64,000 nucleotides of DNA, taken from positions 62,001-126,000 of the forward strand of contig NZ_AKJY01000002.1 of NCBI RefSeq assembly GCF_000282115.1, written 5' to 3'. Under the pieces are notes generated by a model, which saw only the letters and a list, made by a program, of their open reading frames with translations, had not been told where the DNA came from and ran no database searches. Source of the DNA: Chryseobacterium populi (GTDB lineage Bacteria; Bacteroidota; Bacteroidia; Flavobacteriales; Weeksellaceae). This document shows positions 1 through 64,000 of this stretch, piece after piece; position 1 is the first letter of the stretch; each line of letters begins with the position of its first letter. Position numbers and translations under genes: made by a program.

Positions 1-390
<390 letters not shown>

Positions 391-399
391 TTAATAAAA

Positions 400-437
400 A
401 ATCAAAGAGGCTGGCCTGCAGGTCAGCCTCTCTGATT
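400..437. terminator. Bidirectional terminator hairpin
   Basis: Arms AGAGGCTGGCC (406-416) and GGTCAGCCTCT (421-431) pair over 11 positions with one G-T wobble around a TGCA loop. An outer AATCA/TGATT pair extends the stem. It lies between the convergent ABC-F gene and the T9SS cargo gene, so it can serve both. Confidence 0.8.
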
Positions 438-452
438 TCTCACATGCATCTG

Positions 453-1235
453 TTATTTTTTAATAAACTTTGTTTTCGATATAGTTCCATCTTCATTTTT
501 TATCACAAGGAAATAAGAACCTCTTATCAATTCAGAAACATCTATTTTTTCTTTTATTCCGGTTAAAGAAAAAACAACCTTACCGGAAACATCCAGAATT
601 TCTGCCCCTGTATTTTTTTTAGAATTCTTTACAAGCAGATAATCTTTAGCGGGGTTCGGGTATATCTCTACAGCATCTTTTAAATGCTGAACCTCAGATG
701 AAGATAAATTTGACTCAAGAACCGACACATTATCCACTACCAAAACTCCGGAACCGCCCCCTTTGTAATTGAATCCAAAATAATAAATACCTGTAGCAGG
801 AGGATTAATCGTCAGAGATGCAGAAACAGGCGGTGTGCCACTTGGAAAATCAAGAAATTCCTGAATTACATTGGTCATTGAACTATTTACAGGGGAAGTA
901 CCATATGCCACTGCAAAACTTTGAGGAACTGATATCCCGAAGTAATCAAATGTAAGCTTATACACATTACCAGCCTGTAGATTCACCCCCTGTGTATAAA
1001 ACCATGTCTCCGGATTTGGACCGGCATCACCAACCATTAGCGTCCCATCATAATCATAAGCTTGCCATTCAACAGCTCCTGAGACCAACTGTCTTGAAGT
1101 ACAGGTAGGAATATCACCTGTTGCAGTAGTATTAAAATCCTCAACATAAGGCACATTAACAGCGTTGCATTGAGCATTAAACATAGTTGATAATGAGGTC
1201 AACATTAAATAAAGAGAAAAGATTGTAATTTTCAT
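453..1235 (-). CDS. Secreted protein with type IX secretion (T9SS type A) sorting domain
   Basis: The 260-residue protein begins with a hydrophobic signal peptide ending near FNAQ. A beta-rich domain follows, with a PYVEDFN opening and a GNVYKLTFDYFG segment like the choice-of-anchor-J/cleaved-adhesin sandwiches of flavobacteria. The last 75 residues are a typical T9SS type A tail: EIYPNPAKDYLLV, then a Gly-containing ILDVSGKVV strand and a final KTKFIKK. It should cross the outer membrane by T9SS and be released or anchored at the surface. The ligand is unknown. An upstream GTG at 1256 is possible, but the ATG at 1235 gives a normal signal peptide. Confidence 0.85.
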   Translation of the reverse strand: MKITIFSLYLMLTSLSTMFNAQCNAVNVPYVEDFNTTATGDIPTCTSRQLVSGAVEWQAYDYDGTLMVGDAGPNPETWFYTQGVNLQAGNVYKLTFDYFGISVPQSFAVAYGTSPVNSSMTNVIQEFLDFPSGTPPVSASLTINPPATGIYYFGFNYKGGGSGVLVVDNVSVLESNLSSSEVQHLKDAVEIYPNPAKDYLLVKNSKKNTGAEILDVSGKVVFSLTGIKEKIDVSELIRGSYFLVIKNEDGTISKTKFIKK

Positions 1236-1476
1236 AAATATTTTTTTATTTAGCACTTAAATATATCATTTAAATTAAATAATATTAATACATTAACATT
1301 TATTAACCAATTAAAACCAATAATAATCAATAAAAATAATTATACAATAATCAATAAATATGTGAAAAAAAATGATGTCTGGCTTATTATAAAGGATAAA
1401 TTGTAGAATTTTGCCATTTCAAATGAATTTCATTCTTATCAATTTTTTAATAATGACTAACGGATCATGAACAAAA

Positions 1477-1506
1477 AAATTCCTCAAAGTTGACTTTGAG
1501 GAATTT
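1477..1506 (-). terminator. Rho-independent terminator of the M48 protease gene
   Basis: AAATTCCTCAAAGT (1477-1490) and ACTTTGAGGAATTT (1493-1506) are perfectly complementary over 14 bases with a very tight loop. On the minus strand the hairpin is followed by a T-rich stretch. It sits 20 bases after the stop codon at 1527. Confidence 0.85.
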
Positions 1507-1526
1507 CTATTTTAAATGAAATTGTA

Positions 1527-2342
1527 TTATTTGGAAAGCTTCGTTTTAGGAATAGCCACCGTTCCCGGGTCTTTCCACAAGCCGTCTTTTTCAGCACGTT
1601 TTTTCACAGCTTCAGCTCTCTTATTGCTATCCGGATGCGAATTAAACATTTTTTGAAAACCAGATTGTTGTGTCCCTTCTTCAGAAAGCAATGCCAGTTT
1701 CCTGAATGCCGTATAAGCTCCTACAACATTGTACTTGTTTGTTTTCATGAAGTCATAAGAATAGATATCAGCTTCTGATTCCTGTTTCTTGCTGTGGGAA
1801 GCATCTAAAAATGCATTCGCCATCTTACCTACCTGGCTATCATTTAAAGTTGTCACAGTGTTTGAAGCTGAAGAAGCAGCATCTAATGCGGCTGCTTTTA
1901 AGTACGCAGATTTCATGGCATCTTTTGTATCCTGATTTTTTACGTGGCCGATTTCGTGACCGATTACAGCTAACAATTCATCATCAGTCATAATATCCAT
2001 CAGTGAGGAAAACACACGCACACTTCCGTCTGCACAGGCAAAAGCATTAATATCTTTTACCAGGTAAACCTTATAGTTCAAATGAAGCCCGTCTTGACTT
2101 TTATGTTTTCCAAAAAGCTTGTTTAATCTGATCGTATAAGGATCTTTCGTACCTGCTACTTTATTATTTTTATCCATCCAGTCAACAGATTCTTTGGATA
2201 ATTTGACAGCATCTTCGTTTGTAAAAGAAAGAGCTTTTGCCCCGTTAGAAATAACACTTGCAGCTTTTCCTAAATTGATTTTTTGCGCATTAGCCAAGTG
2301 CATTGCCCCGATAAACATCAGGCAGAATACAGTTTTTTTCAT
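1527..2342 (-). CDS. M48 family metalloprotease, exported
   Basis: The 271-residue protein starts with a signal peptide (cleavage likely after ANAQ, residue 20). The zinc site is intact: HEIGH at residues 129-133, with a downstream ESEAD motif (residues 188-192) supplying the third ligand. This arrangement and size match small periplasmic M48 peptidases of the LoiP/YcaL/BepA type, which degrade or check outer-membrane proteins. No TPR domain is present, unlike BepA. It is a single-gene transcription unit with its own terminator. A likely -7 element TATCTTCG lies at 2369-2376. Confidence 0.88.
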   Translation of the reverse strand: MKKTVFCLMFIGAMHLANAQKINLGKAASVISNGAKALSFTNEDAVKLSKESVDWMDKNNKVAGTKDPYTIRLNKLFGKHKSQDGLHLNYKVYLVKDINAFACADGSVRVFSSLMDIMTDDELLAVIGHEIGHVKNQDTKDAMKSAYLKAAALDAASSASNTVTTLNDSQVGKMANAFLDASHSKKQESEADIYSYDFMKTNKYNVVGAYTAFRKLALLSEEGTQQSGFQKMFNSHPDSNKRAEAVKKRAEKDGLWKDPGTVAIPKTKLSK

Positions 2343-2414
2343 AATTGTTATTTTTGATTTGCTGACCGCGAAGATAAGTATTATTTACTAATTCAAAAAC
2401 ACGAAAACATACAA

Positions 2415-2443
2415 GAAAAAATCACTCCAAAATTTGAAGTGAT
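2415..2443 (-). terminator. Terminator after the GLPGLI gene
   Basis: ATCACTCCAAA (2421-2431) pairs with TTTGAAGTGAT (2433-2443) with one mismatch. On the minus strand the stem runs directly into TTTTTTCTT. It is 24 bases past the stop at 2467. Confidence 0.75.
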
Positions 2444-2466
2444 TGATTATTTATATAAAATTTTGA

Positions 2467-3270
2467 CTAATCTAAAAGGTTACTTTCTTTTACTTTTTCT
2501 GTTGATTGTTCTCTGTCAATTTTTATTTCCTGTCCATCAGGTCCTGTAGCCTGATATTTAGATTGATAATTATTTGCATTCGGATCATCAATTACTTCCC
2601 TTCTTTTTTTCATAAATTGAGATTTATCTTTTATATCATAAATCTTTACATATTTAAGAGGTTCAATTATTTCGTTTACTTTTACAATTTCAACAGCATT
2701 TATAAATATTGTTTTTTCTTCATTATAAACTTCTAATATCAAACCATTCAAACCTTTAAATCTGAATGGTCCTTCAGACATAGGAATTGATGGAGCATAC
2801 CATGCATAATACACTTTTCCAGTATCAGAAGTCGTTTTTGCCAAATTGCAAGAATATGATAATATCGTTTTTGTTTTGTTTTTAATAAGCTCCCACTTTA
2901 GTGCGGGTTCTTCAAATCTATATAAATCTTTTCTTCCGATAGGAAGTGTTGTTATTATTTTATCTCCATCTTTATACACACTACTTTTAGATTTTGGCAA
3001 GCTACTAATAGGCAGTTGCCCATAATTTCCGGCATTATCCCTTAAGTAATTATAGTATGTTTTAGCACTCTCATCTGCATAAATAGATTTATTTGCATTA
3101 CAAATCAGCGAATAACTGAACACAGATGCTTTTTCCTGATTTCTTATTAAAGTAGAATCCGAAGCCATTACCATAAAATAACGTATTTTTAAATCAGATT
3201 TTCCATTTTTATTTTGGGCAGAAAAAAATGTATAGAAGATAATTGAGATAATAATTATAAGTTTCTTCAT
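2467..3270 (-). CDS. GLPGLI family protein
   Basis: The 267-residue secreted protein has an N-terminal signal peptide (MKKLIIIISIIFYTFFSAQ). The family signature near the middle reads FKGLNGLILEVYNEE, a variant of the GLPGLI motif. Preceding it is the usual YAWYAPSIPMSEGPF segment. GLPGLI proteins are a Bacteroidota family of unknown function, often near outer-membrane receptors. The ATG at 3270 is preferred to an ATG nine codons upstream because it begins the signal peptide. A second family member lies at 62716-63540. Confidence 0.85.
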   Translation of the reverse strand: MKKLIIIISIIFYTFFSAQNKNGKSDLKIRYFMVMASDSTLIRNQEKASVFSYSLICNANKSIYADESAKTYYNYLRDNAGNYGQLPISSLPKSKSSVYKDGDKIITTLPIGRKDLYRFEEPALKWELIKNKTKTILSYSCNLAKTTSDTGKVYYAWYAPSIPMSEGPFRFKGLNGLILEVYNEEKTIFINAVEIVKVNEIIEPLKYVKIYDIKDKSQFMKKRREVIDDPNANNYQSKYQATGPDGQEIKIDREQSTEKVKESNLLD

Positions 3271-3350
3271 TTTATATTTAATTAAAAATTCCATCAATAT
3301 GATTCATAAGAATCACTAATGGAACTAATATTTTTTAGATTAAAATTTAT

Positions 3351-3695
3351 TTAAATTTTTTCTTTTTCACTCATTACTTTATTTTGATTGTAAACATATC
3401 CTTCAATGGGTTTATCTCCATGAAGTTTACAAACATGATCATTCATAGTAATTAATTCATCAATATAGTCATCATATTGATCAGGTGTCATTTGACCTAC
3501 GGGAGTTTCTGTATACATATTGAACGTCCAACCACATGTAGATTGATAAAGGTACGCATATCTATAAAAAAATGCTTTATTTGTAGTTAATTTACTAATT
3601 CCAAATTCTTTATGAGAATCTAGCTTGGCATCATAGTTTTTAGCACTCGCAAATCCTGCAAATCCTAAGATCATTAGAAATAATAATTTTTTCAT
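3351..3695 (-). CDS. Small secreted protein of unknown function
   Basis: The 114-residue product has a clean signal peptide ending FASA (residue 18) and a mature chain of about 96 residues. Two cysteines (in CGWTFN and HVCKLHGD) could form a disulfide in the periplasm. I do not recognise a family. The gene has its own Bacteroidota-type promoter upstream and follows the GLPGLI gene in the same direction on the chromosome, with a 55-base gap after its stop. Confidence 0.75.
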   Translation of the reverse strand: MKKLLFLMILGFAGFASAKNYDAKLDSHKEFGISKLTTNKAFFYRYAYLYQSTCGWTFNMYTETPVGQMTPDQYDDYIDELITMNDHVCKLHGDKPIEGYVYNQNKVMSEKEKI

Positions 3696-3720
3696 TGTGT
3701 TTTTTTAATTATTTAGGTTT

Positions 3721-3754
3721 CAAATATATAGCATATTTATTTTTCCCATGCAAA
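3721..3754 (-). promoter_or_regulatory. Bacteroidota-type promoter for the small secreted protein
   Basis: Read on the minus strand, TATATTTG (3728-3721) matches the -7 consensus TAnnTTTG and TTTG (3754-3751) matches the -33 element, with a 22-base spacer. The start codon is 25 bases downstream. Confidence 0.65.
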
Positions 3755-3832
3755 TGAATAAAAAAATCTGCTATTTATATTGATTCTAAATAATTACACC
3801 TTATAACTTAAACGAAAGAAAAAAAAAATCCC

Positions 3833-3840
3833 TATTTTTG
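3833..3840 (+). promoter_or_regulatory. Candidate -7 element of recJ, almost abutting the start codon
   Basis: TATTTTTG fits TAnnTTTG and ends only four bases before the recJ ATG at 3845, which would place transcription start at or beside the ATG. No good -33 TTTG is visible at the usual distance. Confidence 0.4.
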
Positions 3841-3844
3841 TGAA

Positions 3845-5560
3845 ATGAGTCAAAAATGGATTTACAAGCCCGAACCGGATGAAGATATTGTAGACAGATT
3901 AAGTTCGTCACTTGGTTTTGGAACTTTTGAATCTAAACTTCTCGTTCTCAGAGGAATTGACAATTATCAAAAGGCCCGGGAATTTTTCAAACCGAACCTC
4001 ACCGATATACACAACCCGTTTTTAATGGCTGATATGCAGAAAGCTGTAGAGCGCATTGCAACCGCCATTGAAAACGGAGAAAAAATATTAGTTTATGGCG
4101 ATTATGATGTAGACGGAACTACAGCAGTTGCTTTGGTGTATCTGTATCTCAGCAAGATTGTTGAGAAAAAATACCTGGATTATTATATTCCTGACCGAAA
4201 TTCTGAAGGCTATGGAATTTCAACTGAAGGAATTGATTTTGCAAAACAAAACGGATTTTCATTGATCATCGCATTAGACTGTGGGATTAAAGCCATCGAT
4301 ATGATCAGCTATGCAGAAAATCTGGGCATTGATTTTATCATCTGTGACCACCACCTGCCGGGAGAAGAAATTCCGAATGCTGCCGCTGTTCTCGATCCTA
4401 AAAGAAACGATTGCAGGTATCCTTTCAAAGAGCTTTCGGGATGTGGAGTTGGCTTCAAGCTTTGCCAGGGCTTAAATACAATTTACAAATTACCTGAAGC
4501 CGAATTATTTGAATTAACTGACCTTCTTGCGATTTCTATTGCGGCAGATATTGTATCAATGACGGGAGAAAACAGGGTTCTGGCAAAAATGGGATTAAAA
4601 ATCCTTAGAAAAACCCGCAATTTAGGATTAAGGCTATTAATTCCCGAAGACAAACTGTCTCATTTTGAAATTTCAAATATTGTTTTTGAAATTGCCCCGA
4701 AAATTAATGCTGCAGGAAGAATCTCACAAGGAAAAGCAGCCGTTGAGCTTATGGTTTCCGATAACCTGAAACATGCTCATCAGATTGTAAGTGATATTAT
4801 GAATCTTAACGATGAAAGGCGTGAACTGGATATGAATTCAACCCTTTCCGCATTGAATCAAATTATAGAATCCCAACAGGAAACCAAACATACTACGATT
4901 GTTTATCATCCTGAATGGAATAAAGGGGTAATAGGAATCGTGGCTTCAAGGCTGATTGAGACCTATTATAAGCCAACCCTTGTTTTTACTGACGGGAACA
5001 ATGGGGAAATGGTAGCGTCAGCGAGGTCGGTATCTGATTTTGATGTACATGAAGCTTTGGATCTCTGTTCGGAATATTTCCTGAAATTCGGAGGGCATCA
5101 TGCTGCCGCAGGGCTTTCCATGGAAAAGGATAAATTTGACGCTTTCAAAGAAAAATTTGAAAGAGTTGTTTCAGAGAAACTTAAAGAGCATCAGAAAGAG
5201 CCTTCTGTCACCATAGATTCGGATATAGAGATTGATGAAATCAACAGGGAGTTTATCAATTTTCATAGAAAACTGGCTCCTTTCGGACCTCACAATATGA
5301 AGCCTATTCTGGTTTTAAAAAATCAAAGACTTTCCGGCTATGTAAAAACAATGGGAAAAGATAACAACCATCTTAAATTTTATATCAGGCAGGAATCTAC
5401 CGGCAGAAATATTGAATGTGTAGGATTTAAGTTAGGACCGTATTCTGAAGATTTCAAAAACAAAAATTTTGACCTGGCCTTCACCCTGGAAGAGAACCAC
5501 TGGAAGGGCAATGTAACCCATTATCTGAATATTAAGGATGTGAAATTCAGAGAATCTTAA
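3845..5560 (+). CDS. recJ: Single-stranded-DNA-specific 5'-3' exonuclease RecJ
   Basis: The 571-residue protein carries the DHH phosphoesterase motifs in order: DYDVDG at residues 86-91, ALDCGI near 144-149, and CDHH ending at residue 170. The DHHA1 domain has the FGGHHAAAGLSM motif near 419-430, and a C-terminal OB-fold-like region follows. Length matches bacterial RecJ (about 560-580). It degrades ssDNA 5' to 3' with Mn2+ or Mg2+ in recombination and mismatch repair. nadD follows 35 bases downstream and may be cotranscribed. Confidence 0.95.
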   Translation: MSQKWIYKPEPDEDIVDRLSSSLGFGTFESKLLVLRGIDNYQKAREFFKPNLTDIHNPFLMADMQKAVERIATAIENGEKILVYGDYDVDGTTAVALVYLYLSKIVEKKYLDYYIPDRNSEGYGISTEGIDFAKQNGFSLIIALDCGIKAIDMISYAENLGIDFIICDHHLPGEEIPNAAAVLDPKRNDCRYPFKELSGCGVGFKLCQGLNTIYKLPEAELFELTDLLAISIAADIVSMTGENRVLAKMGLKILRKTRNLGLRLLIPEDKLSHFEISNIVFEIAPKINAAGRISQGKAAVELMVSDNLKHAHQIVSDIMNLNDERRELDMNSTLSALNQIIESQQETKHTTIVYHPEWNKGVIGIVASRLIETYYKPTLVFTDGNNGEMVASARSVSDFDVHEALDLCSEYFLKFGGHHAAAGLSMEKDKFDAFKEKFERVVSEKLKEHQKEPSVTIDSDIEIDEINREFINFHRKLAPFGPHNMKPILVLKNQRLSGYVKTMGKDNNHLKFYIRQESTGRNIECVGFKLGPYSEDFKNKNFDLAFTLEENHWKGNVTHYLNIKDVKFRES

Positions 5561-5595
5561 TATTTGCAAACTCAGTCCTATCATTTATTAATCAA

Positions 5596-6180
5596 ATGAA
5601 AAAAATCGGTTTATTTTTCGGCTCATTTAATCCTATTCATATCGGACATCTTATTTTGGCTAATTATATTCTGGAAAATTCCGATATGAATGAATTATGG
5701 TTTGTAGTGAGCCCTCAGAACCCTTTCAAGGAAAAAAAGACATTACTGAAAGATCACAACAGATTGGATATGGTACAGCTTGCCGTAAAAAATTATCCGA
5801 ATATGTGGGCTTCTAATGTTGAATTTTCTTTGCCCCAGCCAAGTTATACCATTGATACCCTTACTTATCTTCATGAAAAATATCCTGATTATTCTTTCAG
5901 CTTAATTATGGGTGAAGATAACCTCGCCGGTTTACATAAATGGAAAAACTCCGAAATATTGATCAAAAATCACCATATCATCATTTATCCAAGGGTTTTC
6001 GATGGAGAGAAAAAAGGTTCCGACTATCTTCAGCATGAAAATATTTCATTAATAAAAGCTCCTGTAATTGAGCTTTCCGCCACAGAAATCCGTAATATGA
6101 TCAAAGAAGGGAAAAATGTAAGGCCTATGCTTCCGCCTGAAGTTTTTGATTATCTGGACGGCAGTAATTTTTATAAGTAG
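5596..6180 (+). CDS. nadD: Nicotinate-nucleotide adenylyltransferase
   Basis: The 194-residue protein has the nucleotidyltransferase start GSFNPIHIGH (residues 9-18, with the HxGH motif at 15-18) and the C-terminal ISxxxIR equivalent LSATEIR. Other NadD landmarks are SPQNPFK, MGEDNLAGLHKWK and PPEVFDYL. It joins ATP and nicotinate mononucleotide to make deamido-NAD in the cytosolic NAD pathway. Length is normal. It sits directly after recJ. Confidence 0.95.
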   Translation: MKKIGLFFGSFNPIHIGHLILANYILENSDMNELWFVVSPQNPFKEKKTLLKDHNRLDMVQLAVKNYPNMWASNVEFSLPQPSYTIDTLTYLHEKYPDYSFSLIMGEDNLAGLHKWKNSEILIKNHHIIIYPRVFDGEKKGSDYLQHENISLIKAPVIELSATEIRNMIKEGKNVRPMLPPEVFDYLDGSNFYK

Positions 6181-6267
6181 ATAGATAGTACTTAGATGCC
6201 TGAAATTACAAGTCAGAGATATCTTTTAAACCGTCAACTGTTAGTTTAACTTTTAACTCAAGTCAGA

Positions 6268-6609
6268 ATGAATTTCATCGAAAAATTTTTCTCAAAATAT
6301 TCCCAGGAAAAAATCATTAAGTGGTTTAAGCAGATGTGTGTGGCAGAAGCTATCTCATGTTTCCTTCTGTATGGTGTTGCCATGATCTGGAAAAGATATG
6401 ATGATGAGGGATTGCTTCCCACTATTTTCATTATTATCGTCGGAAATATTCACGGATTATTTTTTACCGGCTATCTTTTGCTCTGCATTCCGGTAAGAAA
6501 GATTTTCAAATGGGATGATGAAGATTTTGTATTCGCTTTATTGTCTGCATTTTTTCCTTTTGCTACAATCTGGGTAGATAAAAAACTCGCCCGTTTCGAC
6601 AGGGAATAA
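6268..6609 (+). CDS. DUF3817-type small membrane protein
   Basis: The 113-residue protein has three hydrophobic helices (AISCFLLYGVAMIW, TIFIIIVGNIHGLFFTGYLLL, FVFALLSAFFPFATIWVDKKL). The central NIHG and the terminal FPFATIWVDKKLAR resemble DUF3817 proteins, which are about 100 residues long and of unknown function. It is probably in the inner membrane. It lies 87 bases after nadD and ends at its own terminator. Confidence 0.72.
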   Translation: MNFIEKFFSKYSQEKIIKWFKQMCVAEAISCFLLYGVAMIWKRYDDEGLLPTIFIIIVGNIHGLFFTGYLLLCIPVRKIFKWDDEDFVFALLSAFFPFATIWVDKKLARFDRE

Positions 6610-6612
6610 AAT

Positions 6613-6633
6613 AAAGATTTCTTCAATCTTTTT
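6613..6633 (+). terminator. Short terminator after the DUF3817 gene
   Basis: AAAGATT (6613-6619) pairs with AATCTTT (6625-6631) around a five-base loop, and the stem is followed by TTCTTTG. The stem is AT-rich and weak. Confidence 0.5.
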
Positions 6634-6852
6634 CTTTGATGTTAATTTTTTTACACCACCAAACTTCCTTTGGCAACAAATTGACATGGGATTAAATCAT
6701 TGATCCTATTAATTTTTTTCTATTTTTTAAGCCTCACATGTAACAAATTTATGGTCAGGGTTGTCTTATTATGTATAAAATCAAAGTAATTGAATTTTAA
6801 TCGGTGAAATTTTAACAATTGAAAACCAGCATGTTAAAACTTCAATCAAAAC
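6634..6852. other. AT-rich intergenic stretch without a recognisable gene
   Basis: The non-coding interval before the first receptor gene runs from 6610 to 6952. This part has no open frame with a credible start, no tRNA and no strong hairpin beyond a five-base CCAAA/TTTGG stem near 6659. The promoter and inverted repeat described separately occupy its right end. Confidence 0.6.
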
Positions 6853-6887
6853 ATTTTAAGTACTTTGTATTGCAAGATACTTAAAAT
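6853..6887. promoter_or_regulatory. Inverted repeat overlapping the receptor promoter (probable operator)
   Basis: ATTTTAAGTA (6853-6862) and TACTTAAAAT (6878-6887) are perfect 10-base inverted copies with a 15-base centre that is itself partly symmetric (CTTTG, then GCAAG). The right arm ends six bases before the -7 element at 6894, so a bound dimer would cover the -33 region. Confidence 0.6.
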
Positions 6888-6893
6888 ATTATA

Positions 6894-6901
6894 TATCTTT
6901 G
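6894..6901 (+). promoter_or_regulatory. -7 element of the tandem receptor operon
   Basis: TATCTTTG matches TAnnTTTG. A TTG at 6870-6872 lies 21 bases upstream and may be the -33 element. The start codon is at 6953, giving a leader of about 45 bases. Confidence 0.6.
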
Positions 6902-6952
6902 CAATGTTAAATAATAACAAATACAAGCTATTAACACTCTAAAAATAATAAT

Positions 6953-9142
6953 ATGAAAACGCCCATTCTCATCGCAGCTCTATTTTTCAGTGGATTGATC
7001 TATTCCCAACAGAAACCTGATACGTTAAAAACAAAAACTTTAGAAGGGATCAATTTGAAGAAACAGGTTTTCAAAAAACAAAGTGACCGTTTTATTTATG
7101 ATGTAGCTTCTTCCCCTATTGCAAAAGGCACCAATACATTCAGTCTTTTACAACAGACCCCAATGATTTCCAGTATTGACGGGAAAACATTGAAAATCAT
7201 GGGAAAGTCTGAAGTGGTGATCTACATTAATGGGAAGAAAACCAATATGGATTCGGAAGCTTTACTCGCGATGCTTAAAAGCACACCGTCTGAAGACATC
7301 CAGAAAATTGAGGTGATCACGGTTCCGGGAAGTGAATTTCAGGTAGAATCCAATGACGGCGTGATCAATATTGTAATGAAAAAGAGTAAAAACAATGGCT
7401 ACAACGGAACACTGAAAGCACAGAACGAGATGAGCTATTACAGCAATCCTGGCGGAGGAGCCACTTTTAATTTCAAACAGAATAAATGGTCTGTGAACAC
7501 AAGCTTCAACGTGGGAAGCTGGAGAGAAAGAGAAAGATATAACCTTTCTAACGGGGATAATACGTTCAAAAACAAGTCTTTCGGATCGAACGATGACCCG
7601 AACAAAACTTACGGTGGAAGTGTAAATATCGATTATGAGATCAATAAAAAGCACAGTTTAGGTTTCACTTATAATATGAGATATAACAAAAGCTTCAATT
7701 CAATTTTAGATGTGACCAATCTTGAGGATGGAGTTTTGCGTAACAGAACGGTAAATCATGAAGATGCCCAAACCAGAAACCATTCTTTCAACCTGAATTA
7801 TGAAATAAAAACGGATACTCTAGGAAGCAAACTGACATCTAATGTTTCTTATTTATGGTTCAACAGGGATAAAGTAAGCTTAAATCAGACTTTCCCTATC
7901 AGCAATGCCGATGAATACGGGGCTTTCCAGCAGTCAGTTCCACAGATCATCAATAATTATGCTGCCAATATCGATTACCTAAAAAAAACAGCTAAGGGAC
8001 ATACCTGGCTTGTGGGAGTAAGCTATAACCACACCAATACGGATAATGATACCAGACAGGATGTTTTAAAAGACGAAAGCTTTGTTAATGATCCTAACCA
8101 AACCAATCATTTTATTTATAAAGAAAATATTCTGGCTGCTTATATTACTTATGAAAGAAAATTTAATGAAAAGCTTTCAGGAAAATTAGGTACCCGTTTT
8201 GAGATGACTAAAAGCACCGGTGATATTATAGGGAAAACCGGTTTTGACAGAGATTATAATAATTTGTTACCCTATCTTAATCTAAATTATACCATTAATG
8301 AAAACAACAGCATCAGCTATACTTTTTCAAGCAGGGTAAGAAGGCCTAGATTCTGGGAACTTAATCCGTCAAGAACGTATTTTACGCCTACCAATTATAC
8401 CCAGAACAATCCGTTTATACTGGCTTCTAAATTTTACAATCAGGAAATCAGTTATATGTTTAAGAATGCATTCTATGCCAATCTTTCTTTCAATTATGTA
8501 GATGATGCTTCCAGCCAGTTGCCATTACAGGGAACAATTAACGGAGACACCAAGTTTCTTAGATACATCAGAACCAATTATGGAAATAATAAGCAACTGG
8601 GTTTAACGCTTGGTATGAACAAGACCTGGTTTAAAGAAATCTGGACCACCAATTATTCTGTGAACTTAGGATATGCGATCTATTCCGGTACGGTAACTGA
8701 AGATCCTACTTCAGTTCCGGTTCCGGGACAGGTAGAAGTTCTTTCGCCTTATGTTATTGATGTTAAAAACTTTAATTTCTTTACACAGATCAACAATACC
8801 ATTCGCCTTCCTTCTAAAAAAGACTGGTTCCTTGGGGTTAATTATTTCTTTGCCGGTAAAAATGCCATCGAAAGTGGGGAAATGGGGGTAAGACAAAGTT
8901 TTGACCTGAGTGTTAAAAAAATAATGGGTAACTGGACTTTCCTGGCTGAAGCTTATGATATATTTAATCAGAATTATACTAAAATTAAGGGTGTTCAACC
9001 GGATGGAAGCTACAATAATATTACGGAGTTCGGTTATCCAAGAATAATAAGCATTGGAGTTACTTATAATTTCGGTAATCAAAAGCTGAAAAAAACCAGA
9101 GAAATGAAATCAGCTAACGATGCTATAAAATCAAGGACTTAA
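6953..9142 (+). CDS. Outer-membrane beta-barrel receptor-like protein (paralog 1)
   Basis: The 729-residue protein has a signal peptide (cleaved after IYSQ) and a plug-like N-terminal part: LEGINLKKQVFKKQSDRF, then IYINGKKTNM and EDIQKIEVITVPGSE. About 550 residues of alternating beta-strand sequence end in an aromatic strand followed by a short basic tail. This fits the outer membrane beta-barrel family (OMP_b-brl_3) related to TonB-dependent receptors. There is no obvious carboxypeptidase-like N domain. The substrate is unknown. It is followed 49 bases later by a close paralog, and the two probably form one operon. Confidence 0.85.
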   Translation: MKTPILIAALFFSGLIYSQQKPDTLKTKTLEGINLKKQVFKKQSDRFIYDVASSPIAKGTNTFSLLQQTPMISSIDGKTLKIMGKSEVVIYINGKKTNMDSEALLAMLKSTPSEDIQKIEVITVPGSEFQVESNDGVINIVMKKSKNNGYNGTLKAQNEMSYYSNPGGGATFNFKQNKWSVNTSFNVGSWRERERYNLSNGDNTFKNKSFGSNDDPNKTYGGSVNIDYEINKKHSLGFTYNMRYNKSFNSILDVTNLEDGVLRNRTVNHEDAQTRNHSFNLNYEIKTDTLGSKLTSNVSYLWFNRDKVSLNQTFPISNADEYGAFQQSVPQIINNYAANIDYLKKTAKGHTWLVGVSYNHTNTDNDTRQDVLKDESFVNDPNQTNHFIYKENILAAYITYERKFNEKLSGKLGTRFEMTKSTGDIIGKTGFDRDYNNLLPYLNLNYTINENNSISYTFSSRVRRPRFWELNPSRTYFTPTNYTQNNPFILASKFYNQEISYMFKNAFYANLSFNYVDDASSQLPLQGTINGDTKFLRYIRTNYGNNKQLGLTLGMNKTWFKEIWTTNYSVNLGYAIYSGTVTEDPTSVPVPGQVEVLSPYVIDVKNFNFFTQINNTIRLPSKKDWFLGVNYFFAGKNAIESGEMGVRQSFDLSVKKIMGNWTFLAEAYDIFNQNYTKIKGVQPDGSYNNITEFGYPRIISIGVTYNFGNQKLKKTREMKSANDAIKSRT

Positions 9143-9191
9143 TCAATAAGCCTACTTTAAATTAATCACTCTCACTTTTAAATAAACAAAC

Positions 9192-11456
9192 ATGAAAAAT
9201 ATACTATTACTAACCGCTATCTTATCCGGAACCTGCGCTTTTGCACAGGAAAAGGCAAAATCTGATACGGTAAAAACCAAAAGTATTGAAGGTATAACGC
9301 TTACCAAGCAGGTCTTCAAAAAACAAAGTGACCGTTTTGTTTACGATGTAGCGGCTTCACCGGTTGCAAAAGGAAATACTACGTTTGACCTTTTAAAGCA
9401 AACTCCATTGTTATCTACTACTGATGATAAAACGTTAAAAATTGCAGGAAAGAACAATGCGCTGATCTATATAAACGGTAGAAAAACCAATATGGATGCA
9501 GAGTCTCTTACCCAATTCCTGAAAAACACTCCTGCAGAAAACATTCAGAAAATTGAAGTGATCACCGTTCCGGGAAGTGAGTATCAGGTTGAATCTTCAG
9601 ACGGAATCATCAACATTGTACTAAAGAAAAAGATGAGCGACGGCCTGAACGGTAATATGAGAATGGCCAATACCCAGAATAAATACAACTCAAGCTCTGC
9701 CAGCTTTTCTGCCAATTACAGAAAAGGAAAGTTAGGGATAAGCGCCAATCTTAACGGTGGAGAAAACATCCAGCCGCAATCCTATATTCTGAGAAACGGT
9801 ACAAATATGGTAAAAAATGAGTCTGTAGGAGATATTGACGATCCCAACAAATACATTGGCGGCTATATAAATGCCGATTACCAGCTAAACGAAAACAGTA
9901 ATCTGGCTTTATCATGGAACACCTCAGCCAACAAAAGCTATAATTCTACAATTGATTTATTGAATACTTTAACGAAGTACGATAATAACGGAAATTTAAT
10001 TTCCACTGATTTTACACGTTCTAAAAACAGGGAAAATTCGCGCAGTTACAACAATTCATTGAATTTAAATTATGAACTGAAATTAGATTCTTTAGGAAGT
10101 AAATTAAATGTAAATGCCGCTTATCTTAATTATAAACGTTTTCAGTATTCCGATAATAATACCTTAGTGCCAGGACCGCTTGAAGATTTCTCACAACACG
10201 GAAAAAAAATCATTCAGGATATCCCGCAGATCATTAATAATTTCTCAGGAACAGTAGATTATATCCAAAAATTTAAAAAGGATCTTACATTTTCTGCTGG
10301 AGGTAATTTTAATAAAACCAAAACAGATAATGATTCTAAAAATTACACTTATTCTTATGACGAGAATGGTAATCAGACAGAATTGAAACCTGATTTTAAC
10401 CATTTTATCTATGATGAAAATATTTACGGGGTGTATGTAACTCTTGAAAAAAAGTTTTCTGATAAATTCTCCGGAAAAATCGGAACAAGATATGAGATTA
10501 CAAACAGTATCGGAACCGCTGATAACCCGCAGAATACCAATCCGGATATGCAGCATCAGAAAATAGTGAGAAATTATAATAATTTTTTACCTTATCTGAG
10601 CTTCAATTATGTGATCAATGATAAGAATAATATTTCCTATTCATTTTCAAGCAGAATGAGAAGACCAAGTTTCTGGGAGCTGAATCCTGTAAGAAATATC
10701 ATTACGGAATTTAATTATACGCAAAACAACCCGTTTGTAAAAGCATCTTCTACATACAACCAGGAACTAACCTATATGTATAAGAATTCTTACTTCCTTA
10801 TATTGAACCACTCATTATTTAAAGATGTGATCACACAGGTTCCTTTACAGAGAAAGATCGTAGAAAACAATATTGAATATCAACAACTGGCTTATATAAG
10901 AACCAACTTCGGAACAAAACAGGAAATGTCTGCAATGGTTGGAGTTCAGAAGTCATTTTTTAAACAATACCTGACTACCAATTTCAATATCGGGATTCAG
11001 CACAATATTAATGACGGAACTTTGAATACCGATCCTACGACAGGTCAAGTATTTGATACCTATGTCAACAACACAAAATCTACAAGCTTAATAATCCAGA
11101 CCAATAACACGATCCGGTTAGATAAAAAGAAAACGTGGTTCTTTGGAATTAATTATTTCTATGTAGACAAGCAACAGATTGAGCTTGGAATGCTGAAAAA
11201 CCTGATGAGTCTAGACCTGAGCATCAAGAAAAACTGGAACGACTGGACGTTTGCTCTTAATGTCAATGATGTTTTAAGAACGAATATCGTAGAAATTGAA
11301 GATTATCAGGCCAGCGGAAACTACAACTTTGTAAGAAACGACCAGTACAGAAGAGGCATGACTCTAAGCATTACGTATAACTTCGGAAACCAGAAAGTGA
11401 AAAAAATAAGAGATATCGAAGCTGCTTCCGACGATATCAAAAACAGAACAAGATAA
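9192..11456 (+). CDS. Outer-membrane beta-barrel receptor-like protein (paralog 2)
   Basis: The 754-residue product shares the plan and long identical stretches of its upstream neighbour: SDTVKTKSIEGITLTKQVFK, YINGRKTNMDAE, ENIQKIEVITVPGSEYQVES and the shared TYNFGNQKvKK end. The signal peptide ends near AFAQ. The strongest similarity is in the plug region and near the barrel motifs FWELNP and YTQNNPF, with divergent loop regions. This suggests tandem duplication followed by change of ligand specificity. Transcription ends at a strong hairpin at 11494-11523. Confidence 0.85.
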   Translation: MKNILLLTAILSGTCAFAQEKAKSDTVKTKSIEGITLTKQVFKKQSDRFVYDVAASPVAKGNTTFDLLKQTPLLSTTDDKTLKIAGKNNALIYINGRKTNMDAESLTQFLKNTPAENIQKIEVITVPGSEYQVESSDGIINIVLKKKMSDGLNGNMRMANTQNKYNSSSASFSANYRKGKLGISANLNGGENIQPQSYILRNGTNMVKNESVGDIDDPNKYIGGYINADYQLNENSNLALSWNTSANKSYNSTIDLLNTLTKYDNNGNLISTDFTRSKNRENSRSYNNSLNLNYELKLDSLGSKLNVNAAYLNYKRFQYSDNNTLVPGPLEDFSQHGKKIIQDIPQIINNFSGTVDYIQKFKKDLTFSAGGNFNKTKTDNDSKNYTYSYDENGNQTELKPDFNHFIYDENIYGVYVTLEKKFSDKFSGKIGTRYEITNSIGTADNPQNTNPDMQHQKIVRNYNNFLPYLSFNYVINDKNNISYSFSSRMRRPSFWELNPVRNIITEFNYTQNNPFVKASSTYNQELTYMYKNSYFLILNHSLFKDVITQVPLQRKIVENNIEYQQLAYIRTNFGTKQEMSAMVGVQKSFFKQYLTTNFNIGIQHNINDGTLNTDPTTGQVFDTYVNNTKSTSLIIQTNNTIRLDKKKTWFFGINYFYVDKQQIELGMLKNLMSLDLSIKKNWNDWTFALNVNDVLRTNIVEIEDYQASGNYNFVRNDQYRRGMTLSITYNFGNQKVKKIRDIEAASDDIKNRTR

Positions 11457-11493
11457 CATTTATCATTTCTTCATATTTAATCATTTTTTATGT

Positions 11494-11523
11494 AAAACTC
11501 ACCGCATTTTGTGGTGAGTTTTT
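11494..11523 (+). terminator. Rho-independent terminator of the receptor pair
   Basis: AAAACTCACC (11494-11503) pairs with GGTGAGTTTT (11513-11522) around a nine-base loop, followed by TTTC. It lies between receptor 2 and the hydrolase gene. Confidence 0.85.
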
Positions 11524-11537
11524 CTATATTTAGGTTA

Positions 11538-12404
11538 ATGAAAAAAATTTTAAATATAATTTCAGGATTCCTGCTCATCATAGTTTTTGTCATCAGCTGT
11601 AAGGAGAAAACAGTCACCCTTGGAAAAGATATTTCGTTCAAAGCTTATGAAGATATCCGGTATTCCAAAGATGAAAATCCGGAACAAAGAATGGACTTAT
11701 ATATTCCTGAAAATAGTGTGAATACAAAGCCTGATGTTTTCATCATGATACATGGCGGCGGCTGGCGAGGCGGAGATAAATCGGAACTTACTTTCTTCAC
11801 TCTGTGTATGATGGATAAATTCCCCAATGCTGTTTTTGCCAATATTGATTACCGGCTGGCTTCTCCGTCACGTTTTGCTATTCCTAATCAGACCAATGAT
11901 ATAGATGAGGCAATTCTTTATCTTGAAAAAAGATTAAATTATCATCCGAAATTTATTGTTTTAGGCAACAGTGCAGGTGCCCATTTATCCATGCTATATG
12001 CCTACCATTATGACAAAACTAAAAAAATAAAGGCTGTTGTCAATATTGTGGGGCCTTCTGATCTATCAGACCCGAGCTTTAAAAAATATACAGATTACTC
12101 ATTTGTTGAAAAACATCTTATCGATCCGGAAATGATTCAGTCAACACTTCCTGTAAATGTATTAGGCAGCCCTGCACACTGGATTGACAGCACCTCAGCA
12201 CCCACTCTTTCTTTTTATGGAACGATCGATCAAATCATCCCTTTATCTCAAAAACAAACACTGGATTCTTTTTTAGATAAGAACCATGTTCTGAACAGGT
12301 CTTACGAATTCAGTGGCGGTCATCTTGACTGGTATAAAGCGTCTAACGCAACATTTTTAATTGATAAAATTTCCGGTTTTTTAAAAAAAGTCGGTGAAAA
12401 ATAA
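11538..12404 (+). CDS. Alpha/beta-hydrolase lipoprotein (carboxylesterase-like)
   Basis: The 288-residue product has a lipoprotein signal with SC at residues 20-21 (VFVISCKEK). It shows an alpha/beta-hydrolase fold of the BD-FAE/acetyl-esterase kind: oxyanion segment MIHGGGWRGGD, nucleophile elbow GNSAG, an acid in YGTIDQIIP and a catalytic histidine in FSGGHLDW. It is expected on the periplasmic side of a membrane, hydrolysing an ester or acyl group of unknown identity. The GTG nine codons upstream lies inside the preceding terminator, so the ATG at 11538 is chosen. Confidence 0.82.
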   Translation: MKKILNIISGFLLIIVFVISCKEKTVTLGKDISFKAYEDIRYSKDENPEQRMDLYIPENSVNTKPDVFIMIHGGGWRGGDKSELTFFTLCMMDKFPNAVFANIDYRLASPSRFAIPNQTNDIDEAILYLEKRLNYHPKFIVLGNSAGAHLSMLYAYHYDKTKKIKAVVNIVGPSDLSDPSFKKYTDYSFVEKHLIDPEMIQSTLPVNVLGSPAHWIDSTSAPTLSFYGTIDQIIPLSQKQTLDSFLDKNHVLNRSYEFSGGHLDWYKASNATFLIDKISGFLKKVGEK

Positions 12405-12431
12405 AACGCTTTGGAAATTCCAAAGCGTTTT
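12403..12431. terminator. Bidirectional terminator
   Basis: AAAACGCTTTGG (12403-12414) pairs perfectly with CCAAAGCGTTTT (12420-12431) around AAATT. It separates the convergent hydrolase and GH43 genes, and the left arm overlaps the hydrolase stop codon. Confidence 0.9.
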
Positions 12432-12437
12432 TAAATA

Positions 12438-14198
12438 TTATTCTGATTTTACAATCTCTGTTCTTTCCGAGATTCCATTGGCATTGAAAGCTTCGATCTG
12501 GAAATAATAAGCATCCGTCCTGTCAGCTCCGGTAAAGAAATATTCATTCTTACCGTACACCATAATATTTCCGTACATTTTATCCGGAGATTTACCCCAA
12601 TAAATTACATAGCCGTCGGCATCCTGATTTTGTTGCCATTTCATCCAGATACTCCTCCTTTCTCCATATTTTTTAGAATCAGCTCTCAATGGAACAAAGT
12701 TCTGAACTTTTGCTGGTTTTGCTCCTTCTCCTTTCCCGAATACCCTGAAACCGCTCAGCGCAAATTTCCCGGTCGGCATTTTCAGGTTTTCCATTTTCAG
12801 GAATCTTGCTTTTGCCGGTTTTTCAAGCTCTATATAATCATGCGGAACATCTTTGGTATTTTTACTTTTATCTACAATAACACTCCATTTTTTCCCGTCA
12901 TTCGAACCGTAGATTTTGTACTGATGCATTTTTCCTAGAGTTTTCCCTAAAAATTCGACATCCTGGTCTGCATAATTGACCTGAATAGCATTGATAGCAG
13001 ATACTTCTCCAAGGTCAGTCTGAAACCATTCTCCGGAATTTCCGGTCCTGGCGCTCCAATAGGTTTTAATATCTTCATCTACAGCATAGTTCGAATGATA
13101 CCCACCTAAAGTAGATGAAACCTGAACCGGTTTATTATAATTCAACAGCATCCATCCTGCAAAAAGGCCTTTTGAAAAATCTTTTCCCTGGGCATACTGT
13201 GGAAGATAGGTCGGATAATCTCCATACGCAGTATTGCAATACATGACATCATCTTTATCAAAGCCGGCCGGCCAGATCCCTAATCTTCTTTCAAAATTAT
13301 TTTTTGTGGAGATAAAAATAGTAGAAATATGCCACCAGTTTTTGTAATTATCCTCGAAAGTTGCCCCATGTCCGGCACCTCTTGCAAAACCTCCGGGTTT
13401 ATAGGAAAATGGATTATGCTGCTGATATTCGAAGCCTTCCAACGGATTATTGCTTACATATACTCCATCGGAATATCCACTGAATTCTGTTGCCGGAGCT
13501 CCGTACTGCATATAATATTTCCCGTTGTGCCTGGTCATCCACGCTCCTTCTACAAACGGCTGAAGAAAAACATTGTCATTATATTCCCCGAATCTTTCCC
13601 AACCATGATCTTCCGGTTTTAATTTGATAATCGGTTTTACGAAGCCTTCAGACTGAAGTGTTTTCACTTTAACTTCAGTTCCTAAAAGAGGCCATTCATT
13701 ACTTGAGCCCCAATACAGGTAGAGTTTATTTTTATCTTCATCGTAATGGAAAGCCGGGTCCCATGCTCCTACTTTCAAAGTATCCACAGCAATTTTCCAG
13801 TCGTCTTTGGTAGGATTTGTACTTTTCCAGATCGGGAAATCCTGTTCCCAGGTAGAACCGAAAACGTATAATGTGTCTTTCATTGCCCAGACTGCCGGGG
13901 CATTCAGGTCATGCTGGTATTTGTTGTCTCTGAGGAATTTTCTTTTTACAAATTTCCAGTCCAGCATATCATCGCTATACCAGTATCCTTCCTGATTGGT
14001 TGAAAAAAGAAAGAGCTTGTTTTTAAAATTAACAATAACCGGATCTGCCGTAGCACGGTGTTTTCCCTGTTTTGAAAAGGTTTCGAACGGTGTATATCCG
14101 TAGTCAATGTTGATAGGATTGCAAAATGTTTTTTGCTGGGCATTAAGGCTCATTCCTAAAAGGACTGCCATTAAAAAAAAGTACTTCTGCATCTTCAT
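12438..14198 (-). CDS. GH43-family glycoside hydrolase with F5/8-type C domain
   Basis: The 586-residue secreted enzyme has a signal peptide ending near LNAQ. The first 330 residues resemble the five-bladed GH43 propeller, with RATADPVIV (Asp52 as the probable general base) and the GAWDPAFHYDEDKNKLYLYWG blade. Residues about 345-495 are a discoidin (F5/8 type C) carbohydrate-binding module (YWSARTGNSGEWFQTDLGEV and IYGSNDGKKW). The last 90 residues look like a fibronectin type III fold. Family members cut arabino- or xylo-type linkages; the substrate here is not predictable. No SusCD pair is adjacent. Confidence 0.82.
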   Translation of the reverse strand: MKMQKYFFLMAVLLGMSLNAQQKTFCNPINIDYGYTPFETFSKQGKHRATADPVIVNFKNKLFLFSTNQEGYWYSDDMLDWKFVKRKFLRDNKYQHDLNAPAVWAMKDTLYVFGSTWEQDFPIWKSTNPTKDDWKIAVDTLKVGAWDPAFHYDEDKNKLYLYWGSSNEWPLLGTEVKVKTLQSEGFVKPIIKLKPEDHGWERFGEYNDNVFLQPFVEGAWMTRHNGKYYMQYGAPATEFSGYSDGVYVSNNPLEGFEYQQHNPFSYKPGGFARGAGHGATFEDNYKNWWHISTIFISTKNNFERRLGIWPAGFDKDDVMYCNTAYGDYPTYLPQYAQGKDFSKGLFAGWMLLNYNKPVQVSSTLGGYHSNYAVDEDIKTYWSARTGNSGEWFQTDLGEVSAINAIQVNYADQDVEFLGKTLGKMHQYKIYGSNDGKKWSVIVDKSKNTKDVPHDYIELEKPAKARFLKMENLKMPTGKFALSGFRVFGKGEGAKPAKVQNFVPLRADSKKYGERRSIWMKWQQNQDADGYVIYWGKSPDKMYGNIMVYGKNEYFFTGADRTDAYYFQIEAFNANGISERTEIVKSE

Positions 14199-14216
14199 AA
14201 GTTTTACTTAGGAAGA

Positions 14217-14224
14217 CAAAGTTA
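14217..14224 (-). promoter_or_regulatory. Candidate -7 element of the GH43 gene
   Basis: On the minus strand TAACTTTG (14224-14217) fits TAnnTTTG. TTTG at 14251-14248 gives a rather long 23-base spacer and lies within the end of the preceding operon gene. Confidence 0.45.
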
Positions 14225-14225
14225 A

Positions 14226-15248
14226 TTACTTTTTTTTAGGTTTTCTCCAAATAAAACCGTCTAATAGATAATGGGTAAGCTGGGGAACAACTAATAAGGG
14301 AATCAGAAACTGAAACCAAATTACAGAGAGTTGAAAATCCAAAGAGAAATGCTCACGCCAGATTAAAATTTCCCATAAAAATTCTTCAAAAAAAGCTAAC
14401 CCAACAATAATTCCAATAAACAGAAAAACTCCAAACGCTGATTTAAAGATTGACAGTTTATTAAGCTGATGATTTTCTTTCTGTTGAATTTCCCGTATGT
14501 AAATCAGGGAAACATAAGGAATTCCATGAGAAATAACATTCAGAAAGGTGAAAACAAGGTCATTATTGAAATGAATAATTCCAAAATACCATGAAAGATA
14601 AGTCCCGGCAATTAAGGCTATCTTAGGGATATTGATGTTTCTTAGTTTAAATAGCTCAAAACATGTTTTGAAAATCCAAGCTATTAAAATAAATCCATAC
14701 AGAACAGTGATGAGATATGTATAATCCGGTAAGTTTTGCAGCCAACTGAATTCATTTTCAACAAACCATGTGAAAGCTCTTGGAGTTTTAATCCAATAGA
14801 GCATCGGATAGATTGTAGCAGAATATATCGCGATGGTATCAATTTTTTTACGCCAGTTATTGGGTTCAAACCGTGCATAAATCCTCATAAAACCATACTG
14901 TTGCCTGATAAAATGGAAAATAGCAACCAAAGCCAACACCGACCAGAATACCAAACTTCCCCATTGATACAAGATTAAACCCAACACCCAACTCAGGACA
15001 GGAATCCTCCAGTATAACAGTTTTTTATTCCTAATTTCTTCTTTTACAAAATAGGTTTTAAATAAAGTAGAATAAACGTGGGCTACATCTACAAAAACTA
15101 TAAGGAACAGCCATGTATAAAAAGAATACCCATTCTCAAGATTCTGAATTTGCTTTTGAAAAAGAAAAATAATCAGTAAAATCAAAAATGGTGGCGAGAG
15201 AATCAGCCAGCCGTCAGTTTTCGCATTATGAATCCAGGGTTGCTTCAT
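14226..15248 (-). CDS. Polytopic membrane protein of unknown function with His motifs
   Basis: The 340-residue protein has about eight hydrophobic helices. Polar histidines sit at helix edges: DVAHVYSTLFKTYF, IFHFIRQQYGFMR, GIIHFNND, NVISHGIPYVSLIYI and LTHYLLDGFIWR. Repeated His/Asp positions facing the membrane recall membrane metalloenzymes or haem and carotenoid-type proteins, but I cannot assign a family. It is the last gene of the seven-gene SpeD operon and overlaps the FAD oxidoreductase by four bases (ATGA), so translation is coupled. Confidence 0.7.
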   Translation of the reverse strand: MKQPWIHNAKTDGWLILSPPFLILLIIFLFQKQIQNLENGYSFYTWLFLIVFVDVAHVYSTLFKTYFVKEEIRNKKLLYWRIPVLSWVLGLILYQWGSLVFWSVLALVAIFHFIRQQYGFMRIYARFEPNNWRKKIDTIAIYSATIYPMLYWIKTPRAFTWFVENEFSWLQNLPDYTYLITVLYGFILIAWIFKTCFELFKLRNINIPKIALIAGTYLSWYFGIIHFNNDLVFTFLNVISHGIPYVSLIYIREIQQKENHQLNKLSIFKSAFGVFLFIGIIVGLAFFEEFLWEILIWREHFSLDFQLSVIWFQFLIPLLVVPQLTHYLLDGFIWRKPKKK

Positions 15249-16837
15249 ATCATTTGTTTTGCTGTTCTGATTCCCTGATAAAAAGCTTCTTCAAAAATGG
15301 ATATTCCTGATAAATCAGTATGCGCAAAGAAAATTTTCTCATCAATTGGCTGCTTTGCTTCTGCTGTTTTCCCAGACATATGATTGGGGACAGGAGCAAT
15401 CATTGCATGCCCAATTTTATGAAATTGTATTTCGATAATGAAATCTTCAATCAAAGGATGGGCTTTTTTGAGGTCATCCAGCACAAGACTTTTGAGTTCA
15501 CTTTCTTTCATAGAAAATAATTTTCGTCTTGCTTTTCTGCAATCATCTGTTGAAAAACTTCTGTAATAGGTAATTACTTTTTCTCCCATAATCTGATTAA
15601 CATTCTGGTGTTGATCATAGATATATCCTAATCCTTCTGAACCGTAAATCACATTATCCCAAGCCAGTTCTTCATCACCTCCGAATTCATTTTTCAATGT
15701 AACCGTCGCTAAAAGCCAGGGAACATAATTGAATAATTTTGCGGTCCTGTTTTTAAAAATGCGTTCATTGACGAATTGAGGTGTTGCTAACAGAACTTTT
15801 TCAGCAATGACTTTTTTTGTTTTTTTATGTACATTATCAAAACTTAAAACTTCAACATTGTTTTGATTTAATCTTATATCAAAAACCAGATGATTAGATA
15901 AGTATTTCCCATCTGTATATTTTGATAGATATTTAACCAGCCTCGCATTCCCTTCAGGCCATGTGAAAACCTGATCTTTATATTTTTTGCTCCAGTTATT
16001 TTTTCTACCCGCAAAATAGTGAATTCCTGCCCAGGCGGAAACATAATCAATTCCCAATCCGTAATCATCCCGGCAAGAATAATCTAACAACCAAAGTAAT
16101 TCTTCCGATTTAAAATTTTCCACAGCAAGAAAGCTTTTAAAAAGCATCTTTTCCAATTGTATAAATTCAGGCTCTTCAAAGCTGGAATCTTCAACCGGAA
16201 TAGCAAAGACGTACTTCCCATGTGAATCTTTTTTTTCCCTGAAACCATCCATCATTTTGAAAAACCGCTCAAACTCTTTCTGAGCTTCAGCAGAAATTCC
16301 TTTTTGCGGAACAATATCATTTTGCCAGGAGTTTTTGTAGAATAACCTTTCCTGTTGTGGGAAAGTCAACTGATATTCATCTAAAACAGGATCGCCGTTT
16401 TCATCGTCACCAAGATAGATTCCACACTCTTTTAAAAAATCGATAATCTCTGTATTTTCTTTATTGGGTAATGGTAAGTAATGGGCACCCAAAGGAAATT
16501 TTGAAAATTTATTTTCTCCGTTTGAAGAGTTTCCACCGAGATAATTTTCCATTTCCAGCAACAGATAGTCATCGTTATCATTCTGTCTTAAAAACCGGCA
16601 GGCCGAAAGTCCGGAAATTCCACCACCAACAATAAGATATTTTATGTGAATTTCTTCGGTGGGTTTTGGAAAATCTTTAGCCCAAAGCTGATGACCAAGG
16701 ATATGATTTGTTTCTGTAATTTTAAGCAATAATGACTTTCCCTTCTTCTTACAATACTGTAAAAAAGGGAGTATCAGACTACCTAAAAATATAGTCTTAA
16801 GAAAATCTTTTCTATTGTACTTTCCCCCACTCTTCAT
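15245..16837 (-). CDS. FAD-dependent oxidoreductase (amine-oxidase-like), possibly exported
   Basis: The 530-residue protein has a Rossmann FAD motif IVGGGISGLSAC at residues 69-80, with an acidic end to strand 2 (YLLLEMENYLGGNS). It has the general layout of flavin amine oxidases and protoporphyrinogen-oxidase-like proteins. About 65 residues precede the Rossmann motif and contain NRKDFLK followed by a hydrophobic run and LQYC. This looks like a Tat-type signal (RK variant) with a weak lipobox, so periplasmic placement is plausible. It overlaps the aminopropyltransferase gene by 26 bases. The substrate is unknown; a polyamine is suggested by context only. Confidence 0.8.
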   Translation of the reverse strand: MKSGGKYNRKDFLKTIFLGSLILPFLQYCKKKGKSLLLKITETNHILGHQLWAKDFPKPTEEIHIKYLIVGGGISGLSACRFLRQNDNDDYLLLEMENYLGGNSSNGENKFSKFPLGAHYLPLPNKENTEIIDFLKECGIYLGDDENGDPVLDEYQLTFPQQERLFYKNSWQNDIVPQKGISAEAQKEFERFFKMMDGFREKKDSHGKYVFAIPVEDSSFEEPEFIQLEKMLFKSFLAVENFKSEELLWLLDYSCRDDYGLGIDYVSAWAGIHYFAGRKNNWSKKYKDQVFTWPEGNARLVKYLSKYTDGKYLSNHLVFDIRLNQNNVEVLSFDNVHKKTKKVIAEKVLLATPQFVNERIFKNRTAKLFNYVPWLLATVTLKNEFGGDEELAWDNVIYGSEGLGYIYDQHQNVNQIMGEKVITYYRSFSTDDCRKARRKLFSMKESELKSLVLDDLKKAHPLIEDFIIEIQFHKIGHAMIAPVPNHMSGKTAEAKQPIDEKIFFAHTDLSGISIFEEAFYQGIRTAKQMI

Positions 16838-18326
16838 CGAAATAACGAACTAATATTTGATTATCCAGACGGTTGATTTCTACATTATTTGCTTTCATAT
16901 CTTTTGTGAAATAGGCCATCTGTGAAAAATTGTAATCATAAAATTTCAAATTGGGAATTCTTCTGTAAATTTTATTTTCCACAGGTTCAAATGAAGCCAT
17001 AGAAAACCCCCACTCTCCGAAAGAAGGAACATAGGTATGGTAGGCCGAAGTAAACGGAAATATTTGATTCATCGTTTTTTCAATACACCAAAAAGATTTC
17101 GGTGCAAAGTAAGGAGATGTGGTTTGTACTACAATTTTGGTATTCGGAGTAGTCAATCTCTCCAACTCTTTATAAAATTGCAACGAGTATAATTTTCCTA
17201 AGCTATAATTTGACGGATCGGGAAAATCAATGATAATCACATCAAATTTCCGCTGATTTTCCTTCACCCAGATGTAAGCATCCTTATTGATAATTTTTAC
17301 TTTTGAATTGGATAAAGAGTTTTGATTAAGCTTACGCATTGTTTCGTTGGTTTTGAAGAAATCAGTCATTTCTCCGTCCAGATCAACCAAGGTTATATTT
17401 CTGACTTCTTTATATTTTAAAACTTCTCGAACTGCAAACCCATCTCCGCCTCCTAAAATCAGAATACTATCAATATTTTTTGCCATTGTCATTACCGGAT
17501 GTACCAAAGCTTCATGGTAACGGTATTCATCTGTAGATGAAAACTGTAAATTATTGTTCAAATACAAACGGAATTCACGATTATTTCTGGTCAACACAAT
17601 CCTCTGATAGGGTGAAGTTTTAGTGTACACTACATTCTCACCATATAATTTCTCTTCGGAATAGGACAGGATAGTATCTGAAAAAATGAAAAGAGAAAGA
17701 AGTAAAACAAAAGCACCAATAGACTTGACTCTTAAGGAAATAGGATTTGACAATTCTCTTTTAAGATAAAAACACAGAAAAATAGCAATCGAAATATTGA
17801 TTAACCCAAAAAACAAGGGTGTTTTTACAATTCCCAGATTTGGAATAAGGACCAACGGAAAAAGGATGGAAGCTAATAAAGCTCCTATATAATCGAATGC
17901 AAAAACATTTGAAACCAAATCTTTAAATCCAATCCTATCTTTAAGAATATTCATCAGTAAAGGAATCTCTATTCCCACAAGACAACCTGTAAAGAAAACA
18001 AATAAGTAAAGTACAGCCTCAAAATGAACTAAAGTATTGAATAGTATAAATAATACAACAGAGCTTATCCCACCAACAATTCCTACAAGGATTTCAATTT
18101 CTACAAATTTATCGATAAGGTTTCCTTTTATAAATTTTGCAAAATAAGAACCTACCCCCATTGAGAAAAGATATACCCCGATAATGAAAGAAAACTGCCT
18201 TACAGAATCTCCAAGAAGATAGCTTGCCAATGCTCCGGCAACCAATTCATAAATCAGTCCGCAGGTAGCAATAACAAATACTGAAAACAGTAATAATAGC
18301 TCAAGAGGAATCCTCTTTTTATCCAT
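16812..18326 (-). CDS. Membrane-fused polyamine aminopropyltransferase (spermidine-synthase-like)
   Basis: The 504-residue protein has an N-terminal membrane region of about seven helices (residues 9-217) fused to a spermidine-synthase-type catalytic domain. Domain marks are the substrate loop LYLNNNLQFSSTDEYRYHEA (254-273), AdoMet-binding GGGDG (292-296), the acidic VDLDGEM (314-320) and DFPDPSNYSLGKLY (367-380), in which the first Asp corresponds to the catalytic acid of spermidine synthases. It should transfer aminopropyl groups from decarboxylated AdoMet to an amine at the membrane. It is not proven to be a true spermidine synthase. It overlaps DUF350 by eight bases and the oxidoreductase by 26. 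Confidence 0.85.
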   Translation of the reverse strand: MDKKRIPLELLLLFSVFVIATCGLIYELVAGALASYLLGDSVRQFSFIIGVYLFSMGVGSYFAKFIKGNLIDKFVEIEILVGIVGGISSVVLFILFNTLVHFEAVLYLFVFFTGCLVGIEIPLLMNILKDRIGFKDLVSNVFAFDYIGALLASILFPLVLIPNLGIVKTPLFFGLINISIAIFLCFYLKRELSNPISLRVKSIGAFVLLLSLFIFSDTILSYSEEKLYGENVVYTKTSPYQRIVLTRNNREFRLYLNNNLQFSSTDEYRYHEALVHPVMTMAKNIDSILILGGGDGFAVREVLKYKEVRNITLVDLDGEMTDFFKTNETMRKLNQNSLSNSKVKIINKDAYIWVKENQRKFDVIIIDFPDPSNYSLGKLYSLQFYKELERLTTPNTKIVVQTTSPYFAPKSFWCIEKTMNQIFPFTSAYHTYVPSFGEWGFSMASFEPVENKIYRRIPNLKFYDYNFSQMAYFTKDMKANNVEINRLDNQILVRYFDEEWGKVQ

Positions 18327-18534
18327 GAATAGCTGCGCTTATAATAATTGAGATTCCGATGATAAATGCCCCGAAAATAATAGCCAGAGCTACATTTTGG
18401 TTTTTGGAAATTTCATACCATGTTCTTTCCGGTGTTAATTTTTCAATGATAAAATAACAAAGCAATAAGATACCAATCCCTAAAAATGAATAAAGAATCG
18501 AATTGAATATCGGTAACAAATTAATCTGGTCCAT
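18319..18534 (-). CDS. DUF350 small membrane protein
   Basis: The 71-residue protein has two transmembrane helices (SILYSFLGIGILLLCYFIIEKL and VALAIIFGAFIIGISIIISAAI). The spacing and the central LTPERTWYEISKNQNVALA match half of a DUF350 (YjfL-type) unit. DUF350 genes are known beside polyamine and glutathionylspermidine-type genes, as in the E. coli yjf cluster. It lies between the 65-residue protein (11-base gap) and the aminopropyltransferase (eight-base overlap). Confidence 0.75.
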   Translation of the reverse strand: MDQINLLPIFNSILYSFLGIGILLLCYFIIEKLTPERTWYEISKNQNVALAIIFGAFIIGISIIISAAIHG

Positions 18535-18545
18535 AATTTATATTT

Positions 18546-18743
18546 TTATTTGTGATAATATCTGTAGAAGCCTACTCTTGACGTGTGGCTTTTTGTAGTT
18601 CCGTCGCGGTAAGTTTCTGTTTTTGCACAATCACAGGTCTGATTTCCGCTATAAGTAAGATATGTAAACCAACCTACAAACAGCATCCCCGCTAGACAGA
18701 GAAACCAATTTTCTTTTATATAATCAAATATTTTTGTCATCAT
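18546..18743 (-). CDS. 65-residue single-TM protein of unknown function
   Basis: The product has one membrane helix (WFLCLAGMLFVGWFTYLTY) and a short polar tail with a CDC pair and many Thr, Arg and Tyr residues, probably periplasmic. No family is recognised. Two ATG codons at 18743 and 18740 are possible; the first overlaps the DUF4178 stop codon in a TAATG arrangement, implying coupled translation. Its place inside the operon supports a real gene. Confidence 0.65.
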   Translation of the reverse strand: MMTKIFDYIKENWFLCLAGMLFVGWFTYLTYSGNQTCDCAKTETYRDGTTKSHTSRVGFYRYYHK

Positions 18744-20221
18744 TAAGATTGGGTGTAAGGTGAATTGGAACTTTCACTCCATTTGGATATGCTAAAAAGA
18801 CGATTTCCCCAATAACAGGCTATAAAAAAGATTAGCATCAATCCTAAGATGATCCCGAAATTCCAGAATGAAACAGGAAGCCATGTTGCTTTAATATCTA
18901 CAGAACTTCCGTCCCTTATTACTGTATTTTGTGAAGCCTCTGATAAAGTTGTGTTGATATTCAGAAGAGAATCCAGATTTTGTTTGCCAAAGGTTTTGCT
19001 TACAAGACTTCCCATTGCAGACTGATCTTTTTTCAATGTTTCAAGATCTCCGAAAGCAACAGATTCTCTGGTATTATTATTTACTACATTCACAATCCCA
19101 GACGGTTCCCTGGATAAGGTAATATTTCCATCGGGAGATATATAATAATTAGAAGCTGAAGTTGTACTTATAATCGTTTCCTGTTTTTCAGCTGAAATAA
19201 CAAAATGATATTTTCCGGAAGCGACTCCACAGAAATTAAATTCTTCGGTTGTACTGCCTTCCGACCAGTTTTCTCCATCTTCATAACCATGATATTCTTC
19301 AATATCTTTGGAAGTATAAACCGCTTCGTTTGTATTTTCATTGACAAGGCTCAGCTGAACATTCGCCCACGAATTATCTACTGCTGAATGTAAATTTACT
19401 TTTAATGGGGCTGAGCCTCCCGAAAGTGTAAAGCTTTTGCTTGCCATTTCTTTATTTTTAACATCTTCAAACCTTACCGTCTGCTCGAAAACAGAATAAT
19501 TAGTGCGTGAAGTATAAACATACAATTGCAGTAAACAGATTAAAAGGGCTGCAATACACAAAATATTAATTGTTTGTTTTATATTGACATAAAAAGGCTG
19601 CACAATTCCGATTCCTGAATAATTGGGAAGATCAGAAATCTCAAATGCTTTTTTTACGGTATATTTAGAAATATGGCTTCCGAAAAAATGCTCATTAGAA
19701 CTCCCGGATTGTTCTTGAGAAATCATTTCCGTTCCGTTGACATATTCTTTGTAAGTAGCAATATTAAAATTCAGTGCATCCTCAAAAAAACCTGCCGCCG
19801 CGTCAATATGACATTCAGTAGTTTCGTACCATCTGTAAGTTCTATCATTCAGAATAATCTGTTTTGAACTTTTTTTACGGAATTTACCTATAGGCATTGG
19901 TAATAGAAAAACCCAATGTCCATTGCTTTCACTCAGAAAAGCATTATTTCCTTTCTGATCTTTCAGGTAGTACTCCCGCCAAAAGGTCCCGGAACCATAT
20001 TTACGGACAATGATTCCTATAACACTGTATTCAGCCTGATCAATTACTCCTTTCTGGCCAATGTTTAAAACAACATTTTCTACCGGCTTCCTGACAACTT
20101 TTTGGGATGAATTTTTAACGGTACTGATAAGATTAGAGCATGATCTGCATACATATTCTCCAACAGGAAAATTAATTTCATGTTTGTTTTCAGTTTTGCA
20201 GATGGGACAAACGTAATCCAT
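18743..20221 (-). CDS. DUF4178 protein with N-terminal zinc ribbon and two TM helices
   Basis: The 492-residue protein starts with a zinc ribbon (Cys5, Cys8, Cys25, Cys28). A DUF4178-type beta-barrel follows at about residues 50-170 (RKYGSGTFWREYYLKDQKG and the WYETTECHIDAAAGF end). A membrane helix lies at 218-236, then a 210-residue probably extracytoplasmic beta-rich domain, and a second helix at 452-472. DUF4178 is of unknown function. It begins four bases after speD and overlaps the next gene by one base. Confidence 0.75.
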   Translation of the reverse strand: MDYVCPICKTENKHEINFPVGEYVCRSCSNLISTVKNSSQKVVRKPVENVVLNIGQKGVIDQAEYSVIGIIVRKYGSGTFWREYYLKDQKGNNAFLSESNGHWVFLLPMPIGKFRKKSSKQIILNDRTYRWYETTECHIDAAAGFFEDALNFNIATYKEYVNGTEMISQEQSGSSNEHFFGSHISKYTVKKAFEISDLPNYSGIGIVQPFYVNIKQTINILCIAALLICLLQLYVYTSRTNYSVFEQTVRFEDVKNKEMASKSFTLSGGSAPLKVNLHSAVDNSWANVQLSLVNENTNEAVYTSKDIEEYHGYEDGENWSEGSTTEEFNFCGVASGKYHFVISAEKQETIISTTSASNYYISPDGNITLSREPSGIVNVVNNNTRESVAFGDLETLKKDQSAMGSLVSKTFGKQNLDSLLNINTTLSEASQNTVIRDGSSVDIKATWLPVSFWNFGIILGLMLIFFIACYWGNRLFSISKWSESSNSPYTQS

Positions 20222-20225
20222 TTTT

Positions 20226-20585
20226 TTATCTGTAAATCGTATGTTTTTGAAGGGTTTTAGCTTTAAAATACCTGATCACCTCATCTGCAATGATTTCCAC
20301 TTTTCCAGTATTATCCTGTGTATAATTGCAAAGAAAAACATCGAAAGTCAGCTGCTTAAATTCCGGCCAGGTATGAATACACAAATGGGATTCTTTCAGA
20401 CATACCGCTGAAGTAAAGCTCTGATTTTCAAAAATATGATTGGTTATCCCAACAATTTCTACTTCTTTGCCCTTTAAAATTGTTTTAATATATTGTAAAA
20501 AACCATTACTATCTAATAATAAATCTTCTAACTCCGTTTCCAAAGTTAGAAGAATATGCAAACCTTTACTGGTAGGGAATTCCAA
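20226..20585 (-). CDS. speD: S-adenosylmethionine decarboxylase (bacterial SpeD type)
   Basis: The 119-residue protein has the self-processing site KESHLCIHTWPE: Ser66 should become the pyruvoyl group after cleavage between Glu65 and Ser66, and His71 assists. The later FDVFLCNY strand also fits the short class of bacterial AdoMet decarboxylases (about 120-130 residues). It makes decarboxylated AdoMet, the aminopropyl donor for the membrane transferase encoded 1.9 kb downstream. It is the first gene of the operon, with a -7 element at 20602-20609. Confidence 0.88.
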   Translation of the reverse strand: MEFPTSKGLHILLTLETELEDLLLDSNGFLQYIKTILKGKEVEIVGITNHIFENQSFTSAVCLKESHLCIHTWPEFKQLTFDVFLCNYTQDNTGKVEIIADEVIRYFKAKTLQKHTIYR

Positions 20586-20601
20586 TTGATTATATTTTAC
20601 G

Positions 20602-20609
20602 CAAATATA
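20602..20609 (-). promoter_or_regulatory. -7 element of the SpeD operon
   Basis: On the minus strand TATATTTG fits TAnnTTTG and is 16 bases from the speD start. No clear -33 TTTG is present at the standard distance. The element falls between the CtlX-like gene and speD, so the seven genes can be transcribed independently of the upstream pair. Confidence 0.55.
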
Positions 20610-20629
20610 TTAGTTTTCTTTTTACGATC

Positions 20630-21553
20630 TTATTTCTTAGGCAGAAAAACCTCAGCCAGCATACAGCGTGCACTTCCACCACCATTTACTTCAATTGTAT
20701 TGAGATCAGAGTAAATGATACCACAGTATTTTTCAATATTTGAAATTTGCTCCCGAGTTAAAGATTGATAAGCTGTCTCACTCATGATCAGGAATTTTTC
20801 ACCCTCTTTATTCCGTACCTGAAGCATATTGCCGGCAAACTGCTGCATCTGCTCTTCGGAAATTTCGATAATTTCTTTTCCCGAACTTTTAATCGTTTCG
20901 ATCACCTTGCTTCTTTCCAGCTCATCATCGATACAGTCTAAGCAGATCACCACAAACTTATCTGCCACACACATCATGACATTGGTGTGATAAATAGGAA
21001 GCCTTTCTGATCCTACCGTCTGAAAAGAATGAAAAACAACAGGCTCAAAGCCATATTTTGAACAGAAGTCCCGGAATAACTGCTCATCAAGCCTTAAGGA
21101 TACAGAACCATAAGCAATTTTATGGTCATGGTCAAAGATCATACTTCCCGTTCCTTCCAGAAAATGTCCCTGTATTTCAGAAAAAGACCAGTCATCAATT
21201 TCAGCGACTTCAAATCCCTGGTTTTTGATCGTCTCAATAATATCATCCCTTCTTTCAACTCTTCTGTTTGATGCGAACATCGGATATAAAACCACCTTGC
21301 CGTCTTTATGGAAGCTTACCCAGTTATTCGGGAAAATAGAATCCGGAGTGTGGGGATCTAATGTATCTTTAACGGTAATCACATTAATCCCTTTGCTTCT
21401 TAATTTCCCGACAAAATTATTGAACTCTTCCAAAGCTTTAGACTGAACATCAGAATTCTTCTGTTCAACCTGAAAGTAATTGTTTTTTGCGGTTTCCGCA
21501 TTGTAGCCGAAAGCAATCGGCTCTATCATTAAAACGGTATCTGTTGTTTGCAT
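20630..21553 (-). CDS. CtlX-like arginine-deiminase-superfamily hydrolase
   Basis: The 307-residue protein belongs to the guanidino-group-modifying (GME) superfamily: FPNNWVSFH near the start, EGTGSMIFD, a HTNVMMCV histidine motif and a C-terminal GGGSARCMLAEVF with the nucleophile Cys. The MIEPIAFGYNAETAKNNYFQ opening resembles citrulline-utilisation hydrolases (CtlX). It probably deiminates or hydrolyses arginine, citrulline or a methylated relative. It lies 48 bases after the next enzyme, likely in one operon. The ATG at 21553 is used rather than an upstream one. Confidence 0.78.
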   Translation of the reverse strand: MQTTDTVLMIEPIAFGYNAETAKNNYFQVEQKNSDVQSKALEEFNNFVGKLRSKGINVITVKDTLDPHTPDSIFPNNWVSFHKDGKVVLYPMFASNRRVERRDDIIETIKNQGFEVAEIDDWSFSEIQGHFLEGTGSMIFDHDHKIAYGSVSLRLDEQLFRDFCSKYGFEPVVFHSFQTVGSERLPIYHTNVMMCVADKFVVICLDCIDDELERSKVIETIKSSGKEIIEISEEQMQQFAGNMLQVRNKEGEKFLIMSETAYQSLTREQISNIEKYCGIIYSDLNTIEVNGGGSARCMLAEVFLPKK

Positions 21554-21601
21554 TTTTTTTTGATTTAAAAATTCTCTCAAGATTAAAAAAACTCTCTGAT
21601 A

Positions 21602-22516
21602 CTACTCCCGCACCAAAGGCATTGTAGAGCATCTTAATAAGCCGCCCATTTTAGAAATTTCGCGGTAAGGAATTTCTTCTACGGTCATTCCCCACTCGTT
21701 TCTGAAATGATTATTCATTCTCGTGAATGATTGGTCTGAAACTATAATTTCAGGGGAAATGGAGAAGATATTCGGGAACATTTCAAACATTTCTTCGTCA
21801 GTCACATGAAAGCAGTTTTCTTCTCCGAAAATATCAATGATTAAACGATAATCACTCTCATCTACAAAACCGTTTTTATAAATAATACATTTATCTTTTC
21901 CAATCGGGTTGAAGGTACAATCTAAATGCAGAATCCCTTCAAAAGGAATTTTGTCATTTTTCTTCAGCTCCAGGTCAATGATCCTTTTTTTAGGAAAATA
22001 TTCTTTCAGAATTTCGATAGCGTATTCATTGGTTCTGGCTGTTTTATAGTTTCTGTAGTCTTCGCTGAAGCATGTTCCTATGAAAAGAAAATCATCCCAG
22101 ACAATAACGTCTCCACCTTCGATATGTGCCGTTTCCGGGAGATTGATTATTTTTCTCCAGGCTACTTTTTCAAATACTTTTTTATACGCTTCCTGCTCAT
22201 CGGCCCTATCTGCGATCACATTTGAGATAATCATTTTATCATCAATCACAAAAGCCACATCTCTTGCAAAAACCTGGTTATAGTCTTTGATAATACTCGG
22301 ACGCAAAACTTCTACATCATATTTATTCAATACTGCTTCAAAAGCATTCATTTCATTGATAATATCCTCTTCTTTAGGATACATATTGTGTTCGATTGAA
22401 TAATAGGACTTGGCATCATAGCTTTCCTCAAGAGTGGGAACCGGTCCCATTGAATTAGGCTGGCCGAGAACAACTGATTTTAACCTCCCTGTTTCGTTTT
22501 TAATATTTAGTTTCAT
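21602..22516 (-). CDS. Amidinotransferase/arginine-deiminase-family protein
   Basis: The 304-residue protein has the GME catalytic residues: ARDVAFVID, HIEGGDVIVWDD (acidic residues and His), HLDCTF (His) and the C-terminal GGLLRCSTMPLVRE with the nucleophile Cys. This fits glycine-amidinotransferase or arginine-deiminase-like enzymes, although the exact reaction cannot be set. It is the first gene of a two-gene unit with the CtlX-like hydrolase. Together they suggest arginine or citrulline turnover beside polyamine genes. Confidence 0.78.
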   Translation of the reverse strand: MKLNIKNETGRLKSVVLGQPNSMGPVPTLEESYDAKSYYSIEHNMYPKEEDIINEMNAFEAVLNKYDVEVLRPSIIKDYNQVFARDVAFVIDDKMIISNVIADRADEQEAYKKVFEKVAWRKIINLPETAHIEGGDVIVWDDFLFIGTCFSEDYRNYKTARTNEYAIEILKEYFPKKRIIDLELKKNDKIPFEGILHLDCTFNPIGKDKCIIYKNGFVDESDYRLIIDIFGEENCFHVTDEEMFEMFPNIFSISPEIIVSDQSFTRMNNHFRNEWGMTVEEIPYREISKMGGLLRCSTMPLVRE

Positions 22517-22534
22517 AAAGATTTATGCATTATA

Positions 22535-22542
22535 CAAATATA
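22535..22542 (-). promoter_or_regulatory. -7 element of the guanidino-enzyme pair
   Basis: TATATTTG on the minus strand lies 18 bases before the start codon at 22516. The -33 position (22562-22565) reads TTTT instead of TTTG, a partial match at the right 19-base spacing. Confidence 0.55.
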
Positions 22543-22799
22543 AGTAAAGGTCTCTATCTGGAAAACTTTTGAATTGTTTTATGCCGTGAATTATTTTCAC
22601 TTCAGAAAATCTTTTTCAATGTCATCTTAACTGATGCACTCAAAATATTTATTATCCCATTAAAAAATCTACAACTTACTGTTTACCATCTATATTCGAC
22701 TTAAAAATTATGATAGCGGAAAGGAAAAATTTCCTATCTTAGTGATATAATTTCTATGGAAATTAAAAAATAAATTATTAACACCAAAAATTCAAAATC

Positions 22800-22964
22800 A
22801 TGAACAAGAAAAATCCGGCGCTAAAAAATGCGCAAAAATTAGGCAGAGATCAGCAAAAATCAATTCTGGGCGGTGCACCACCTACATCAAGACGCTGCTG
22901 TGAATGGGACTTTGAAACAGGCGTATGTACTTTGTACACCTGTGACAGATGCCAATGTCCTTAA
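22800..22964 (+). CDS. 54-residue Gly-Gly-leader, Cys-rich peptide (RiPP/bacteriocin-like precursor)
   Basis: This short gene encodes a lysine/glutamine-rich leader with the LGRDQQKSILGG pattern, ending in Gly-Gly at residues 24-25, followed by a 29-residue core APPTSRR... with six cysteines (33, 34, 43, 48, 51, 53). The leader matches double-glycine leaders of bacteriocins and Bacteroidota natural-product precursors, which are cut by a C39 protease/ABC exporter. No maturase or exporter gene lies nearby. An AGGAAA-AA-TTTCCT repeat (22722-22735) and a TATCTTAG box (22735-22742) lie upstream. The divergent side holds arginine enzymes and the convergent side a receptor gene. Confidence 0.65.
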   Translation: MNKKNPALKNAQKLGRDQQKSILGGAPPTSRRCCEWDFETGVCTLYTCDRCQCP

Positions 22965-23072
22965 CAGGTAAAAGCTTGGAGTTTAGGGTTGCAGAATTCT
23001 GAAATTTTAAATCTTGGATTTTGGAACTTAAACAGCCTTAAACTCTAAACTTTAAACCAGCAACACTCAACT

Positions 23073-25226
23073 TTATCTCGTTCTGTTTTCTTCTTCCGAC
23101 TTCCGTATTTCTTTTGCCTGATATTTTGAATTCCCGAAATTGTAATTTACTGACAGTAGTAATCTTCTGCTGTCCCACCAATGGGTAAAACGGTTATCCA
23201 TGATCTGCTTATGCCTGAATTCTAATTGTTGATCATAAGAATCAAAGATATTATTGTAACTGATTTTTGTATTCAAAGTATTGTCAAGCCACCCCTTTTG
23301 CAGGGAAAAATCAACGGTATACCGAGGTTTTATGATATATAAACTGTTTCCTGTCCAGGATTCATAATTGGTATAAAGATTAGCTGTAATACCGAACGGA
23401 AGTGAAAACACCTGGGTCAGCCTTACTTCATAATTATATATTTTCAAAGCAAAAACCTCATCCAGATAAGGCCTGTATTCATCATTATAATACCCTGTCA
23501 GCTGGCTGGTTATATTCCACCATTCTGAAATCTTAACAGGAAAACTTGTTTCTAAAGCTGCAAACTTCCGGTAAGGGAGATTGGTTCCCAGGTATTCAAG
23601 AACATTGGTCTGAGGGTTATACATCGGGTAACGTACCATTACATCCGTTTCTTTCCCGATGGTAAAACTTGTGATCCAGTTTTTATAACGGTACGTTGCT
23701 TTAATCTGATTGGTAAAAGAGGGCTGTAAATATGGGTTCCCAATCCAGTAATTAAGCGGGCTGAAATAAAACCTGAAAGGATTAAGCTGTGAAAAAACAG
23801 GCCTCGTAATTTTCCTGCTGTAAGAAACTGAAAATTCATTTGATTTATTCATTGTATAACTGATGCTGAAAGACGGAAGCCATTTCAGATAATTCCTGGA
23901 GACCACAGAATCTACCGTCACCGCATTGGATATGCTTTCTGTATTTTCAAACCTTAGCCCGGCATTAATCTGGAATCTATTGATCTTCTGACTATACGCG
24001 ATATATCCTGCAAATATTTTCTCCTTATAATCAAATACATTGCTTCTTCCCGGATCAAAAACAAATTGATTATTCACCGATAAAGTATCATATCTGATAT
24101 GATTACCGGTGTTTGAGCTGCTGAATTTAATTCCTGCATCAAAATTGGCATTTCCTATTTTCTGAGATGCATCAATCTGGCCTGCATAAATATGAATTGC
24201 ATTAACTAAATCAGATTTCCAGTAGGATAAAAGCTTTGAAGAGGTTACATCTTTATTGATAAAATCATCTTTCTGTTTATTTTCGACTGAAAGGTAATTT
24301 CCCAGGACGTTCAACTTAAAATTTTCATGCTGAAATGAATAATCGGCCGTAATTCCGTAATTATCCTGATTGTAATCAGTCGGGTTCTCACTTTGTGTAT
24401 TAAAAACAAGCTGGGTCTGATCTTTGTTAACTGTATGTAAAGATCCCAGCCGCACCCGGTTATTTTCCCTGAAATTCCCCCTTAAGCTGAATCCGAACCT
24501 GTTTTTCTCATTCAATCGATAGTCAATCCCCGCCTGAAGATTATAAACCTTACCTGCATCTTTTTGGTCGGTTTTGGTTCTCATCACGTTTGTATTGGCT
24601 AAATATTGTAAGGCATTATAACGATAGGTAGAAATCCCATCATTAAAGCCTAACTGAATCTGGTATGCAATTTTTGAGGTATTATAAGAAAGATTGAGTG
24701 TATTTTCCCGATAGTTAAACCGATTGACAGAAATATTTCCTGTATAGCTTCCTCTCCACCCCAGGATACTGTTCTTTTTCAGCCTGATATCAATAATCCC
24801 TTTGAATTCAGCATCAAATTTTGAGGAAGGATTGGAATTGACCTCAACAGATTCAACCATTTCCGGCGACAGGGATCTTAAATAGGCCTGAAGCTCCTGG
24901 CTGCTCATCAATATTTGTTTTCCGTTGATAAAAATTGCAGGACTTATTCTTCCGCCTATAAAAATTCCATCTTCCTGATCTACCGTAACTCCCGGGGTTC
25001 TCCTGAGAACTTCAAGAATATTAGCCGAGGTTTTGAAATCTTTATTATTAGCTACATTCATCACCAGGTTTCCTTCTTTTAATCTCAAATTTTTTGCGGA
25101 AGACTGCAGGACAATTTCAGAAATGGTCTTTATGGAATCTTTCTGCTGCAAAGAATCTGTTTCTTGTGATTTTGCAAAAATTGATAAAAATAATAACAGG
25201 ATAAAAATCCATAATCTGACCATCAT
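23073..25226 (-). CDS. Outer-membrane beta-barrel receptor-like protein (paralog 3)
   Basis: The 717-residue protein has a signal peptide (cleaved near AKSQ) and a plug region with ILEVLRRTPGVTVDQEDGIF, AIFINGKQILMSSQEL and EMVESVEVNSNPSSKFDAE. A long beta-barrel follows, ending in VNYNFGNSKYQAKEI. It belongs to the same OMP_b-brl_3 family as the pair at 6953-11456 but is clearly more distant. It is convergent to the small Gly-Gly-leader peptide gene, 108 bases apart, with no obvious terminator between. The ligand is unknown. Confidence 0.85.
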   Translation of the reverse strand: MMVRLWIFILLLFLSIFAKSQETDSLQQKDSIKTISEIVLQSSAKNLRLKEGNLVMNVANNKDFKTSANILEVLRRTPGVTVDQEDGIFIGGRISPAIFINGKQILMSSQELQAYLRSLSPEMVESVEVNSNPSSKFDAEFKGIIDIRLKKNSILGWRGSYTGNISVNRFNYRENTLNLSYNTSKIAYQIQLGFNDGISTYRYNALQYLANTNVMRTKTDQKDAGKVYNLQAGIDYRLNEKNRFGFSLRGNFRENNRVRLGSLHTVNKDQTQLVFNTQSENPTDYNQDNYGITADYSFQHENFKLNVLGNYLSVENKQKDDFINKDVTSSKLLSYWKSDLVNAIHIYAGQIDASQKIGNANFDAGIKFSSSNTGNHIRYDTLSVNNQFVFDPGRSNVFDYKEKIFAGYIAYSQKINRFQINAGLRFENTESISNAVTVDSVVSRNYLKWLPSFSISYTMNKSNEFSVSYSRKITRPVFSQLNPFRFYFSPLNYWIGNPYLQPSFTNQIKATYRYKNWITSFTIGKETDVMVRYPMYNPQTNVLEYLGTNLPYRKFAALETSFPVKISEWWNITSQLTGYYNDEYRPYLDEVFALKIYNYEVRLTQVFSLPFGITANLYTNYESWTGNSLYIIKPRYTVDFSLQKGWLDNTLNTKISYNNIFDSYDQQLEFRHKQIMDNRFTHWWDSRRLLLSVNYNFGNSKYQAKEIRKSEEENRTR

Positions 25227-25247
25227 AAATTTTAAATTTTATGACAT

Positions 25248-25255
25248 CAAAATTA
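25248..25255 (-). promoter_or_regulatory. Candidate -7 element of receptor 3
   Basis: TAATTTTG on the minus strand lies 21 bases before the start codon at 25226. No convincing -33 element is visible. Confidence 0.4.
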
Positions 25256-25306
25256 TTGGGTATTATTAAAAATCAGGTTTTGAAATATAAATTCCGAAGT
25301 ACAGAA

Positions 25307-26368
25307 TTATAAATTAGAACTTTGGAACCTCGGTTCAGAAAGAGATTGCGACTGCTTATACAAAAGAGGAGTAGTATTTTTTATTTTCTTAAATGTTGAG
25401 AAAAATGTGGATTTTGAATTAAATCCCACTTCATAGCCAATTTCTTCAATCTTTAAATAGGAATCATTCTCAATCAGTTCACAAGCCTCATTAATCCTGT
25501 ATTCATTGATATACGTTGAGAAACTTTTCCCTAAATTATCATTCAATAATTGCGAAAGCTGGTGTGTTGACATATTCATCTTTGAAGCCAGATCACTCAG
25601 TTTTAAATTGGGATTTTTGTATAGCTCTTCACTGTGCATCAGATTTTCCAGCTTGAAAACAAAACTGTCAGCTTTCTCATCAGAAATTTTTTTATTAGAA
25701 TATTTATTAGTTTCCTTAGCCGTTGAAAGGTGATGTTTTTTATTAAACAGCATTAAAAAATTAGCATACAAAACGAAAGAAAAAACAAGGCTTCCTCCTG
25801 CGCAGTATACCTGAATCCAACCTGTAGATATGAACTGATATGCCAGGAAAATGATCACATTACTTAGCAGAACAGGAAGAATAAATTGATTTCCGCTTTT
25901 TGATTGCCGTTTTGAAAGAATATAATATTGATAAACTGAAAGACAAACAAAAACCGACCAGACCGTATACACAAACGTGGCAAAATACCTGTCCCAGATA
26001 ACCGGGAAAAAGAGGTACAAAGTTCCGACAACACCTAAAACACCAGTTATAATTCCGAAAGATTTCCGGCAGTCTTTTAAAATAAACTGTTCCTCTAAAA
26101 ATGACGAACGGACATAATAGAATAATGCGGGTCCGGTGAAGAATAAAGCAGCCAAACCAAGATACGGAATTATCTCAGGCCAGTCAGGATAAAAATAAAT
26201 ACATACGGAAATTCCTACTCTGATACTTAAAGTCAACACGATTAAGCCTAAAAAGAAATCAGGAATGTTTTTCAGCTTTTTAATAAACAACAAATAGATG
26301 CCAAGAAGGATTCCGTTAAAAGCTCCTATGGCACTGAAAAAAAATAGCATCTGTTGTCCGAAAGTCAT
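25307..26368 (-). CDS. AraC-family regulator with N-terminal multi-TM domain
   Basis: The 353-residue protein has about seven membrane helices over residues 1-215 and a C-terminal AraC-type DNA-binding domain (KLSDLASKMNMSTHQLSQLL for the first helix-turn-helix and KIEEIGYEVGFNSKSTFFSTFKK for the second). This architecture is common in Flavobacteriia, where membrane sensing is joined directly to transcription control. It lies 80 bases upstream of the receptor 3 gene in the same direction, making that gene a possible target. Start chosen at the ATG 26368. Confidence 0.82.
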   Translation of the reverse strand: MTFGQQMLFFFSAIGAFNGILLGIYLLFIKKLKNIPDFFLGLIVLTLSIRVGISVCIYFYPDWPEIIPYLGLAALFFTGPALFYYVRSSFLEEQFILKDCRKSFGIITGVLGVVGTLYLFFPVIWDRYFATFVYTVWSVFVCLSVYQYYILSKRQSKSGNQFILPVLLSNVIIFLAYQFISTGWIQVYCAGGSLVFSFVLYANFLMLFNKKHHLSTAKETNKYSNKKISDEKADSFVFKLENLMHSEELYKNPNLKLSDLASKMNMSTHQLSQLLNDNLGKSFSTYINEYRINEACELIENDSYLKIEEIGYEVGFNSKSTFFSTFKKIKNTTPLLYKQSQSLSEPRFQSSNL

Positions 26369-26521
26369 TGTCAATTAGTTTTTAAAATATAAACGGTTCA
26401 CAAAGCCGCACTAATGATGATCGATACAAGATCTGTCATGCTTGTACAAAAATTAATCATCGGATAGTTTATGGTAAATTTACTAAATTATTAAACTTAA
26501 AATCAATCACATATCTAATTT

Positions 26522-26899
26522 TCATATAAAATTAAAAGCTGATATTTTTTTTCCTTCTGCATATACTTTACCCCATTCACATAAGTTTTTTAAAATCGGG
26601 ATTAAATCTTCTCCTTTATTGGTAAGCACATATTCAATTCCTGCAGGAACAGTACCGGGTATTTCTTTTTTCACAATAATTTTGTGTGTTTCAAGTTCCT
26701 TTAATTGTCTTCCCAGGACTTGTTCCGAAATATTGGGCAGTTCTTTTTTCAATAAATGAAATCTGTTATTCCCTTCAGATACGGAATAAACAATCTGTGA
26801 TTTCCAACGTCCACTGATCATACTCACCGCAGAATTCAATTCGCAAATTCCAAACAAAAACTGTTCGTTCATGGCATTGGTTGAATTTTCTTTTCTCAT
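26522..26899 (-). CDS. HxlR-family transcriptional regulator
   Basis: The 125-residue protein is a winged-helix HxlR regulator: the entry GICELNSAVSMISGRWKSQIVYSV includes the family cysteine (residue 19) and the GRWK motif, and the wing region reads ISEQVLGRQLKELETHKIIVKKE. The cysteine is the redox- or electrophile-sensing position in several members. It is divergent from an esterase gene, with 76 bases between start codons, and probably controls it. Confidence 0.88.
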   Translation of the reverse strand: MRKENSTNAMNEQFLFGICELNSAVSMISGRWKSQIVYSVSEGNNRFHLLKKELPNISEQVLGRQLKELETHKIIVKKEIPGTVPAGIEYVLTNKGEDLIPILKNLCEWGKVYAEGKKISAFNFI

Positions 26900-26975
26900 A
26901 ATGTATGGCTAACAATTTTATTCGTTATTGTAATCTACAAATAGCTTGCAGAAATTTACACTAAAATACAAAAAT

Positions 26976-27794
26976 ATGTGTACAAAGAATATCATACTCA
27001 TGATTAGCATGGTTATGGGCCTGTCATTATTAAATGCCCAGGAAAGGTGGGTTTTAAAATCTGAATTTGTTTCCAAACCTGACACGGTTTTAGTTTTTAA
27101 GCCTAAGGTTTATGATCAAAGAGAGCAATATCCTCTGGTTTATTTACTTCATGGATATAGCGAGAACTACCGCCAGTGGTCCCAAACCACAGATCTTCAA
27201 AAACTTTCCGACCAATATAATATGATTATTGTATGTCCGGATGGATTTGTAAGCTGGTACATTAACAGTCCGTATAATAAAGGTTCAAGAGCTGAGGACT
27301 TCTTTTTTAAGGTGCTCGTCCCTAAAATCCATTCCAGTTTTAGTATTGATAAAAAAAATATTTTCATCAGCGGACTAAGTATGGGTGGATATGGAGCAAT
27401 CCGGTATTTTCTTCTACACCAGGATTATTTTAATACCGCAGGCAGCTCGAGCGGGGCATTTTCTTTAGATTTTAACATCCTTAGCAAGGCAAGTGTAACA
27501 TTTTTCAAAACAACAAGAGTCATTGATGATCTATCAGTAATATTGGGACCAGCAAAGGAATGGAATCAATACAGTATTTCCAGCCTTTTAACAACTTATA
27601 ATAAAGGAAATCCTTTTCTTATCGATTGTGGCACTGAAGACGTTCTCTATCCAGCAACAATTGAGGTTAAAAACCTTGCAGACAGTTTGAAAATCCCTCT
27701 TACATTCATTTCTCAACCTGGAAATCACAATGCAGATTATTGGCAAAAATCTATTGAGCATCATTTTATCTTTTTTAAGGAACACCTCAAATAA
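26976..27794 (+). CDS. Secreted alpha/beta-hydrolase (esterase D-like)
   Basis: The 272-residue protein has a signal peptide (MVMGLSLLNAQ) and an esterase fold: YLLHGYSENYRQW oxyanion region, nucleophile elbow GLSMGG, acidic CGTEDVLYP and histidine in QPGNHNADYW. It resembles tributyrin esterases and esterase D-like enzymes and should act in the periplasm or outside on short acyl esters. An upstream TTG is less likely than the ATG at 26976. It is divergent from the HxlR regulator and ends at a bidirectional terminator. Confidence 0.82.
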   Translation: MCTKNIILMISMVMGLSLLNAQERWVLKSEFVSKPDTVLVFKPKVYDQREQYPLVYLLHGYSENYRQWSQTTDLQKLSDQYNMIIVCPDGFVSWYINSPYNKGSRAEDFFFKVLVPKIHSSFSIDKKNIFISGLSMGGYGAIRYFLLHQDYFNTAGSSSGAFSLDFNILSKASVTFFKTTRVIDDLSVILGPAKEWNQYSISSLLTTYNKGNPFLIDCGTEDVLYPATIEVKNLADSLKIPLTFISQPGNHNADYWQKSIEHHFIFFKEHLK

Positions 27795-27795
27795 A

Positions 27796-27825
27796 AAAAT
27801 CCCAAAGTGTAAACTTTGGGATTTT
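27796..27825. terminator. Bidirectional terminator between esterase and gltA
   Basis: AAAATCCCAAAGT (27796-27808) and ACTTTGGGATTTT (27813-27825) form a perfect 13-base stem with a GTAA loop, serving both convergent genes. Confidence 0.92.
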
Positions 27826-27841
27826 GTATATGGAATCAATA

Positions 27842-29128
27842 TTACCTGTTGGCAATATCGATATAGTCTCTTTGCTGAGCACCTTGGTAAACCTGTCTTG
27901 GTCTTCCGATCGGGTCTCCTTTCAATCTCATTTCTTTCCATTGAGAAATCCATCCCGGAAGTCTTCCTAATGCAAACATTACGGTAAACATTTCTGTAGG
28001 AATTCCTAACGCTCGGTAAATGATTCCTGAGTAGAAATCTACGTTCGGATATAATTTTCTTTCTACGAAATACTCATCTTCAAGAGCTACTCTTTCCAAC
28101 TGCATTGCAATATCAAGGGCTTTATCCTGGATTCCTAATGCGTTAAGGATATCGTCAGCTGCTTTTTTAATGATTTTTGCTCTTGGATCGAAGTTTTTGT
28201 ATACTCTGTGTCCGAAGCCCATTAAACGGAAGCTGTCGTTTTTATCTTTCGCTTTTGCTACATATTTTGAAACATCTCCACCATCTTTTTCGATCAACTC
28301 AAGCATTTCGATTACTGCCTGGTTTGCCCCACCGTGAAGTGGTCCCCAAAGTGCAGAAACCCCTGCAGAGATAGAAGCAAAAAGGCCTGTGTGTGCAGAA
28401 CCTACCATTCTTACTGTAGATGTAGAACAGTTTTGCTCATGGTCAGCGTGAAGGATTAATAATTTATCAAGAGCATCAGCTACCACAGGATTCACTTCGA
28501 ATTCTTCGTTTGGTAACCTGAAAGCCATTTTGTAGAAGTTTTCTACATAGTTCAGACTGTTGTCTCCGTGGTTAAGCGGTAAACCCTGAGTTTTTCTGTA
28601 TGTCCAGGCACAAAGGTGAGAGAATTTAGCAATCATCAATTCTGCAGCATGATCCATTTCTTCTTTTGAATTTACATTAACCGCTTTTGGATTGAAAGCA
28701 GTTAAGGCTGAAGTTAAAGAAGATAAAACCCCCATAGGGTGGGCAGAACGAGGAAAAGCATCGATGATCTTTTTCATCTCCTCTGCAATGAAGTTATATT
28801 TTTTGATGTTACCGTCGAAAGTAGCAAATTGATTCTGAGTAGGTAATTCACCATGTAATAAAAGATACATTACTTCTGTGAAGTTAGATTTTTCAGCAAT
28901 CTGTTCGATTGGATAACCTCTATAGAATAATTCTCCTTTATCTCCGTCTAAATAAGTGATTTCGCTAAGAGTAGCCCCGGTGTTTTTGTATCCTAAATCT
29001 AAAGTGATTAAACCTGTCTGGTCTCTTAGTTTTGAAATATCTATCCCTCTGTCTCCGATAGTACTGTCCACGATGGGATATTCATATGAATTACCATCGT
29101 AATTCAATATTACTTTGTTGTCTGACAT
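27842..29128 (-). CDS. gltA: Citrate synthase
   Basis: The 428-residue protein is a type II (hexameric type) citrate synthase: LGYKNTGATLSEITYLDGDKG at the start, LHADHEQNCSTSTVRMVGS with the first active-site His, LWGPLHGGANQAVI with the second, MGFGHRVYKNFDPRA with the third, and DFYSGIIYRALGIP with the catalytic Asp. It condenses oxaloacetate and acetyl-CoA at the entry to the TCA cycle. It is a single-gene unit, with a terminator 16 bases past the stop. Confidence 0.97.
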   Translation of the reverse strand: MSDNKVILNYDGNSYEYPIVDSTIGDRGIDISKLRDQTGLITLDLGYKNTGATLSEITYLDGDKGELFYRGYPIEQIAEKSNFTEVMYLLLHGELPTQNQFATFDGNIKKYNFIAEEMKKIIDAFPRSAHPMGVLSSLTSALTAFNPKAVNVNSKEEMDHAAELMIAKFSHLCAWTYRKTQGLPLNHGDNSLNYVENFYKMAFRLPNEEFEVNPVVADALDKLLILHADHEQNCSTSTVRMVGSAHTGLFASISAGVSALWGPLHGGANQAVIEMLELIEKDGGDVSKYVAKAKDKNDSFRLMGFGHRVYKNFDPRAKIIKKAADDILNALGIQDKALDIAMQLERVALEDEYFVERKLYPNVDFYSGIIYRALGIPTEMFTVMFALGRLPGWISQWKEMRLKGDPIGRPRQVYQGAQQRDYIDIANR

Positions 29129-29211
29129 TATTTATTTATTTTTTTTAAATATACTACTTATTACAAAATACGCAAACAAAAATTATCGCTTGCCGTTATT
29201 TATAAATTCGA

Positions 29212-30534
<1,323 letters not shown>

Positions 30535-30642
30535 ATGAATTTTTAACTTTTGGAAGCACTGAAGAGCCAATTTATACATTTATTCTGAGTTAAATTTAAG
30601 TTAATTTTGATGTGATGATAATCGGGGAGTTTTAGAATAAAA

Positions 30643-30674
30643 AATTCTCCAAACTTTTTATAATCCGGAGAATT
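30643..30674 (-). terminator. Terminator of the three-TM protein operon
   Basis: AATTCTCC (30643-30650) pairs with GGAGAATT (30667-30674) around a 16-base loop. On the minus strand it is followed by TTTTATTC. It lies 18 bases past the stop at 30693. Confidence 0.6.
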
Positions 30675-30692
30675 GGGTAATGTATTCAGAAT

Positions 30693-31379
30693 CTATTTTC
30701 CATTTATAAAATCTTCCACTCCTTCCGATAATGCGACTGCCCTTGTCCCATCACCGAACTGAATCTCTTTCAGTAAATTTTTGTCCTTTAGCTCTTCTAT
30801 TTTTTTTTCTATTTTGTCATTTTCAATCGAAGTCACGTTATTCAGTATTTTTTCAACAGGAGTAAATTTTTTTTCCGGGTTATAAATTGTTTTCATGACT
30901 TCCTGGGTTTCGTCATCAGTAATAATCGCAGCCTGTTCCAGCTTATTCAATTCTACATTTTTATCATAGACCAGTGTTGTTTTTTGTACGTCATTAATAC
31001 GCTCTACTTCTTCTTTCATTTTTTTACTTTCCACTTTCAGGGCAGCATAGTCTTCCTTTAAATTCTGAACTACCCTGCTTGAAATGATATTGAGGTACTG
31101 TATTGAAGAATAAGCTGCAACAATACAGAATCCTGCAAAAATGAAATAATTAAGATCATAAATTTCATTTTTTTTCGGGTCTAAAATTGTTTTCAGTATA
31201 TCACTGGAAACGAGATTAAGGAACAGCGGTACTGTAATTGAGGCCAAAATCCCAAACATGATATTTCTAAGCAGGAATCTTCCCCCGTTTTCCTTCATTT
31301 CTTTTAATGAACTTCCGACGCCACCTATTATTCCACATAGAACAATGATAGCCATTATGATATAAATTTCTTCTTTCAT
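30693..31379 (-). CDS. Three-TM, coiled-coil protein (YEATS-associated/YLATT-like)
   Basis: The 228-residue protein has three N-terminal membrane helices (IMAIIVLCGIIGGVGSSL, IMFGILASITVPLFLNLV, FIFAGFCIVAAYSSIQYL). A charged coiled coil follows (about residues 110-150), then a C-terminal winged-helix-like segment ending in FGDGTRAVALSEGVEDFI. This layout recalls the three-TM helix proteins named for association with prokaryotic YEATS domains, though I assign it only from memory of that family. It is 17 bases downstream of the beta-repeat gene and almost surely cotranscribed with it. Confidence 0.6.
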   Translation of the reverse strand: MKEEIYIIMAIIVLCGIIGGVGSSLKEMKENGGRFLLRNIMFGILASITVPLFLNLVSSDILKTILDPKKNEIYDLNYFIFAGFCIVAAYSSIQYLNIISSRVVQNLKEDYAALKVESKKMKEEVERINDVQKTTLVYDKNVELNKLEQAAIITDDETQEVMKTIYNPEKKFTPVEKILNNVTSIENDKIEKKIEELKDKNLLKEIQFGDGTRAVALSEGVEDFINGK

Positions 31380-31396
31380 GACAATTGATTCAGGGG

Positions 31397-32368
31397 TTAT
31401 ACTTCTGCTTCTGCCATTTCAATGCTTTCGAGCGCTATCCGTCTTTGCTCATTGAGGTCCTTCAGCACCTGCTCAAACGGTGCAAGTATTTTATTCAAAT
31501 CATCAATCAGCTTATTCAGTTTATCTTCTTCGATTTTCAGCTGTTCTGCAGCACCATTGTTTTTTAGCTCACTGATTGTATTCTTGGAATCTTCAATAGC
31601 CTTTTCCATGTTTTTTTTGTCAGTATCAATGCTTCCCAGGATTTCAGCCTGTGCTTTATCAAACTGCTCATTCACAAGATTGACCTGCAAATATTTCATT
31701 TTCCCTTCATAGCCAAGAGTCAACTCATTAATTTTCTGTTGGATCTGGGTAATTTTTTCGTTGCTGTTTTCAATATTTTCTTCGGATTCAGCATAATCAA
31801 TGCTCGTTATGACCAAAGTGTTGAATGAAACTTCTTTCATTTCCACCGTTACTTCAGGAATATTCATGATAATTTCCTTTGTTTTCATGACCACTTCCGG
31901 AATTTTGGTCGACATACATTTGGTTTCCATCGTTACTTCTGGAACAGAAATAATAATTGGAGTCCATTTCGTAGTACACTGCCATATTTTAGTTTTGATA
32001 AAGCCTATCTTTTTCATTTTCCAATCACACGTTACTTCCGGTTTTTCACCCACTTTTTTATCTGTCATTTTGGTTTTAGGCCAGTCGAAACATATTTCTT
32101 TAAGCTTCATCGTTACCTCAGGAATATCAAAAGACCATTTCTGGCTTTTCATCGTAAACTGTGGTATAGGAACATTGAAGATGACTTTCTTCCATTCGAA
32201 ATTGTACTGATAATTGCCGTTCTTAATTTTAAACAGGGTTTTGTTATCCTGAAGGACTTCGCTGTCTTCACCGATAGAAGAGACTTCTTTAGAAATTTCG
32301 TTGGTAAGCTGTTTTAGCTCCGCATCAAATTCTTCTGTCAGTTTTTTGATTGATTCTTCTGTGTTCAT
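31397..32368 (-). CDS. Beta-repeat protein with C-terminal coiled coil, unknown function
   Basis: The 323-residue protein has no signal peptide. A Lys/Glu-rich N-terminal part precedes roughly 140 residues (about 50-190) of a degenerate 14-residue repeat of the type IPEVTMKLKEICFD, with Pro-Glu-Val cores at regular spacing and alternating hydrophobic residues, expected to form stacked beta-strands. Residues about 200-320 are strongly helical and coiled-coil-like. I do not recognise a family. It is the first gene of a two-gene unit. Its upstream region carries a dyad and -7 element shared with the response-regulator operon. Confidence 0.75.
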   Translation of the reverse strand: MNTEESIKKLTEEFDAELKQLTNEISKEVSSIGEDSEVLQDNKTLFKIKNGNYQYNFEWKKVIFNVPIPQFTMKSQKWSFDIPEVTMKLKEICFDWPKTKMTDKKVGEKPEVTCDWKMKKIGFIKTKIWQCTTKWTPIIISVPEVTMETKCMSTKIPEVVMKTKEIIMNIPEVTVEMKEVSFNTLVITSIDYAESEENIENSNEKITQIQQKINELTLGYEGKMKYLQVNLVNEQFDKAQAEILGSIDTDKKNMEKAIEDSKNTISELKNNGAAEQLKIEEDKLNKLIDDLNKILAPFEQVLKDLNEQRRIALESIEMAEAEV

Positions 32369-32422
32369 GATATCGTTATTTAATGATTAATAAAATTTAA
32401 AATGGTTATTAATTTTCTAAAC

Positions 32423-32471
32423 CAAAGTTGATGATAAAACGGCTTCCTGTCAATTACACAAACGGGTGATT
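32423..32471 (-). promoter_or_regulatory. Promoter and operator of the beta-repeat operon
   Basis: The site AATTACACAAACGGGTGATT (32452-32471) is an imperfect 8-4-8 dyad. On the minus strand a -7-like CAACTTTG occupies 32430-32423 and ends 55 bases before the start at 32368. A TTG (32453-32451) sits 20 bases from the -7 box. The -7 lacks the usual TA, as expected for an activator-dependent promoter. The matching site is at 35401-35449. Confidence 0.65.
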
Positions 32472-32482
32472 CTTAAAAGCAA

Positions 32483-32510
32483 AGCAGCATCATTTTTTAA
32501 TGATGCTGCT
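32483..32510 (-). terminator. Terminator of the two-component operon
   Basis: AGCAGCATCATT (32483-32494) and AATGATGCTGCT (32499-32510) form a perfect 12-base stem with a TTTT loop. It lies 24 bases past the histidine kinase stop and separates that operon from the beta-repeat unit. Confidence 0.85.
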
Positions 32511-32533
32511 CTTATACAGAAGCTTTAATTAAC

Positions 32534-33319
32534 TCATATTGTTGTTTTAAAAATAATGTGGGTGCCTTTCCCGGAAGATAATGTCTCACACCCACCACCC
32601 AATTCCTCCATTCTGCGATTCATATTCCTGAGGCCGTTTCCTGCGGGCTTTTCTTTATCAATCCCAATTCCGTCATCAGAGATCTCCATTAAAAACCGGT
32701 TTTCTTTTTGAGAGAATGAAAGCCTCAGTGTATCAGCCTGGCTGTGTTTATAGGCATTGTTGACAGCTTCTTTTAAACACAGAAACATATTCCGCCTTAG
32801 TTCTGTAGAAACCGGGGTTTCTGATATAATATCCATGCTTTCAAACCATGGTTTTATTTTTGTTTTTTTCAAAAAGTTCTCAGTATACCGGATCGCATAA
32901 TCGGTAAAGCTTCCCAGAGTATCATTCTCCGAATTTAGACTCCAGAGCATTTCCCGCATGGAGAGATTCATTTCTTCAGAAGTTTTTAACAGTTCATCAA
33001 TATCACTCTGCAGATCATCATCCTGTGCTTTCTGTTTTAAAAATTCTGCCTGAAGTTTGAGTGCAGAAATTCCGGCCCCGAGATCATCATGCATATCATG
33101 GGAAATACGTTCTCTTTCTTTCTCTATGGATTTTTGTTTTTCGAGCTCTTTTTGGAGAAGCTGGTTTTGACTTTCAATATTCAATTGTTTTTCTTTCAAA
33201 TAAAGAATCTGTTTTTTGTTATACATCAGTACAACAAAAACTATAAATACTGCAAAAACGATTATTAACACAATTGCAGTAACGTATATAAATTTTATTT
33301 CAAACGGAAGTTCCTTCAT
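32534..33319 (-). CDS. Sensor histidine kinase (HisKA_3 type)
   Basis: The 261-residue kinase has one N-terminal membrane helix (residues 10-33), a coiled-coil linker, a HisKA_3 dimerisation domain with the phospho-acceptor in ERISHDMHDDLG (probably His77), and a HATPase domain (EAVNNAYKHSQA N-box, DDGIGID G1-box and GNGLRNM). It has no separate sensor domain, so input probably comes from a partner membrane protein. The 20-base overlap with the 7TM gene upstream makes that protein the obvious candidate. Confidence 0.9.
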   Translation of the reverse strand: MKELPFEIKFIYVTAIVLIIVFAVFIVFVVLMYNKKQILYLKEKQLNIESQNQLLQKELEKQKSIEKERERISHDMHDDLGAGISALKLQAEFLKQKAQDDDLQSDIDELLKTSEEMNLSMREMLWSLNSENDTLGSFTDYAIRYTENFLKKTKIKPWFESMDIISETPVSTELRRNMFLCLKEAVNNAYKHSQADTLRLSFSQKENRFLMEISDDGIGIDKEKPAGNGLRNMNRRMEELGGGCETLSSGKGTHIIFKTTI

Positions 33320-33914
33320 CTTTACACAATAAGCCTTTAAAAAAAATAATGTAGGAAATGATAGTAATAATCTGGAATGTTGTTTTAAGTAAATATGAAA
33401 ATTCTAAATCAGATTTAACAAAAAAGTACATGGGGAACATTCTAAAAATATAAAAAACAGACCAAAGCAATAAAGAACTGCTTATCCAAAAAAAACGTAA
33501 GTCTATGATATTATCTTTATCGTTTCTTTTGGAAATTTTTCTGTAAAACCAAAACAAAGAAATGAAAATTAAGAAAATTGAATATAAAAAACCTGTAATA
33601 ATCGAGTAATTCGTTTTTGAAAACCCAATAAATACTCCTCCGGTTAGTATAGAAATAAGAGTAATTATTTTAATTACTTCACTTTTCTTCAGTTCATTAA
33701 AATATAAATACCCAAAATATCCTATACAGAATATATCCAAATAATTGTAGATCCGCGTCGTTACAAAATCAGCTTTAAAGCTAATCAGTACTTCTATGAC
33801 AACTGTGATCCCAAAATATAACCAAAAATATTGTTTCCACAGCCTTTTAAAAACTATGGAAACAATTAAATTAATAAATATTACAGCATAATATAAAATA
33901 TCCAGCCCACTCAT
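33300..33914 (-). CDS. Seven-TM membrane protein, likely sensor partner of the kinase
   Basis: The roughly 204-residue protein has seven evenly spaced hydrophobic helices and short loops, ending in FFKGLLCKDEG. No family is recognised, but the layout resembles membrane sensing modules of Bacteroidota. The start is uncertain: ATG at 33914 lies two bases after the preceding stop, while ATGs at 33932 and 33962 would overlap the upstream gene. I use 33914. It overlaps the kinase gene by 20 bases, so the two are translationally coupled. Confidence 0.7.
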   Translation of the reverse strand: MSGLDILYYAVIFINLIVSIVFKRLWKQYFWLYFGITVVIEVLISFKADFVTTRIYNYLDIFCIGYFGYLYFNELKKSEVIKIITLISILTGGVFIGFSKTNYSIITGFLYSIFLIFISLFWFYRKISKRNDKDNIIDLRFFWISSSLLLWSVFYIFRMFPMYFFVKSDLEFSYLLKTTFQIITIISYIIFFKGLLCKDEGTSV

Positions 33915-33915
33915 C

Positions 33916-34746
33916 TTAGCAATTTGAATCATCTGGTGGAGGGCAAAGCCCGTTTCTGTCATAAACTCCACTGCCTGGTATTTCGATACGCGATGCGCCA
34001 GAGTAATATTCTAACATCATGACGAATGTCAATCTTCTTCTATAGTTAACTTCAACATTAACTCCTCCATTATTAATGATCCTGAGATAATCCAATACAT
34101 GAATAGCCGGATAAAAAGAAATAACAATATTAGAATGTACTGTGAATTGTCTTAAAAGCTCTTTATACAAGACATCACCTACTGTAAATTTTTTCGTGCT
34201 TAAAGAATTTGCAAAATCAATTTGCAAATATCTGTCTAGTTCTCTTTTAAGTCCGCCTTCATAATTGGTTTTATATGTATCAAATTCCTGCTGTGATATT
34301 GGTGTTTTCTTTAATGTATTATTTACGATATAATGTTCGAGAGAAGTCCCATTATTCAACTTACACATAAAGATCAACCCATCATTAATTTCCCCTAAAA
34401 AGATGTCAACTTCACTTACATTTAGAAAAATATCATCCGCTACACTTTTGGATATCTCCAGCCTCTTTCTATACTTATCATTCAAGTTGTTTAAGTCAAC
34501 ATATTCCCAAATCATTGGAATTGCAGATTCCGGATGGATTTTCCCTGTGTCTTGTTGTGCATATACCGTATAATCTTTCCATTTATCTTTTTCAATTAAT
34601 TCCATGACATTGCCCCTTTCAATCCTTTCTTTTTCCTTATTACAGAATGTTTGAATAACATTCAGATCATCAATCCCTATTAAATTATAATTAACTAACT
34701 GATGAATTCTTCCTAAAAGGTCTTGTAAATCCTGATTTTCTTCCAT
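33916..34746 (-). CDS. 276-residue protein of unknown function in the two-component operon
   Basis: The protein has no signal peptide or membrane helix and seems cytosolic. A helical start (DLQDLLGRIHQLVNYN) is followed by a mixed alpha/beta region and a Cys/Pro-rich end, GLCPPPDDSNC. I do not recognise a family. Its place between the response regulator (five-base gap) and the 7TM protein suggests a role as a signalling adaptor or as a product linked to the sensing event. No catalytic motif is apparent. Confidence 0.7.
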   Translation of the reverse strand: MEENQDLQDLLGRIHQLVNYNLIGIDDLNVIQTFCNKEKERIERGNVMELIEKDKWKDYTVYAQQDTGKIHPESAIPMIWEYVDLNNLNDKYRKRLEISKSVADDIFLNVSEVDIFLGEINDGLIFMCKLNNGTSLEHYIVNNTLKKTPISQQEFDTYKTNYEGGLKRELDRYLQIDFANSLSTKKFTVGDVLYKELLRQFTVHSNIVISFYPAIHVLDYLRIINNGGVNVEVNYRRRLTFVMMLEYYSGASRIEIPGSGVYDRNGLCPPPDDSNC

Positions 34747-34751
34747 GATTC

Positions 34752-35384
34752 TTAGTTTTTAAATTGGTTAAATTTGTTTATTGCTTCTACTTTATTATTT
34801 ACGTGAAGTTTTCTGTAGATATTACCAACGTGTTTTTTTACGGTATCCATGCTGATAAACTTTTTATCGGCAATTTCTTTGTATAAAAGACCCTGAGCGA
34901 GAAGTTCCAGGATTTCTTTCTCACGGTTGGTAAGCTCATCAAAACCTTTTACGTCTGAACTTTTCTTTTCGAAATGGGTGAGAACCCTTCTGGCAATAGA
35001 ATGGCTCATCGGAGCACCGCCATTGTAGACGTCACGGATTGAGGAAAGAATTTTATCCATGCTTTCTCCTTTGATGAGATATCCCATGGCTCCGGCTTTT
35101 AAAGAATTGAAAATCTTTTCATCATCTTCAAAGCTGGTACACATGATAAACTGTGTATCGGGCATGTCTTTCCGTAACTTTTCTATGATTTCAATTCCGA
35201 GTATATCCTGCAGCTGAATATCCATCATTACAACATCCGGAGAAATACCGGCAAGGTTATTCAGAGCATCATTTCCATCAAAAAACTGAGCAACTACCTT
35301 CATATCACTCTGGTAATTGATCACCTTCTTCAACGCATTGTTGTAGTTTTTTTCATCTTCTACTATGGCTATGGAAATGCTCAT
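34752..35384 (-). CDS. LuxR/NarL-family response regulator
   Basis: The 210-residue protein has a receiver domain (IAIVEDEK acidic pocket, phospho-acceptor Asp55 in VVMMDIQLQD, CTSFEDDEK switch Thr/Ser, LIKGE Lys) and a C-terminal LuxR helix-turn-helix (LTNREKEILELLAQGLLYKEIA, then STDTVKKHV-like MDTVKKHVGNIYRKL). It is the first gene of the operon that ends with the kinase. A perfect palindrome lies 46 bases upstream and fits autoregulation. Confidence 0.92.
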   Translation of the reverse strand: MSISIAIVEDEKNYNNALKKVINYQSDMKVVAQFFDGNDALNNLAGISPDVVMMDIQLQDILGIEIIEKLRKDMPDTQFIMCTSFEDDEKIFNSLKAGAMGYLIKGESMDKILSSIRDVYNGGAPMSHSIARRVLTHFEKKSSDVKGFDELTNREKEILELLAQGLLYKEIADKKFISMDTVKKHVGNIYRKLHVNNKVEAINKFNQFKN

Positions 35385-35400
35385 GTTCTTTTTTTTGAGA

Positions 35401-35449
35401 CAAATTTCAGCAGAAAACAAAGCAGAATCAATTACACCTTTGTGTAATT
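35401..35449 (-). promoter_or_regulatory. Promoter and perfect dyad operator of the response-regulator operon
   Basis: AATTACAC (35430-35437), CTTT, GTGTAATT (35442-35449) is a perfect 8-4-8 palindrome. A -7-like GAAATTTG (minus strand, 35408-35401) has its TTTG exactly 29 bases from the dyad edge, the same distance as in the beta-repeat promoter at 32423-32471. Confidence 0.65.
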
Positions 35450-35598
35450 TTCAAGTTTGAGTTTGCAGTTATGGCTTAGTCTTTAGTTTTATTAAATTTA
35501 ATTATTTTTTCATTTCAAAGGCAATATTTTATCTCAGAATTTTCAATCAATCACACGTAACATTCAATTAATAACCATTTTAACTATGAAAGTTTCAA

Positions 35599-37455
35599 CT
35601 ATTTCACAAGCTGATCCAAAATCGGGTGATCAATACTGTTTATGGAGCTGCTGCCTTCAAAAATCTGTTCAAAAATCTGAATACCATTTTTTCCTTTTTT
35701 CAGCCATACTCCCGGAACATATAAGGTTTGCTGCGGACCGGCTTTGCTCCAGTATCTTCCGATATTCCTTCCGTTTATAAAAACAATTCCTTTTCCGAAT
35801 TTCCGCATGTCGAGAAAAGTATCTCCGGTTTCATCGAGTTTAAATTCAGCTTCACTTATTACCGGGGAATTATTCGCGATATCTTTTTGCTGGTACTTAT
35901 GCTTTGGAAACTGATCAAAAGGCAAAGGAAACATTTCCCAGTTTCCTGAAATCTCACTCCCATTAATGATTACCGGACTGATAATTCCTTTTAAATTATG
36001 AACAATTTCAGCGCCGTAGTTGATCCTTCCCATATTTTCAACTAGTATTTCCAGTCTGTCTCCGGCTTTGATTTCAATATCGAGATCATATTTTTTGTTA
36101 ACCCTGTTAAGTTCTCCTTGCCAGCGTTCATTAACATAAACATTCGCATAATCTCTCAGCCCTTTTATTTCCAGTTTTCCTTTCTGATCTTTGTTAAATT
36201 TCCGTCTGTACATTATATACCCGTTTCCGATATTAAGATCTTCAAACGTCAGAGGTTGATTATGAATAATAGGTTTTTGCTGCTGAATAACATCAAAGAG
36301 AGAGTTTATTTTTGTGAACTTAATTTCCGGAATAGTGATCACCTTCATCGGTTTTGGAACTTCCGGGAGACGCTGCCGATTAATTTTCTGAAAAATATCT
36401 CTTAGGGCATTAAATTTAGGAGTCACCCAGCCGGCCTCGTTGATGGGAGCATCATAATCATAGCTCGTAAGATCCGGCTGAATATCATGGTTTTTATCAT
36501 AATTGGCCCCACTTGTAAAACCGAAATTTGTTCCTCCATGAATCATATAATAATTAAATGAAATTCCATTTTTAATGTACAATTCTGTTTGCTTCACGAC
36601 ATCTTCCGTTGAAACTTTCACGAATGGTTCTGCCCAGTGATCGAGCCAGCCCGGGTAATATTCTGCAACCATATACGGGCCTTTTCCGTTATTAAATTCA
36701 TTGATCTTTTTCCTGAGATTATCAACATCTCCTTCTCCGTTTGCAGTCGGCAGAGCCCCTTCAATGGAACCTTCCTTAAAAAGCCAGCTTCCGTCCGAAG
36801 TAAAAAACGGAACTGTAATTCCGGATTTTACGAGAAAATCTTTTATTTTATGACTGTACTTTTTGTGTTGTTCTAATGAAATATCCTTACGTTGGGCCAC
36901 ATAAGATCCGAATTCATTTTCAGCCTGAACCATAATAACCGGTCCGCCATTGTTAATCTGTAACGGAATAATCTGTTTTGCCAGCTCATTGATATAATTT
37001 TCACACTGCTTGAGAAATGCTTTATTATCCGTTCTTATTTCTAAATTTTTATCTTTCTGCAGCCACCACGGATACCCGCCAAACTCCCATTCTGCACAAA
37101 CATATGGCCCCGGACGGATGATTACATACAAACCCGCTTCCTGTGCTGTTTTTATAAACTTTTTTAAATCTTTCTCTCCGGAAAAGTTCCATTTTCCAGG
37201 TTCTTCCTCATGATAATTCCAAAAAACATAGGTTGTGACCGTGTTTAGCCCCATCGATTTCATCATTTGCAGCCGGTGTTTCCAATATTCAGAAGGAACT
37301 CTCGGATAATGCATCTCTCCGGAATAGATGGTAAACGGTTTTCCGCTTAATAAAAAGTGGCCATCCTTAATTTCAAAATTTCCTTTTTGAGAATACAGTA
37401 AATTAATAGAGAAAAAGGAAAGAATTATGTATAAATATTTGCAAAAAGATTTCAT
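35599..37455 (-). CDS. GH35 beta-galactosidase
   Basis: The 618-residue secreted enzyme has a signal peptide (LLYSQ) and the GH35 barrel: IYSGEMHYPRVPSEYW, RPGPYVCAEWEFGGYPWWL, acid/base Glu181 in QAENEFGSY and nucleophile Glu265 in MVAEYYPGW. It then has MIHGGTNFGFTSGAN and C-terminal jelly-roll domains ending in GRNIGRYW. It removes terminal beta-galactose from glycans or polysaccharides in the periplasm or outside. It is a monocistronic unit, divergent from the lipoprotein gene at 37521. Confidence 0.93.
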   Translation of the reverse strand: MKSFCKYLYIILSFFSINLLYSQKGNFEIKDGHFLLSGKPFTIYSGEMHYPRVPSEYWKHRLQMMKSMGLNTVTTYVFWNYHEEEPGKWNFSGEKDLKKFIKTAQEAGLYVIIRPGPYVCAEWEFGGYPWWLQKDKNLEIRTDNKAFLKQCENYINELAKQIIPLQINNGGPVIMVQAENEFGSYVAQRKDISLEQHKKYSHKIKDFLVKSGITVPFFTSDGSWLFKEGSIEGALPTANGEGDVDNLRKKINEFNNGKGPYMVAEYYPGWLDHWAEPFVKVSTEDVVKQTELYIKNGISFNYYMIHGGTNFGFTSGANYDKNHDIQPDLTSYDYDAPINEAGWVTPKFNALRDIFQKINRQRLPEVPKPMKVITIPEIKFTKINSLFDVIQQQKPIIHNQPLTFEDLNIGNGYIMYRRKFNKDQKGKLEIKGLRDYANVYVNERWQGELNRVNKKYDLDIEIKAGDRLEILVENMGRINYGAEIVHNLKGIISPVIINGSEISGNWEMFPLPFDQFPKHKYQQKDIANNSPVISEAEFKLDETGDTFLDMRKFGKGIVFINGRNIGRYWSKAGPQQTLYVPGVWLKKGKNGIQIFEQIFEGSSSINSIDHPILDQLVK

Positions 37456-37520
37456 ATTATAGCATGATTTTTGTAAAATTAAAGAATAAAAATCAAGCTC
37501 AACATTAAACTTAAAAAATC

Positions 37521-37958
37521 ATGAAAAAAAGTCTCTTAGTACTGAATGCCGTATTTGCACTGACAGTGATCAGTTGTAATAAATCGAGTGAAAGCGGAAA
37601 CAAAAGTGTCGTGAAATTTGATACTTCCGAAACATCAGTTATTAATAATAACGGAAAAATGGATACTATAACTACAGGTTCATCAATGACTGAAGTGAAT
37701 GGCCAGAAAACCGAAAAGAAAGATCATGTTTATAAGGCAAGTGACGGAACCTTAGTAAAAGTAGTTTTTGAAACAACACCAAAAGAGAGTACTGTTGCTA
37801 TTACAAGCAACAAAAAAACTTTCACTCTGAAAAAAACGGAAACAAAAGGAAGCGAAACCATTTACAAAAAAGATGATATGACCGTAAGGGTAAAAGGGGA
37901 CAGCCTTCACCTTGAGCAGGGAAATAATGTGATTGAGCTGAAGAAAACAAAGATCTGA
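37521..37958 (+). CDS. Small lipoprotein of unknown function
   Basis: The 145-residue product has a lipoprotein signal with Cys19 (LTVISCNKSSES). The mature chain is polar and beta-rich, with Thr/Lys repeats (KKTFTLKKTETKGSETIYKK) and no recognisable domain. It probably sits in the outer membrane facing the periplasm. It is divergent from the GH35 gene, with 65 bases between starts. Confidence 0.8.
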   Translation: MKKSLLVLNAVFALTVISCNKSSESGNKSVVKFDTSETSVINNNGKMDTITTGSSMTEVNGQKTEKKDHVYKASDGTLVKVVFETTPKESTVAITSNKKTFTLKKTETKGSETIYKKDDMTVRVKGDSLHLEQGNNVIELKKTKI

Positions 37959-38073
37959 TAAATTAAATTATCATATAAAATTAATGTTATAGTTTTATGC
38001 ATTAAAGTATGAATATAAAAACGATAACAATCTAATAGTTAAAAATAAAGACACACACTATAAAATAAAAATA

Positions 38074-38102
38074 AAAAACCATCCGGAATCCGGATGGTTT
38101 TT
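38074..38102. terminator. Terminator of the ribosomal superoperon
   Basis: AAAAACCATCCGG (38074-38086) and CCGGATGGTTTTT (38090-38102) form a 13-base perfect stem. It ends transcription of rplQ on the minus strand and may also serve the lipoprotein gene on the plus strand. Confidence 0.9.
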
Positions 38103-38121
38103 ATGTATATCTGAATGAATA

Positions 38122-38649
38122 TTATTCTTCAGTTTTTTCCTCAGTAGAGTCAGCTGCTTCTGCCTTAGGCTCTTCAACTTTTTCTTCTACTTCAGGAGTT
38201 TCAGCAACTACAGCTTCTGCTTTTTTAACAGTTGTAGCTCTTCTGCTTCTTCTCGTAGCTTTTTTCTCTTCAGCATTAGGATTGTAAAGTTCGTTGAAAT
38301 CAACCAGCTCGATAAGAGCCATATCAGCAGCATCACCCGGTCTGAAACCTGTTTTGATGATTCTTGTATAACCACCGTTTCTTTCAGCGATTTTAGGAGC
38401 TACTGTTCTGAATAGTTCAGTAACTGCCTCTTTATTTTGAAGATATGAAAAAACAATTCTTCTGTTGTGTGTAGTATCTTCTTTTGCTTTTGTTAATAGA
38501 GGTTCAACATATACTCTTAAAGCTTTTGCTTTAGCTACAGTAGTGTTGATTCTTTTATGCTCAATTAGAGAACAAGCCATATTAGAAAGTAAAGCACTTC
38601 TGTGAGAAGCTGTTCTTCCTAAGTGATTGAATTTTTTACCGTGTCTCAT
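38122..38649 (-). CDS. rplQ: 50S ribosomal protein L17
   Basis: The 175-residue protein starts with the L17 signature [24 protein letters not shown] and has the usual core to about residue 118. The last 57 residues form a charged Ala/Glu/Val tail ([13 protein letters not shown]), about 45 residues longer than E. coli L17 and typical of Bacteroidota. It is the last gene of the superoperon, six bases after rpoA. Confidence 0.96.
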
Positions 38650-38655
38650 TATTAA

Positions 38656-39651
38656 TTATTTATCAGCGTCTAACTTATATTTTGCAACGTCGAAACCGAA
38701 GTTAAGACCTTTTGAATGCACTAATTCTTCTAGTTCTGTCAAAGATTTTTTACCAAAATTTCTGAATTTCATCAAATCAGACTTACTGTAAGAAACCAAT
38801 TCTCCAAGAGTTTCTACTTCAGCAGCTTTAAGGCAGTTAAGAGCTCTCACTGAAAGATCCATATCTGCTAATTTAGACTTAAGAAGTTGTCTTGTATGAA
38901 GCGTTTCTTCGTCGTATTGGATAGATGCTTTTACAGCTTCCGTTTCAAGAGTGATTCTCTCATCAGAGAACAACATGAAGTGATAAATTAATATCTTAGA
39001 AGCTTCTGTTAAAGCATTTTGAGGGCTGATGGAACCATCAGTTTCTATATCTAATACAAGTTTTTCGTAGTCTGTTTTTTGCTCTACACGATAATTTTCA
39101 ATGCTGTATTGTACTTTCTTAATTGGCGTGAAAATAGAATCAATAGCAATAGTACCTACCGGTGCATTGTTTGATTTATTTTGTTCTGAAGGAACATAGC
39201 CTCTCCCTTTTTCTATATTGAAAGTAATTTCGAAAGTTACATCACTGTTTAGGTTACAGATCACTAAATCCGGGTTAAGAACCTCGAATCCGCTTACTGA
39301 TTTTCCTAAATCTCCAGCAGTAATAATCGTTTGACCTGAAACTTTAGCAACTACCTGCTCGTTGGCCTGGCCTTCTGCTGCAGCTTTTAATCTTACCTGC
39401 TTAAGGTTAAGAATAATTTCGGTAACGTCTTCGATTACTCCTGGAATAGTTGAAAATTCGTGCTCTACACCTTCTATTTTGATAGATGAAATAGCGTATC
39501 CTTCCAGAGAAGAAAGCAACACTCTTCTCAAAGCATTACCGATTGTAAGCCCGAAACCTGGTTCTAATGGTCTGAATTCGAATTGACCTTTAAATTCATC
39601 AGAGTTAAGTAAAATTACTTTATCGGGTTTTATGAATTGTAAAATTGCCAT
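38656..39651 (-). CDS. rpoA: RNA polymerase alpha subunit
   Basis: The 331-residue protein has the alpha N-terminal dimerisation domain ([26 protein letters not shown]) and the C-terminal domain with [23 protein letters not shown] and [13 protein letters not shown]. It assembles the polymerase core and contacts activators and DNA. It lies between rpsD (33-base gap) and rplQ. Confidence 0.98.
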
Positions 39652-39684
39652 ATTATTGGGTTGAGCAAAAATTTGATTAAAAAA

Positions 39685-40293
39685 TTATTTAGAGTAAAGT
39701 TCGACGATAAGTTGTTCCTTGATGTCTTCCGGAATCTGGATTCTTTCAGGAGCAGATACGAAAGTACCTTCTTTTTTCTCATCGTTGAATTGTAACCACT
39801 CATAGTTTGCTTTAGAAGCTAATGCATCAGAAACCACTTCAAGAGATTTAGATTTTTCTCTTACAGCGATTACATCACCAGCTTTTACCAAATACGAAGG
39901 GATGTTCAGAATTTCTCCGTTCACAGTAATGTGTCTGTGAGAAACCAATTGTCTAGCAGCAGATCTTGTTTTAGCAAAACCTAGTCTATACACTACGTTA
40001 TCCAGTCTGGATTCGCATAGTTGTAATAGAACTTCACCTGTTACACCTTTACTTCTGTGTGCTTTATCGAATAAATTAGCAAATTGTCTTTCTAAAATAC
40101 CATAAGTATATTTAGCTTTTTGCTTTTCAGCTAACTGAACTGCGTATTCAGATTTTTTAGCACCTCTTCTTTTGTTAGGACCGTGTTGTCCTGGCGGTTG
40201 GTTTTTTCTTTTCTCGAAGTTTTTATCATCTCCGTAGATTGCAGCACCAAACTTTCTAGCAATCTTAGTTTTAGGTCCAATATATCTTGCCAT
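39685..40293 (-). CDS. rpsD: 30S ribosomal protein S4
   Basis: The 202-residue protein has the S4 RNA-binding motif ([29 protein letters not shown]) and the standard C-terminus ending [10 protein letters not shown]. It binds 16S rRNA early in assembly. It follows rpsK by 19 bases. Confidence 0.98.
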
Positions 40294-40312
40294 AATGGGT
40301 AAATTCTAAAAA

Positions 40313-40702
40313 TTAAACTCTTCTTCTTTTTGGTGGTCTACAACCATTGTGTGGCATAGGAGTCACATCAATGATTTCACTAACTTCAATACCTGAGTTG
40401 TGAATAGATCTGATAGCAGATTCTCTACCTGCACCAGGACCTTTTACAAACACCTTTACTCTTCTTAAACCAGCTTCGTGAGCTACAGCAGAGCAATTTT
40501 CAGCTGCCATCTGAGCAGCGAAAGGAGTATTCTTTTTAGAACCTCTGAATCCCATTTTACCGGCAGATGCCCAAGAAATTACTTCTCCGTTTTTATTTGT
40601 CAAAGAAATAATAATATTATTGAAAGACGCCTGGATGTGAGCTTCACCAATAGCCTCTACTTTTACTTTTCTTTTTTTAACTACTTTAGTTTGTTTTGCC
40701 AT
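40313..40702 (-). CDS. rpsK: 30S ribosomal protein S11
   Basis: The 129-residue protein has the S11 features [31 protein letters not shown] and the [18 protein letters not shown] end. It forms part of the 30S platform. It sits 12 bases after rpsM. Confidence 0.98.
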
Positions 40703-40714
40703 AATTCCTAACGA

Positions 40715-41092
40715 TTATTTACTTGCTTTTTTCTTGTTAGCAACAGTTTTTCTCTTTCCTTTACGGGTTCTAGAGTTGTTTTTCGTTCTCTGGCCTCTTA
40801 AAGGTAATCCTAGTCTGTGACGTATTCCTCGTTGGCATCCTATGTCCATCAATCTCTTGATGTTCAATTGCACTTCAGATCTAAGCTCTCCTTCTACTTT
40901 TACGTTTTCAGAGATATAAGTTCTGATTGCAGCCAATTCATCGTCATTCCATTCGTTGACTTTCTTGTCTTCGCTGATACCGGCAGCTTTAAGGATTTCA
41001 GAAGAAGTACTTCTTCCAACTCCGTAGATGTAAGTTAAACCGATAACGCCTCTTTTGTTTTTTGGTAAATCAATACCTGAAATTCTCGCCAT
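40715..41092 (-). CDS. rpsM: 30S ribosomal protein S13
   Basis: The 125-residue protein begins [15 protein letters not shown] and has the [20 protein letters not shown]-terminal tail that reaches the P-site. It starts the alpha-type group after rpmJ, nine bases away. Confidence 0.98.
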
Positions 41093-41101
41093 AATTTAAT
41101 G

Positions 41102-41218
41102 TTAACCTTGTCTTTGTTTAAATTTTGGGTTTTTCTTGTTGATTACAAATAGTACACCTTTTCTGCGTACGATTTTGCAATCAGCACTTCTTTTTTTAAT
41201 TGATGCTCTAACTTTCAT
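41102..41218 (-). CDS. rpmJ: 50S ribosomal protein L36, zinc-free form
   Basis: This 38-residue gene is too short for many ORF finders. It reads [20 protein letters not shown] and continues to the conserved KFKQRQG end. Only one cysteine remains where zinc-binding L36 has three Cys and one His, so this is the C-minus type. It lies between infA and rpsM. Confidence 0.93.
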
Positions 41219-41284
41219 TTGAAATATTTATTTTTTTTTATTTTCAAATGGAATCTGTGATTTCATTTGAAAATATTTATTTTT
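41216..41284. repeat. Direct repeat and hairpin in the infA-rpmJ gap
   Basis: CATTTGAAATATTTATTTTT at 41216 recurs with one inserted A at 41264. TTTTCAAATG (41241-41250) also pairs with CATTTGAAAA (41264-41273) as a hairpin. The first copy overlaps the rpmJ start codon. Confidence 0.6.
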
Positions 41285-41291
41285 AACAATA

Positions 41292-41322
41292 GCCAAATGG
41301 AAACCCGAAGACTCCATTTGGC
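41292..41322. repeat. Inverted repeat just after infA
   Basis: GCCAAATGGA (41292-41301) pairs with TCCATTTGGC (41313-41322) around an 11-base loop, six bases past the infA stop. On the minus strand no T-run follows, so it is not a classical terminator. It may protect or process the mRNA. Confidence 0.65.
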
Positions 41323-41328
41323 GGTTGT

Positions 41329-41544
41329 TTAATATCTAAATGTAATCCTCCCTTTTGTTAAATCATAGGGAGACATTTCTAGTTTTACCTTATCACCAGG
41401 TAAAAGTTTAATATAATGCATTCTCATTTTACCGGAAATATGAGCGATAAGTATATGCCCATTTTCTAGTTCTACACGGAACATGGCGTTCGAAAGTGCT
41501 TCCACAATCACGCCATCTTGTTCAATATGTTTTTGTTTCGCCAT
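41329..41544 (-). CDS. infA: Translation initiation factor IF-1
   Basis: The 71-residue OB-fold protein has the IF-1 pattern [41 protein letters not shown] and [12 protein letters not shown]. It occupies the ribosomal A site at initiation. It follows secY by three bases, with neither adk nor map between. Confidence 0.97.
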
Positions 41545-41547
41545 AAA

Positions 41548-42927
41548 TTAATATCCAGTCGTTCTTGATAATTTAGACTGCATTAAGCCATCATAATGAT
41601 GATTCAGCAGATAAGTATTAATCTGTTGAACAGTATCTAAAATTACTCCAACCATAATCAATAGTGATGTTCCCCCGAAAAATAGGGCAAACGCATCTGT
41701 CTGAACAAAGCTTCCATGCACAATTGCCGGAAGGACTGCAAAGATAGATAAAAAAATTGCACCTGGCAAGGTAATTTTTGATAAAATATCATCTAAATAA
41801 TCAGCAGTTTCTTTACCGGGTCTTACCTTCGGTACTAAACCTCCATTTCTCTTCAAGTCATCAGCCATTTGGTTTACCGGAATTGTAATCGCAGTATAGA
41901 AGAATGAGAAGATAATAATTAATAGGGCAAACAATACATTGTACTGCCAGCTAAAAACATTCTTGAAACCTGCAAGAAAAGTATTAGACTCATCGAACTT
42001 GGTCAATAAGCCAGGTACGAACATCAATGCCTGGGCAAAGATGATCGGCATTACACCGGCAGCATTCACTTTCAATGGAATCCACTGTCTTGCTCCCTGC
42101 ATAAGATTTCTGTTTACACCTCCTCTCGCCTGAGCTCTGCTTACATACTGGATAGGAATTTTTCTAACAGCAACAGATAATACCACTGCCAATAAAACAA
42201 CCAACATCCAGAATATTACTTCAATAAGGATCATGATAGATCCCATTCCTCCTTTTCCGTTCTGCACGGCCATTTCCTGTACAAATGCTTCCGGTAGCCT
42301 GGATAAGATACCTACCATAATAAGGATAGAAATACCATTTCCTATTCCTTTGTCGGTAATCTTTTCACCTAGCCACATTGCAAATACTGAACCTGCTACC
42401 AGGATTACAATACTTGGCAACCAGAACATAATAGAGTTTGGCTCTACATAGTATGCAGACTGGAACTGAGCATATGGTAAAAATAATTGAGTAATAGAGG
42501 TTAAATAAGAAGGTGCCTGTACTAAACAAACTCCAATCGTTAACCATCTGGTAATCTGATTCAATGTATTTCTACCGGACTCTCCATCTTTCTGAAGCTT
42601 CTGAAGATAAGGAATAGCCATTCCCATCAACTGAACAATAATAGAAGCAGAAATATAAGGCATAATCCCTAACGCCATTACGGAAGCGTGGCTGAAAGCT
42701 CCCCCCGTAAACGACGAAAGCAAGCCAAGGAGACCTGCTCCTTGCTTGTTACCGCCTTGATTTTTATAATGCTCTAAGAGATCTCCCACCTCTGCAAGGT
42801 TAATTGCAGGAAGAGAGATATAAGATGCGAATCTATACACAAGGATAATACCTAAGGTAAAGAGAATTTTTTCTCTTAATTCTTTTAGGGTCCAAATATT
42901 CTTAAGGGTTTGTATAAATTCTTTCAT
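41548..42927 (-). CDS. secY: Preprotein translocase subunit SecY
   Basis: The 459-residue protein has ten membrane helices and SecY motifs such as ISASIIVQLMGMAIPYLQKLQKDGE, GIGNGISILI and the cytoplasmic loop RAQARGGVNRNL. It forms the Sec channel for export through the inner membrane. It lies nine bases after rplO. Confidence 0.97.
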   Translation of the reverse strand: MKEFIQTLKNIWTLKELREKILFTLGIILVYRFASYISLPAINLAEVGDLLEHYKNQGGNKQGAGLLGLLSSFTGGAFSHASVMALGIMPYISASIIVQLMGMAIPYLQKLQKDGESGRNTLNQITRWLTIGVCLVQAPSYLTSITQLFLPYAQFQSAYYVEPNSIMFWLPSIVILVAGSVFAMWLGEKITDKGIGNGISILIMVGILSRLPEAFVQEMAVQNGKGGMGSIMILIEVIFWMLVVLLAVVLSVAVRKIPIQYVSRAQARGGVNRNLMQGARQWIPLKVNAAGVMPIIFAQALMFVPGLLTKFDESNTFLAGFKNVFSWQYNVLFALLIIIFSFFYTAITIPVNQMADDLKRNGGLVPKVRPGKETADYLDDILSKITLPGAIFLSIFAVLPAIVHGSFVQTDAFALFFGGTSLLIMVGVILDTVQQINTYLLNHHYDGLMQSKLSRTTGY

Positions 42928-42936
42928 TAGTTACTA

Positions 42937-43386
42937 TTATAAGGTAATTGCTTTTCCACCTGCTTTAGCAATAAGCTCTTCAGCAGATTTAGTGAATTTG
43001 TCAGCAGAGATTGAAACCGCAGATTTCAATTCTCCTCTACCCATAATTTTCACTAATTCGTTTTTAGTAGCTAAACCGTTTGCTACCAAAACTTCTTTCG
43101 TAATTTCTCCTGTGATAGATTTATTTTCGATTAAAGTCTGGATAGAATCAAGGTTGATAGCTCTAAACTCTTTTCTGTTTACGTTTTTGAATCCGAATTT
43201 AGGTAATCTTCTTTGTAAAGGCATCTGACCTCCTTCAAAACCGATCTTCTGAGAATAACCAGCTCTTGCTTTCTGTCCTTTATGTCCTTTTGTAGCAGTA
43301 CCTCCTTTTCCGCTACCTTGCCCTCTACCAATTCTTTTAGAATTATGAGTTGCACCTGCAGCAGGTTTTATGTTGTTTAAATTCAT
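42937..43386 (-). CDS. rplO: 50S ribosomal protein L15
   Basis: The 149-residue protein has the Gly-rich L15 start RIGRGQGSGKGGTATKGHKG and the QMPLQRRLPKFGFKN segment. The ATG at 43386 is chosen over an upstream TTG, because MNLNNIKPA is the family start. Confidence 0.97.
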   Translation of the reverse strand: MNLNNIKPAAGATHNSKRIGRGQGSGKGGTATKGHKGQKARAGYSQKIGFEGGQMPLQRRLPKFGFKNVNRKEFRAINLDSIQTLIENKSITGEITKEVLVANGLATKNELVKIMGRGELKSAVSISADKFTKSAEELIAKAGGKAITL

Positions 43387-43405
43387 TTTAAATTTTTTTA
43401 AAAAA

Positions 43406-43582
43406 TTATTTTTGAACTTCAAGTAAATGACTAACTGCAGCTATCATCCCTAAAATAGACGGTGTAGCTTCGTGTTCTACAACTTGGTGAAGTTTCTTAA
43501 ATCCTAATGCTTCAAGCGTTCTCTTTTGGGTTTTTGTTCTTCCAATAGCGCTTCTTACTTGCTTTACTTTAATTGTTGCCAT
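43406..43582 (-). CDS. rpmD: 50S ribosomal protein L30
   Basis: The 58-residue protein reads MATIKVKQVRSAIGRTKTQK and then TLEALGFKKLHQVVEHEATP, the L30 fold. It lies between rpsE (11-base gap) and rplO. It is easily missed because of its size. Confidence 0.95.
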   Translation of the reverse strand: MATIKVKQVRSAIGRTKTQKRTLEALGFKKLHQVVEHEATPSILGMIAAVSHLLEVQK

Positions 43583-43593
43583 TGTTTTATTTA

Positions 43594-44115
43594 TTAACCG
43601 TTAAACACTTTAGTTAGAGAAACTCCTCTCATTCTTGCAATTTCTTCAGGTCTTCTGATGTCTAACAATGCTTTGAAAGTAGCCTTTACTACATTGTGAG
43701 GGTTAGAAGATCCTTTTGATTTTGAAAGGATATCGTGAATACCAGCAGATTCCAATACCGCTCTTACCGCACCACCGGCGATAAGCCCTGTACCGTGAGA
43801 AGCAGGTCTTAAGAAGATATCTGCACCACCGTATCTGGCAGTAGTTTGGTGAGGAATTGTGTGATTCATTACAGGAACTTTCACAAGGTTTTTCTTAGCG
43901 TCTTCAACTGCTTTAGCAATTGCAGAAGCAACCTCTTTAGATTTCCCTAAACCGTAACCGATAACTCCTTCTTCGTTACCTACAACTACGATAGCAGAAA
44001 ACCCGAAAGCTCTACCTCCTTTAGTTACTTTTGTTACTCTGTTTACAGCTACGAGACGATCTTTTAATTCTAATCCTCCCGGTTTTACTCTTTCTATATT
44101 ATCTAGTCCTAACAT
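43594..44115 (-). CDS. rpsE: 30S ribosomal protein S5
   Basis: The 173-residue protein has the S5 double-stranded-RNA-binding part ([21 protein letters not shown]) and the [15 protein letters not shown] core. It acts in decoding fidelity and mRNA unwinding. It follows rplR by 19 bases. Confidence 0.98.
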
Positions 44116-44134
44116 ATTTTCCGAAATTTAATGA

Positions 44135-44488
44135 TTAGAATTTAAGTCCTCCTTCTCTCGCACCATCAGCTAAAGCCTTAACTCTACCGTGGTATACGAA
44201 TCCGTTTCTATCAAATACAATATTTTCGATTCCTGCAGCGATAGCTTTAGCAGCGATAGCTTTACCAACGGCAGCAGAAACTTCAATCTTAGTACCTTTA
44301 GCGTCAACTCCTTTCTCTCTTGAAGAAGCTGCTACTAAAGTTTTACCATCTTTATCGTCGATTAACTGAGCGTAAATTTCCTTATTACTTTTGTATACAG
44401 ATAATCTTGGCAATTCAGAAGACCCGGAGATTTTCCCTCTTACTCTTCTTTTTATTCTTATTCTTTTTTCTAATTTACTTAATGCCAT
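44135..44488 (-). CDS. rplR: 50S ribosomal protein L18
   Basis: The 117-residue protein shows [36 protein letters not shown] and [20 protein letters not shown]. It binds 5S rRNA. Confidence 0.98.
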
Positions 44489-44503
44489 AATACTTATAAT
44501 TTA

Positions 44504-45049
44504 TTAAGCAGATTTACCAGCTTTACGTCTAACATTTTCACCAACGAATCTCACACCTTTTCCTTTGTACGGCTCAGGCTTTCTGAATGAACGGATCTTT
44601 GCCGCTACCATTCCAAGAAGTTGCTTATCGTAAGACGTTAAAGTAATAATTGGGTTTTTACCTTTTTCAGTCAATGTATCTACTTTCACTTCGCTAGGAA
44701 GTTCTAAAACGATACCGTGAGAGAATCCTAAAGCCAACTCAAGTTTCTGACCTGAGTGAGAAGCTCTGTATCCTACTCCTACTAGTTCAAGTTTCTTTTC
44801 GAAACCTTCTGATGCACCAACAATCATGTTGTTGATCAACGCTCTGTATAAACCGTGAAGCGCTTTGTGTTGTTTAGAATCAGACGGTCTGCTTACAGTA
44901 AGCTCACCCTCTTTCTGTTCTAAAGTAATTCCTTCTGTAAGCTCCTGAGAAAGTTCTCCTTTAGGACCTTTTACAGTTACCACACCTTCTTTTTCAGTGA
45001 TTGTAACTCCAGCGGGAATTGTTATAATTGCTTTACCAATTCTTGACAT
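44504..45049 (-). CDS. rplF: 50S ribosomal protein L6
   Basis: The 181-residue protein has two L6 folds, starting MSRIGKAIITIPAGV and ending in KPEPYKGKGVRFVGENVRRK. It lies near the factor-binding site. Confidence 0.98.
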   Translation of the reverse strand: MSRIGKAIITIPAGVTITEKEGVVTVKGPKGELSQELTEGITLEQKEGELTVSRPSDSKQHKALHGLYRALINNMIVGASEGFEKKLELVGVGYRASHSGQKLELALGFSHGIVLELPSEVKVDTLTEKGKNPIITLTSYDKQLLGMVAAKIRSFRKPEPYKGKGVRFVGENVRRKAGKSA

Positions 45050-45066
45050 TTTCCTTTGATTAAAAA

Positions 45067-45465
45067 TTAATAAACATAGCAGATTACTTCACCGCCTACT
45101 TTCTCTTCTCTAGCTTTCTTATCAGTCATTACTCCTCTTGAAGTAGAGATGATAGCTACACCCAAACCGTTAAGTACTCTTGGAAGCTCAGTTGAACCTT
45201 TGTACTGTCTTAAACCTGGTCTTGAAGCTCTTTGGATAGACTTAATAGCAGGTTTGTTGGTTTGTTTGTCATACTTTAAAGCGATTTTGATTGCTCCCTG
45301 AACAGCGTTATCTTCAAACTTGTAGTTTAAAATATACCCCTGATCAAATAAGATCTTCGTAATCTCCTTTTTGATTTTCGATGCAGGAATTTCCACCACT
45401 TTGTGGCCTGCGCTTTGTGCGTTCCTTACTCTTGTTAGGAAATCTGAAATTGGATCTGTTACCAT
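45067..45465 (-). CDS. rpsH: 30S ribosomal protein S8
   Basis: The 132-residue protein begins MVTDPISDFLTRVRNAQ and has the ISTSRGVMTDKKARE C-terminal motif. S8 is the translational repressor of the spc operon in E. coli. Here a strong hairpin lies immediately upstream, in the gap to rpsN. Confidence 0.98.
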   Translation of the reverse strand: MVTDPISDFLTRVRNAQSAGHKVVEIPASKIKKEITKILFDQGYILNYKFEDNAVQGAIKIALKYDKQTNKPAIKSIQRASRPGLRQYKGSTELPRVLNGLGVAIISTSRGVMTDKKAREEKVGGEVICYVY

Positions 45466-45520
45466 TTTTCTATTTTAAAATTATTGGTTAAAGACAATCA
45501 GTATTGAAGGGACTTGAAGA

Positions 45521-45559
45521 TTAAAATATCAGACTTCAGAAAATCTTAGGTCTGATATT
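45521..45559. repeat. Strong intra-operon hairpin between rpsN and rpsH
   Basis: AAAATATCAGAC (45521-45532) and GTCTGATATTTT (45548-45559) are perfect 12-base inverted copies around a 15-base loop. The gap of 145 bases is one of the longest inside the superoperon. On the minus strand the stem is followed by AATCTTC, so termination would be weak; attenuation, processing or regulator binding are options. Confidence 0.75.
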
Positions 45560-45610
45560 TTTATTCTTTAGTATCCAGACAACTTAATTGTCCCGATTAA
45601 TTAGTAATTA

Positions 45611-45880
45611 TTACCAACTGGCTTTTTTAACTCCCGGGATAAGACCGTTGTTTGCCATTTCTCTGAAAGTTACTCTGGAAATACCAAACGTTCTCATGTA
45701 TCCTCTTGGTCTACCTGTTAGTTTACATCTGTTGTGTAATCTTACAGGAGAAGCATTTTTAGGTAATTTCTGAAGTGCTTCATAATCACCAGCTTCTTTT
45801 AAAGCCTTTCTTTTGTCAGCGTATTTAGCAACTAGTGCTTCTCTTTTGCGCTCACGCGCTTTCATTGATTCTTTAGCCAT
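45611..45880 (-). CDS. rpsN: 30S ribosomal protein S14, zinc-free form
   Basis: The 89-residue protein has the S14 end [20 protein letters not shown] and [18 protein letters not shown]. It is the longer form and lacks the two CxxC pairs of zinc-binding S14. It follows rplE by three bases. Confidence 0.97.
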
Positions 45881-45883
45881 TTC

Positions 45884-46435
45884 TTAGTTCTTTTTAAATG
45901 GTAAACCGAAGTGAGTTAATAATGCTTTAGCTTCTTTATCTGTTTTCGCAGTGGTAACGAAAGTGATGTCCATCCCTTGGATTTTTTTCACTTTGTCGAT
46001 TACGATCTCAGGGAAGATAATTTGCTCAGTAATACCTAAGTTGTAATTACCTCTACCGTCGAAACCATCAGCTTTGATACCAGAAAAATCTCTAATACGT
46101 GGCAATGCAGAAGAAGTCAATCTATCTAAGAACTCGTACATTTTGTTAGCTCTAAGAGTAACCTTAGCACCTACAGGCATACCTTTTCTTAATTTGAAAG
46201 CAGCTTCATCCTTTTTAGAAATAGTACCTACAGCTTTTTGCCCGGTAATATTTGTAAGTTCTTCAACAGCATAGTCAATGATTTTTTTGTCTGCAGTAGC
46301 ATCACCTAAACCTTGAGATAAGATGATTTTTTCTAATCTAGGTACCTGCATTACAGATTTGTACCCAAATTCTTCCATCATTGCAGGAACAATTGTTTCT
46401 TTATATGCTTTTTTGGGTCTTGCTATATATTCCAT
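45884..46435 (-). CDS. rplE: 50S ribosomal protein L5
   Basis: The 183-residue protein has the L5 marks [38 protein letters not shown] and GLPFKKN. It binds 5S rRNA and contacts P-site tRNA. Confidence 0.98.
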
Positions 46436-46448
46436 GTGTTATTTAAAA

Positions 46449-46775
46449 TTATAAAGTTTCACCCGTTTTTTTATCAAATCTTACTTTCTTATCTCCTTCA
46501 GTTCTGTAACCTACTTTGATAGCTTTTCCGTCTTTACCAACTAAAGCTATGTTTGAGATATGAATAGAAGCTTCTCTTTCTACAATTCCTCCTTGAGGAT
46601 TTGAAGCTGAAGGCTTAACGTGCTTTTTGATGATGTTAAGTCCTGCAACGATTACTCTAGGGTCTTTTCCTTCTTTTTTGATCACTTCAATAACTTCACC
46701 AGTCTTACCTTTGATATCTTTCTTACCAGTAGTAATGATTACGTTATCTCCTCTTTTTATTTTTAACTTTGACAT
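46449..46775 (-). CDS. rplX: 50S ribosomal protein L24
   Basis: The 108-residue protein has a KOW motif (RGDNVIITTGKKDIKGKTGEV) and the later NIIKKHVKPS. It starts 50S assembly. Confidence 0.97.
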   Translation of the reverse strand: MSKLKIKRGDNVIITTGKKDIKGKTGEVIEVIKKEGKDPRVIVAGLNIIKKHVKPSASNPQGGIVEREASIHISNIALVGKDGKAIKVGYRTEGDKKVRFDKKTGETL

Positions 46776-46797
46776 TTTTTTTTAAAAATTTTTAAAA

Positions 46798-47166
46798 TTA
46801 AAGTACTTCAGGAGCTAATGAAATGATTTTCATATATTCTTTGTCTCTCAACTCACGGGCAACCGGTCCGAAAACACGGGTTCCTCTCATTTCTCCTGCT
46901 GCGTTTAGTAATACACAAGCATTGTCTTCGAATTTGATGTATGAACCATCTTTTCTTCTCACTGCTTTTTTAGTTCTTACTACTACAGCTTTAGATACCT
47001 GACCTTTTTTAGCGTTTCCTGATGGTGTAGAATCTTTGATCGTAACTACGATTTTATCACCAACTGAAGCATATCTTCTTCTGGTTCCTCCCAGAACTCT
47101 GATTACCAATACTTCTTTAGCACCAGTGTTATCAGCAACTTTTAATCTTGATTCTGTTTGTAACAT
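46798..47166 (-). CDS. rplN: 50S ribosomal protein L14
   Basis: The 122-residue protein begins [20 protein letters not shown] and ends with [10 protein letters not shown]. Its start codon overlaps the rpsQ stop by one base. Confidence 0.98.
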
Positions 47167-47420
47167 TACTTAGCTTTTTCAATGATTCTTACTAATCTCC
47201 ATCTTTTATTCTTGCTCAAAGGTCTAGTTTCTTGAATAAGAACTGTATCTCCTTCTGTGCATTCGTTGTTCTCGTCGTGTGCAGTATATTTTTTCGTTTT
47301 TAATACGAATTTACCGTACATCGGGTGCTTTACTCTCGTCGTCTCACTTACAACAATGGTCTTTTCCATTTTATTGCTGGAAACTATTCCGATTCTTTCT
47401 TTTCTTAAGTTTCTTTCCAT
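47166..47420 (-). CDS. rpsQ: 30S ribosomal protein S17
   Basis: The 84-residue protein has [39 protein letters not shown] and [14 protein letters not shown], all S17 features. It follows rpmC by 14 bases. Confidence 0.98.
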
Positions 47421-47434
47421 AATGTATGAAAATC

Positions 47435-47623
47435 TTATTGTTGTTTAGTAGTTAACTCTGTATTTAATCTTGCGATTGTTTTTCTCAAATCTCTGATTTG
47501 AATCGGGTTCTCAACTGGGCTGATTTTATGAGCCAGGATCAATTTTGAATATTGAGCTTTAGCTTCAGCTAGTTTAGTTTGAATATCTCCCGCGCTTAAA
47601 TTTTTAATATCAGCTTTTTTCAT
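47435..47623 (-). CDS. rpmC: 50S ribosomal protein L29
   Basis: The 62-residue helical protein has the [20 protein letters not shown] start and [15 protein letters not shown] end. The ATG at 47623 is preferred to an upstream TTG. It forms part of the exit-tunnel rim. Confidence 0.95.
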
Positions 47624-47635
47624 TGTATTCAAAGA

Positions 47636-48061
47636 TTATAGAGGTTTAACAAAATCATTAGCAACTATAAATTTGGTCACTACCGGTAATTTTTGTGCAG
47701 CAAGTCTTAATGCTTCTTTAGCGATTTCGTAAGGTACACCTCCGATTTCGAACATAATTTTACCTGGTTTTACTACAGCTACCCAATATTCCACGGCACC
47801 TTTACCTTTACCCATCCTTACTTCGGCTGGTTTTTTAGTAATAGGCTTATCCGGGAAGATTTTGATCCATAGTTGACCTTCTCTCTTCATATATCTTGTA
47901 GCAGCGATACGTGCAGCTTCAATTTGTCTTGCAGTGATCCAAGCACCTTCTGTTGCTTTGATTCCGAAAGTTCCATAAGCAAGTTGATTACCTCTCTGAG
48001 CAATCCCCTTCATCTTCATCTTATGAACTCTACGGAATTTGGTTCTTTTTGGTTGTAACAT
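47636..48061 (-). CDS. rplP: 50S ribosomal protein L16
   Basis: The 141-residue protein starts [19 protein letters not shown] and has [18 protein letters not shown]. It lies next to the A-site tRNA elbow. Confidence 0.98.
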
Positions 48062-48139
48062 AATTTCTTAAATTTTAGATTTTAGAATTTAGATTTTAAA
48101 AAAGTAACGGTCATTTAAAAACTATCCTCTAAAATTTTA

Positions 48140-48874
48140 TTAATTATTTTTTTTATCTCTTGAAGGTCTTCTGTTATCTCTATCTCCTCTGTTTCCACCT
48201 CCTGAAGGTCCTTTTTTCTGTTGTCCTACTAAAGGAGAAAGTTCTCTTTTACCGTAAACTTCACCTTTCATAATCCAAACTTTCACCCCAAGCTTACCAT
48301 ATTGAGTCAATGCTTCACCAATATGATAATCGATATCAGCTCTGAAGGTAGACAAAGGAATTCTTCCGTCTTTGAAAGATTCGCTTCTTGCCATTTCAGC
48401 ACCATTCAATCTACCGGAGATCTGAACTTTGATACCTTCTGCACCCATTCTCATTGTACCTGCCATTGCCATTTTAACAGCTCTTCTGTAAGAAATTCTG
48501 TTTTCAATTTGCTTAGCAATGCTATCAGCTACCAATACTGCATCAAGCTCAGGTCTTTTGATTTCGAAAATATTGATCTGAATATCCTTTTTTGTAAGTT
48601 TCTTCAATTCTTCTTTTAACTTGTCAACTTCCTGACCTCCTTTACCGATGATAAGTCCCGGTCTAGCAGTAGTAATAGTAACTGTTACTAATTTTAATGT
48701 TCTTTCAATATATATTTTTGAAATTCCACCTTTAGATAATCTAGCTTCAAGGTATCTTCTGATTTTGTAGTCTTCAGCGATTCTGTCTCCATAATCGTTT
48801 CCACCAAACCAGTTAGAATCCCATCCTCTGATGATACCTAATCTGTTACCAATTGGATTTGTCTTCTGTCCCAT
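48140..48874 (-). CDS. rpsC: 30S ribosomal protein S3
   Basis: The 244-residue protein has the KH domain ([20 protein letters not shown]) and the C-terminal S3 domain ([14 protein letters not shown]). A 30-residue Gly/Arg/Asp-rich tail follows, disordered and typical of the group. The 78-base gap after it to rplP is AT-rich. Confidence 0.98.
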
Positions 48875-48881
48875 ACCTTGA

Positions 48882-49280
48882 TTAATTTTCTTTATTACCT
48901 AAGATTAATGTAACGTGGTTAGATCTTTTTCTGATTCTGTACCCTCTACCTTGCGGAGCTGGTCTTAGTCTCTTCAATTGTCTTGCACTATCCACGAATA
49001 TTTCTTTAACGATAAGGTTAGCTTCTTCGATATCCGCACCTTCGTTTTTAGTCTGCCAGTTTGCCATAGCAGAAAGAAGTAATTTCTCTAACTTGTTAGA
49101 TGCTTCTTTTTTAGAATATTTTAGGATATAAAGAGCTTTATCTACCTGCTCTCCTCTAATGATATCAGCAACTAATCTCATTTTTCTTGGAGAAGACGGG
49201 CAATTGTTTAATGAAGCTTTTACAACGTCTTTGTTAGCTTCTTTTCTTGCGATTGAACTATCTTGTTTTCTTGATCCCAT
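48882..49280 (-). CDS. rplV: 50S ribosomal protein L22
   Basis: The 132-residue protein has the L22 pattern [20 protein letters not shown] and the extended loop [18 protein letters not shown] reaching the exit tunnel. Confidence 0.98.
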
Positions 49281-49282
49281 GA

Positions 49283-49561
49283 TTATCTGCTTCCTTTGTT
49301 TTTATTACCACCATGACCTCTGAAAGATCTTGTTGGAGAAAATTCGCCTAACTTGTGACCAACCATGTTTTCTGTAACGTAAACAGGGATAAAAGATTTC
49401 CCGTTGTGTACAGCAATAGTTTGTCCTACGAAGTCCGGAGAGATCATCGATGCTCTAGACCAAGTTTTGATAACTGTCTTCTTACCAGACTCTATATTTG
49501 CCTGAACCTTCTTATCTAAAGTATGATGAATGAACGGTCCTTTTTTAAGTGATCTTGCCAT
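49283..49561 (-). CDS. rpsS: 30S ribosomal protein S19
   Basis: The 92-residue protein begins [19 protein letters not shown] and has [20 protein letters not shown] and [12 protein letters not shown]. It lies two bases from its neighbours. Confidence 0.98.
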
Positions 49562-49563
49562 AA

Positions 49564-50385
49564 TTATTTTCTTTTAGATACGATGTAACGGTTAGACACT
49601 TTGTTTTTCTTTCTAGTTTTGTAACCTTTAGACGGCATACCGTTTCTAGATCTTGGGTGACCTCCTGAAGAACGTCCTTCACCACCACCCATCGGGTGAT
49701 CTACAGGGTTCATTACTACCGCTCTTGTTCTTGGTCTTCTACCTAACCATCTGCTTCTACCAGCTTTACCTGATACAGTTAATTGGTGATCTGAGTTGGA
49801 AACTGATCCAATCATTGCCATACATTCAGTAAGGATCATTCTGGATTCTCCTGAAGGCAATTTGATGATTGCATATTTACCATCTCTTGAAGTTAATTGA
49901 GCTGAAGAACCAGCACTTCTTGCTAAAATTGCCCCTTGACCAGGTTTCATTTCAACACAAGAAATTACAGTACCCAATGGAATGTTTTTCAATTTCATTG
50001 CGTTACCTACGTTTGGTTCTACGCTTTCACCTGAAACTACTTTCTGATCTACTTTGATACCGTTTGGAGCGATGATGTATCTCTTCTCTCCGTCAGCATA
50101 CTCTAATAAAGCGATAAATGCAGTTCTGTTTGGATCGTATTCTACAGTTTTTACCGTAGCTTCAACGTTAGCTTTGTTTCTTTTGAAGTCGATAATTCTG
50201 TATTTCTTTTTGTGTCCACCTCCGGTGTAACGCATGGTCATTTTACCTGTTTGGTTACGTCCACCTGACTTTTTAATACCAACTGTTAGAGATTTCTCTG
50301 GTTTGTTGGTAGTAATTTCCTCAAAATTGTTTACAATTCTGAATCTCTGTCCCGGGGTGATAGGTTTTAATTTTCTAACAGACAT
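49564..50385 (-). CDS. rplB: 50S ribosomal protein L2
   Basis: The 273-residue protein has the L2 OB and SH3-like folds and the diagnostic end [20 protein letters not shown]. It supports the peptidyl-transferase centre. Confidence 0.98.
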
Positions 50386-50407
50386 TACTATTATTTATAA
50401 TTAATAA

Positions 50408-50698
50408 TTAATTTACAGCAAAAATGTCGATTACTTCTCCTTCAGCAAGAGTGATAACCGCCTTTTTCAATTTGTTTGTCTTTCCTACTTGAAGACCTTT
50501 TTTAGTGTATTTCGAAGAAACCTTCGGAGCATAAATCATTGTTCTAACGTCTGCTACTTTTACACCGTAAGCTTCTTCCACAGCTTTTTTAATCTGGATT
50601 TTATTCGCCTTAGTATTTACTAAGAAAGAATAAGCACCTCTTAAATCCGTAAGATAGTTAGCCTTTTCTGAAATAACTGGTTTAATGATAACTGACAT
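50408..50698 (-). CDS. rplW: 50S ribosomal protein L23
   Basis: The 96-residue protein has KPVISEKANYLTD and KIQIKKAVEEAYGVKVADVR, typical of L23, the docking protein at the exit tunnel. Confidence 0.97.
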   Translation of the reverse strand: MSVIIKPVISEKANYLTDLRGAYSFLVNTKANKIQIKKAVEEAYGVKVADVRTMIYAPKVSSKYTKKGLQVGKTNKLKKAVITLAEGEVIDIFAVN

Positions 50699-50701
50699 GA
50701 C

Positions 50702-51331
50702 TTATTTCTTTAAATTTTCCTGGAATTTTTCAACGGCACCTTCTAAGAAAATGATCTCACCTGCATTTATTAAGTCATATGAACTGATTTCGTTAAAGTT
50801 CATTACTTTAGTTTTAGGTAAGTTTCTTGAAGATAAATATACATTCTTGTTAGCTTCAGGAAGTACGAATAAAGACTTCTTATCATTTAATGCCAATGCA
50901 TTTAAGATCGTGATGAAATCTTTAGTTTTAGGAGCGTTTAAGCTCATATCTTCCATTACTCTGATGCTGTTGTCTCTCATTTTCTGAGATAAAACAGATT
51001 TCTTAGCTAATCTCTTAAGAGCTTTGTTCAATTTGAATCTGTAGTCTCTTGGTTTTGGTCCGAATACTCTACCTCCACCTCTGAAAGTTGGAGATTTGAT
51101 ATCACCATATCTGGCAGAACCGGATCCTTTCTGCTTCTTAAGTTTTTTAGTAGAAGCAGTGATTTCGCTTCTTTCTTTTGCTTTATGAGTTCCTTGTCTT
51201 TGTGCAGCAAGGTACTGTTTAACTTCTAAGTAAACCGCGTGCTGATTTGGCTCAATTCCGAATACTGTTTCGTCTAGAGTTACTTTTCTTCCGGTCTCTT
51301 TTCCTGATGTATTTAATACTACTAGTTCCAT
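50702..51331 (-). CDS. rplD: 50S ribosomal protein L4
   Basis: The 209-residue protein has the L4 tunnel loop ([20 protein letters not shown], then [15 protein letters not shown]) and ends [12 protein letters not shown]. In E. coli L4 autoregulates the S10 operon. It overlaps rplC by ten bases. Confidence 0.97.
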
Positions 51332-51948
51332 TTTCTGATAATTACATAAGAATTTTTAGCTCCCGGAACAGCACCTTTTACTACTAAAAGATTTTGTTCT
51401 TGATCCACTTTTAACACTTGAAGGTTTTGAACAGTTACCTGCTTACCTCCCATTCTACCCGCCATTCTCATTCCTTTGAATACTCTCGAAGGATCCGATC
51501 CAGCACCGATAGAACCCGGAGCTCTAAGTCTGTTGTGCTGACCATGAGTAGCTTGCATTACACCTCCAAAGCCATGTCTTTTAACAACACCCTGGAAACC
51601 TTTACCTTTTGAAGTTCCTGTTACGTCAACATATTCACCTTCAGCAAATAAATCAACTTTTACTTCTTCTCCTACTTTCACTTCATCAACAAATTCTCTG
51701 TAGAATTCTACCAATTTAGCTTTAGGAGCAGAACCAGCCTTTTTAAAATGGCCAGCTAACGCTTTACCAACGTTCTTTTCACTCTTGTCATCGAAACCCA
51801 ATTGAACTGACTTGTAGCCGTCCTTTTCTATGGTTCTGACCTGTAAAACCGAGCATGGGCCTGCCTGAATAACTGTACAAGGAATGTTTTTTCCTTCTTC
51901 GTTAAACAAAGACGTCATACCGATTTTTTTACCAATAATACCTGACAT
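51322..51948 (-). CDS. rplC: 50S ribosomal protein L3
   Basis: The 208-residue protein starts [20 protein letters not shown] and has [19 protein letters not shown] and [20 protein letters not shown]. It is the first gene of the superoperon here. rpsJ, usually just before it, is not in the window. Confidence 0.98.
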
Positions 51949-52054
51949 TGTTTATATTATAATAAAATTTATCCTTTATTTATCATCATTTTCAGGAAGT
52001 CTGAAGTAATTTCTACTTTTGATATAGGCATACTACGCCCCTAAAATGAGTGTG

Positions 52055-52085
52055 CAAATGTATGAATAATTTTACAACTGACAAA
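52055..52085 (-). promoter_or_regulatory. Consensus promoter of the S10 superoperon
   Basis: On the minus strand TTTG (52085-52082), a 19-base spacer and TACATTTG (52062-52055) match the Bacteroidota promoter at every defined base. Transcription would start near 52049, giving a leader of about 100 bases before rplC. Confidence 0.8.
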
Positions 52086-52189
52086 TATTTCCAGCAAAAT
52101 ATTTTGATTTTTAATGAATTAGGTAATTTCAAAAAAATAAAGTTGAAATTTTAGAAAATCTTTTTGATTTCTTCGAAAAAATTACACGA

Positions 52190-52954
52190 CTATTTTGAAA
52201 TGACACTCACTCCTGCCTCTTCAAGTCTGATTTTATCTTCCTCCAGAATATCATTATCCGTAATCAGATAATCTATTTTATCCAGAGAAGCGATTTTCCC
52301 GAAGCCCTTTTTATTTAATTTGGAAGAATCTGCAAGTATAACTACTTTTTCAGAACATCCGATCATCAGCTGATTCAGATGGGCTTCGGCAGCGTTTGAT
52401 GTACTGATCCCGAACTCCATATCAATCCCGTCAACTCCAAGGAATAATTTGTTACATGAAAACTGTCTTAAAATCGTTTCGGAAATAGAACCTACAATGG
52501 AAGTAGAACTCTTCCTTACCTCACCGCCCAGCTGAATGATATTAATATTAGGGTTATTGCAAAGCTCAAGAGCAACTCTTAAAGAAGAAGTAAGAACGGT
52601 AAGCGGCCCAAAATTCTTAAGCATCCGGGCAAGATAGTGCATGGTAGTCCCTGAAGCAAGAATAATACAATCATTTTCATCAATAAGCTGTAACGCAGCT
52701 TTTGCAATATTCTGTTTGGCCTCTACATTGATATTTTCTTTTTCATCGACATTCCTTTCATAGGCATATCGCACATGCTTACTGGCACCGCCATGATTCC
52801 GGAAAAGCAGTCCCAAGCTTTCCAGGTAGTTCAAATCCTTCCGGATCGTAACTGAAGAAACATTAAATTTTTCGCACAGCTCCTGCACAAGAACATAGTC
52901 TTTTTCATCCAATACCTTTAAAATATCATTATGCCGGGCTATTAGCTTTTCCAT
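52190..52954 (-). CDS. glpR: DeoR-family repressor, probable glycerol regulon repressor
   Basis: The 254-residue protein has the DeoR N-terminal helix-turn-helix (EKFNVSSVTIRKDLNYLESL, GLLFRNHGGA) and the C-terminal sugar-phosphate-sensing domain (ASGTTMHYLARML, LFLGVDGID, SSKLNKKGF). DeoR proteins respond to phosphorylated sugars. Its divergent position next to glpD, with GAAAC repeats between, points to glycerol-3-phosphate control. It lies between the rplC promoter and the glp genes. Confidence 0.82.
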   Translation of the reverse strand: MEKLIARHNDILKVLDEKDYVLVQELCEKFNVSSVTIRKDLNYLESLGLLFRNHGGASKHVRYAYERNVDEKENINVEAKQNIAKAALQLIDENDCIILASGTTMHYLARMLKNFGPLTVLTSSLRVALELCNNPNINIIQLGGEVRKSSTSIVGSISETILRQFSCNKLFLGVDGIDMEFGISTSNAAEAHLNQLMIGCSEKVVILADSSKLNKKGFGKIASLDKIDYLITDNDILEEDKIRLEEAGVSVISK

Positions 52955-52968
52955 TGTATTTGTTTCAT

Positions 52969-52976
52969 CAAAAATA
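52969..52976 (-). promoter_or_regulatory. -7 element of glpR
   Basis: TATTTTTG on the minus strand fits TAnnTTTG. The -33 position reads TTTA with a 19-base spacer. A GTTTCAT motif overlapping the probable start of transcription (52962-52968) matches the operator half-site seen before glpD. Confidence 0.5.
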
Positions 52977-53038
52977 TCATTTTTTTTCGACTTTTTAAAA
53001 ATTTCATTTATTTTCTTTTTAGTTTCATTTTTAATTTA

Positions 53039-53046
53039 TACATTTG
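53039..53046 (+). promoter_or_regulatory. -7 element of the glpDKF operon
   Basis: TACATTTG matches TAnnTTTG. The position 19 bases upstream reads TTTT rather than TTTG. The start codon is at 53072, leaving a leader of about 20 bases filled by GAAAC repeats. Confidence 0.6.
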
Positions 53047-53047
53047 A

Positions 53048-53078
53048 AAACGAAACATAAACGAAACTTTTATGAAAC
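53048..53078. promoter_or_regulatory. Tandem GAAAC operator repeats before glpD
   Basis: AAACGAAAC occurs at 53048-53056 and 53059-53067, and GAAAC again at 53074-53078. The starts (53052, 53063, 53074) are spaced 11 bases, one helical turn. An inverted GTTTC copy lies at 53022-53026. DeoR-family repressors bind such repeated half-sites, so this is a likely GlpR operator. Confidence 0.6.
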
Positions 53079-54670
53079 GAAATGAAGAACTAAAAAAATT
53101 AGCCGAAACTCAGGAATGGGATTTTATTGTTATAGGTGGTGGAGCGAGTGGCTTAGGTTCAGCATTGGATGCAACAAGCAGGGGATTTAAAACATTATTG
53201 ATAGAATCCCATGATTTTGCAAAAGCAACCTCCAGCAGAAGCACGAAACTTGTACATGGGGGCGTAAGGTATCTTGCACAGGGCGATATCGGGCTTGTAA
53301 AAGAAGCTTTGAAAGAAAGAGGCCTGCTTGCAAAGAATGCAGCCCACGTAGTAAAAAACCAGTCATTCATCATACCTAATTACACTTGGTGGGGCGGTAT
53401 CTATTATAAAATAGGATTATCTATCTATGATTTTCTGGCAGGGAAGCTAAGTCTCGGAAGAACACAATATATCAGCAAATCCAAGACAATCGGTAAACTT
53501 CCCACGATAGAACAGAAAAACCTGATGAGTGGTGTAGTGTATCAGGACGGACAGTTTGATGACGCCCGCCTAGCGATCAACCTGGCACAAACAATTATTG
53601 AAAAAGGAGGTAGTGCCATTAATTATCTGAAAGTAATAAACCTGATTAAAAATGATTCAAATAAAATAACAGGCGTCATTGCTGAAGATCAGTTCACCCA
53701 TAAGCAATACGAAATACATACGAAGGTAGTAATCAACGCAACCGGGGTTTTCACCAATGACATTCTGAATATGAATAATCCCAAGCATGGCAAATTCGTT
53801 GTTCCAAGCCAGGGGATCCACCTGGTACTAGATAAATCTTTTCTGAAAAGTGACGATGCCATCATGATTCCAAAAACGTCAGACGGAAGGGTTTTGTTTG
53901 TGGTTCCGTGGCATGACAGGGCTTTAGTGGGGACAACTGATACTTTATTGGAAAACGAAAGCTTTGAACCGAGGGCTTTAGAACAGGAAATTAATTTTGT
54001 TCTGAATACGGCAAGGCAATATCTCTCAAAAAAACCGACCCGGGAAGATGTAAAATCTGTATTTGCAGGGCTCAGGCCCCTCGCTGCACCAAAAGGAGAA
54101 GGTAAAAACACAAAAGAGGTTTCCAGAAGCCACAAAGTGATTACATCAGACACCGGGTTAGTTTCAATTATTGGCGGAAAATGGACAACCTACCGTAAAA
54201 TGGCGGAGGACACCATCAATAAAGCCATGGAAATTCATAAAATGAAAACTGTACCGTCATCTACCGAACATCTGTCCATCCATGGTAATGTAAAAGCAGA
54301 ACAGGTGGACAGAAGCAGTCATTTATATGTTTACGGATCTGATATTCCCGCTATACAGTCTTTACAAAACGAAAATCAAAAGTATGCAGAAAGAATTCAC
54401 CCGGATCATCCGTTTACAGTAGCCGAAATCATATGGGCCGTACGGAACGAAATGGCTGAAACAATAGAAGATGTTTTGGCCAGAAGAGTCCGTATGCTGT
54501 TTCTGGATGCCAGAGCAGCAATAGACTGTGCTCATCATGTCGCAGCAATCATAGCTGAGGAAAGAGGGCTTAGTCCGGAATGGGCACATCAACAGGAAAA
54601 AGAATTCATTGAATTGGCAAAGGGTTATTTACTGACTCCATATTCTCCTAAAACAATCAATCTAAATTAA
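53072..54670 (+). CDS. glpD: Aerobic-type glycerol-3-phosphate dehydrogenase
   Basis: The 532-residue flavoprotein has the FAD motif [19 protein letters not shown] and the GlpD signature [22 protein letters not shown]-terminal DAO domain contains [16 protein letters not shown] and [14 protein letters not shown]. It oxidises glycerol-3-phosphate to dihydroxyacetone phosphate at the membrane, passing electrons to quinone. glpK follows one base after its stop. Confidence 0.95.
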
Positions 54671-54671
54671 T

Positions 54672-56177
54672 ATGCACGATATGAGTGGAAAATTAATTCT
54701 TGCTTTAGATCAGGGCACGACTTCCTCTAGAGCTATTTTATTTAATCACAGCGGAGAAATAGAATATATTTCTCAAAAGAGTTTTGAACAGATATTTCCT
54801 ACTCCGGGTTGGGTAGAGCATGACCCTAATGAAATATGGTCTTCCCAGATTTCCGTAGCGGCAGAGATTATTGCAAAAGCAGGCATTTCCGGATTGGAGG
54901 TTGCTGCAATCGGCATCACCAATCAACGGGAAACTACTGTAGTATGGGATAGAGAAACCGGAGAGCCCGTGTACAATGCAATAGTCTGGCAAGACAGAAG
55001 GACTGCCAAATATTGTGACTCATTGAAAGAAGAAGGCCATGCCGATATGATCAAAGAAAAAACAGGTCTCGTTTTGGATGCATATTTTTCAGCAACAAAA
55101 CTGAAATGGATTCTTGATCATGTAGAAGGAGCAAGGGAAAAAGCAGAAGCAGGAAAATTATGTTTTGGCACCGTTGATACATGGTTGGTTTGGAAACTTA
55201 CCCGCGGAAAAATGTTTATCACCGATGTTTCCAATGCCAGCAGAACCATGCTTCTGAATATTCATACTTTGGATTGGGATAATGATCTGTTACAGTTATT
55301 CAATATTCCGAGAGCAATCTTACCAGAAGTGAAACAAAGCAGTGAAATTTACGGAGAAACAGCCACGACCCTCTTTTCCACCAAAATTCCGATCGCCGGC
55401 ATTGCAGGAGACCAGCAGGCAGCATTGTTCGGGCAGATGTGTACTACACCGGGAATGGTAAAAAACACATACGGAACGGGTTGCTTCCTGTTAATGAACA
55501 CAGGAAAAGAAGCTGTAGCCTCTAAAAATAACCTGCTTACAACTGTTGCATGGAAAATCAACGGAGAAATTAATTACGCGTTAGAAGGAAGTGTATTTGT
55601 AGGCGGTGCCGCTATACAATGGCTGCGAGACGGCTTGAAATTAATTAATACTGCTGAAGAAATAAATGACCTCGCTCAAACTGTAGAAGATAATGGCGGA
55701 GTATATTTTGTTCCGGCTTTGACAGGTTTAGGAGCCCCTTATTGGGATCAGTATGCAAGAGGAACGATTGTAGGAGTTACCCGCGGAACTACAAATGGGC
55801 ACATCGCCAGAGCTACTCTGGAAGGAATCGCATTTCAAGTATATGATATTGTAAAAGCCATGGAAGCAGATTCCGGGAGAGCCAGCCTTGAGCTGAGAGT
55901 TGATGGTGGAGCTTCCGCAAGTGATCTTTTAATGCAGATACAATCGGATCTATTCGGGTTTAAAATTACAAGACCGAAGACACTGGAAACAACTGCATTA
56001 GGAGCGGCGTATCTTGCTGGCCTTGCCGTAGGGTACTGGAAAAATATTGATGAGATCCAGTCCCAATGGATCATAGACAAAGATTTCCATCCTAAGCTGG
56101 AAAAAGAGAAGACAGACCGCATGATCCATTTATGGAAGAAAGCAGTTACACGTTCTCAAAACTGGATCGAAGATTAA
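54672..56177 (+). CDS. glpK: Glycerol kinase
   Basis: The 501-residue FGGY-family kinase has [40 protein letters not shown], the phosphate-binding [10 protein letters not shown] and the second FGGY signature [19 protein letters not shown]. It phosphorylates glycerol to glycerol-3-phosphate, the substrate of GlpD and likely ligand of GlpR. The ATG at 54681 is an alternative start. Confidence 0.96.
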
Positions 56178-56197
56178 CCATTTTACACAAAATACAT

Positions 56198-56929
56198 ATG
56201 ACTCCATTTATAGCAGAAATAATCGGCACAATGCTTATGATATTATTAGGCAACGGTGTTGTAGCCAATGTCGTTTTAAAAGGTACAAAAGGAAATAATT
56301 CCGGATGGATCGTGATTACCACAGCCTGGGCATTAGCCGTTTTCGTGGGCGTTACCGTTGCAGGGCCAATAAGCGGGGCCCATCTGAACCCCGCTGTGAC
56401 ACTCGGTCTGGCCATTGCAGGAAAATTTTCCTGGGAGCTCGTTCCATCATATATTGCCGCCCAAATGATCGGGGCTTTATCAGGGGCATTTTTAGTATGG
56501 CTGTTTAATAAAGATCATTTTGCCATTACAGAAGATGAAGGGGCAAAGTTAGCCTGCTTCAGTACCGGTCCGGCCATCAGAAAAACATCTTCCAACCTGA
56601 TCAGTGAAATTATAGGAACTTTCGTTCTGGTATTCGTGATCTTTCATTTTGCAGATCCCAGTATTTCTTTACATACTGATTCTACAGCAAAAGTAGGCCT
56701 GGGTTCTGTGGGTGCACTTCCGGTAACCTTATTGGTTTGGGCAATCGGTTTATCCCTGGGAGGAACTACCGGATATGCAATTAACCCGGCACGTGATCTG
56801 GGACCGAGAATTATGCACGCCCTTCTTCCGGTAAAAGGAAGCAGCGACTGGAGCTATGCATGGATTCCTGTCGCAGGCCCTGTTCTTGGAGCAACTTTAG
56901 CAGCACTACTCTATGGTGTTTTAAATTAA
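56198..56929 (+). CDS. glpF: Glycerol facilitator (aquaglyceroporin)
   Basis: The 243-residue MIP channel has six membrane helices and two NPA boxes (SGAHLNPAVTLG and GYAINPARDLGPR). The Asp after the second NPAR is the residue that marks glycerol-conducting members. The start at 56198 begins the first helix; a start at 56132 would only add glpK-frame overlap. It is 20 bases after glpK. Confidence 0.92.
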   Translation: MTPFIAEIIGTMLMILLGNGVVANVVLKGTKGNNSGWIVITTAWALAVFVGVTVAGPISGAHLNPAVTLGLAIAGKFSWELVPSYIAAQMIGALSGAFLVWLFNKDHFAITEDEGAKLACFSTGPAIRKTSSNLISEIIGTFVLVFVIFHFADPSISLHTDSTAKVGLGSVGALPVTLLVWAIGLSLGGTTGYAINPARDLGPRIMHALLPVKGSSDWSYAWIPVAGPVLGATLAALLYGVLN

Positions 56930-56944
56930 TCACAAAAAAAATCA

Positions 56945-57745
56945 ATGAAAAAATTTTCGATAATAATATGCCTGGCAATGCTGGGCACAGGAGATCTTTT
57001 TGCCCAGGACAGCATAAAAACCAAAGAAGGGAGATTAGATTTTACCGCCAACATCCAGAATAATCACCTGTGGAGAGGATTGATTATTACAGACAAACCG
57101 GTGGTTATGGGAAACCTTTCTTATGCCCTTGATGCAGAAAAGAAATGGAAAGTCGGATTGTGGGGAGCCTCTTCCCTCACCGATGATAAAGACGGTACCC
57201 ACTACAAAGAGATCAATTATTATGTTCAATATTCGGACGGGCGTTTGTATATCGGGTTATGGGATTTATTTAATTCCAGGAATATTAATACTGAAGTTGC
57301 TTCTGATGATATTTTCAACTATTCAAACAGAAAGACAGCCCATATTATTGATTTAAGAACCAACTATACTTTCGGGCCTTCATTTCCGGTCAATATCGAA
57401 GCTGATATTATGCTTTATGGCGGGGCAAATGCAGGAGAAGTGGTTTTAGAACCTGACGGAAGCTACAAAAAGAATAAATATTCAACTTATGTACAGGCCA
57501 GCTATCCTGTGATAAAAGATGAAAAAGTGAATTTAGATGCCTTTGTCGGCGGCGGGTTTGCATTGAATGACAGAAACTTCCTTTATGGCAGCGGGAAAAA
57601 CAGTTTTGAAATTGTCAATGTAGGTCTGAAAGCCAGTAAAGCCATTAAATTTTCCGAACATTACAGCCTTCCTGTATTCATGACGGCCATGTGGAATCCG
57701 GCTAACAAATATGCCAGGATACAGCTTGGAGCGACTGTATTTTAA
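56945..57745 (+). CDS. Outer-membrane beta-barrel protein of the glycerol operon
   Basis: The 266-residue protein has a signal peptide (GDLFAQ) and a strand-rich body typical of a 12-strand outer-membrane barrel: ANIQNNHLWRGLIITDKPVV, YYVQYSDGRLYIGLWDLF and a final aromatic strand ending in ATVF. NNxLWRG openings occur in TorF-type outer-membrane proteins. Its position 15 bases after glpF suggests a role in glycerol or glycerophosphodiester passage, which is inference only. Confidence 0.78.
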   Translation: MKKFSIIICLAMLGTGDLFAQDSIKTKEGRLDFTANIQNNHLWRGLIITDKPVVMGNLSYALDAEKKWKVGLWGASSLTDDKDGTHYKEINYYVQYSDGRLYIGLWDLFNSRNINTEVASDDIFNYSNRKTAHIIDLRTNYTFGPSFPVNIEADIMLYGGANAGEVVLEPDGSYKKNKYSTYVQASYPVIKDEKVNLDAFVGGGFALNDRNFLYGSGKNSFEIVNVGLKASKAIKFSEHYSLPVFMTAMWNPANKYARIQLGATVF

Positions 57746-57771
57746 AAATATAATTTAAAAAAATTCAATTA

Positions 57772-57796
57772 ACCATTCCGTTCCGGGATGGTTTTA
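57772..57796 (+). terminator. Terminator of the glp operon
   Basis: AACCATTCCG (57772-57781) pairs with CGGGATGGTT (57785-57794), with one G-T pair, then TT ATTC. It is 26 bases past the stop of the outer-membrane gene. Confidence 0.75.
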
Positions 57797-57894
57797 TTCT
57801 GTTGATGACCCAGGCTTAAGTTCTATCCTTTCCAAAAAGTTTCCTGAAAAAAAAACACCGGGTTTTTACGGTTTAATTTTTGCTGGGATATTTT

Positions 57895-57902
57895 TAATTT
57901 TG
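57895..57902 (+). promoter_or_regulatory. Candidate -7 element close to the next start codon
   Basis: TAATTTTG fits TAnnTTTG and ends ten bases before the ATG at 57913, leaving a leader of only a few bases. No -33 element at standard spacing. Confidence 0.4.
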
Positions 57903-57912
57903 AATAAAAAAT

Positions 57913-58326
57913 ATGAAAAAGATTTTCAGCCTCCTTATTCTATGCATCAGTCTTTTGTCTTTTGCCCAGTCTAAAGCTCCTTTTACAGGAAAAAGAACTT
58001 TCAATATCATTGAAGGATACAGTGGTACCGGAACTCCGGCTTATTATCTTGAAGTAAAGAAAAACGATGATGTCTATTTCGGATTTGTACAGGTAAACCA
58101 GGCAAGCGGTGAGGAAACTTCTGAGGAAATCAATGCCGGAAAATACAATCCTAAAGTGATGAAAGTATATTTCAAAACCTATAATGAAACTCTCTACGTA
58201 AAATTCGATAAGGAAAAAATCTACCTTACCGACGAAAAAGGCAATATTCAAAAATCGGAAGACTGCTGTTCTGTTTCGGAGATGGATAAAGGAGACTGTA
58301 CCTGTGAAAGTGCATTTTACCAATAA
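57913..58326 (+). CDS. Small secreted protein of unknown function
   Basis: The 137-residue product has a signal peptide (SLLSFAQ) and a beta-rich mature part with a Cys cluster at the end (EDCCSVSEMDKGDCTCESAFYQ region, four Cys). No family is recognised. Its stop codon overlaps the next start by one base (TAATG), so the two are translated together. Confidence 0.75.
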   Translation: MKKIFSLLILCISLLSFAQSKAPFTGKRTFNIIEGYSGTGTPAYYLEVKKNDDVYFGFVQVNQASGEETSEEINAGKYNPKVMKVYFKTYNETLYVKFDKEKIYLTDEKGNIQKSEDCCSVSEMDKGDCTCESAFYQ

Positions 58327-59300
58327 TGAAAATCCTACGATTTTTATTTCTCTTCCTTTTGGTTATTTCATGTAAGAAAGAAGATCATCCGTACACATTT
58401 TATTACTGGAAAACCCATCTTGCCTTAAATCAGGAGGAGAAAAAAACCTTAGATCAGTCTACAACGCCTTATTTATATACCCGGTTTTTTGATGTGAGTA
58501 AAGCCGGTGGGAAATTTCAGCCGGTTGCAGTCATTACCAAAGATCAAAGCTTTACTACAGATAAAAAGATTGTTCCCACGGTTTTCATTACCAACCAGAC
58601 TTTCCTCAATATTTCTGCTGATGAAATCAGGTTTCTGGCCGAAAGCATTGACCGTTTAATCCGGAAGAAAACAGCAGAATATCATCTGAAAACAAATAAT
58701 GAAATTCAAATTGATTGTGACTGGACTGCCGGAACCCATCATGATTATTTTAAATTTTTAAAGGAACTGCAGAAAGTTTCGGGAAAAGAAATCACCTGCA
58801 CTCTTCGTCTTCATCAGGTAAAGGATAAAAACCTTACCGGAATCCCACCCGTTAAAAAAGTATACCTGATGTGCTACTCCACTTCTTCACCTTTGGAAAG
58901 CTCTGATGAAAACTCAATTTTAGAAGTCAATACATTGAAAAGTTATCTTTCAAAGCTGGAAGAGTATCCTATTCAGCAAATCGAAGTCGCTTTACCAATT
59001 TACTCATGGGGAATTGTCACCAACCATCTGGGAAAGCATAAGCTGATCAATGCATTATCTGAAAAAGACCTGAAAAATCCTGATTTTAAAAGAATTTCTA
59101 AAAATGAAATTGAAATTCTGAAAGATGGATTCTATTTCGGGAATTATTTGAATAAAGGCTTTACCATAAAAGTTGAAGAGATTTCTGATCAGCAGCTGGA
59201 AGATATTGTTCATTTTTTAGAGAAAAAAATACCTCATTTTAATATCATTTATTACCAATTAGATAGTAAATTTGTTGTAGATCAGAAGTTTAATTTTTAA
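58326..59300 (+). CDS. Lipoprotein of unknown function, possibly barrel-fold
   Basis: The 324-residue product has a lipoprotein signal with Cys16 (LLVISCKKED). The body alternates strands and helices: EIQIDCDWTAGTHHDYFKFL, CTLRLHQVKD, VKKVYLMCYSTSSP and QIEVALPIYSWGIV. This pattern recalls the TIM-barrel of glycoside-hydrolase-like proteins, with acidic residues at strand ends, but I do not name a family. It is coupled with the gene before it. Confidence 0.75.
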   Translation: MKILRFLFLFLLVISCKKEDHPYTFYYWKTHLALNQEEKKTLDQSTTPYLYTRFFDVSKAGGKFQPVAVITKDQSFTTDKKIVPTVFITNQTFLNISADEIRFLAESIDRLIRKKTAEYHLKTNNEIQIDCDWTAGTHHDYFKFLKELQKVSGKEITCTLRLHQVKDKNLTGIPPVKKVYLMCYSTSSPLESSDENSILEVNTLKSYLSKLEEYPIQQIEVALPIYSWGIVTNHLGKHKLINALSEKDLKNPDFKRISKNEIEILKDGFYFGNYLNKGFTIKVEEISDQQLEDIVHFLEKKIPHFNIIYYQLDSKFVVDQKFNF

Positions 59301-59406
59301 TTGAAACACAAATAATATAAATTCCTATACGAATTACAATTCTACATATCTGTTGAATTTTGATTAATTATTAAAACTAAAAACTCAAATAAACACCAAA
59401 AATAAT

Positions 59407-62118
59407 ATGAAAAAGTATATTCTTTCATTAGCAGTGCTGTCACTTTTCTATACAAAGTCTGATGCATGTGCCTGGTCTGATCCGGATTATGAATACTTCA
59501 ATTTATTTACCCAGAGCATCATAAAGGACAAATCTTACCTTCCCTTTCTTCACAGTTATTCGACAAGATTTTATACTGAATTCAAAGCAGGTCAGATTTC
59601 GGATGAAAATATTGAATCATGGCGAAAATTTTTCAATAATCAGCTCAGCTATTCAGAGACAGATTATCTCGTAAATAAAATGGGAATAAATGATCTTAAT
59701 GAATTAAAAAAAGGAAATCCCAACAACCAGCTGCTAAAAAAACTGGGCTCCGGCTTTTATCAAAAATACCGCGAAGGAATTGATTATTTAATCGAAGCCA
59801 AATATCTCGAGCCTTATATGAGAATTAACTTCATTGAAAATGCAGATTCATTCTATTATGGCGGAACCGGAAATGATAAAAATGCAACCAACCTTGATTA
59901 CCATAAGACCATTTCTGCTTTAACCTCACTTTACAATGCAGCAAAAAATCCTGAGATCAAACAGCGATACGGTTATCAGCTTGTCCGTTTCAATCATTAC
60001 ACCAGAAATTACGATACCGCGCTTCAATCCTTTAAAACTTATGTGGAGCCTATTAAATTAAAGGGAGCCGCTTATTTCATGGCTCTTGACCAGCTTGCTG
60101 GAGCACAGAGAGGCTTAAAAATGAACAGTGATGCCAACTGGAATTTTTTCCAGGTTTTTATGAACAGTAAAAGCCGTAAGGAATCTGCATTTGTTTCGAT
60201 GAAGCTTTCAGATACTGCATCTTTTAATAATATCCTGAAACGGGCAGGGAACAATGATGAAAAAAACATGGCTTACTTTCTTTTAGGTTATGAAGATTTC
60301 ACAAACCCGATTCCTATCATGGAAAAAATGTACGACATCAATCCTGATTCTGAGATTCTGAAGGTAATGGCAGTGAGAAGTATCAATGAGCTGGAGAGAA
60401 ACTACCTTCCGATTTATTATTATAACTCTGATGATGGAACTCACACAGTAGTTCAAAAAGACGGGGCAAAAACAACTGCGGATAAAACCAAAACCGAAAC
60501 CAAAGAAGTAAAGAAAAAGGAACTTTCTCTCTGGCAGAAAATTATAAGATTCTTTAAAAACCTTTTTGGAGGATCAAAATCAGATAAAAAAGGAAACGAA
60601 GATAAAACAGATCAGAGTGATGATGAATTACTGGAAAATCCGAACAGAATTCCTGTTTACACCAATAACAATTACTGGTATGATAACAAGTCAAAAGACT
60701 TCTTAGATGAGCTGGAAAAGTTCACGGAAAAAACCAAAGAGAAATCAAAAGACGAATACTGGCAGATTGCAGATGCTTATCTACAGTTCCTGAAAAAAGA
60801 CTATAAGGCAAGTACTGAGATTTTAGAAGATATCAAAACCACCAATCCCGAATATCTTGAAGAGATCAAAAGAATGAAAGTATTGAATGATATTGTTTCC
60901 CAGCCAAAAATTACAGCAGAATATGAAGACCATCTGATGAAGGATTATTCAGAATATTTTGTTGAGCAGGAAGCCAAAAAGGACAGTGCCACTACAGATT
61001 ATGATTATTATGGCCCCGTTCCGTCAACTGCATCTTTCCTTAAAGATGTTCTGGCCAACCGTTATTTCCTTCAGGGCGAAGATGGAAAATCTTTCTTAAT
61101 GAGTAATAAGCTTTCCGACCTGCAGTATAACCCGAATTCAAGTTTGGTAAAAAGTGTTGAGGATTTTTACAGAAAACCTAACAAGACCCAGTTTGAGCAG
61201 CAGATCATTGCTAAAAACATGGATGATGTGGGAAATATTGATGCATTCTTCAGTGTAATCTATGGTGACAGGGCTATGAGACAGGCTGATTTTGAAAAAG
61301 CCAGGTCTTATTATCAGAAGGCACAGAATTTTGTAGGGATCCCAAGGATTAATTATGACTGGGTATCTACTGAGCTGCCAAAAGTTCCCCATCAATATGC
61401 AGCGAATGAATATAATGGTTTCAGAAATATTCCTGATTATATTTTCGGGCATAATGTTTGGGAAAGCTACGAAAGTGATGCACAAACAAGCATGGAAAAT
61501 GAGGACTATACCCAGTTTCCTTTTATCAAACCGGAAATGAACAAACTGGAACTGGCCGATGCTTTGATCCAGCTTAAAAAGATTGGTTCAGGGAAAGATG
61601 AAAAAGCTGCCAGGGCAAATCAGCTGATAGGAAATCTACTGTACAACACTTCAATTCTGGGCTACTACAGACACATATTTGTAATGGATGTAGATAATAC
61701 GAATGGCGGAAAATATGACTTCTGGAATACGGATAAGAAAACACCTTACCAGTATTATTACAAAAATTTCCTCGACACATCTTATATTGAACCGGACAAC
61801 TTTGATTTAGCGATCAATTATTACAGAAAAGCGTTAGATGCCTCTACCAATAAAGAACAAAAGGCGAGAATCATTTTCCAGATGGCAAGTGCCGAACAAG
61901 GAAAATATTATCAGTATGAAGCAAAAAACCATGCTAACATCAGCTATTCAGATCCTAAATGGTCTGAAAAGACCGATGCTTATCAGAAACAGCTGGATCA
62001 GATTAAAAATCAGAAATACCGTACCTATTTTGCATTGCTGAAAACACAATATGCAGATACCGAAGCCGCGAAAGGCCTGATGGGAAGCTGTTCTTACTTC
62101 AGTTATTTCATGAAATAA
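59407..62118 (+). CDS. Large secreted helical-repeat protein of unknown function
   Basis: The 903-residue protein has a signal peptide and a mature start near DACAWSDPDYEYFNLF. Most of the chain is helical with TPR-like pairs (FEKARSYYQKAQNF and FDLAINYYRKALDASTNKEQ), suggesting a solenoid scaffold. A low-complexity Lys/Thr/Glu linker near residues 350-372 leads into a cationic amphipathic stretch LSLWQKIIRFFKNLFGG (373-389), followed by another charged linker. No family is recognised. It is probably part of the same secreted cluster as the two genes before it. Confidence 0.8.
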   Translation: MKKYILSLAVLSLFYTKSDACAWSDPDYEYFNLFTQSIIKDKSYLPFLHSYSTRFYTEFKAGQISDENIESWRKFFNNQLSYSETDYLVNKMGINDLNELKKGNPNNQLLKKLGSGFYQKYREGIDYLIEAKYLEPYMRINFIENADSFYYGGTGNDKNATNLDYHKTISALTSLYNAAKNPEIKQRYGYQLVRFNHYTRNYDTALQSFKTYVEPIKLKGAAYFMALDQLAGAQRGLKMNSDANWNFFQVFMNSKSRKESAFVSMKLSDTASFNNILKRAGNNDEKNMAYFLLGYEDFTNPIPIMEKMYDINPDSEILKVMAVRSINELERNYLPIYYYNSDDGTHTVVQKDGAKTTADKTKTETKEVKKKELSLWQKIIRFFKNLFGGSKSDKKGNEDKTDQSDDELLENPNRIPVYTNNNYWYDNKSKDFLDELEKFTEKTKEKSKDEYWQIADAYLQFLKKDYKASTEILEDIKTTNPEYLEEIKRMKVLNDIVSQPKITAEYEDHLMKDYSEYFVEQEAKKDSATTDYDYYGPVPSTASFLKDVLANRYFLQGEDGKSFLMSNKLSDLQYNPNSSLVKSVEDFYRKPNKTQFEQQIIAKNMDDVGNIDAFFSVIYGDRAMRQADFEKARSYYQKAQNFVGIPRINYDWVSTELPKVPHQYAANEYNGFRNIPDYIFGHNVWESYESDAQTSMENEDYTQFPFIKPEMNKLELADALIQLKKIGSGKDEKAARANQLIGNLLYNTSILGYYRHIFVMDVDNTNGGKYDFWNTDKKTPYQYYYKNFLDTSYIEPDNFDLAINYYRKALDASTNKEQKARIIFQMASAEQGKYYQYEAKNHANISYSDPKWSEKTDAYQKQLDQIKNQKYRTYFALLKTQYADTEAAKGLMGSCSYFSYFMK

Positions 62119-62133
62119 CTTTCAAATATCTAT

Positions 62134-62170
62134 AACAAAAAAAGGAATCAGTTTGATTCCTTTTTTTGTT
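62134..62170. terminator. Strong bidirectional terminator overlapping a stop codon
   Basis: AACAAAAAAAGGAATCA (62134-62150) and TGATTCCTTTTTTTGTT (62154-62170) form a perfect 17-base stem with a GTT loop. The right part overlaps the end of the minus-strand gene at 62148. Confidence 0.92.
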
Positions 62171-62645
62171 GTTTTTCCAGCCATTCTTCATGTTTCTTTT
62201 TGAAAAACTCGTGTTTATAATCCTGGTTTCTTTGTGCAGCATCGATAGAGTGTGAAGTATGAATGTCTGCATCTTCTTTGGCAAAGCTCGAAAGTTTTTC
62301 ATAATAGCAATGAAGCTGGTCAAGTTCTTTTTCTGTCAGATCTTCTATATCTACGATTCTGTTACTTGCTTTTTCATTGGCAGCAAGAAGCTCATTAAGT
62401 TTGATCTGAATCGCTTTTGAGTCTTTATTCTGGGCTTTCTGAATCAGGAATACCATTAAAAAAGTAATGATTGTTGTTCCGGTATTGATCACCAGTTGCC
62501 AGGTTTCTGAGTAATCAAACAACGGCCCTGAAAATGCCCAACCCACGACAATAAGTGTCGCACCAATAAATGCATAAAAACTTCCTGTAAATTTCGTTGC
62601 CCAATCTGAAAACTTTTCAAATATACTTTTGTCCGGTTTACTCAT
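62148..62645 (-). CDS. Low-affinity iron permease family protein
   Basis: The 165-residue protein has two membrane helices (FIGATLIVVGWAFSGPLF and TTIITFLMVFLIQKAQN) and the sequence FSDWATKFTGSFYAFIGA, resembling the bacterial low-affinity iron permease family. A helical charged tail follows. The name is historic; iron transport is not shown for bacterial members. Start at ATG 62645 is preferred. Confidence 0.78.
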   Translation of the reverse strand: MSKPDKSIFEKFSDWATKFTGSFYAFIGATLIVVGWAFSGPLFDYSETWQLVINTGTTIITFLMVFLIQKAQNKDSKAIQIKLNELLAANEKASNRIVDIEDLTEKELDQLHCYYEKLSSFAKEDADIHTSHSIDAAQRNQDYKHEFFKKKHEEWLEKQQKKESN

Positions 62646-62670
62646 TGTAATAGTTTTAAAGGGATCCAGC

Positions 62671-62695
62671 AAAAACTCCGCCGAAACCGGCGGAG
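62671..62695 (-). terminator. GC-rich terminator of the second GLPGLI gene
   Basis: CTCCGCCG (62676-62683) and CGGCGGAG (62688-62695) form a perfect eight-base stem with an AAAC loop, followed by TTTTT on the minus strand. Confidence 0.9.
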
Positions 62696-62715
62696 CTTAA
62701 AAGGAAATGAATCGG

Positions 62716-63540
62716 TTAATATTTTATAGCTTTATCCCTTTCGATTGGATTGTTGATTTTCCTGAGTTTTTCCTGCAGTTTTTTAGTGAGGTCATTAAAC
62801 TGCTCCAGGCTGGTAACTTTCGCTCCCATCACATACATTTCGCTATGTGAACCTTCATTGAAATCTTTTCTCATATCTGCCAAAGGATCATTAAACACTT
62901 CCTGTTTTTTCTTGATCCGCATTTTCTCCGAAATTTCCAATGGTTTTCTTCCGTAAAATGTTTCGATGAATCCTAAGGTATCATAAGTTTCCTTCAGATT
63001 TTTACTTTTAATTAAGGTAAATATAAAATTCGACTGAGCATCTTCCAGCTGAAAAATCATTCCGGGCAGTCCACGAAATTTATGGGGACCTTCTGAAATT
63101 GCCATATCTTTATTAAACCATGCAGTCCAGCTTCTTCCTCCAAACTGGGTTGTTGCTTTCTGAAGGGTGTAATCGCCCATTTTCTTTGTTTCATCTGTAA
63201 GCTTCCAGATCATTTTATCTTCAGTCGGAAAACTGAACATATCAAAGCCAATCAGCTCATAGTTCTGATTTTTAAATGAATTTCTTTCGTGCTTTATTGA
63301 TTCAAAACGGCCACCATACTGATGTTCATAGTTCCCTTTTACACGATTGATAGAATCGGATTCGAGATAGTAGTATTCATAATATTTAACGTCTTTTGGA
63401 TTAACATCCAGCACGAAATTCATTTTCTCAAAAACTTTACTTGTAGAATCACTTCTGTATTGCATTTCATAAATAAAGCGATGTGTCTGAGCATTTACTC
63501 CAAAGCTGATGAATAACAGCAACAATAAAACTCTTTTCAT
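62716..63540 (-). CDS. GLPGLI family protein (second copy)
   Basis: The 274-residue secreted protein has a signal peptide (LLFISFGVNAQ) and the exact motif FRGLPGMIFQLEDAQ, preceded by TAWFNKDMAISEGPHK. It is a better match to the family than the copy at 2467. Function is unknown. The ATG at 63540 starts the signal peptide; a longer N-terminus would be non-coding. Confidence 0.88.
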   Translation of the reverse strand: MKRVLLLLLFISFGVNAQTHRFIYEMQYRSDSTSKVFEKMNFVLDVNPKDVKYYEYYYLESDSINRVKGNYEHQYGGRFESIKHERNSFKNQNYELIGFDMFSFPTEDKMIWKLTDETKKMGDYTLQKATTQFGGRSWTAWFNKDMAISEGPHKFRGLPGMIFQLEDAQSNFIFTLIKSKNLKETYDTLGFIETFYGRKPLEISEKMRIKKKQEVFNDPLADMRKDFNEGSHSEMYVMGAKVTSLEQFNDLTKKLQEKLRKINNPIERDKAIKY

Positions 63541-63553
63541 AGTATTTTTTTTA

Positions 63554-63583
63554 CAAATATATAAAATAAATAGAACCTTGCAA
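63554..63583 (-). promoter_or_regulatory. Promoter of the second GLPGLI gene
   Basis: TATATTTG on the minus strand (63561-63554) and TTG (63583-63581) are separated by 19 bases, a near-consensus Bacteroidota promoter 13 bases before the start codon. Confidence 0.65.
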
Positions 63584-63737
63584 TGCATAATAGTGATAAT
63601 TAAAAAAATGCTGAACAAATTCTCAGAAAATCAGATCAGCAACAACAGCATATTTTAAATAATTACAATTAATTTAAATTAAATCTCGATTATTTGATTT
63701 AATTTTAAACAAAACTCAATCATAAAAACAAAATATA

Positions 63738-64000
63738 ATGAAAACCACAATTAAAGACGAAGAGTTTTACGCAGGTATAACAGAACTGCCGAGACCAAAG
63801 TACCCATTTCCTGATTTTATACACTCTGATTTTCAATTACAAAGACAGGAATATTATGACTGGATTGATAAAGAATATACTTTCCACAGCCATGCTGCCC
63901 GTGAGAAACATAAGCAACACAATCTTACTGATATTGCAGCGCGTGGCTGTCCATTTTTAAAGACCATTGCAGAACTTCGACCATTGGCTAATTATACGGG
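63738..64000 (+). CDS. Probable terpene-synthase-like protein, N-terminal part (cut by window end)
   Basis: The frame begins at ATG 63738 and is open to the window edge, giving 87 residues. LPRPKYPFPDFIHSDFQLQR and YYDWIDKEYTFHSHAAREKH resemble the N-terminal part of bacterial class I terpene synthases (a Pro-rich entry, then helices before the metal site). The diagnostic DDxxD and NSE motifs would lie beyond the edge, so the call is tentative. Confidence 0.45.
   Translation, partial: MKTTIKDEEFYAGITELPRPKYPFPDFIHSDFQLQRQEYYDWIDKEYTFHSHAAREKHKQHNLTDIAARGCPFLKTIAELRPLANYT

Follow-up and report, generated by a model that had tools for sequence, protein, structure and literature searches.

Which molecule receives the aminopropyl group that a membrane-fused, spermidine-synthase-like enzyme would transfer in Chryseobacterium populi? 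The question arises from a seven-gene operon that open reading frames place at positions 14226-20585, minus strand, of the window, by which we mean the whole 64,000-nucleotide stretch of DNA that was analysed. The operon begins with speD (20226-20585), which encodes a predicted class 1b AdoMet decarboxylase of 119 aa from a TTG start (PF02675, 65.7 bits, 5.5e-18). There follow genes for a 492-aa zinc-ribbon and DUF4178 protein (18743-20221; PF13785, 45.5 bits, 1e-11; Zn_Ribbon_TF, 5e-4), which has an ectodomain between two TM helices (hydropathy peaks at residues 217-235 and 450-468), a 65-aa single-TM protein (18546-18743), a 71-aa two-TM DUF350 protein (18319-18534; PF03994, 51.1 bits, 1.9e-13) and a 504-aa protein in which a 7TM domain is fused to a spermidine-synthase-like domain (7TM-SpdSyn; 16812-18326; NF002956, 634.8 bits; PF01564, 132 bits). 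The last two genes encode a 530-aa FAD protein of the amine-oxidase family with a Tat-like and lipoprotein-like N-terminus (15245-16837; PF01593, 34 bits, 2.7e-8; PF13450, 48 bits, 1.6e-12) and a 340-aa polytopic membrane protein (14226-15248). Neither the 65-aa protein nor the polytopic protein matched a Pfam or NCBIfam family above cut-off, and their descriptions below come from tail conservation for the former and from alignments and a structure model for the latter. From speD to the polytopic gene, the intergenic distances are +4, -1, +11, -8, -26 and -4 bases, which agrees with a preliminary description of this DNA in which the genes are joined by overlaps or by gaps of at most 11 bases. 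That description extended the operon to 20609; its genes stand, but the speD coding sequence reaches only to 20585 and the bases up to 20609 are upstream DNA. Immediately upstream of the TTG start lies the TAnnTTTG element TATATTTG (20594-20609), of a kind typical of Bacteroidota promoters. The next genes upstream of speD, 44 bases away and in the same orientation, encode DDAH-like and ADI-like arginine-modifying enzymes (20630-22516), a pair that is kept in Chryseobacterium-group loci (42 of the 88 complete loci described below) and not elsewhere. A 54-codon open reading frame with a bacteriocin-like leader, KNAQKLGRDQQKSILGGAPPTSRRCCEWDFETGVCTLYTCDRCQCP, occupies 22800-22964 between the ADI gene and a gene for a TonB-type receptor-like protein.

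The fusion protein scores well above the curated cut-off of 472 bits for NF002956. Its structure model (pLDDT 77, with residues 461-504 poorly modelled) shows seven TM helices, one pair of which is drawn as a single long helix, followed by a SpdSyn fold. The SpdSyn domain resembles solved aminopropyltransferases in sequence (7xif, E 1.6e-32) and in fold (1uir, E 1.1e-14, the best PDB match), and it retains GGGDG, DFPDP and Gln401. Conserved across 31 transferases are GGGDG, DxPDP and, at the E438 position, an acidic or amide side chain. The acidic residue of the GxG(D/E)G motif separates users of decarboxylated AdoMet from methyltransferases (PMC10349129), and it was D or E in 31/31 diverse sequences, with GAGDG at one locus (L158). 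The retained GGGDG and DFPDP motifs together with the predicted spermidine-synthase fold thus support the proposal, already part of the preliminary description, that the protein is an aminopropyltransferase. These data also bear on whether the SpdSyn-like domain is instead an AdoMet methyltransferase, like the fungal enzyme NHMT, which modifies secreted LPMOs by methylating their N-terminal histidine and has the same 7TM-SpdSyn architecture (PMC10349129). The likeness extends to the site of action, as NHMT works on the terminus of a secreted protein and we propose the same below for the enzyme described here. However, NHMT transfers methyl from AdoMet, targets an N-terminal histidine and has Ile in the donor motif in place of the acidic residue found in all 31 sequences here, and the operon contains speD. 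We consider a methyltransferase to be the remotest of the readings weighed here.

The preliminary description also named SpeD as the supplier of decarboxylated AdoMet, and the sequence retains what processing and catalysis require: the ESHLCIHTWPE and FLC motifs contain the counterparts of S63, H68 and C83 of the T. maritima enzyme (the pyruvoyl-forming Ser together with the His and Cys), which is consistent with that role. SpeD scores above the cut-off for PF02675 and, at 63.7 bits, under the equivalog cut-off of 75.65 for TIGR03330; neofunctionalised SpeDs exist (PMC10407285), and ornithine or arginine would be the alternative substrates to AdoMet. The genome encodes a single speD and a single strong spermidine synthase, as would be expected if the operon were the cell's spermidine synthesis route in membrane-fused form. 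However, speD was present in only 10/30 related genomes, and its absence from most of the other sampled genomes of the genus indicates that it is dispensable. Furthermore, the genome contains a DS-family (deoxyhypusine-synthase-like) gene (G000:C32:48996-49910; L228) that probably encodes a homospermidine synthase and would provide a separate polyamine route, which makes it probable that the operon is neither the housekeeping polyamine pathway nor required for general polyamines. A genome search for the carboxyspermidine route returned no close nspC, with a match far under the cut-off. Fusions of this kind reportedly do not make spermidine, and their acceptor is said not to have been identified. 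Taken together, we regard a membrane-fused spermidine route as very improbable.

Comparison of gene content around DUF4178-DUF350-speD loci, a check proposed in the preliminary description, was carried out across related genomes. All six other members of the genus with speD have the complete operon in identical order. A scan of named genomes returned 466 relatives of the polytopic protein, from which 80 loci were kept (Chryseobacterium, Epilithonimonas, Elizabethkingia, Flavobacterium and related isolates), and nine further loci were added. The order speD, DUF4178, small protein, DUF350, 7TM-SpdSyn, FAD protein and polytopic protein was fixed in 88/88 complete loci of Flavobacteriia and Cytophagia, two of which are one contig reached twice, which bears out the seven-gene operon as described and indicates that the arrangement is not due to chance. 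Nested forms occur elsewhere. The core of speD, DUF4178, small protein, DUF350 and transferase is found without the oxidase at two loci (L223, L224), and the oxidase is found without the polytopic protein at L146, L154-L157 and L214-L216; among the loci read, every operon with the polytopic protein also had the oxidase.

The candidate acceptor emerged from the 65-aa protein, which ends in GFYRYYHK. The codons for its final YYHK occupy 18549-18560 on the minus strand, with the putative aminopropylation site, the terminal lysine, at 18549-18551. The small protein ends (F/Y)(Y/H)HK in 88/88 complete loci, while the remaining ectodomain diverges. At the equivalent position in other operons, unrelated small TM proteins of Novosphingobium, Gemmatirosa, Tritonibacter and Ensifer end SHK, HGK, RVK and SGK, and larger lipoprotein or exported partners (G005, G066, G087, G088, G184 and Alteromonas) end FGK, GGK or SGK. 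Partners were chosen by gene position, except that the Burkholderia partner, conserved in two species and encoded between the DUF4178 and speD genes, was found by a search for K-ended open reading frames. The rule of a terminal lysine was drawn from the small TM and lipoprotein or exported partners above, and all loci read subsequently fit it, four new clusters among them (tails YHK, GGK, GFGK, QHK, HHK and SFGK, and GSHK in the two Burkholderia). In sum, the exported partner ended in lysine in 113/113 distinct 7TM-SpdSyn loci that lack a GspS-like ATP-grasp ligase; these loci span several classes of Bacteroidota, Alpha-, Beta- and Gammaproteobacteria and Gemmatimonadota. A plasmid collection contained no DUF4247 partner of the kind found in Actinobacteria and Bacillota, and a Pfam search of the small partner proteins found nothing convincing. 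By BLAST, the 31 partner representatives fall into 11 clusters that show no similarity to one another. With a background of terminal lysine in 19% of 1529 open reading frames, the chance of a lysine tail in all 11 clusters is about 1e-8, and arginine was never seen at the partner tail. In two genomes (G002 and G338), the K-tailed protein forms the C-terminal part of the DUF4178 protein (L146, 9695-11089; L221, 6260-6964). Several partners carry a lipobox, and these lipoprotein forms place the tail outside.

A different tail was observed beside GspS-like ATP-grasp ligases, where the final residue of the partner is G, S, A or L and a terminal lysine was found in 0/16. These 16 comprise two loci that also encode the transferase and 14 that do not, including E. 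coli YgiB and YjfM, which end SRSMGG and GHWGG and are adjacent to YgiC and YjfC. RefSeq names YgiC and YjfC peptide-spermidine ligases, after Pederick et al. (2023), as cited in PMC12270671 and PMC12568646. ATP-grasp partners of Bacteroidota (L199-L211) end GG, GS, SS, HA or SL, and, judging by these sequences, the tail of the ATP-grasp system is probably a small residue and not strictly Gly-Gly. The two loci that combine both enzymes (G158 and G064; L148 and L149) encode 7TM-SpdSyn, a divergently transcribed speD, the ATP-grasp ligase and a partner ending SYGG. Only these two GG-tailed loci have GGGEG in place of GGGDG and Asn at the E438 position of the transferase, which elsewhere is Glu, Asp or, once, Gln. 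A further genome (G166) has both systems at separate sites, each with its own tail type. The association between lysine tail and ligase gave a Fisher p of about 1e-20 by locus, a value that overstates the independence of the loci. Across the loci compared, the C-terminal lysine tail was linked exclusively to the transferase. The C. populi genome as a whole contains no match to GSP_synth (PF03738), which upholds the earlier statement that no ligase is present and separates the operon from the peptide-spermidine ligase systems of YgiC and YjfC.

These tails led us to revise the acceptor. The preliminary description held that an aminopropylated amine or lipid is made at the membrane and then oxidised outside; the membrane site and the aminopropyl transfer are supported, but the conserved lysine tails shift the likely acceptor to the C-terminal lysine of the 65-aa protein. 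If the product were nevertheless a small amine or lipid, the 65-aa protein would be an accessory subunit that docks on the transferase through its tail, and both the retained spermidine-synthase active site and the membership of the oxidase in the amine-oxidase family would fit. However, that reading, which we consider unlikely, leaves unexplained the exact terminal lysine, never arginine, on unrelated partners and the switch of the tail to GG or GS in the presence of an ATP-grasp ligase. Braun's lipoprotein, Lpp, likewise ends in a lysine, which is joined to peptidoglycan, and the small lipoprotein or TM partners with a C-terminal Tyr-x-Lys, several with the lipobox noted above, resemble it. 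A lysine that serves as such a cell-wall anchor, with the transferase acting on another substrate, is nonetheless improbable, as the lysine tail follows the transferase and is absent where the ATP-grasp system takes its place, and an unsystematic look at the operon genes read noticed no L,D-transpeptidase. More generally, the terminal lysine could serve for recognition or anchoring and not as the acceptor. On the sequences compared here, the C-terminal lysine of the 65-aa protein appears more likely to be the acceptor than a free amine or lipid.

We also considered where the reaction would occur. In 31 diverse transferases, the number of Lys and Arg residues per loop was 2.2-3.7 for presumed inner loops and 0.4-0.7 for outer loops, a positive-inside pattern that suggests an N-in topology, for which the catalytic domain is predicted to lie outside the cytoplasm. 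The oxidase carries an N-terminal [SGNK]R[RK]xF motif in 89/89 sequences, with RR in about half and, in the window, the RK variant of the twin-arginine motif (NRKDF), and it has Cys at a lipobox-like position in 88/89. Together with the seven-TM, N-in transferase, the Tat-like signal of the oxidase supports the membrane as the reaction site, as previously described. A transferase domain on the outside would need exported decarboxylated AdoMet, for which we know of no precedent, and the lysine modification might alternatively occur in the cytoplasm, before export. The oxidase belongs to the Amino_oxidase family (PF01593, 34 bits against a cut-off of 19.8) and had no sequence match in the PDB; as a relative of polyamine oxidases, it could cut a secondary amine, and thereby act as an eraser, or make a reactive aldehyde.

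For the polytopic protein, the structure model (pLDDT 81.6) gives about ten helices, which replaces the eight TM segments originally counted. Two alignments revealed invariant residues at Asp54, His57, His112, Arg115-Gln116, His241, Glu288-Glu289, His326 and Asp330. A Foldseek search with the model found no match under E 0.4, and the hits of VIA-align were confined to helical bundles of rhodopsin type (Z about 7), a score that is uninformative for such bundles. Distant relatives of 390-440 aa (L021-L026), from other Bacteroidota lineages without the operon, share HxxRQHYGF and HHYFxDQxIW. The viral contigs searched contained no relative. The distant relatives have no common neighbourhood, and for that reason we assign no function to the polytopic protein. 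As an idea only, its invariant His, Asp and Glu residues might, by analogy with deoxyhypusine hydroxylase, serve a di-metal hydroxylase.

Overall, a small group resembling a polyamine is very likely attached at the cell membrane by the products of the operon. We put at about even the chance that SpeD makes decarboxylated AdoMet, that 7TM-SpdSyn aminopropylates the C-terminal lysine of the partner at the inner membrane and that the oxidase acts afterwards. SpeD would convert AdoMet to decarboxylated AdoMet, and 7TM-SpdSyn would place its aminopropyl group on the side-chain amine of the terminal lysine to yield Nε-(3-aminopropyl)lysine. The aminobutyl side chain of lysine would mimic putrescine, and the chain end would be able to enter the deep active site. 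The reaction would probably be extracytoplasmic, with decarboxylated AdoMet crossing the membrane, perhaps via the 7TM domain or DUF350, and DUF4178, which some genomes encode as a fusion with the tail protein, may be an adaptor. The putatively Tat-exported FAD oxidase would then oxidise or remove the aminopropyl group, and the polytopic protein, found only with the oxidase, may be an accessory. The ATP-grasp ligases would instead couple spermidine to the carboxylate at the partner's C-terminus, in the way that GspS couples it to glutathione; given the GG tail at the two loci with both enzymes, the transferase may accept other amines as well. In this scheme, gene content, gene order, motifs and the exclusive link of the lysine tail to the transferase are seen in the sequences, and we infer the acceptor atom, the membrane side, the oxidase reaction and all substrates.

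Parts of this system have been described before. The clusters of AdoMetDC, MFS-SpdSyn fusion and DUF350 reported by Li et al. (2019) have SpeD, the fusion and DUF350 in common with the operon here and, as PMC11237479 presents them, a role outside polyamine synthesis. That paper (Ravi et al., 2024, citing Li et al., 2019) describes the core cluster, names an AdoMet decarboxylase and a polyamine oxidase in this connection, and refers to other substrates being aminopropylated. Its PspA-associated polyamine operons share DUF350, DUF4178, 7TM-SpdSyn, AdoMetDC, a 'polyamine oxidase' and a small lipoprotein with the operon here, whereas PspA and CesT/Tir genes are absent here, where DUF350 has two TM helices; in Pfam and NCBIfam searches, none of the seven operon genes matched PspA. 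The lysine tail was unmentioned in the searched text of PMC11237479, and no earlier report of it was found in the literature searched, which covered few subscription papers. Thus, the core operon and a role outside polyamine synthesis are already published, and the lysine tail as a clue to the substrate is new. E. coli YgiB-YgiC and YjfM-YjfC, in which a DUF1190 protein accompanies a peptide-spermidine ligase, likewise pair an exported small protein with a polyamine enzyme, include DUF350 in the yjf cluster and are proposed to use the C-terminus of the partner, but they rely on ATP-grasp amide ligation and a GG tail in place of the proposed aminopropyl transfer and lysine tail. In eIF5A, deoxyhypusine and hypusine arise when an alkyl amine derived from a polyamine is added to the side chain of a lysine, as proposed for the tail, but the group is an aminobutyl from spermidine, the lysine is internal and the enzyme is cytosolic and of another fold.

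We therefore propose, at slightly less than even confidence, a new post-translational modification in which 7TM-SpdSyn enzymes, which occur in several phyla, act outside the cytoplasm and add an aminopropyl group to the lysine that ends a small exported protein, in parallel to the ATP-grasp attachment of spermidine to a Gly-Gly-type tail, both of which would yield a membrane-anchored, polyamine-ended protein. The 7TM-SpdSyn fusions are said to be abundant, occurring in thousands of genomes. For these enzymes, the donor is likely and the acceptor has so far been missing, and the C-terminal lysine of the adjacent exported protein provides one named candidate. If the proposal is true, it would reveal a bacterial lysine modification comparable to hypusine and would unite the 7TM-SpdSyn and YgiC/YjfC clusters as makers of polyamine-tipped membrane proteins.

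Follow-up and report, generated by a model that had tools for sequence, protein, structure and literature searches.

The regulator operon of a Chryseobacterium locus and the neighbouring beta-repeat/three-TM gene pair carry one candidate operator in common, linked to the regulator, a conclusion strongly supported by the conservation of the site. The best explanation of the whole arrangement, to which a probability of about 0.82 is given, is that this site is the operator of the local response regulator, that the regulator would activate two promoters from it, and that the input side of the system is a polymorphic unit.

Organization of the locus

The Chryseobacterium locus is flanked by rpoA/rplQ on one side and by eno on the other. 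The window, which is the whole stretch of 64,000 nucleotides analysed from Chryseobacterium populi, contains six genes of interest, all on the minus strand and in the order given in the preliminary description: regulator, unknown protein (here u), 7TM protein, kinase, beta-repeat protein and three-TM protein. The features are as follows.

35430-35449, minus strand: candidate operator 1, a dyad upstream of the regulator operon, AATTACACCTTTGTGTAATT
35429-35431, minus strand: candidate -33 element, TTG at the downstream end of the dyad, invariant in regulator promoters
35401-35408, minus strand: -7 box of the regulator promoter, GAAATTTG, with G in place of the T of TA
34752-35384, minus strand: NarL/LuxR-type response regulator (PF00072 and PF00196)
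33916-34746, minus strand: hypervariable u protein, 276 aa, without a Pfam family, C-terminal tail VYDRNGLCPPPDDSNC
33919-33960, minus strand: codons of the u tail (DRNGLCPPPDDSNC), a type-specific C-terminus whose last residues are predicted to be disordered (pLDDT ~49)
33300-33914, minus strand: polytopic '7TM' membrane protein, without a Pfam family, co-varying with u
32534-33319, minus strand: histidine kinase with one TM segment (PF07730 HisKA_3 and PF02518)
32479-32512, minus strand: terminator-like hairpin 3' of the kinase gene (-21.6 kcal/mol, z -4.5)
32452-32471, minus strand: candidate operator 2, a dyad upstream of the cassette, AATTACACAAACGGGTGATT
32423-32430, minus strand: -7 box of the cassette promoter, CAACTTTG, at a spacing identical to that of the regulator promoter
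31397-32368, minus strand: cassette gene 1, an IPEVTM-repeat (beta-repeat) and coiled-coil protein, 323 aa
30693-31379, minus strand: cassette gene 2, a three-TM protein (Pfam YLATT, PF20303, E 4e-23)

The regulator consists of a receiver domain (PF00072, E 2e-22) and a GerE/LuxR DNA-binding domain (PF00196, E 5e-19), which places it in the NarL/LuxR type. Orthologues are found in 120 of the 148 genomes of the genus. The kinase is distantly LiaS-like, and the three-TM protein belongs to the YLATT family, scoring 81.6 bits against a cut-off of 26.7. As a strong terminator hairpin lies between the kinase gene and the second promoter, the genes are divided into two transcription units.

The candidate operator and its distribution

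The dyad upstream of the regulator operon is confirmed to be a perfect 8-4-8 palindrome, and the second dyad agrees with its reverse complement at 17 of 20 bases. The CAAA that represents TTTG on the minus strand begins at 35401 and at 32423, each time 29 bases ahead of the dyad. The -33/-7 consensus of the Bacteroidota sigma-ABfr is TTTG/TANNTTTG (PMC6847099). Compared with this -7 element, both promoters keep TTTG and the A, and the T is swapped, mostly for G. The preliminary description had both -7 boxes lacking TA; the T is indeed missing, but the A is retained and invariant. The candidate operator is centred some 43 bases ahead of the start, and it overlaps the -33 region.

In the window alone, two dyads are found at up to 3 mismatches against 0.53 expected, and 11 of 100 shuffles reach two, so that a chance likeness of the two sites is not negligible on this count; with the promoter spacing, and genome-wide, the likeness is far beyond chance. 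The organism's own genome was scanned with a pattern of dyad plus spaced TTTG and with a control pattern, the kind of scan that had been proposed as a check. The dyad without the spacing is uninformative (24 sites against 17 for the control, up to 3 mismatches). The full pattern at up to 2 mismatches gives 4 matches in 4.48 Mb and none for the control, and the two window sites are the only perfect ones. The two further sites lie at C32:97870 and C3:64481. Downstream of one of them is a lipoprotein with homology to cassette family 5 (E 2e-28), and in other genomes unlinked sites are similarly located upstream of genes homologous to cassette families 20 and 22.

Across the genus, the dyad with TTTG 25 bases downstream is present in 118 of 148 genomes, with 2 matches for a reversed control. 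The spaced pattern follows the regulator, being found in 115 of the 120 genomes that possess it and in 3 of the 28 that do not. At 85 of 92 syntenic loci the dyad lies no more than 160 nt from the regulator and has TTTG at exactly +25; 6 of the remaining 7 have an inserted small gene, preceded by a dyad with TTTA at +25. Cassette promoters have the dyad in 71 of 74 cassette-bearing loci, the three without it being L131, L185 and L186. Conversely, 15 of 17 cassette-free loci are without it; of the two exceptions, one retains a leftover promoter. The preliminary description had let its proposal depend on conservation of the dyad upstream of orthologues and on its scarcity elsewhere; the dyad is kept upstream of orthologues, is scarce genome-wide, and co-occurs with the regulator.

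The quartet of regulator, u, 7TM protein and kinase also occurs in other genera, in different neighbourhoods and with unchanged geometry, and there the dyad arms vary jointly in both promoters. At loci L291 and L293 the two arms of the cassette-promoter dyad are TTCCAC..GTGGAA and those of the regulator-promoter dyad CCAC..GTGG, and the recognition helix of the regulator is altered from KKHVGN to KKQAGS; this helix change probably arose only once. Loci L300-302 have a different dyad, ATACC-N8-GGTAT, with an identical distance from its centre to TTTG.

The allele block and the exchangeable cassettes

By their sequences, the u protein, the 7TM protein and the membrane segment of the kinase form a co-inherited allele block set in a conserved regulator/kinase frame. 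The nearest neighbour of a 7TM protein has the same u-tail type in 81 of 85 loci, compared with 22 of 85 for the nearest neighbour of the regulator, and the association ends at about kinase residue 46. At least 14 tail types exist in the one genus (for example YDMGSLYP, YDAGDLKP and DRNGLCPPGC). As groups first set by the tail itself were circular, tail conservation was determined again with groups defined by the 7TM protein only. Within these clusters the last ten residues of u are about 79% identical and the u body about 31%, the tail being higher in 351 of 351 pairs; synonymous changes are present in the tail codons. The co-variation is pherotype-like, with a variable precursor-like protein and receptor-like membrane part and a conserved regulator and kinase core.

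The length of u ranges from 197 to 317 aa. Among 85 u proteins a lipoprotein signal is found in roughly a fifth, and most are without a recognizable export signal. Pfam and NCBIfam searches of u and the 7TM protein gave nothing convincing, and PADLOC gave no meaningful match to u, the 7TM protein, the beta-repeat protein or the cassette proteins tried (two weak hits, E ~0.002). A poor structure model of u built from 4 sequences (pLDDT 67) was superseded by a confident one (pLDDT 85.5), for which Foldseek found no match at E <=0.001 in the PDB or BFVD; the best VIA-align score, to sliding clamps, is a Z of 4.4, which is too low to interpret.

The slot after the kinase contains a cassette of 1-3 genes drawn from more than 15 unrelated families across the loci of the genus, the products being membrane, secreted, lipoprotein or barrel-like proteins. 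Since cassette genes of unrelated families share the dyad, selection on the site is independent of the gene. Cassette class and tail type show no association (mutual information, p 0.41), and the idea of a cassette matched to the signal was dropped. The beta-repeat gene occupies the slot in 3 of 148 genomes. The beta-repeat/three-TM pair is one of many interchangeable cassettes, and the fixed envelope-sensing module formerly proposed is not supported. In another genome a 357-aa cassette protein also matches YLATT (E 9e-21), and pYEATS (PF20305) weakly, below the family cut-off (E 2e-4). These proteins differ from the families as catalogued in being outputs of a two-component system, one among many alternative cassettes; a literature search for YLATT or pYEATS by name found no paper.

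Proposed mechanism and comparison with known systems

In the proposed mechanism the adjacent NarL/LuxR-type response regulator has the 20-bp dyad as its operator. A dimer of the regulator, probably phosphorylated by the neighbouring kinase, would bind some 43 bases before the start, overlapping the -33 region. From there it would activate two weak promoters, that of its own operon (regulator, u, 7TM, kinase) and that of the separate exchangeable cassette, represented in the window by the beta-repeat and YLATT genes. The same promoter type also precedes a few unlinked genes from cassette families. LuxR/NarL-type dimers usually activate from a site centred near -43. Activation is likely because of this position, the overlap with -33 and the degraded -7 box. 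Of the earlier proposal that the LuxR-type regulator activates both units, the control of both is supported by the conservation of the shared operator and its linkage to the regulator, and activation is retained as the likely mode. The input side would be a polymorphic recognition unit in which u, whose tail is type-specific, corresponds in type to the 7TM protein and the kinase membrane segment, the three together probably gating the kinase.

Several other explanations bear on the operator. That the two dyads are a chance likeness or a dispersed repeat would suit the mild excess in the window alone, but is refuted by the genus-wide conservation, the exact spacing, the near-zero controls and the few other copies, and its probability is negligible. 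That another dimeric regulator binds the dyad and controls the locus, the local response regulator working elsewhere, would fit a compact dyad, which suits many such proteins; it is very unlikely, as the pattern follows the regulator's presence, moves with its gene to new neighbourhoods and genera, and changes its letters in both promoters alongside the recognition helix. It is quite unlikely that the regulator represses both promoters until relieved by kinase input. A dyad overlapping the candidate -33 element could serve repression, but its centre is where such dimers usually activate. The -7 boxes moreover lack the T of TANNTTTG (PMC6847099), as activator-dependent promoters would.

On the input side, a circuit of envelope sensing by the kinase and 7TM protein and envelope protection by the cassette would agree with the distantly LiaS-like kinase and the nature of the cassette products. 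It is nevertheless unlikely, as a stress sensor is not expected to have 14 or more matched sensor alleles and a sensor-independent mosaic of unrelated outputs; what varies in the locus is more in keeping with polymorphic recognition or signalling. A further reading is that the match between tail and 7TM protein reflects linkage only, the block recombining whole and the tail being a folding, sorting or docking signal. The genes are adjacent, and the exchange limits at the regulator end and near kinase residue 46 resemble homologous-recombination boundaries. This reading is rather unlikely, since it leaves unexplained the tail identity of 0.79 against 0.31 for the body within a 7TM group, and a generic sorting signal should be uniform across 7TM types. 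Polymorphic recognition would extend, tentatively and with rather less than even odds, to a peptide-pherotype-like communication or self-recognition system of Bacteroidota. The u tail would then be the specificity determinant, recognized by the 7TM protein and kinase of its own type, the fixed operator would pass the signal to a surface-directed cassette, and orphan u genes with foreign tails would be decoys or a memory of other types.

A parallel can be drawn with the agr and ComQXPA pherotype systems, but the processing enzymes and small precursors that define those are missing here. In ComQXPA of Bacillus the kinase (PF07730 and PF02518) and regulator (PF00072 and PF00196) have the same domains, and a hypervariable precursor-like protein with a conserved C-terminus is likewise paired with a variable multi-TM sensor beside a conserved regulator and kinase core (PMC4008528). 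The four-gene operon described here differs in that no gene matches a ComQ-type isoprenyl transferase, u, at about 200-320 aa, is not a short ComX-type pre-peptide, and the TM sensor is a separate protein, the kinase having one TM segment rather than a multi-TM N-terminal sensor. The host is also Gram-negative, without a known processing or export partner.

In agr (AgrBDCA), alleles of the signal precursor and the receptor membrane domain are swapped as a block, and the locus is autoregulated with a second output transcript. The present locus appears similar in each respect, but its operon has neither an AgrB peptidase (no peptidase family matched) nor an AgrD-like small peptide, and its regulator is of LuxR/GerE rather than LytTR type. 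Other NarL/LuxR response regulators with HisKA_3 kinases share the domain content and a compact inverted-repeat operator near -43; what sets the present locus apart is the operator sequence, the fixed coupling of this operator to exchangeable cassettes, and the presence of the u protein and of a 7TM protein as a separate subunit.

Searches of open-access papers found neither a description of the locus nor a comparable peptide-type signalling system in Bacteroidota; none of the matches to a search on Chryseobacterium describes peptide signalling. The many matched sensor versions suggest a recognition or signalling system hitherto undescribed in the phylum. A single chromosomal site that combines a conserved regulator frame with at least 14 matched sensor alleles and more than 15 exchangeable families of outputs is a directly testable candidate. 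The operator code of dyad, 25 bases and TTTG predicts the regulon in Chryseobacterium genomes, as it already has for the unlinked genes.

The operator and its genomic distribution

The NarL/LuxR-type response regulator (34752-35384, minus strand) is followed on the same strand by a hypervariable protein, u (33916-34746), a polytopic membrane protein (7TM, 33300-33914) and a HisKA_3-type histidine kinase (32534-33319). Beyond the kinase lies a cassette of exchangeable genes. Two 20-bp dyads, before the regulator (35430-35449) and before the cassette (32452-32471), had been noted in a preliminary description; their coordinates, their agreement at 17 of 20 bases and the 29-base spacing to CAAA were all exact on re-reading the sequence. 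The statement that the -7 boxes lack TA holds for the T, which is replaced, usually by G, and not for the A, which is invariant. The kinase gene and the second promoter are separated by a terminator hairpin, so that each operon forms a transcription unit of its own. With the G of TTTG set at -5 (PMC6847099), the dyad is centred near -43 and overlaps the TTG at the -33 position, which by sequence is the placement of an activator.

Within the window the dyads alone are only mildly in excess (2 against 0.53 expected; 2 was reached in 11 of 100 shuffles). The spaced pattern AATNACNCNNNNGNGTNATTG-N24-TTTG, the object of the genome scan that had been proposed, occurs at four sites with up to two mismatches in the 4.48-Mb genome, perfectly only at the two window sites, and its reversed control at none. 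Among 148 genomes of the genus (Chryseobacterium, according to the titles of the nearest relatives) the pattern is found in 118, usually exactly twice and ~3 kb apart, the control matching twice in total. A regulator match at E 1e-85 or better was obtained in 120 of these genomes; the pattern is found in 115 of the 120, versus 3 of the 28 without such a match. For the proposed comparison of promoter regions in relatives, 92 regulator loci were dissected; in 85 of them no more than 160 nt separate the dyad from the regulator, and TTTG stands at exactly +25. Six of the other seven have an additional small gene ahead of the regulator, with the dyad upstream of the insert and TTTA at +25, and in the seventh the available stretch ends too early.

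A ~62-68-aa gene (example MLTEADIKNVSLEKSPESVNFCAIWPSAKTGLQVLAGIIKNPVVKGVIGMIVTLGDSLCPSN) sits between operator and regulator, just upstream of the latter, in loci L045, L156, L167, L169, L181, L049 and L177, accompanied in the last two by a 191-aa hydrolase-like gene. Its product resembles a secreted or bacteriocin-like small peptide.

The cassette slot

The syntenic order is rpoA-rplQ-small gene-(beta-galactosidase)-regulator-u-7TM-kinase-[cassette]-eno-gltA. The beta-galactosidase-type gene (35599-37455 in the window) is missing in some genomes and is outside the regulon defined by this operator. The cassette holds 0-3 genes from many families unconnected by BLAST, although such clusters may merge at the fold level. 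Genes were mapped as open reading frames with a minimum of 50-60 aa, and smaller cassette genes may have escaped. The cassette products include small TM proteins, lipoproteins, a trypsin-like protein (PF00089), YLATT/pYEATS proteins and, as labelled by eye, beta-sandwich-like proteins and barrel-like secreted proteins of ~400 aa. The window's own cassette encodes an IPEVTM-repeat protein with YLATT.

A dyad precedes the cassette gene in 71 of the 74 loci with a cassette (67 by automatic rule, one degenerate, three downstream of an inserted orphan u gene). No dyad was found in 15 of the 17 loci without one; the other two show a gene-less promoter and a chance match without a box. Operator and spacing are the same before genes that are unrelated to one another, so that inheritance of one ancestral promoter-gene pair fails as an explanation. 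The second promoter is tied to the slot and not to a particular gene. In L131, L185 and L186 cassette genes are present and the operator is not recognisable. L126, with 281 nt between kinase and eno, retains the operator as a remnant promoter, with no cassette gene of at least 60 aa left.

Two further sites lie in the genome of the window, one at C32:97870, upstream of a lipoprotein gene with homology to cassette family 5 (E 2e-28), the other at C3:64481, upstream of a ~440-aa secreted protein without clear family. In other genomes, homologues of cassette families 20 and 22 stand downstream of unlinked sites, and dyad-like sequence precedes unlinked distant beta-repeat relatives in some (L031, L054). 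The promoter pattern therefore predicts cassette-family genes elsewhere in the genome. In L194 an unlinked operator site is followed after ~70 nt by a 135-aa ORF, whose product, ending in ...KIIIKYFLQRGIGAVCPV, resembles the 62-aa peptides in style.

An allele block of u, 7TM and the kinase membrane segment

Across 85 loci the regulator has a median pairwise identity of 85%, the kinase of 70%, the 7TM protein of 29% and u of 15%. By BLAST the u proteins split into many unconnected clusters, yet they are probably one family, since one alignment of 42 of them leads to a model with a single, confidently predicted alpha/beta domain (pLDDT 85.5). No Pfam family matched u, and structure searches with the model returned no significant match.

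Nearly all u proteins end in a short tail (YDMGSLYP, YDIGNMQP, YDAGDLKP, YDQGSLEP, YDMNSLCPQQCP, DRNGLCPPGC; DRNGLCPPPDDSNC in the window). A locus shares its tail type with its nearest 7TM relative in 81 of 85 cases (79 if the comparison is restricted to loci below 90% regulator identity), and with its nearest regulator relative in 22. Within groups defined by the 7TM protein only, against circularity, the last ten residues are 79% identical versus 31% for the body, the tail being higher in 351 of 351 pairs. Tail codons vary by synonymous changes, so the tail is conserved as protein, not as DNA. The association spans the whole 7TM protein and kinase residues ~1-45, the TM segment, then vanishes; no dependence of cassette class on tail type was found. 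The locus therefore has three parts. Regulator, kinase core and operators are conserved, whereas the recognition block and the output can each be exchanged.

In three loci an additional u gene has a tail of another type than that of the resident u, which is what a type-dependent role of the tail would predict.

Coordinates of the orphan u-like genes, which lie between the kinase gene and the cassette operator (regulator on + strand)
L138:3980-4612, tail DRNGLCPPGC
L143:4036-4806, tail LDMGHLYP
L144:3944-4660, tail LDMGSLYP

Proposed mechanism and relatives of the system

From sequence evidence throughout, with one genome per species, it is most likely that the u tail engages the 7TM protein, that this protein and the kinase TM segment set kinase activity, and that the regulator, once phosphorylated, activates both its own operon and the cassette; as its own operon is among the targets, positive feedback is predicted. 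The tail may act as a released peptide, as a surface tag or as an internal docking element. Only some u proteins carry a lipoprotein signal, and no processing enzyme was found among the operon genes.

The domain content of kinase and regulator is that of ComP and ComA (PMC4008528). ComQXPA and agr show the same pattern of polymorphism, and by analogy the locus may work like them. However, it is a member of neither, as it has no ComQ, short ComX or multi-TM kinase and likewise no AgrB or LytTR regulator.

Of 33 genera of the family, 8 contain relatives of the kinase, and there the regulator-u-7TM-kinase quartet lies in other neighbourhoods, often with the same operator and spacing. In L291 and L293 CCAC..GTGG replaces ACAC..GTGT, both arms having changed together in both promoters, and the regulator's recognition helix reads KKQAGS instead of KKHVGN. 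In L300-L302 a different dyad, ATACC-N8-GGTAT, stands at an unchanged centre-to-TTTG distance. These sequence changes match the expectation for a dimer operator co-evolving with its regulator. L295-L299 and L307, from another genus of the family, have 7TM-like and kinase genes with no regulator or u gene adjacent. In L305 a 668-aa reading frame (5292-7298, kinase on +) directly follows the regulator and has a kinase domain at its end, possibly a fused sensor kinase replacing the separate 7TM, u and kinase genes.
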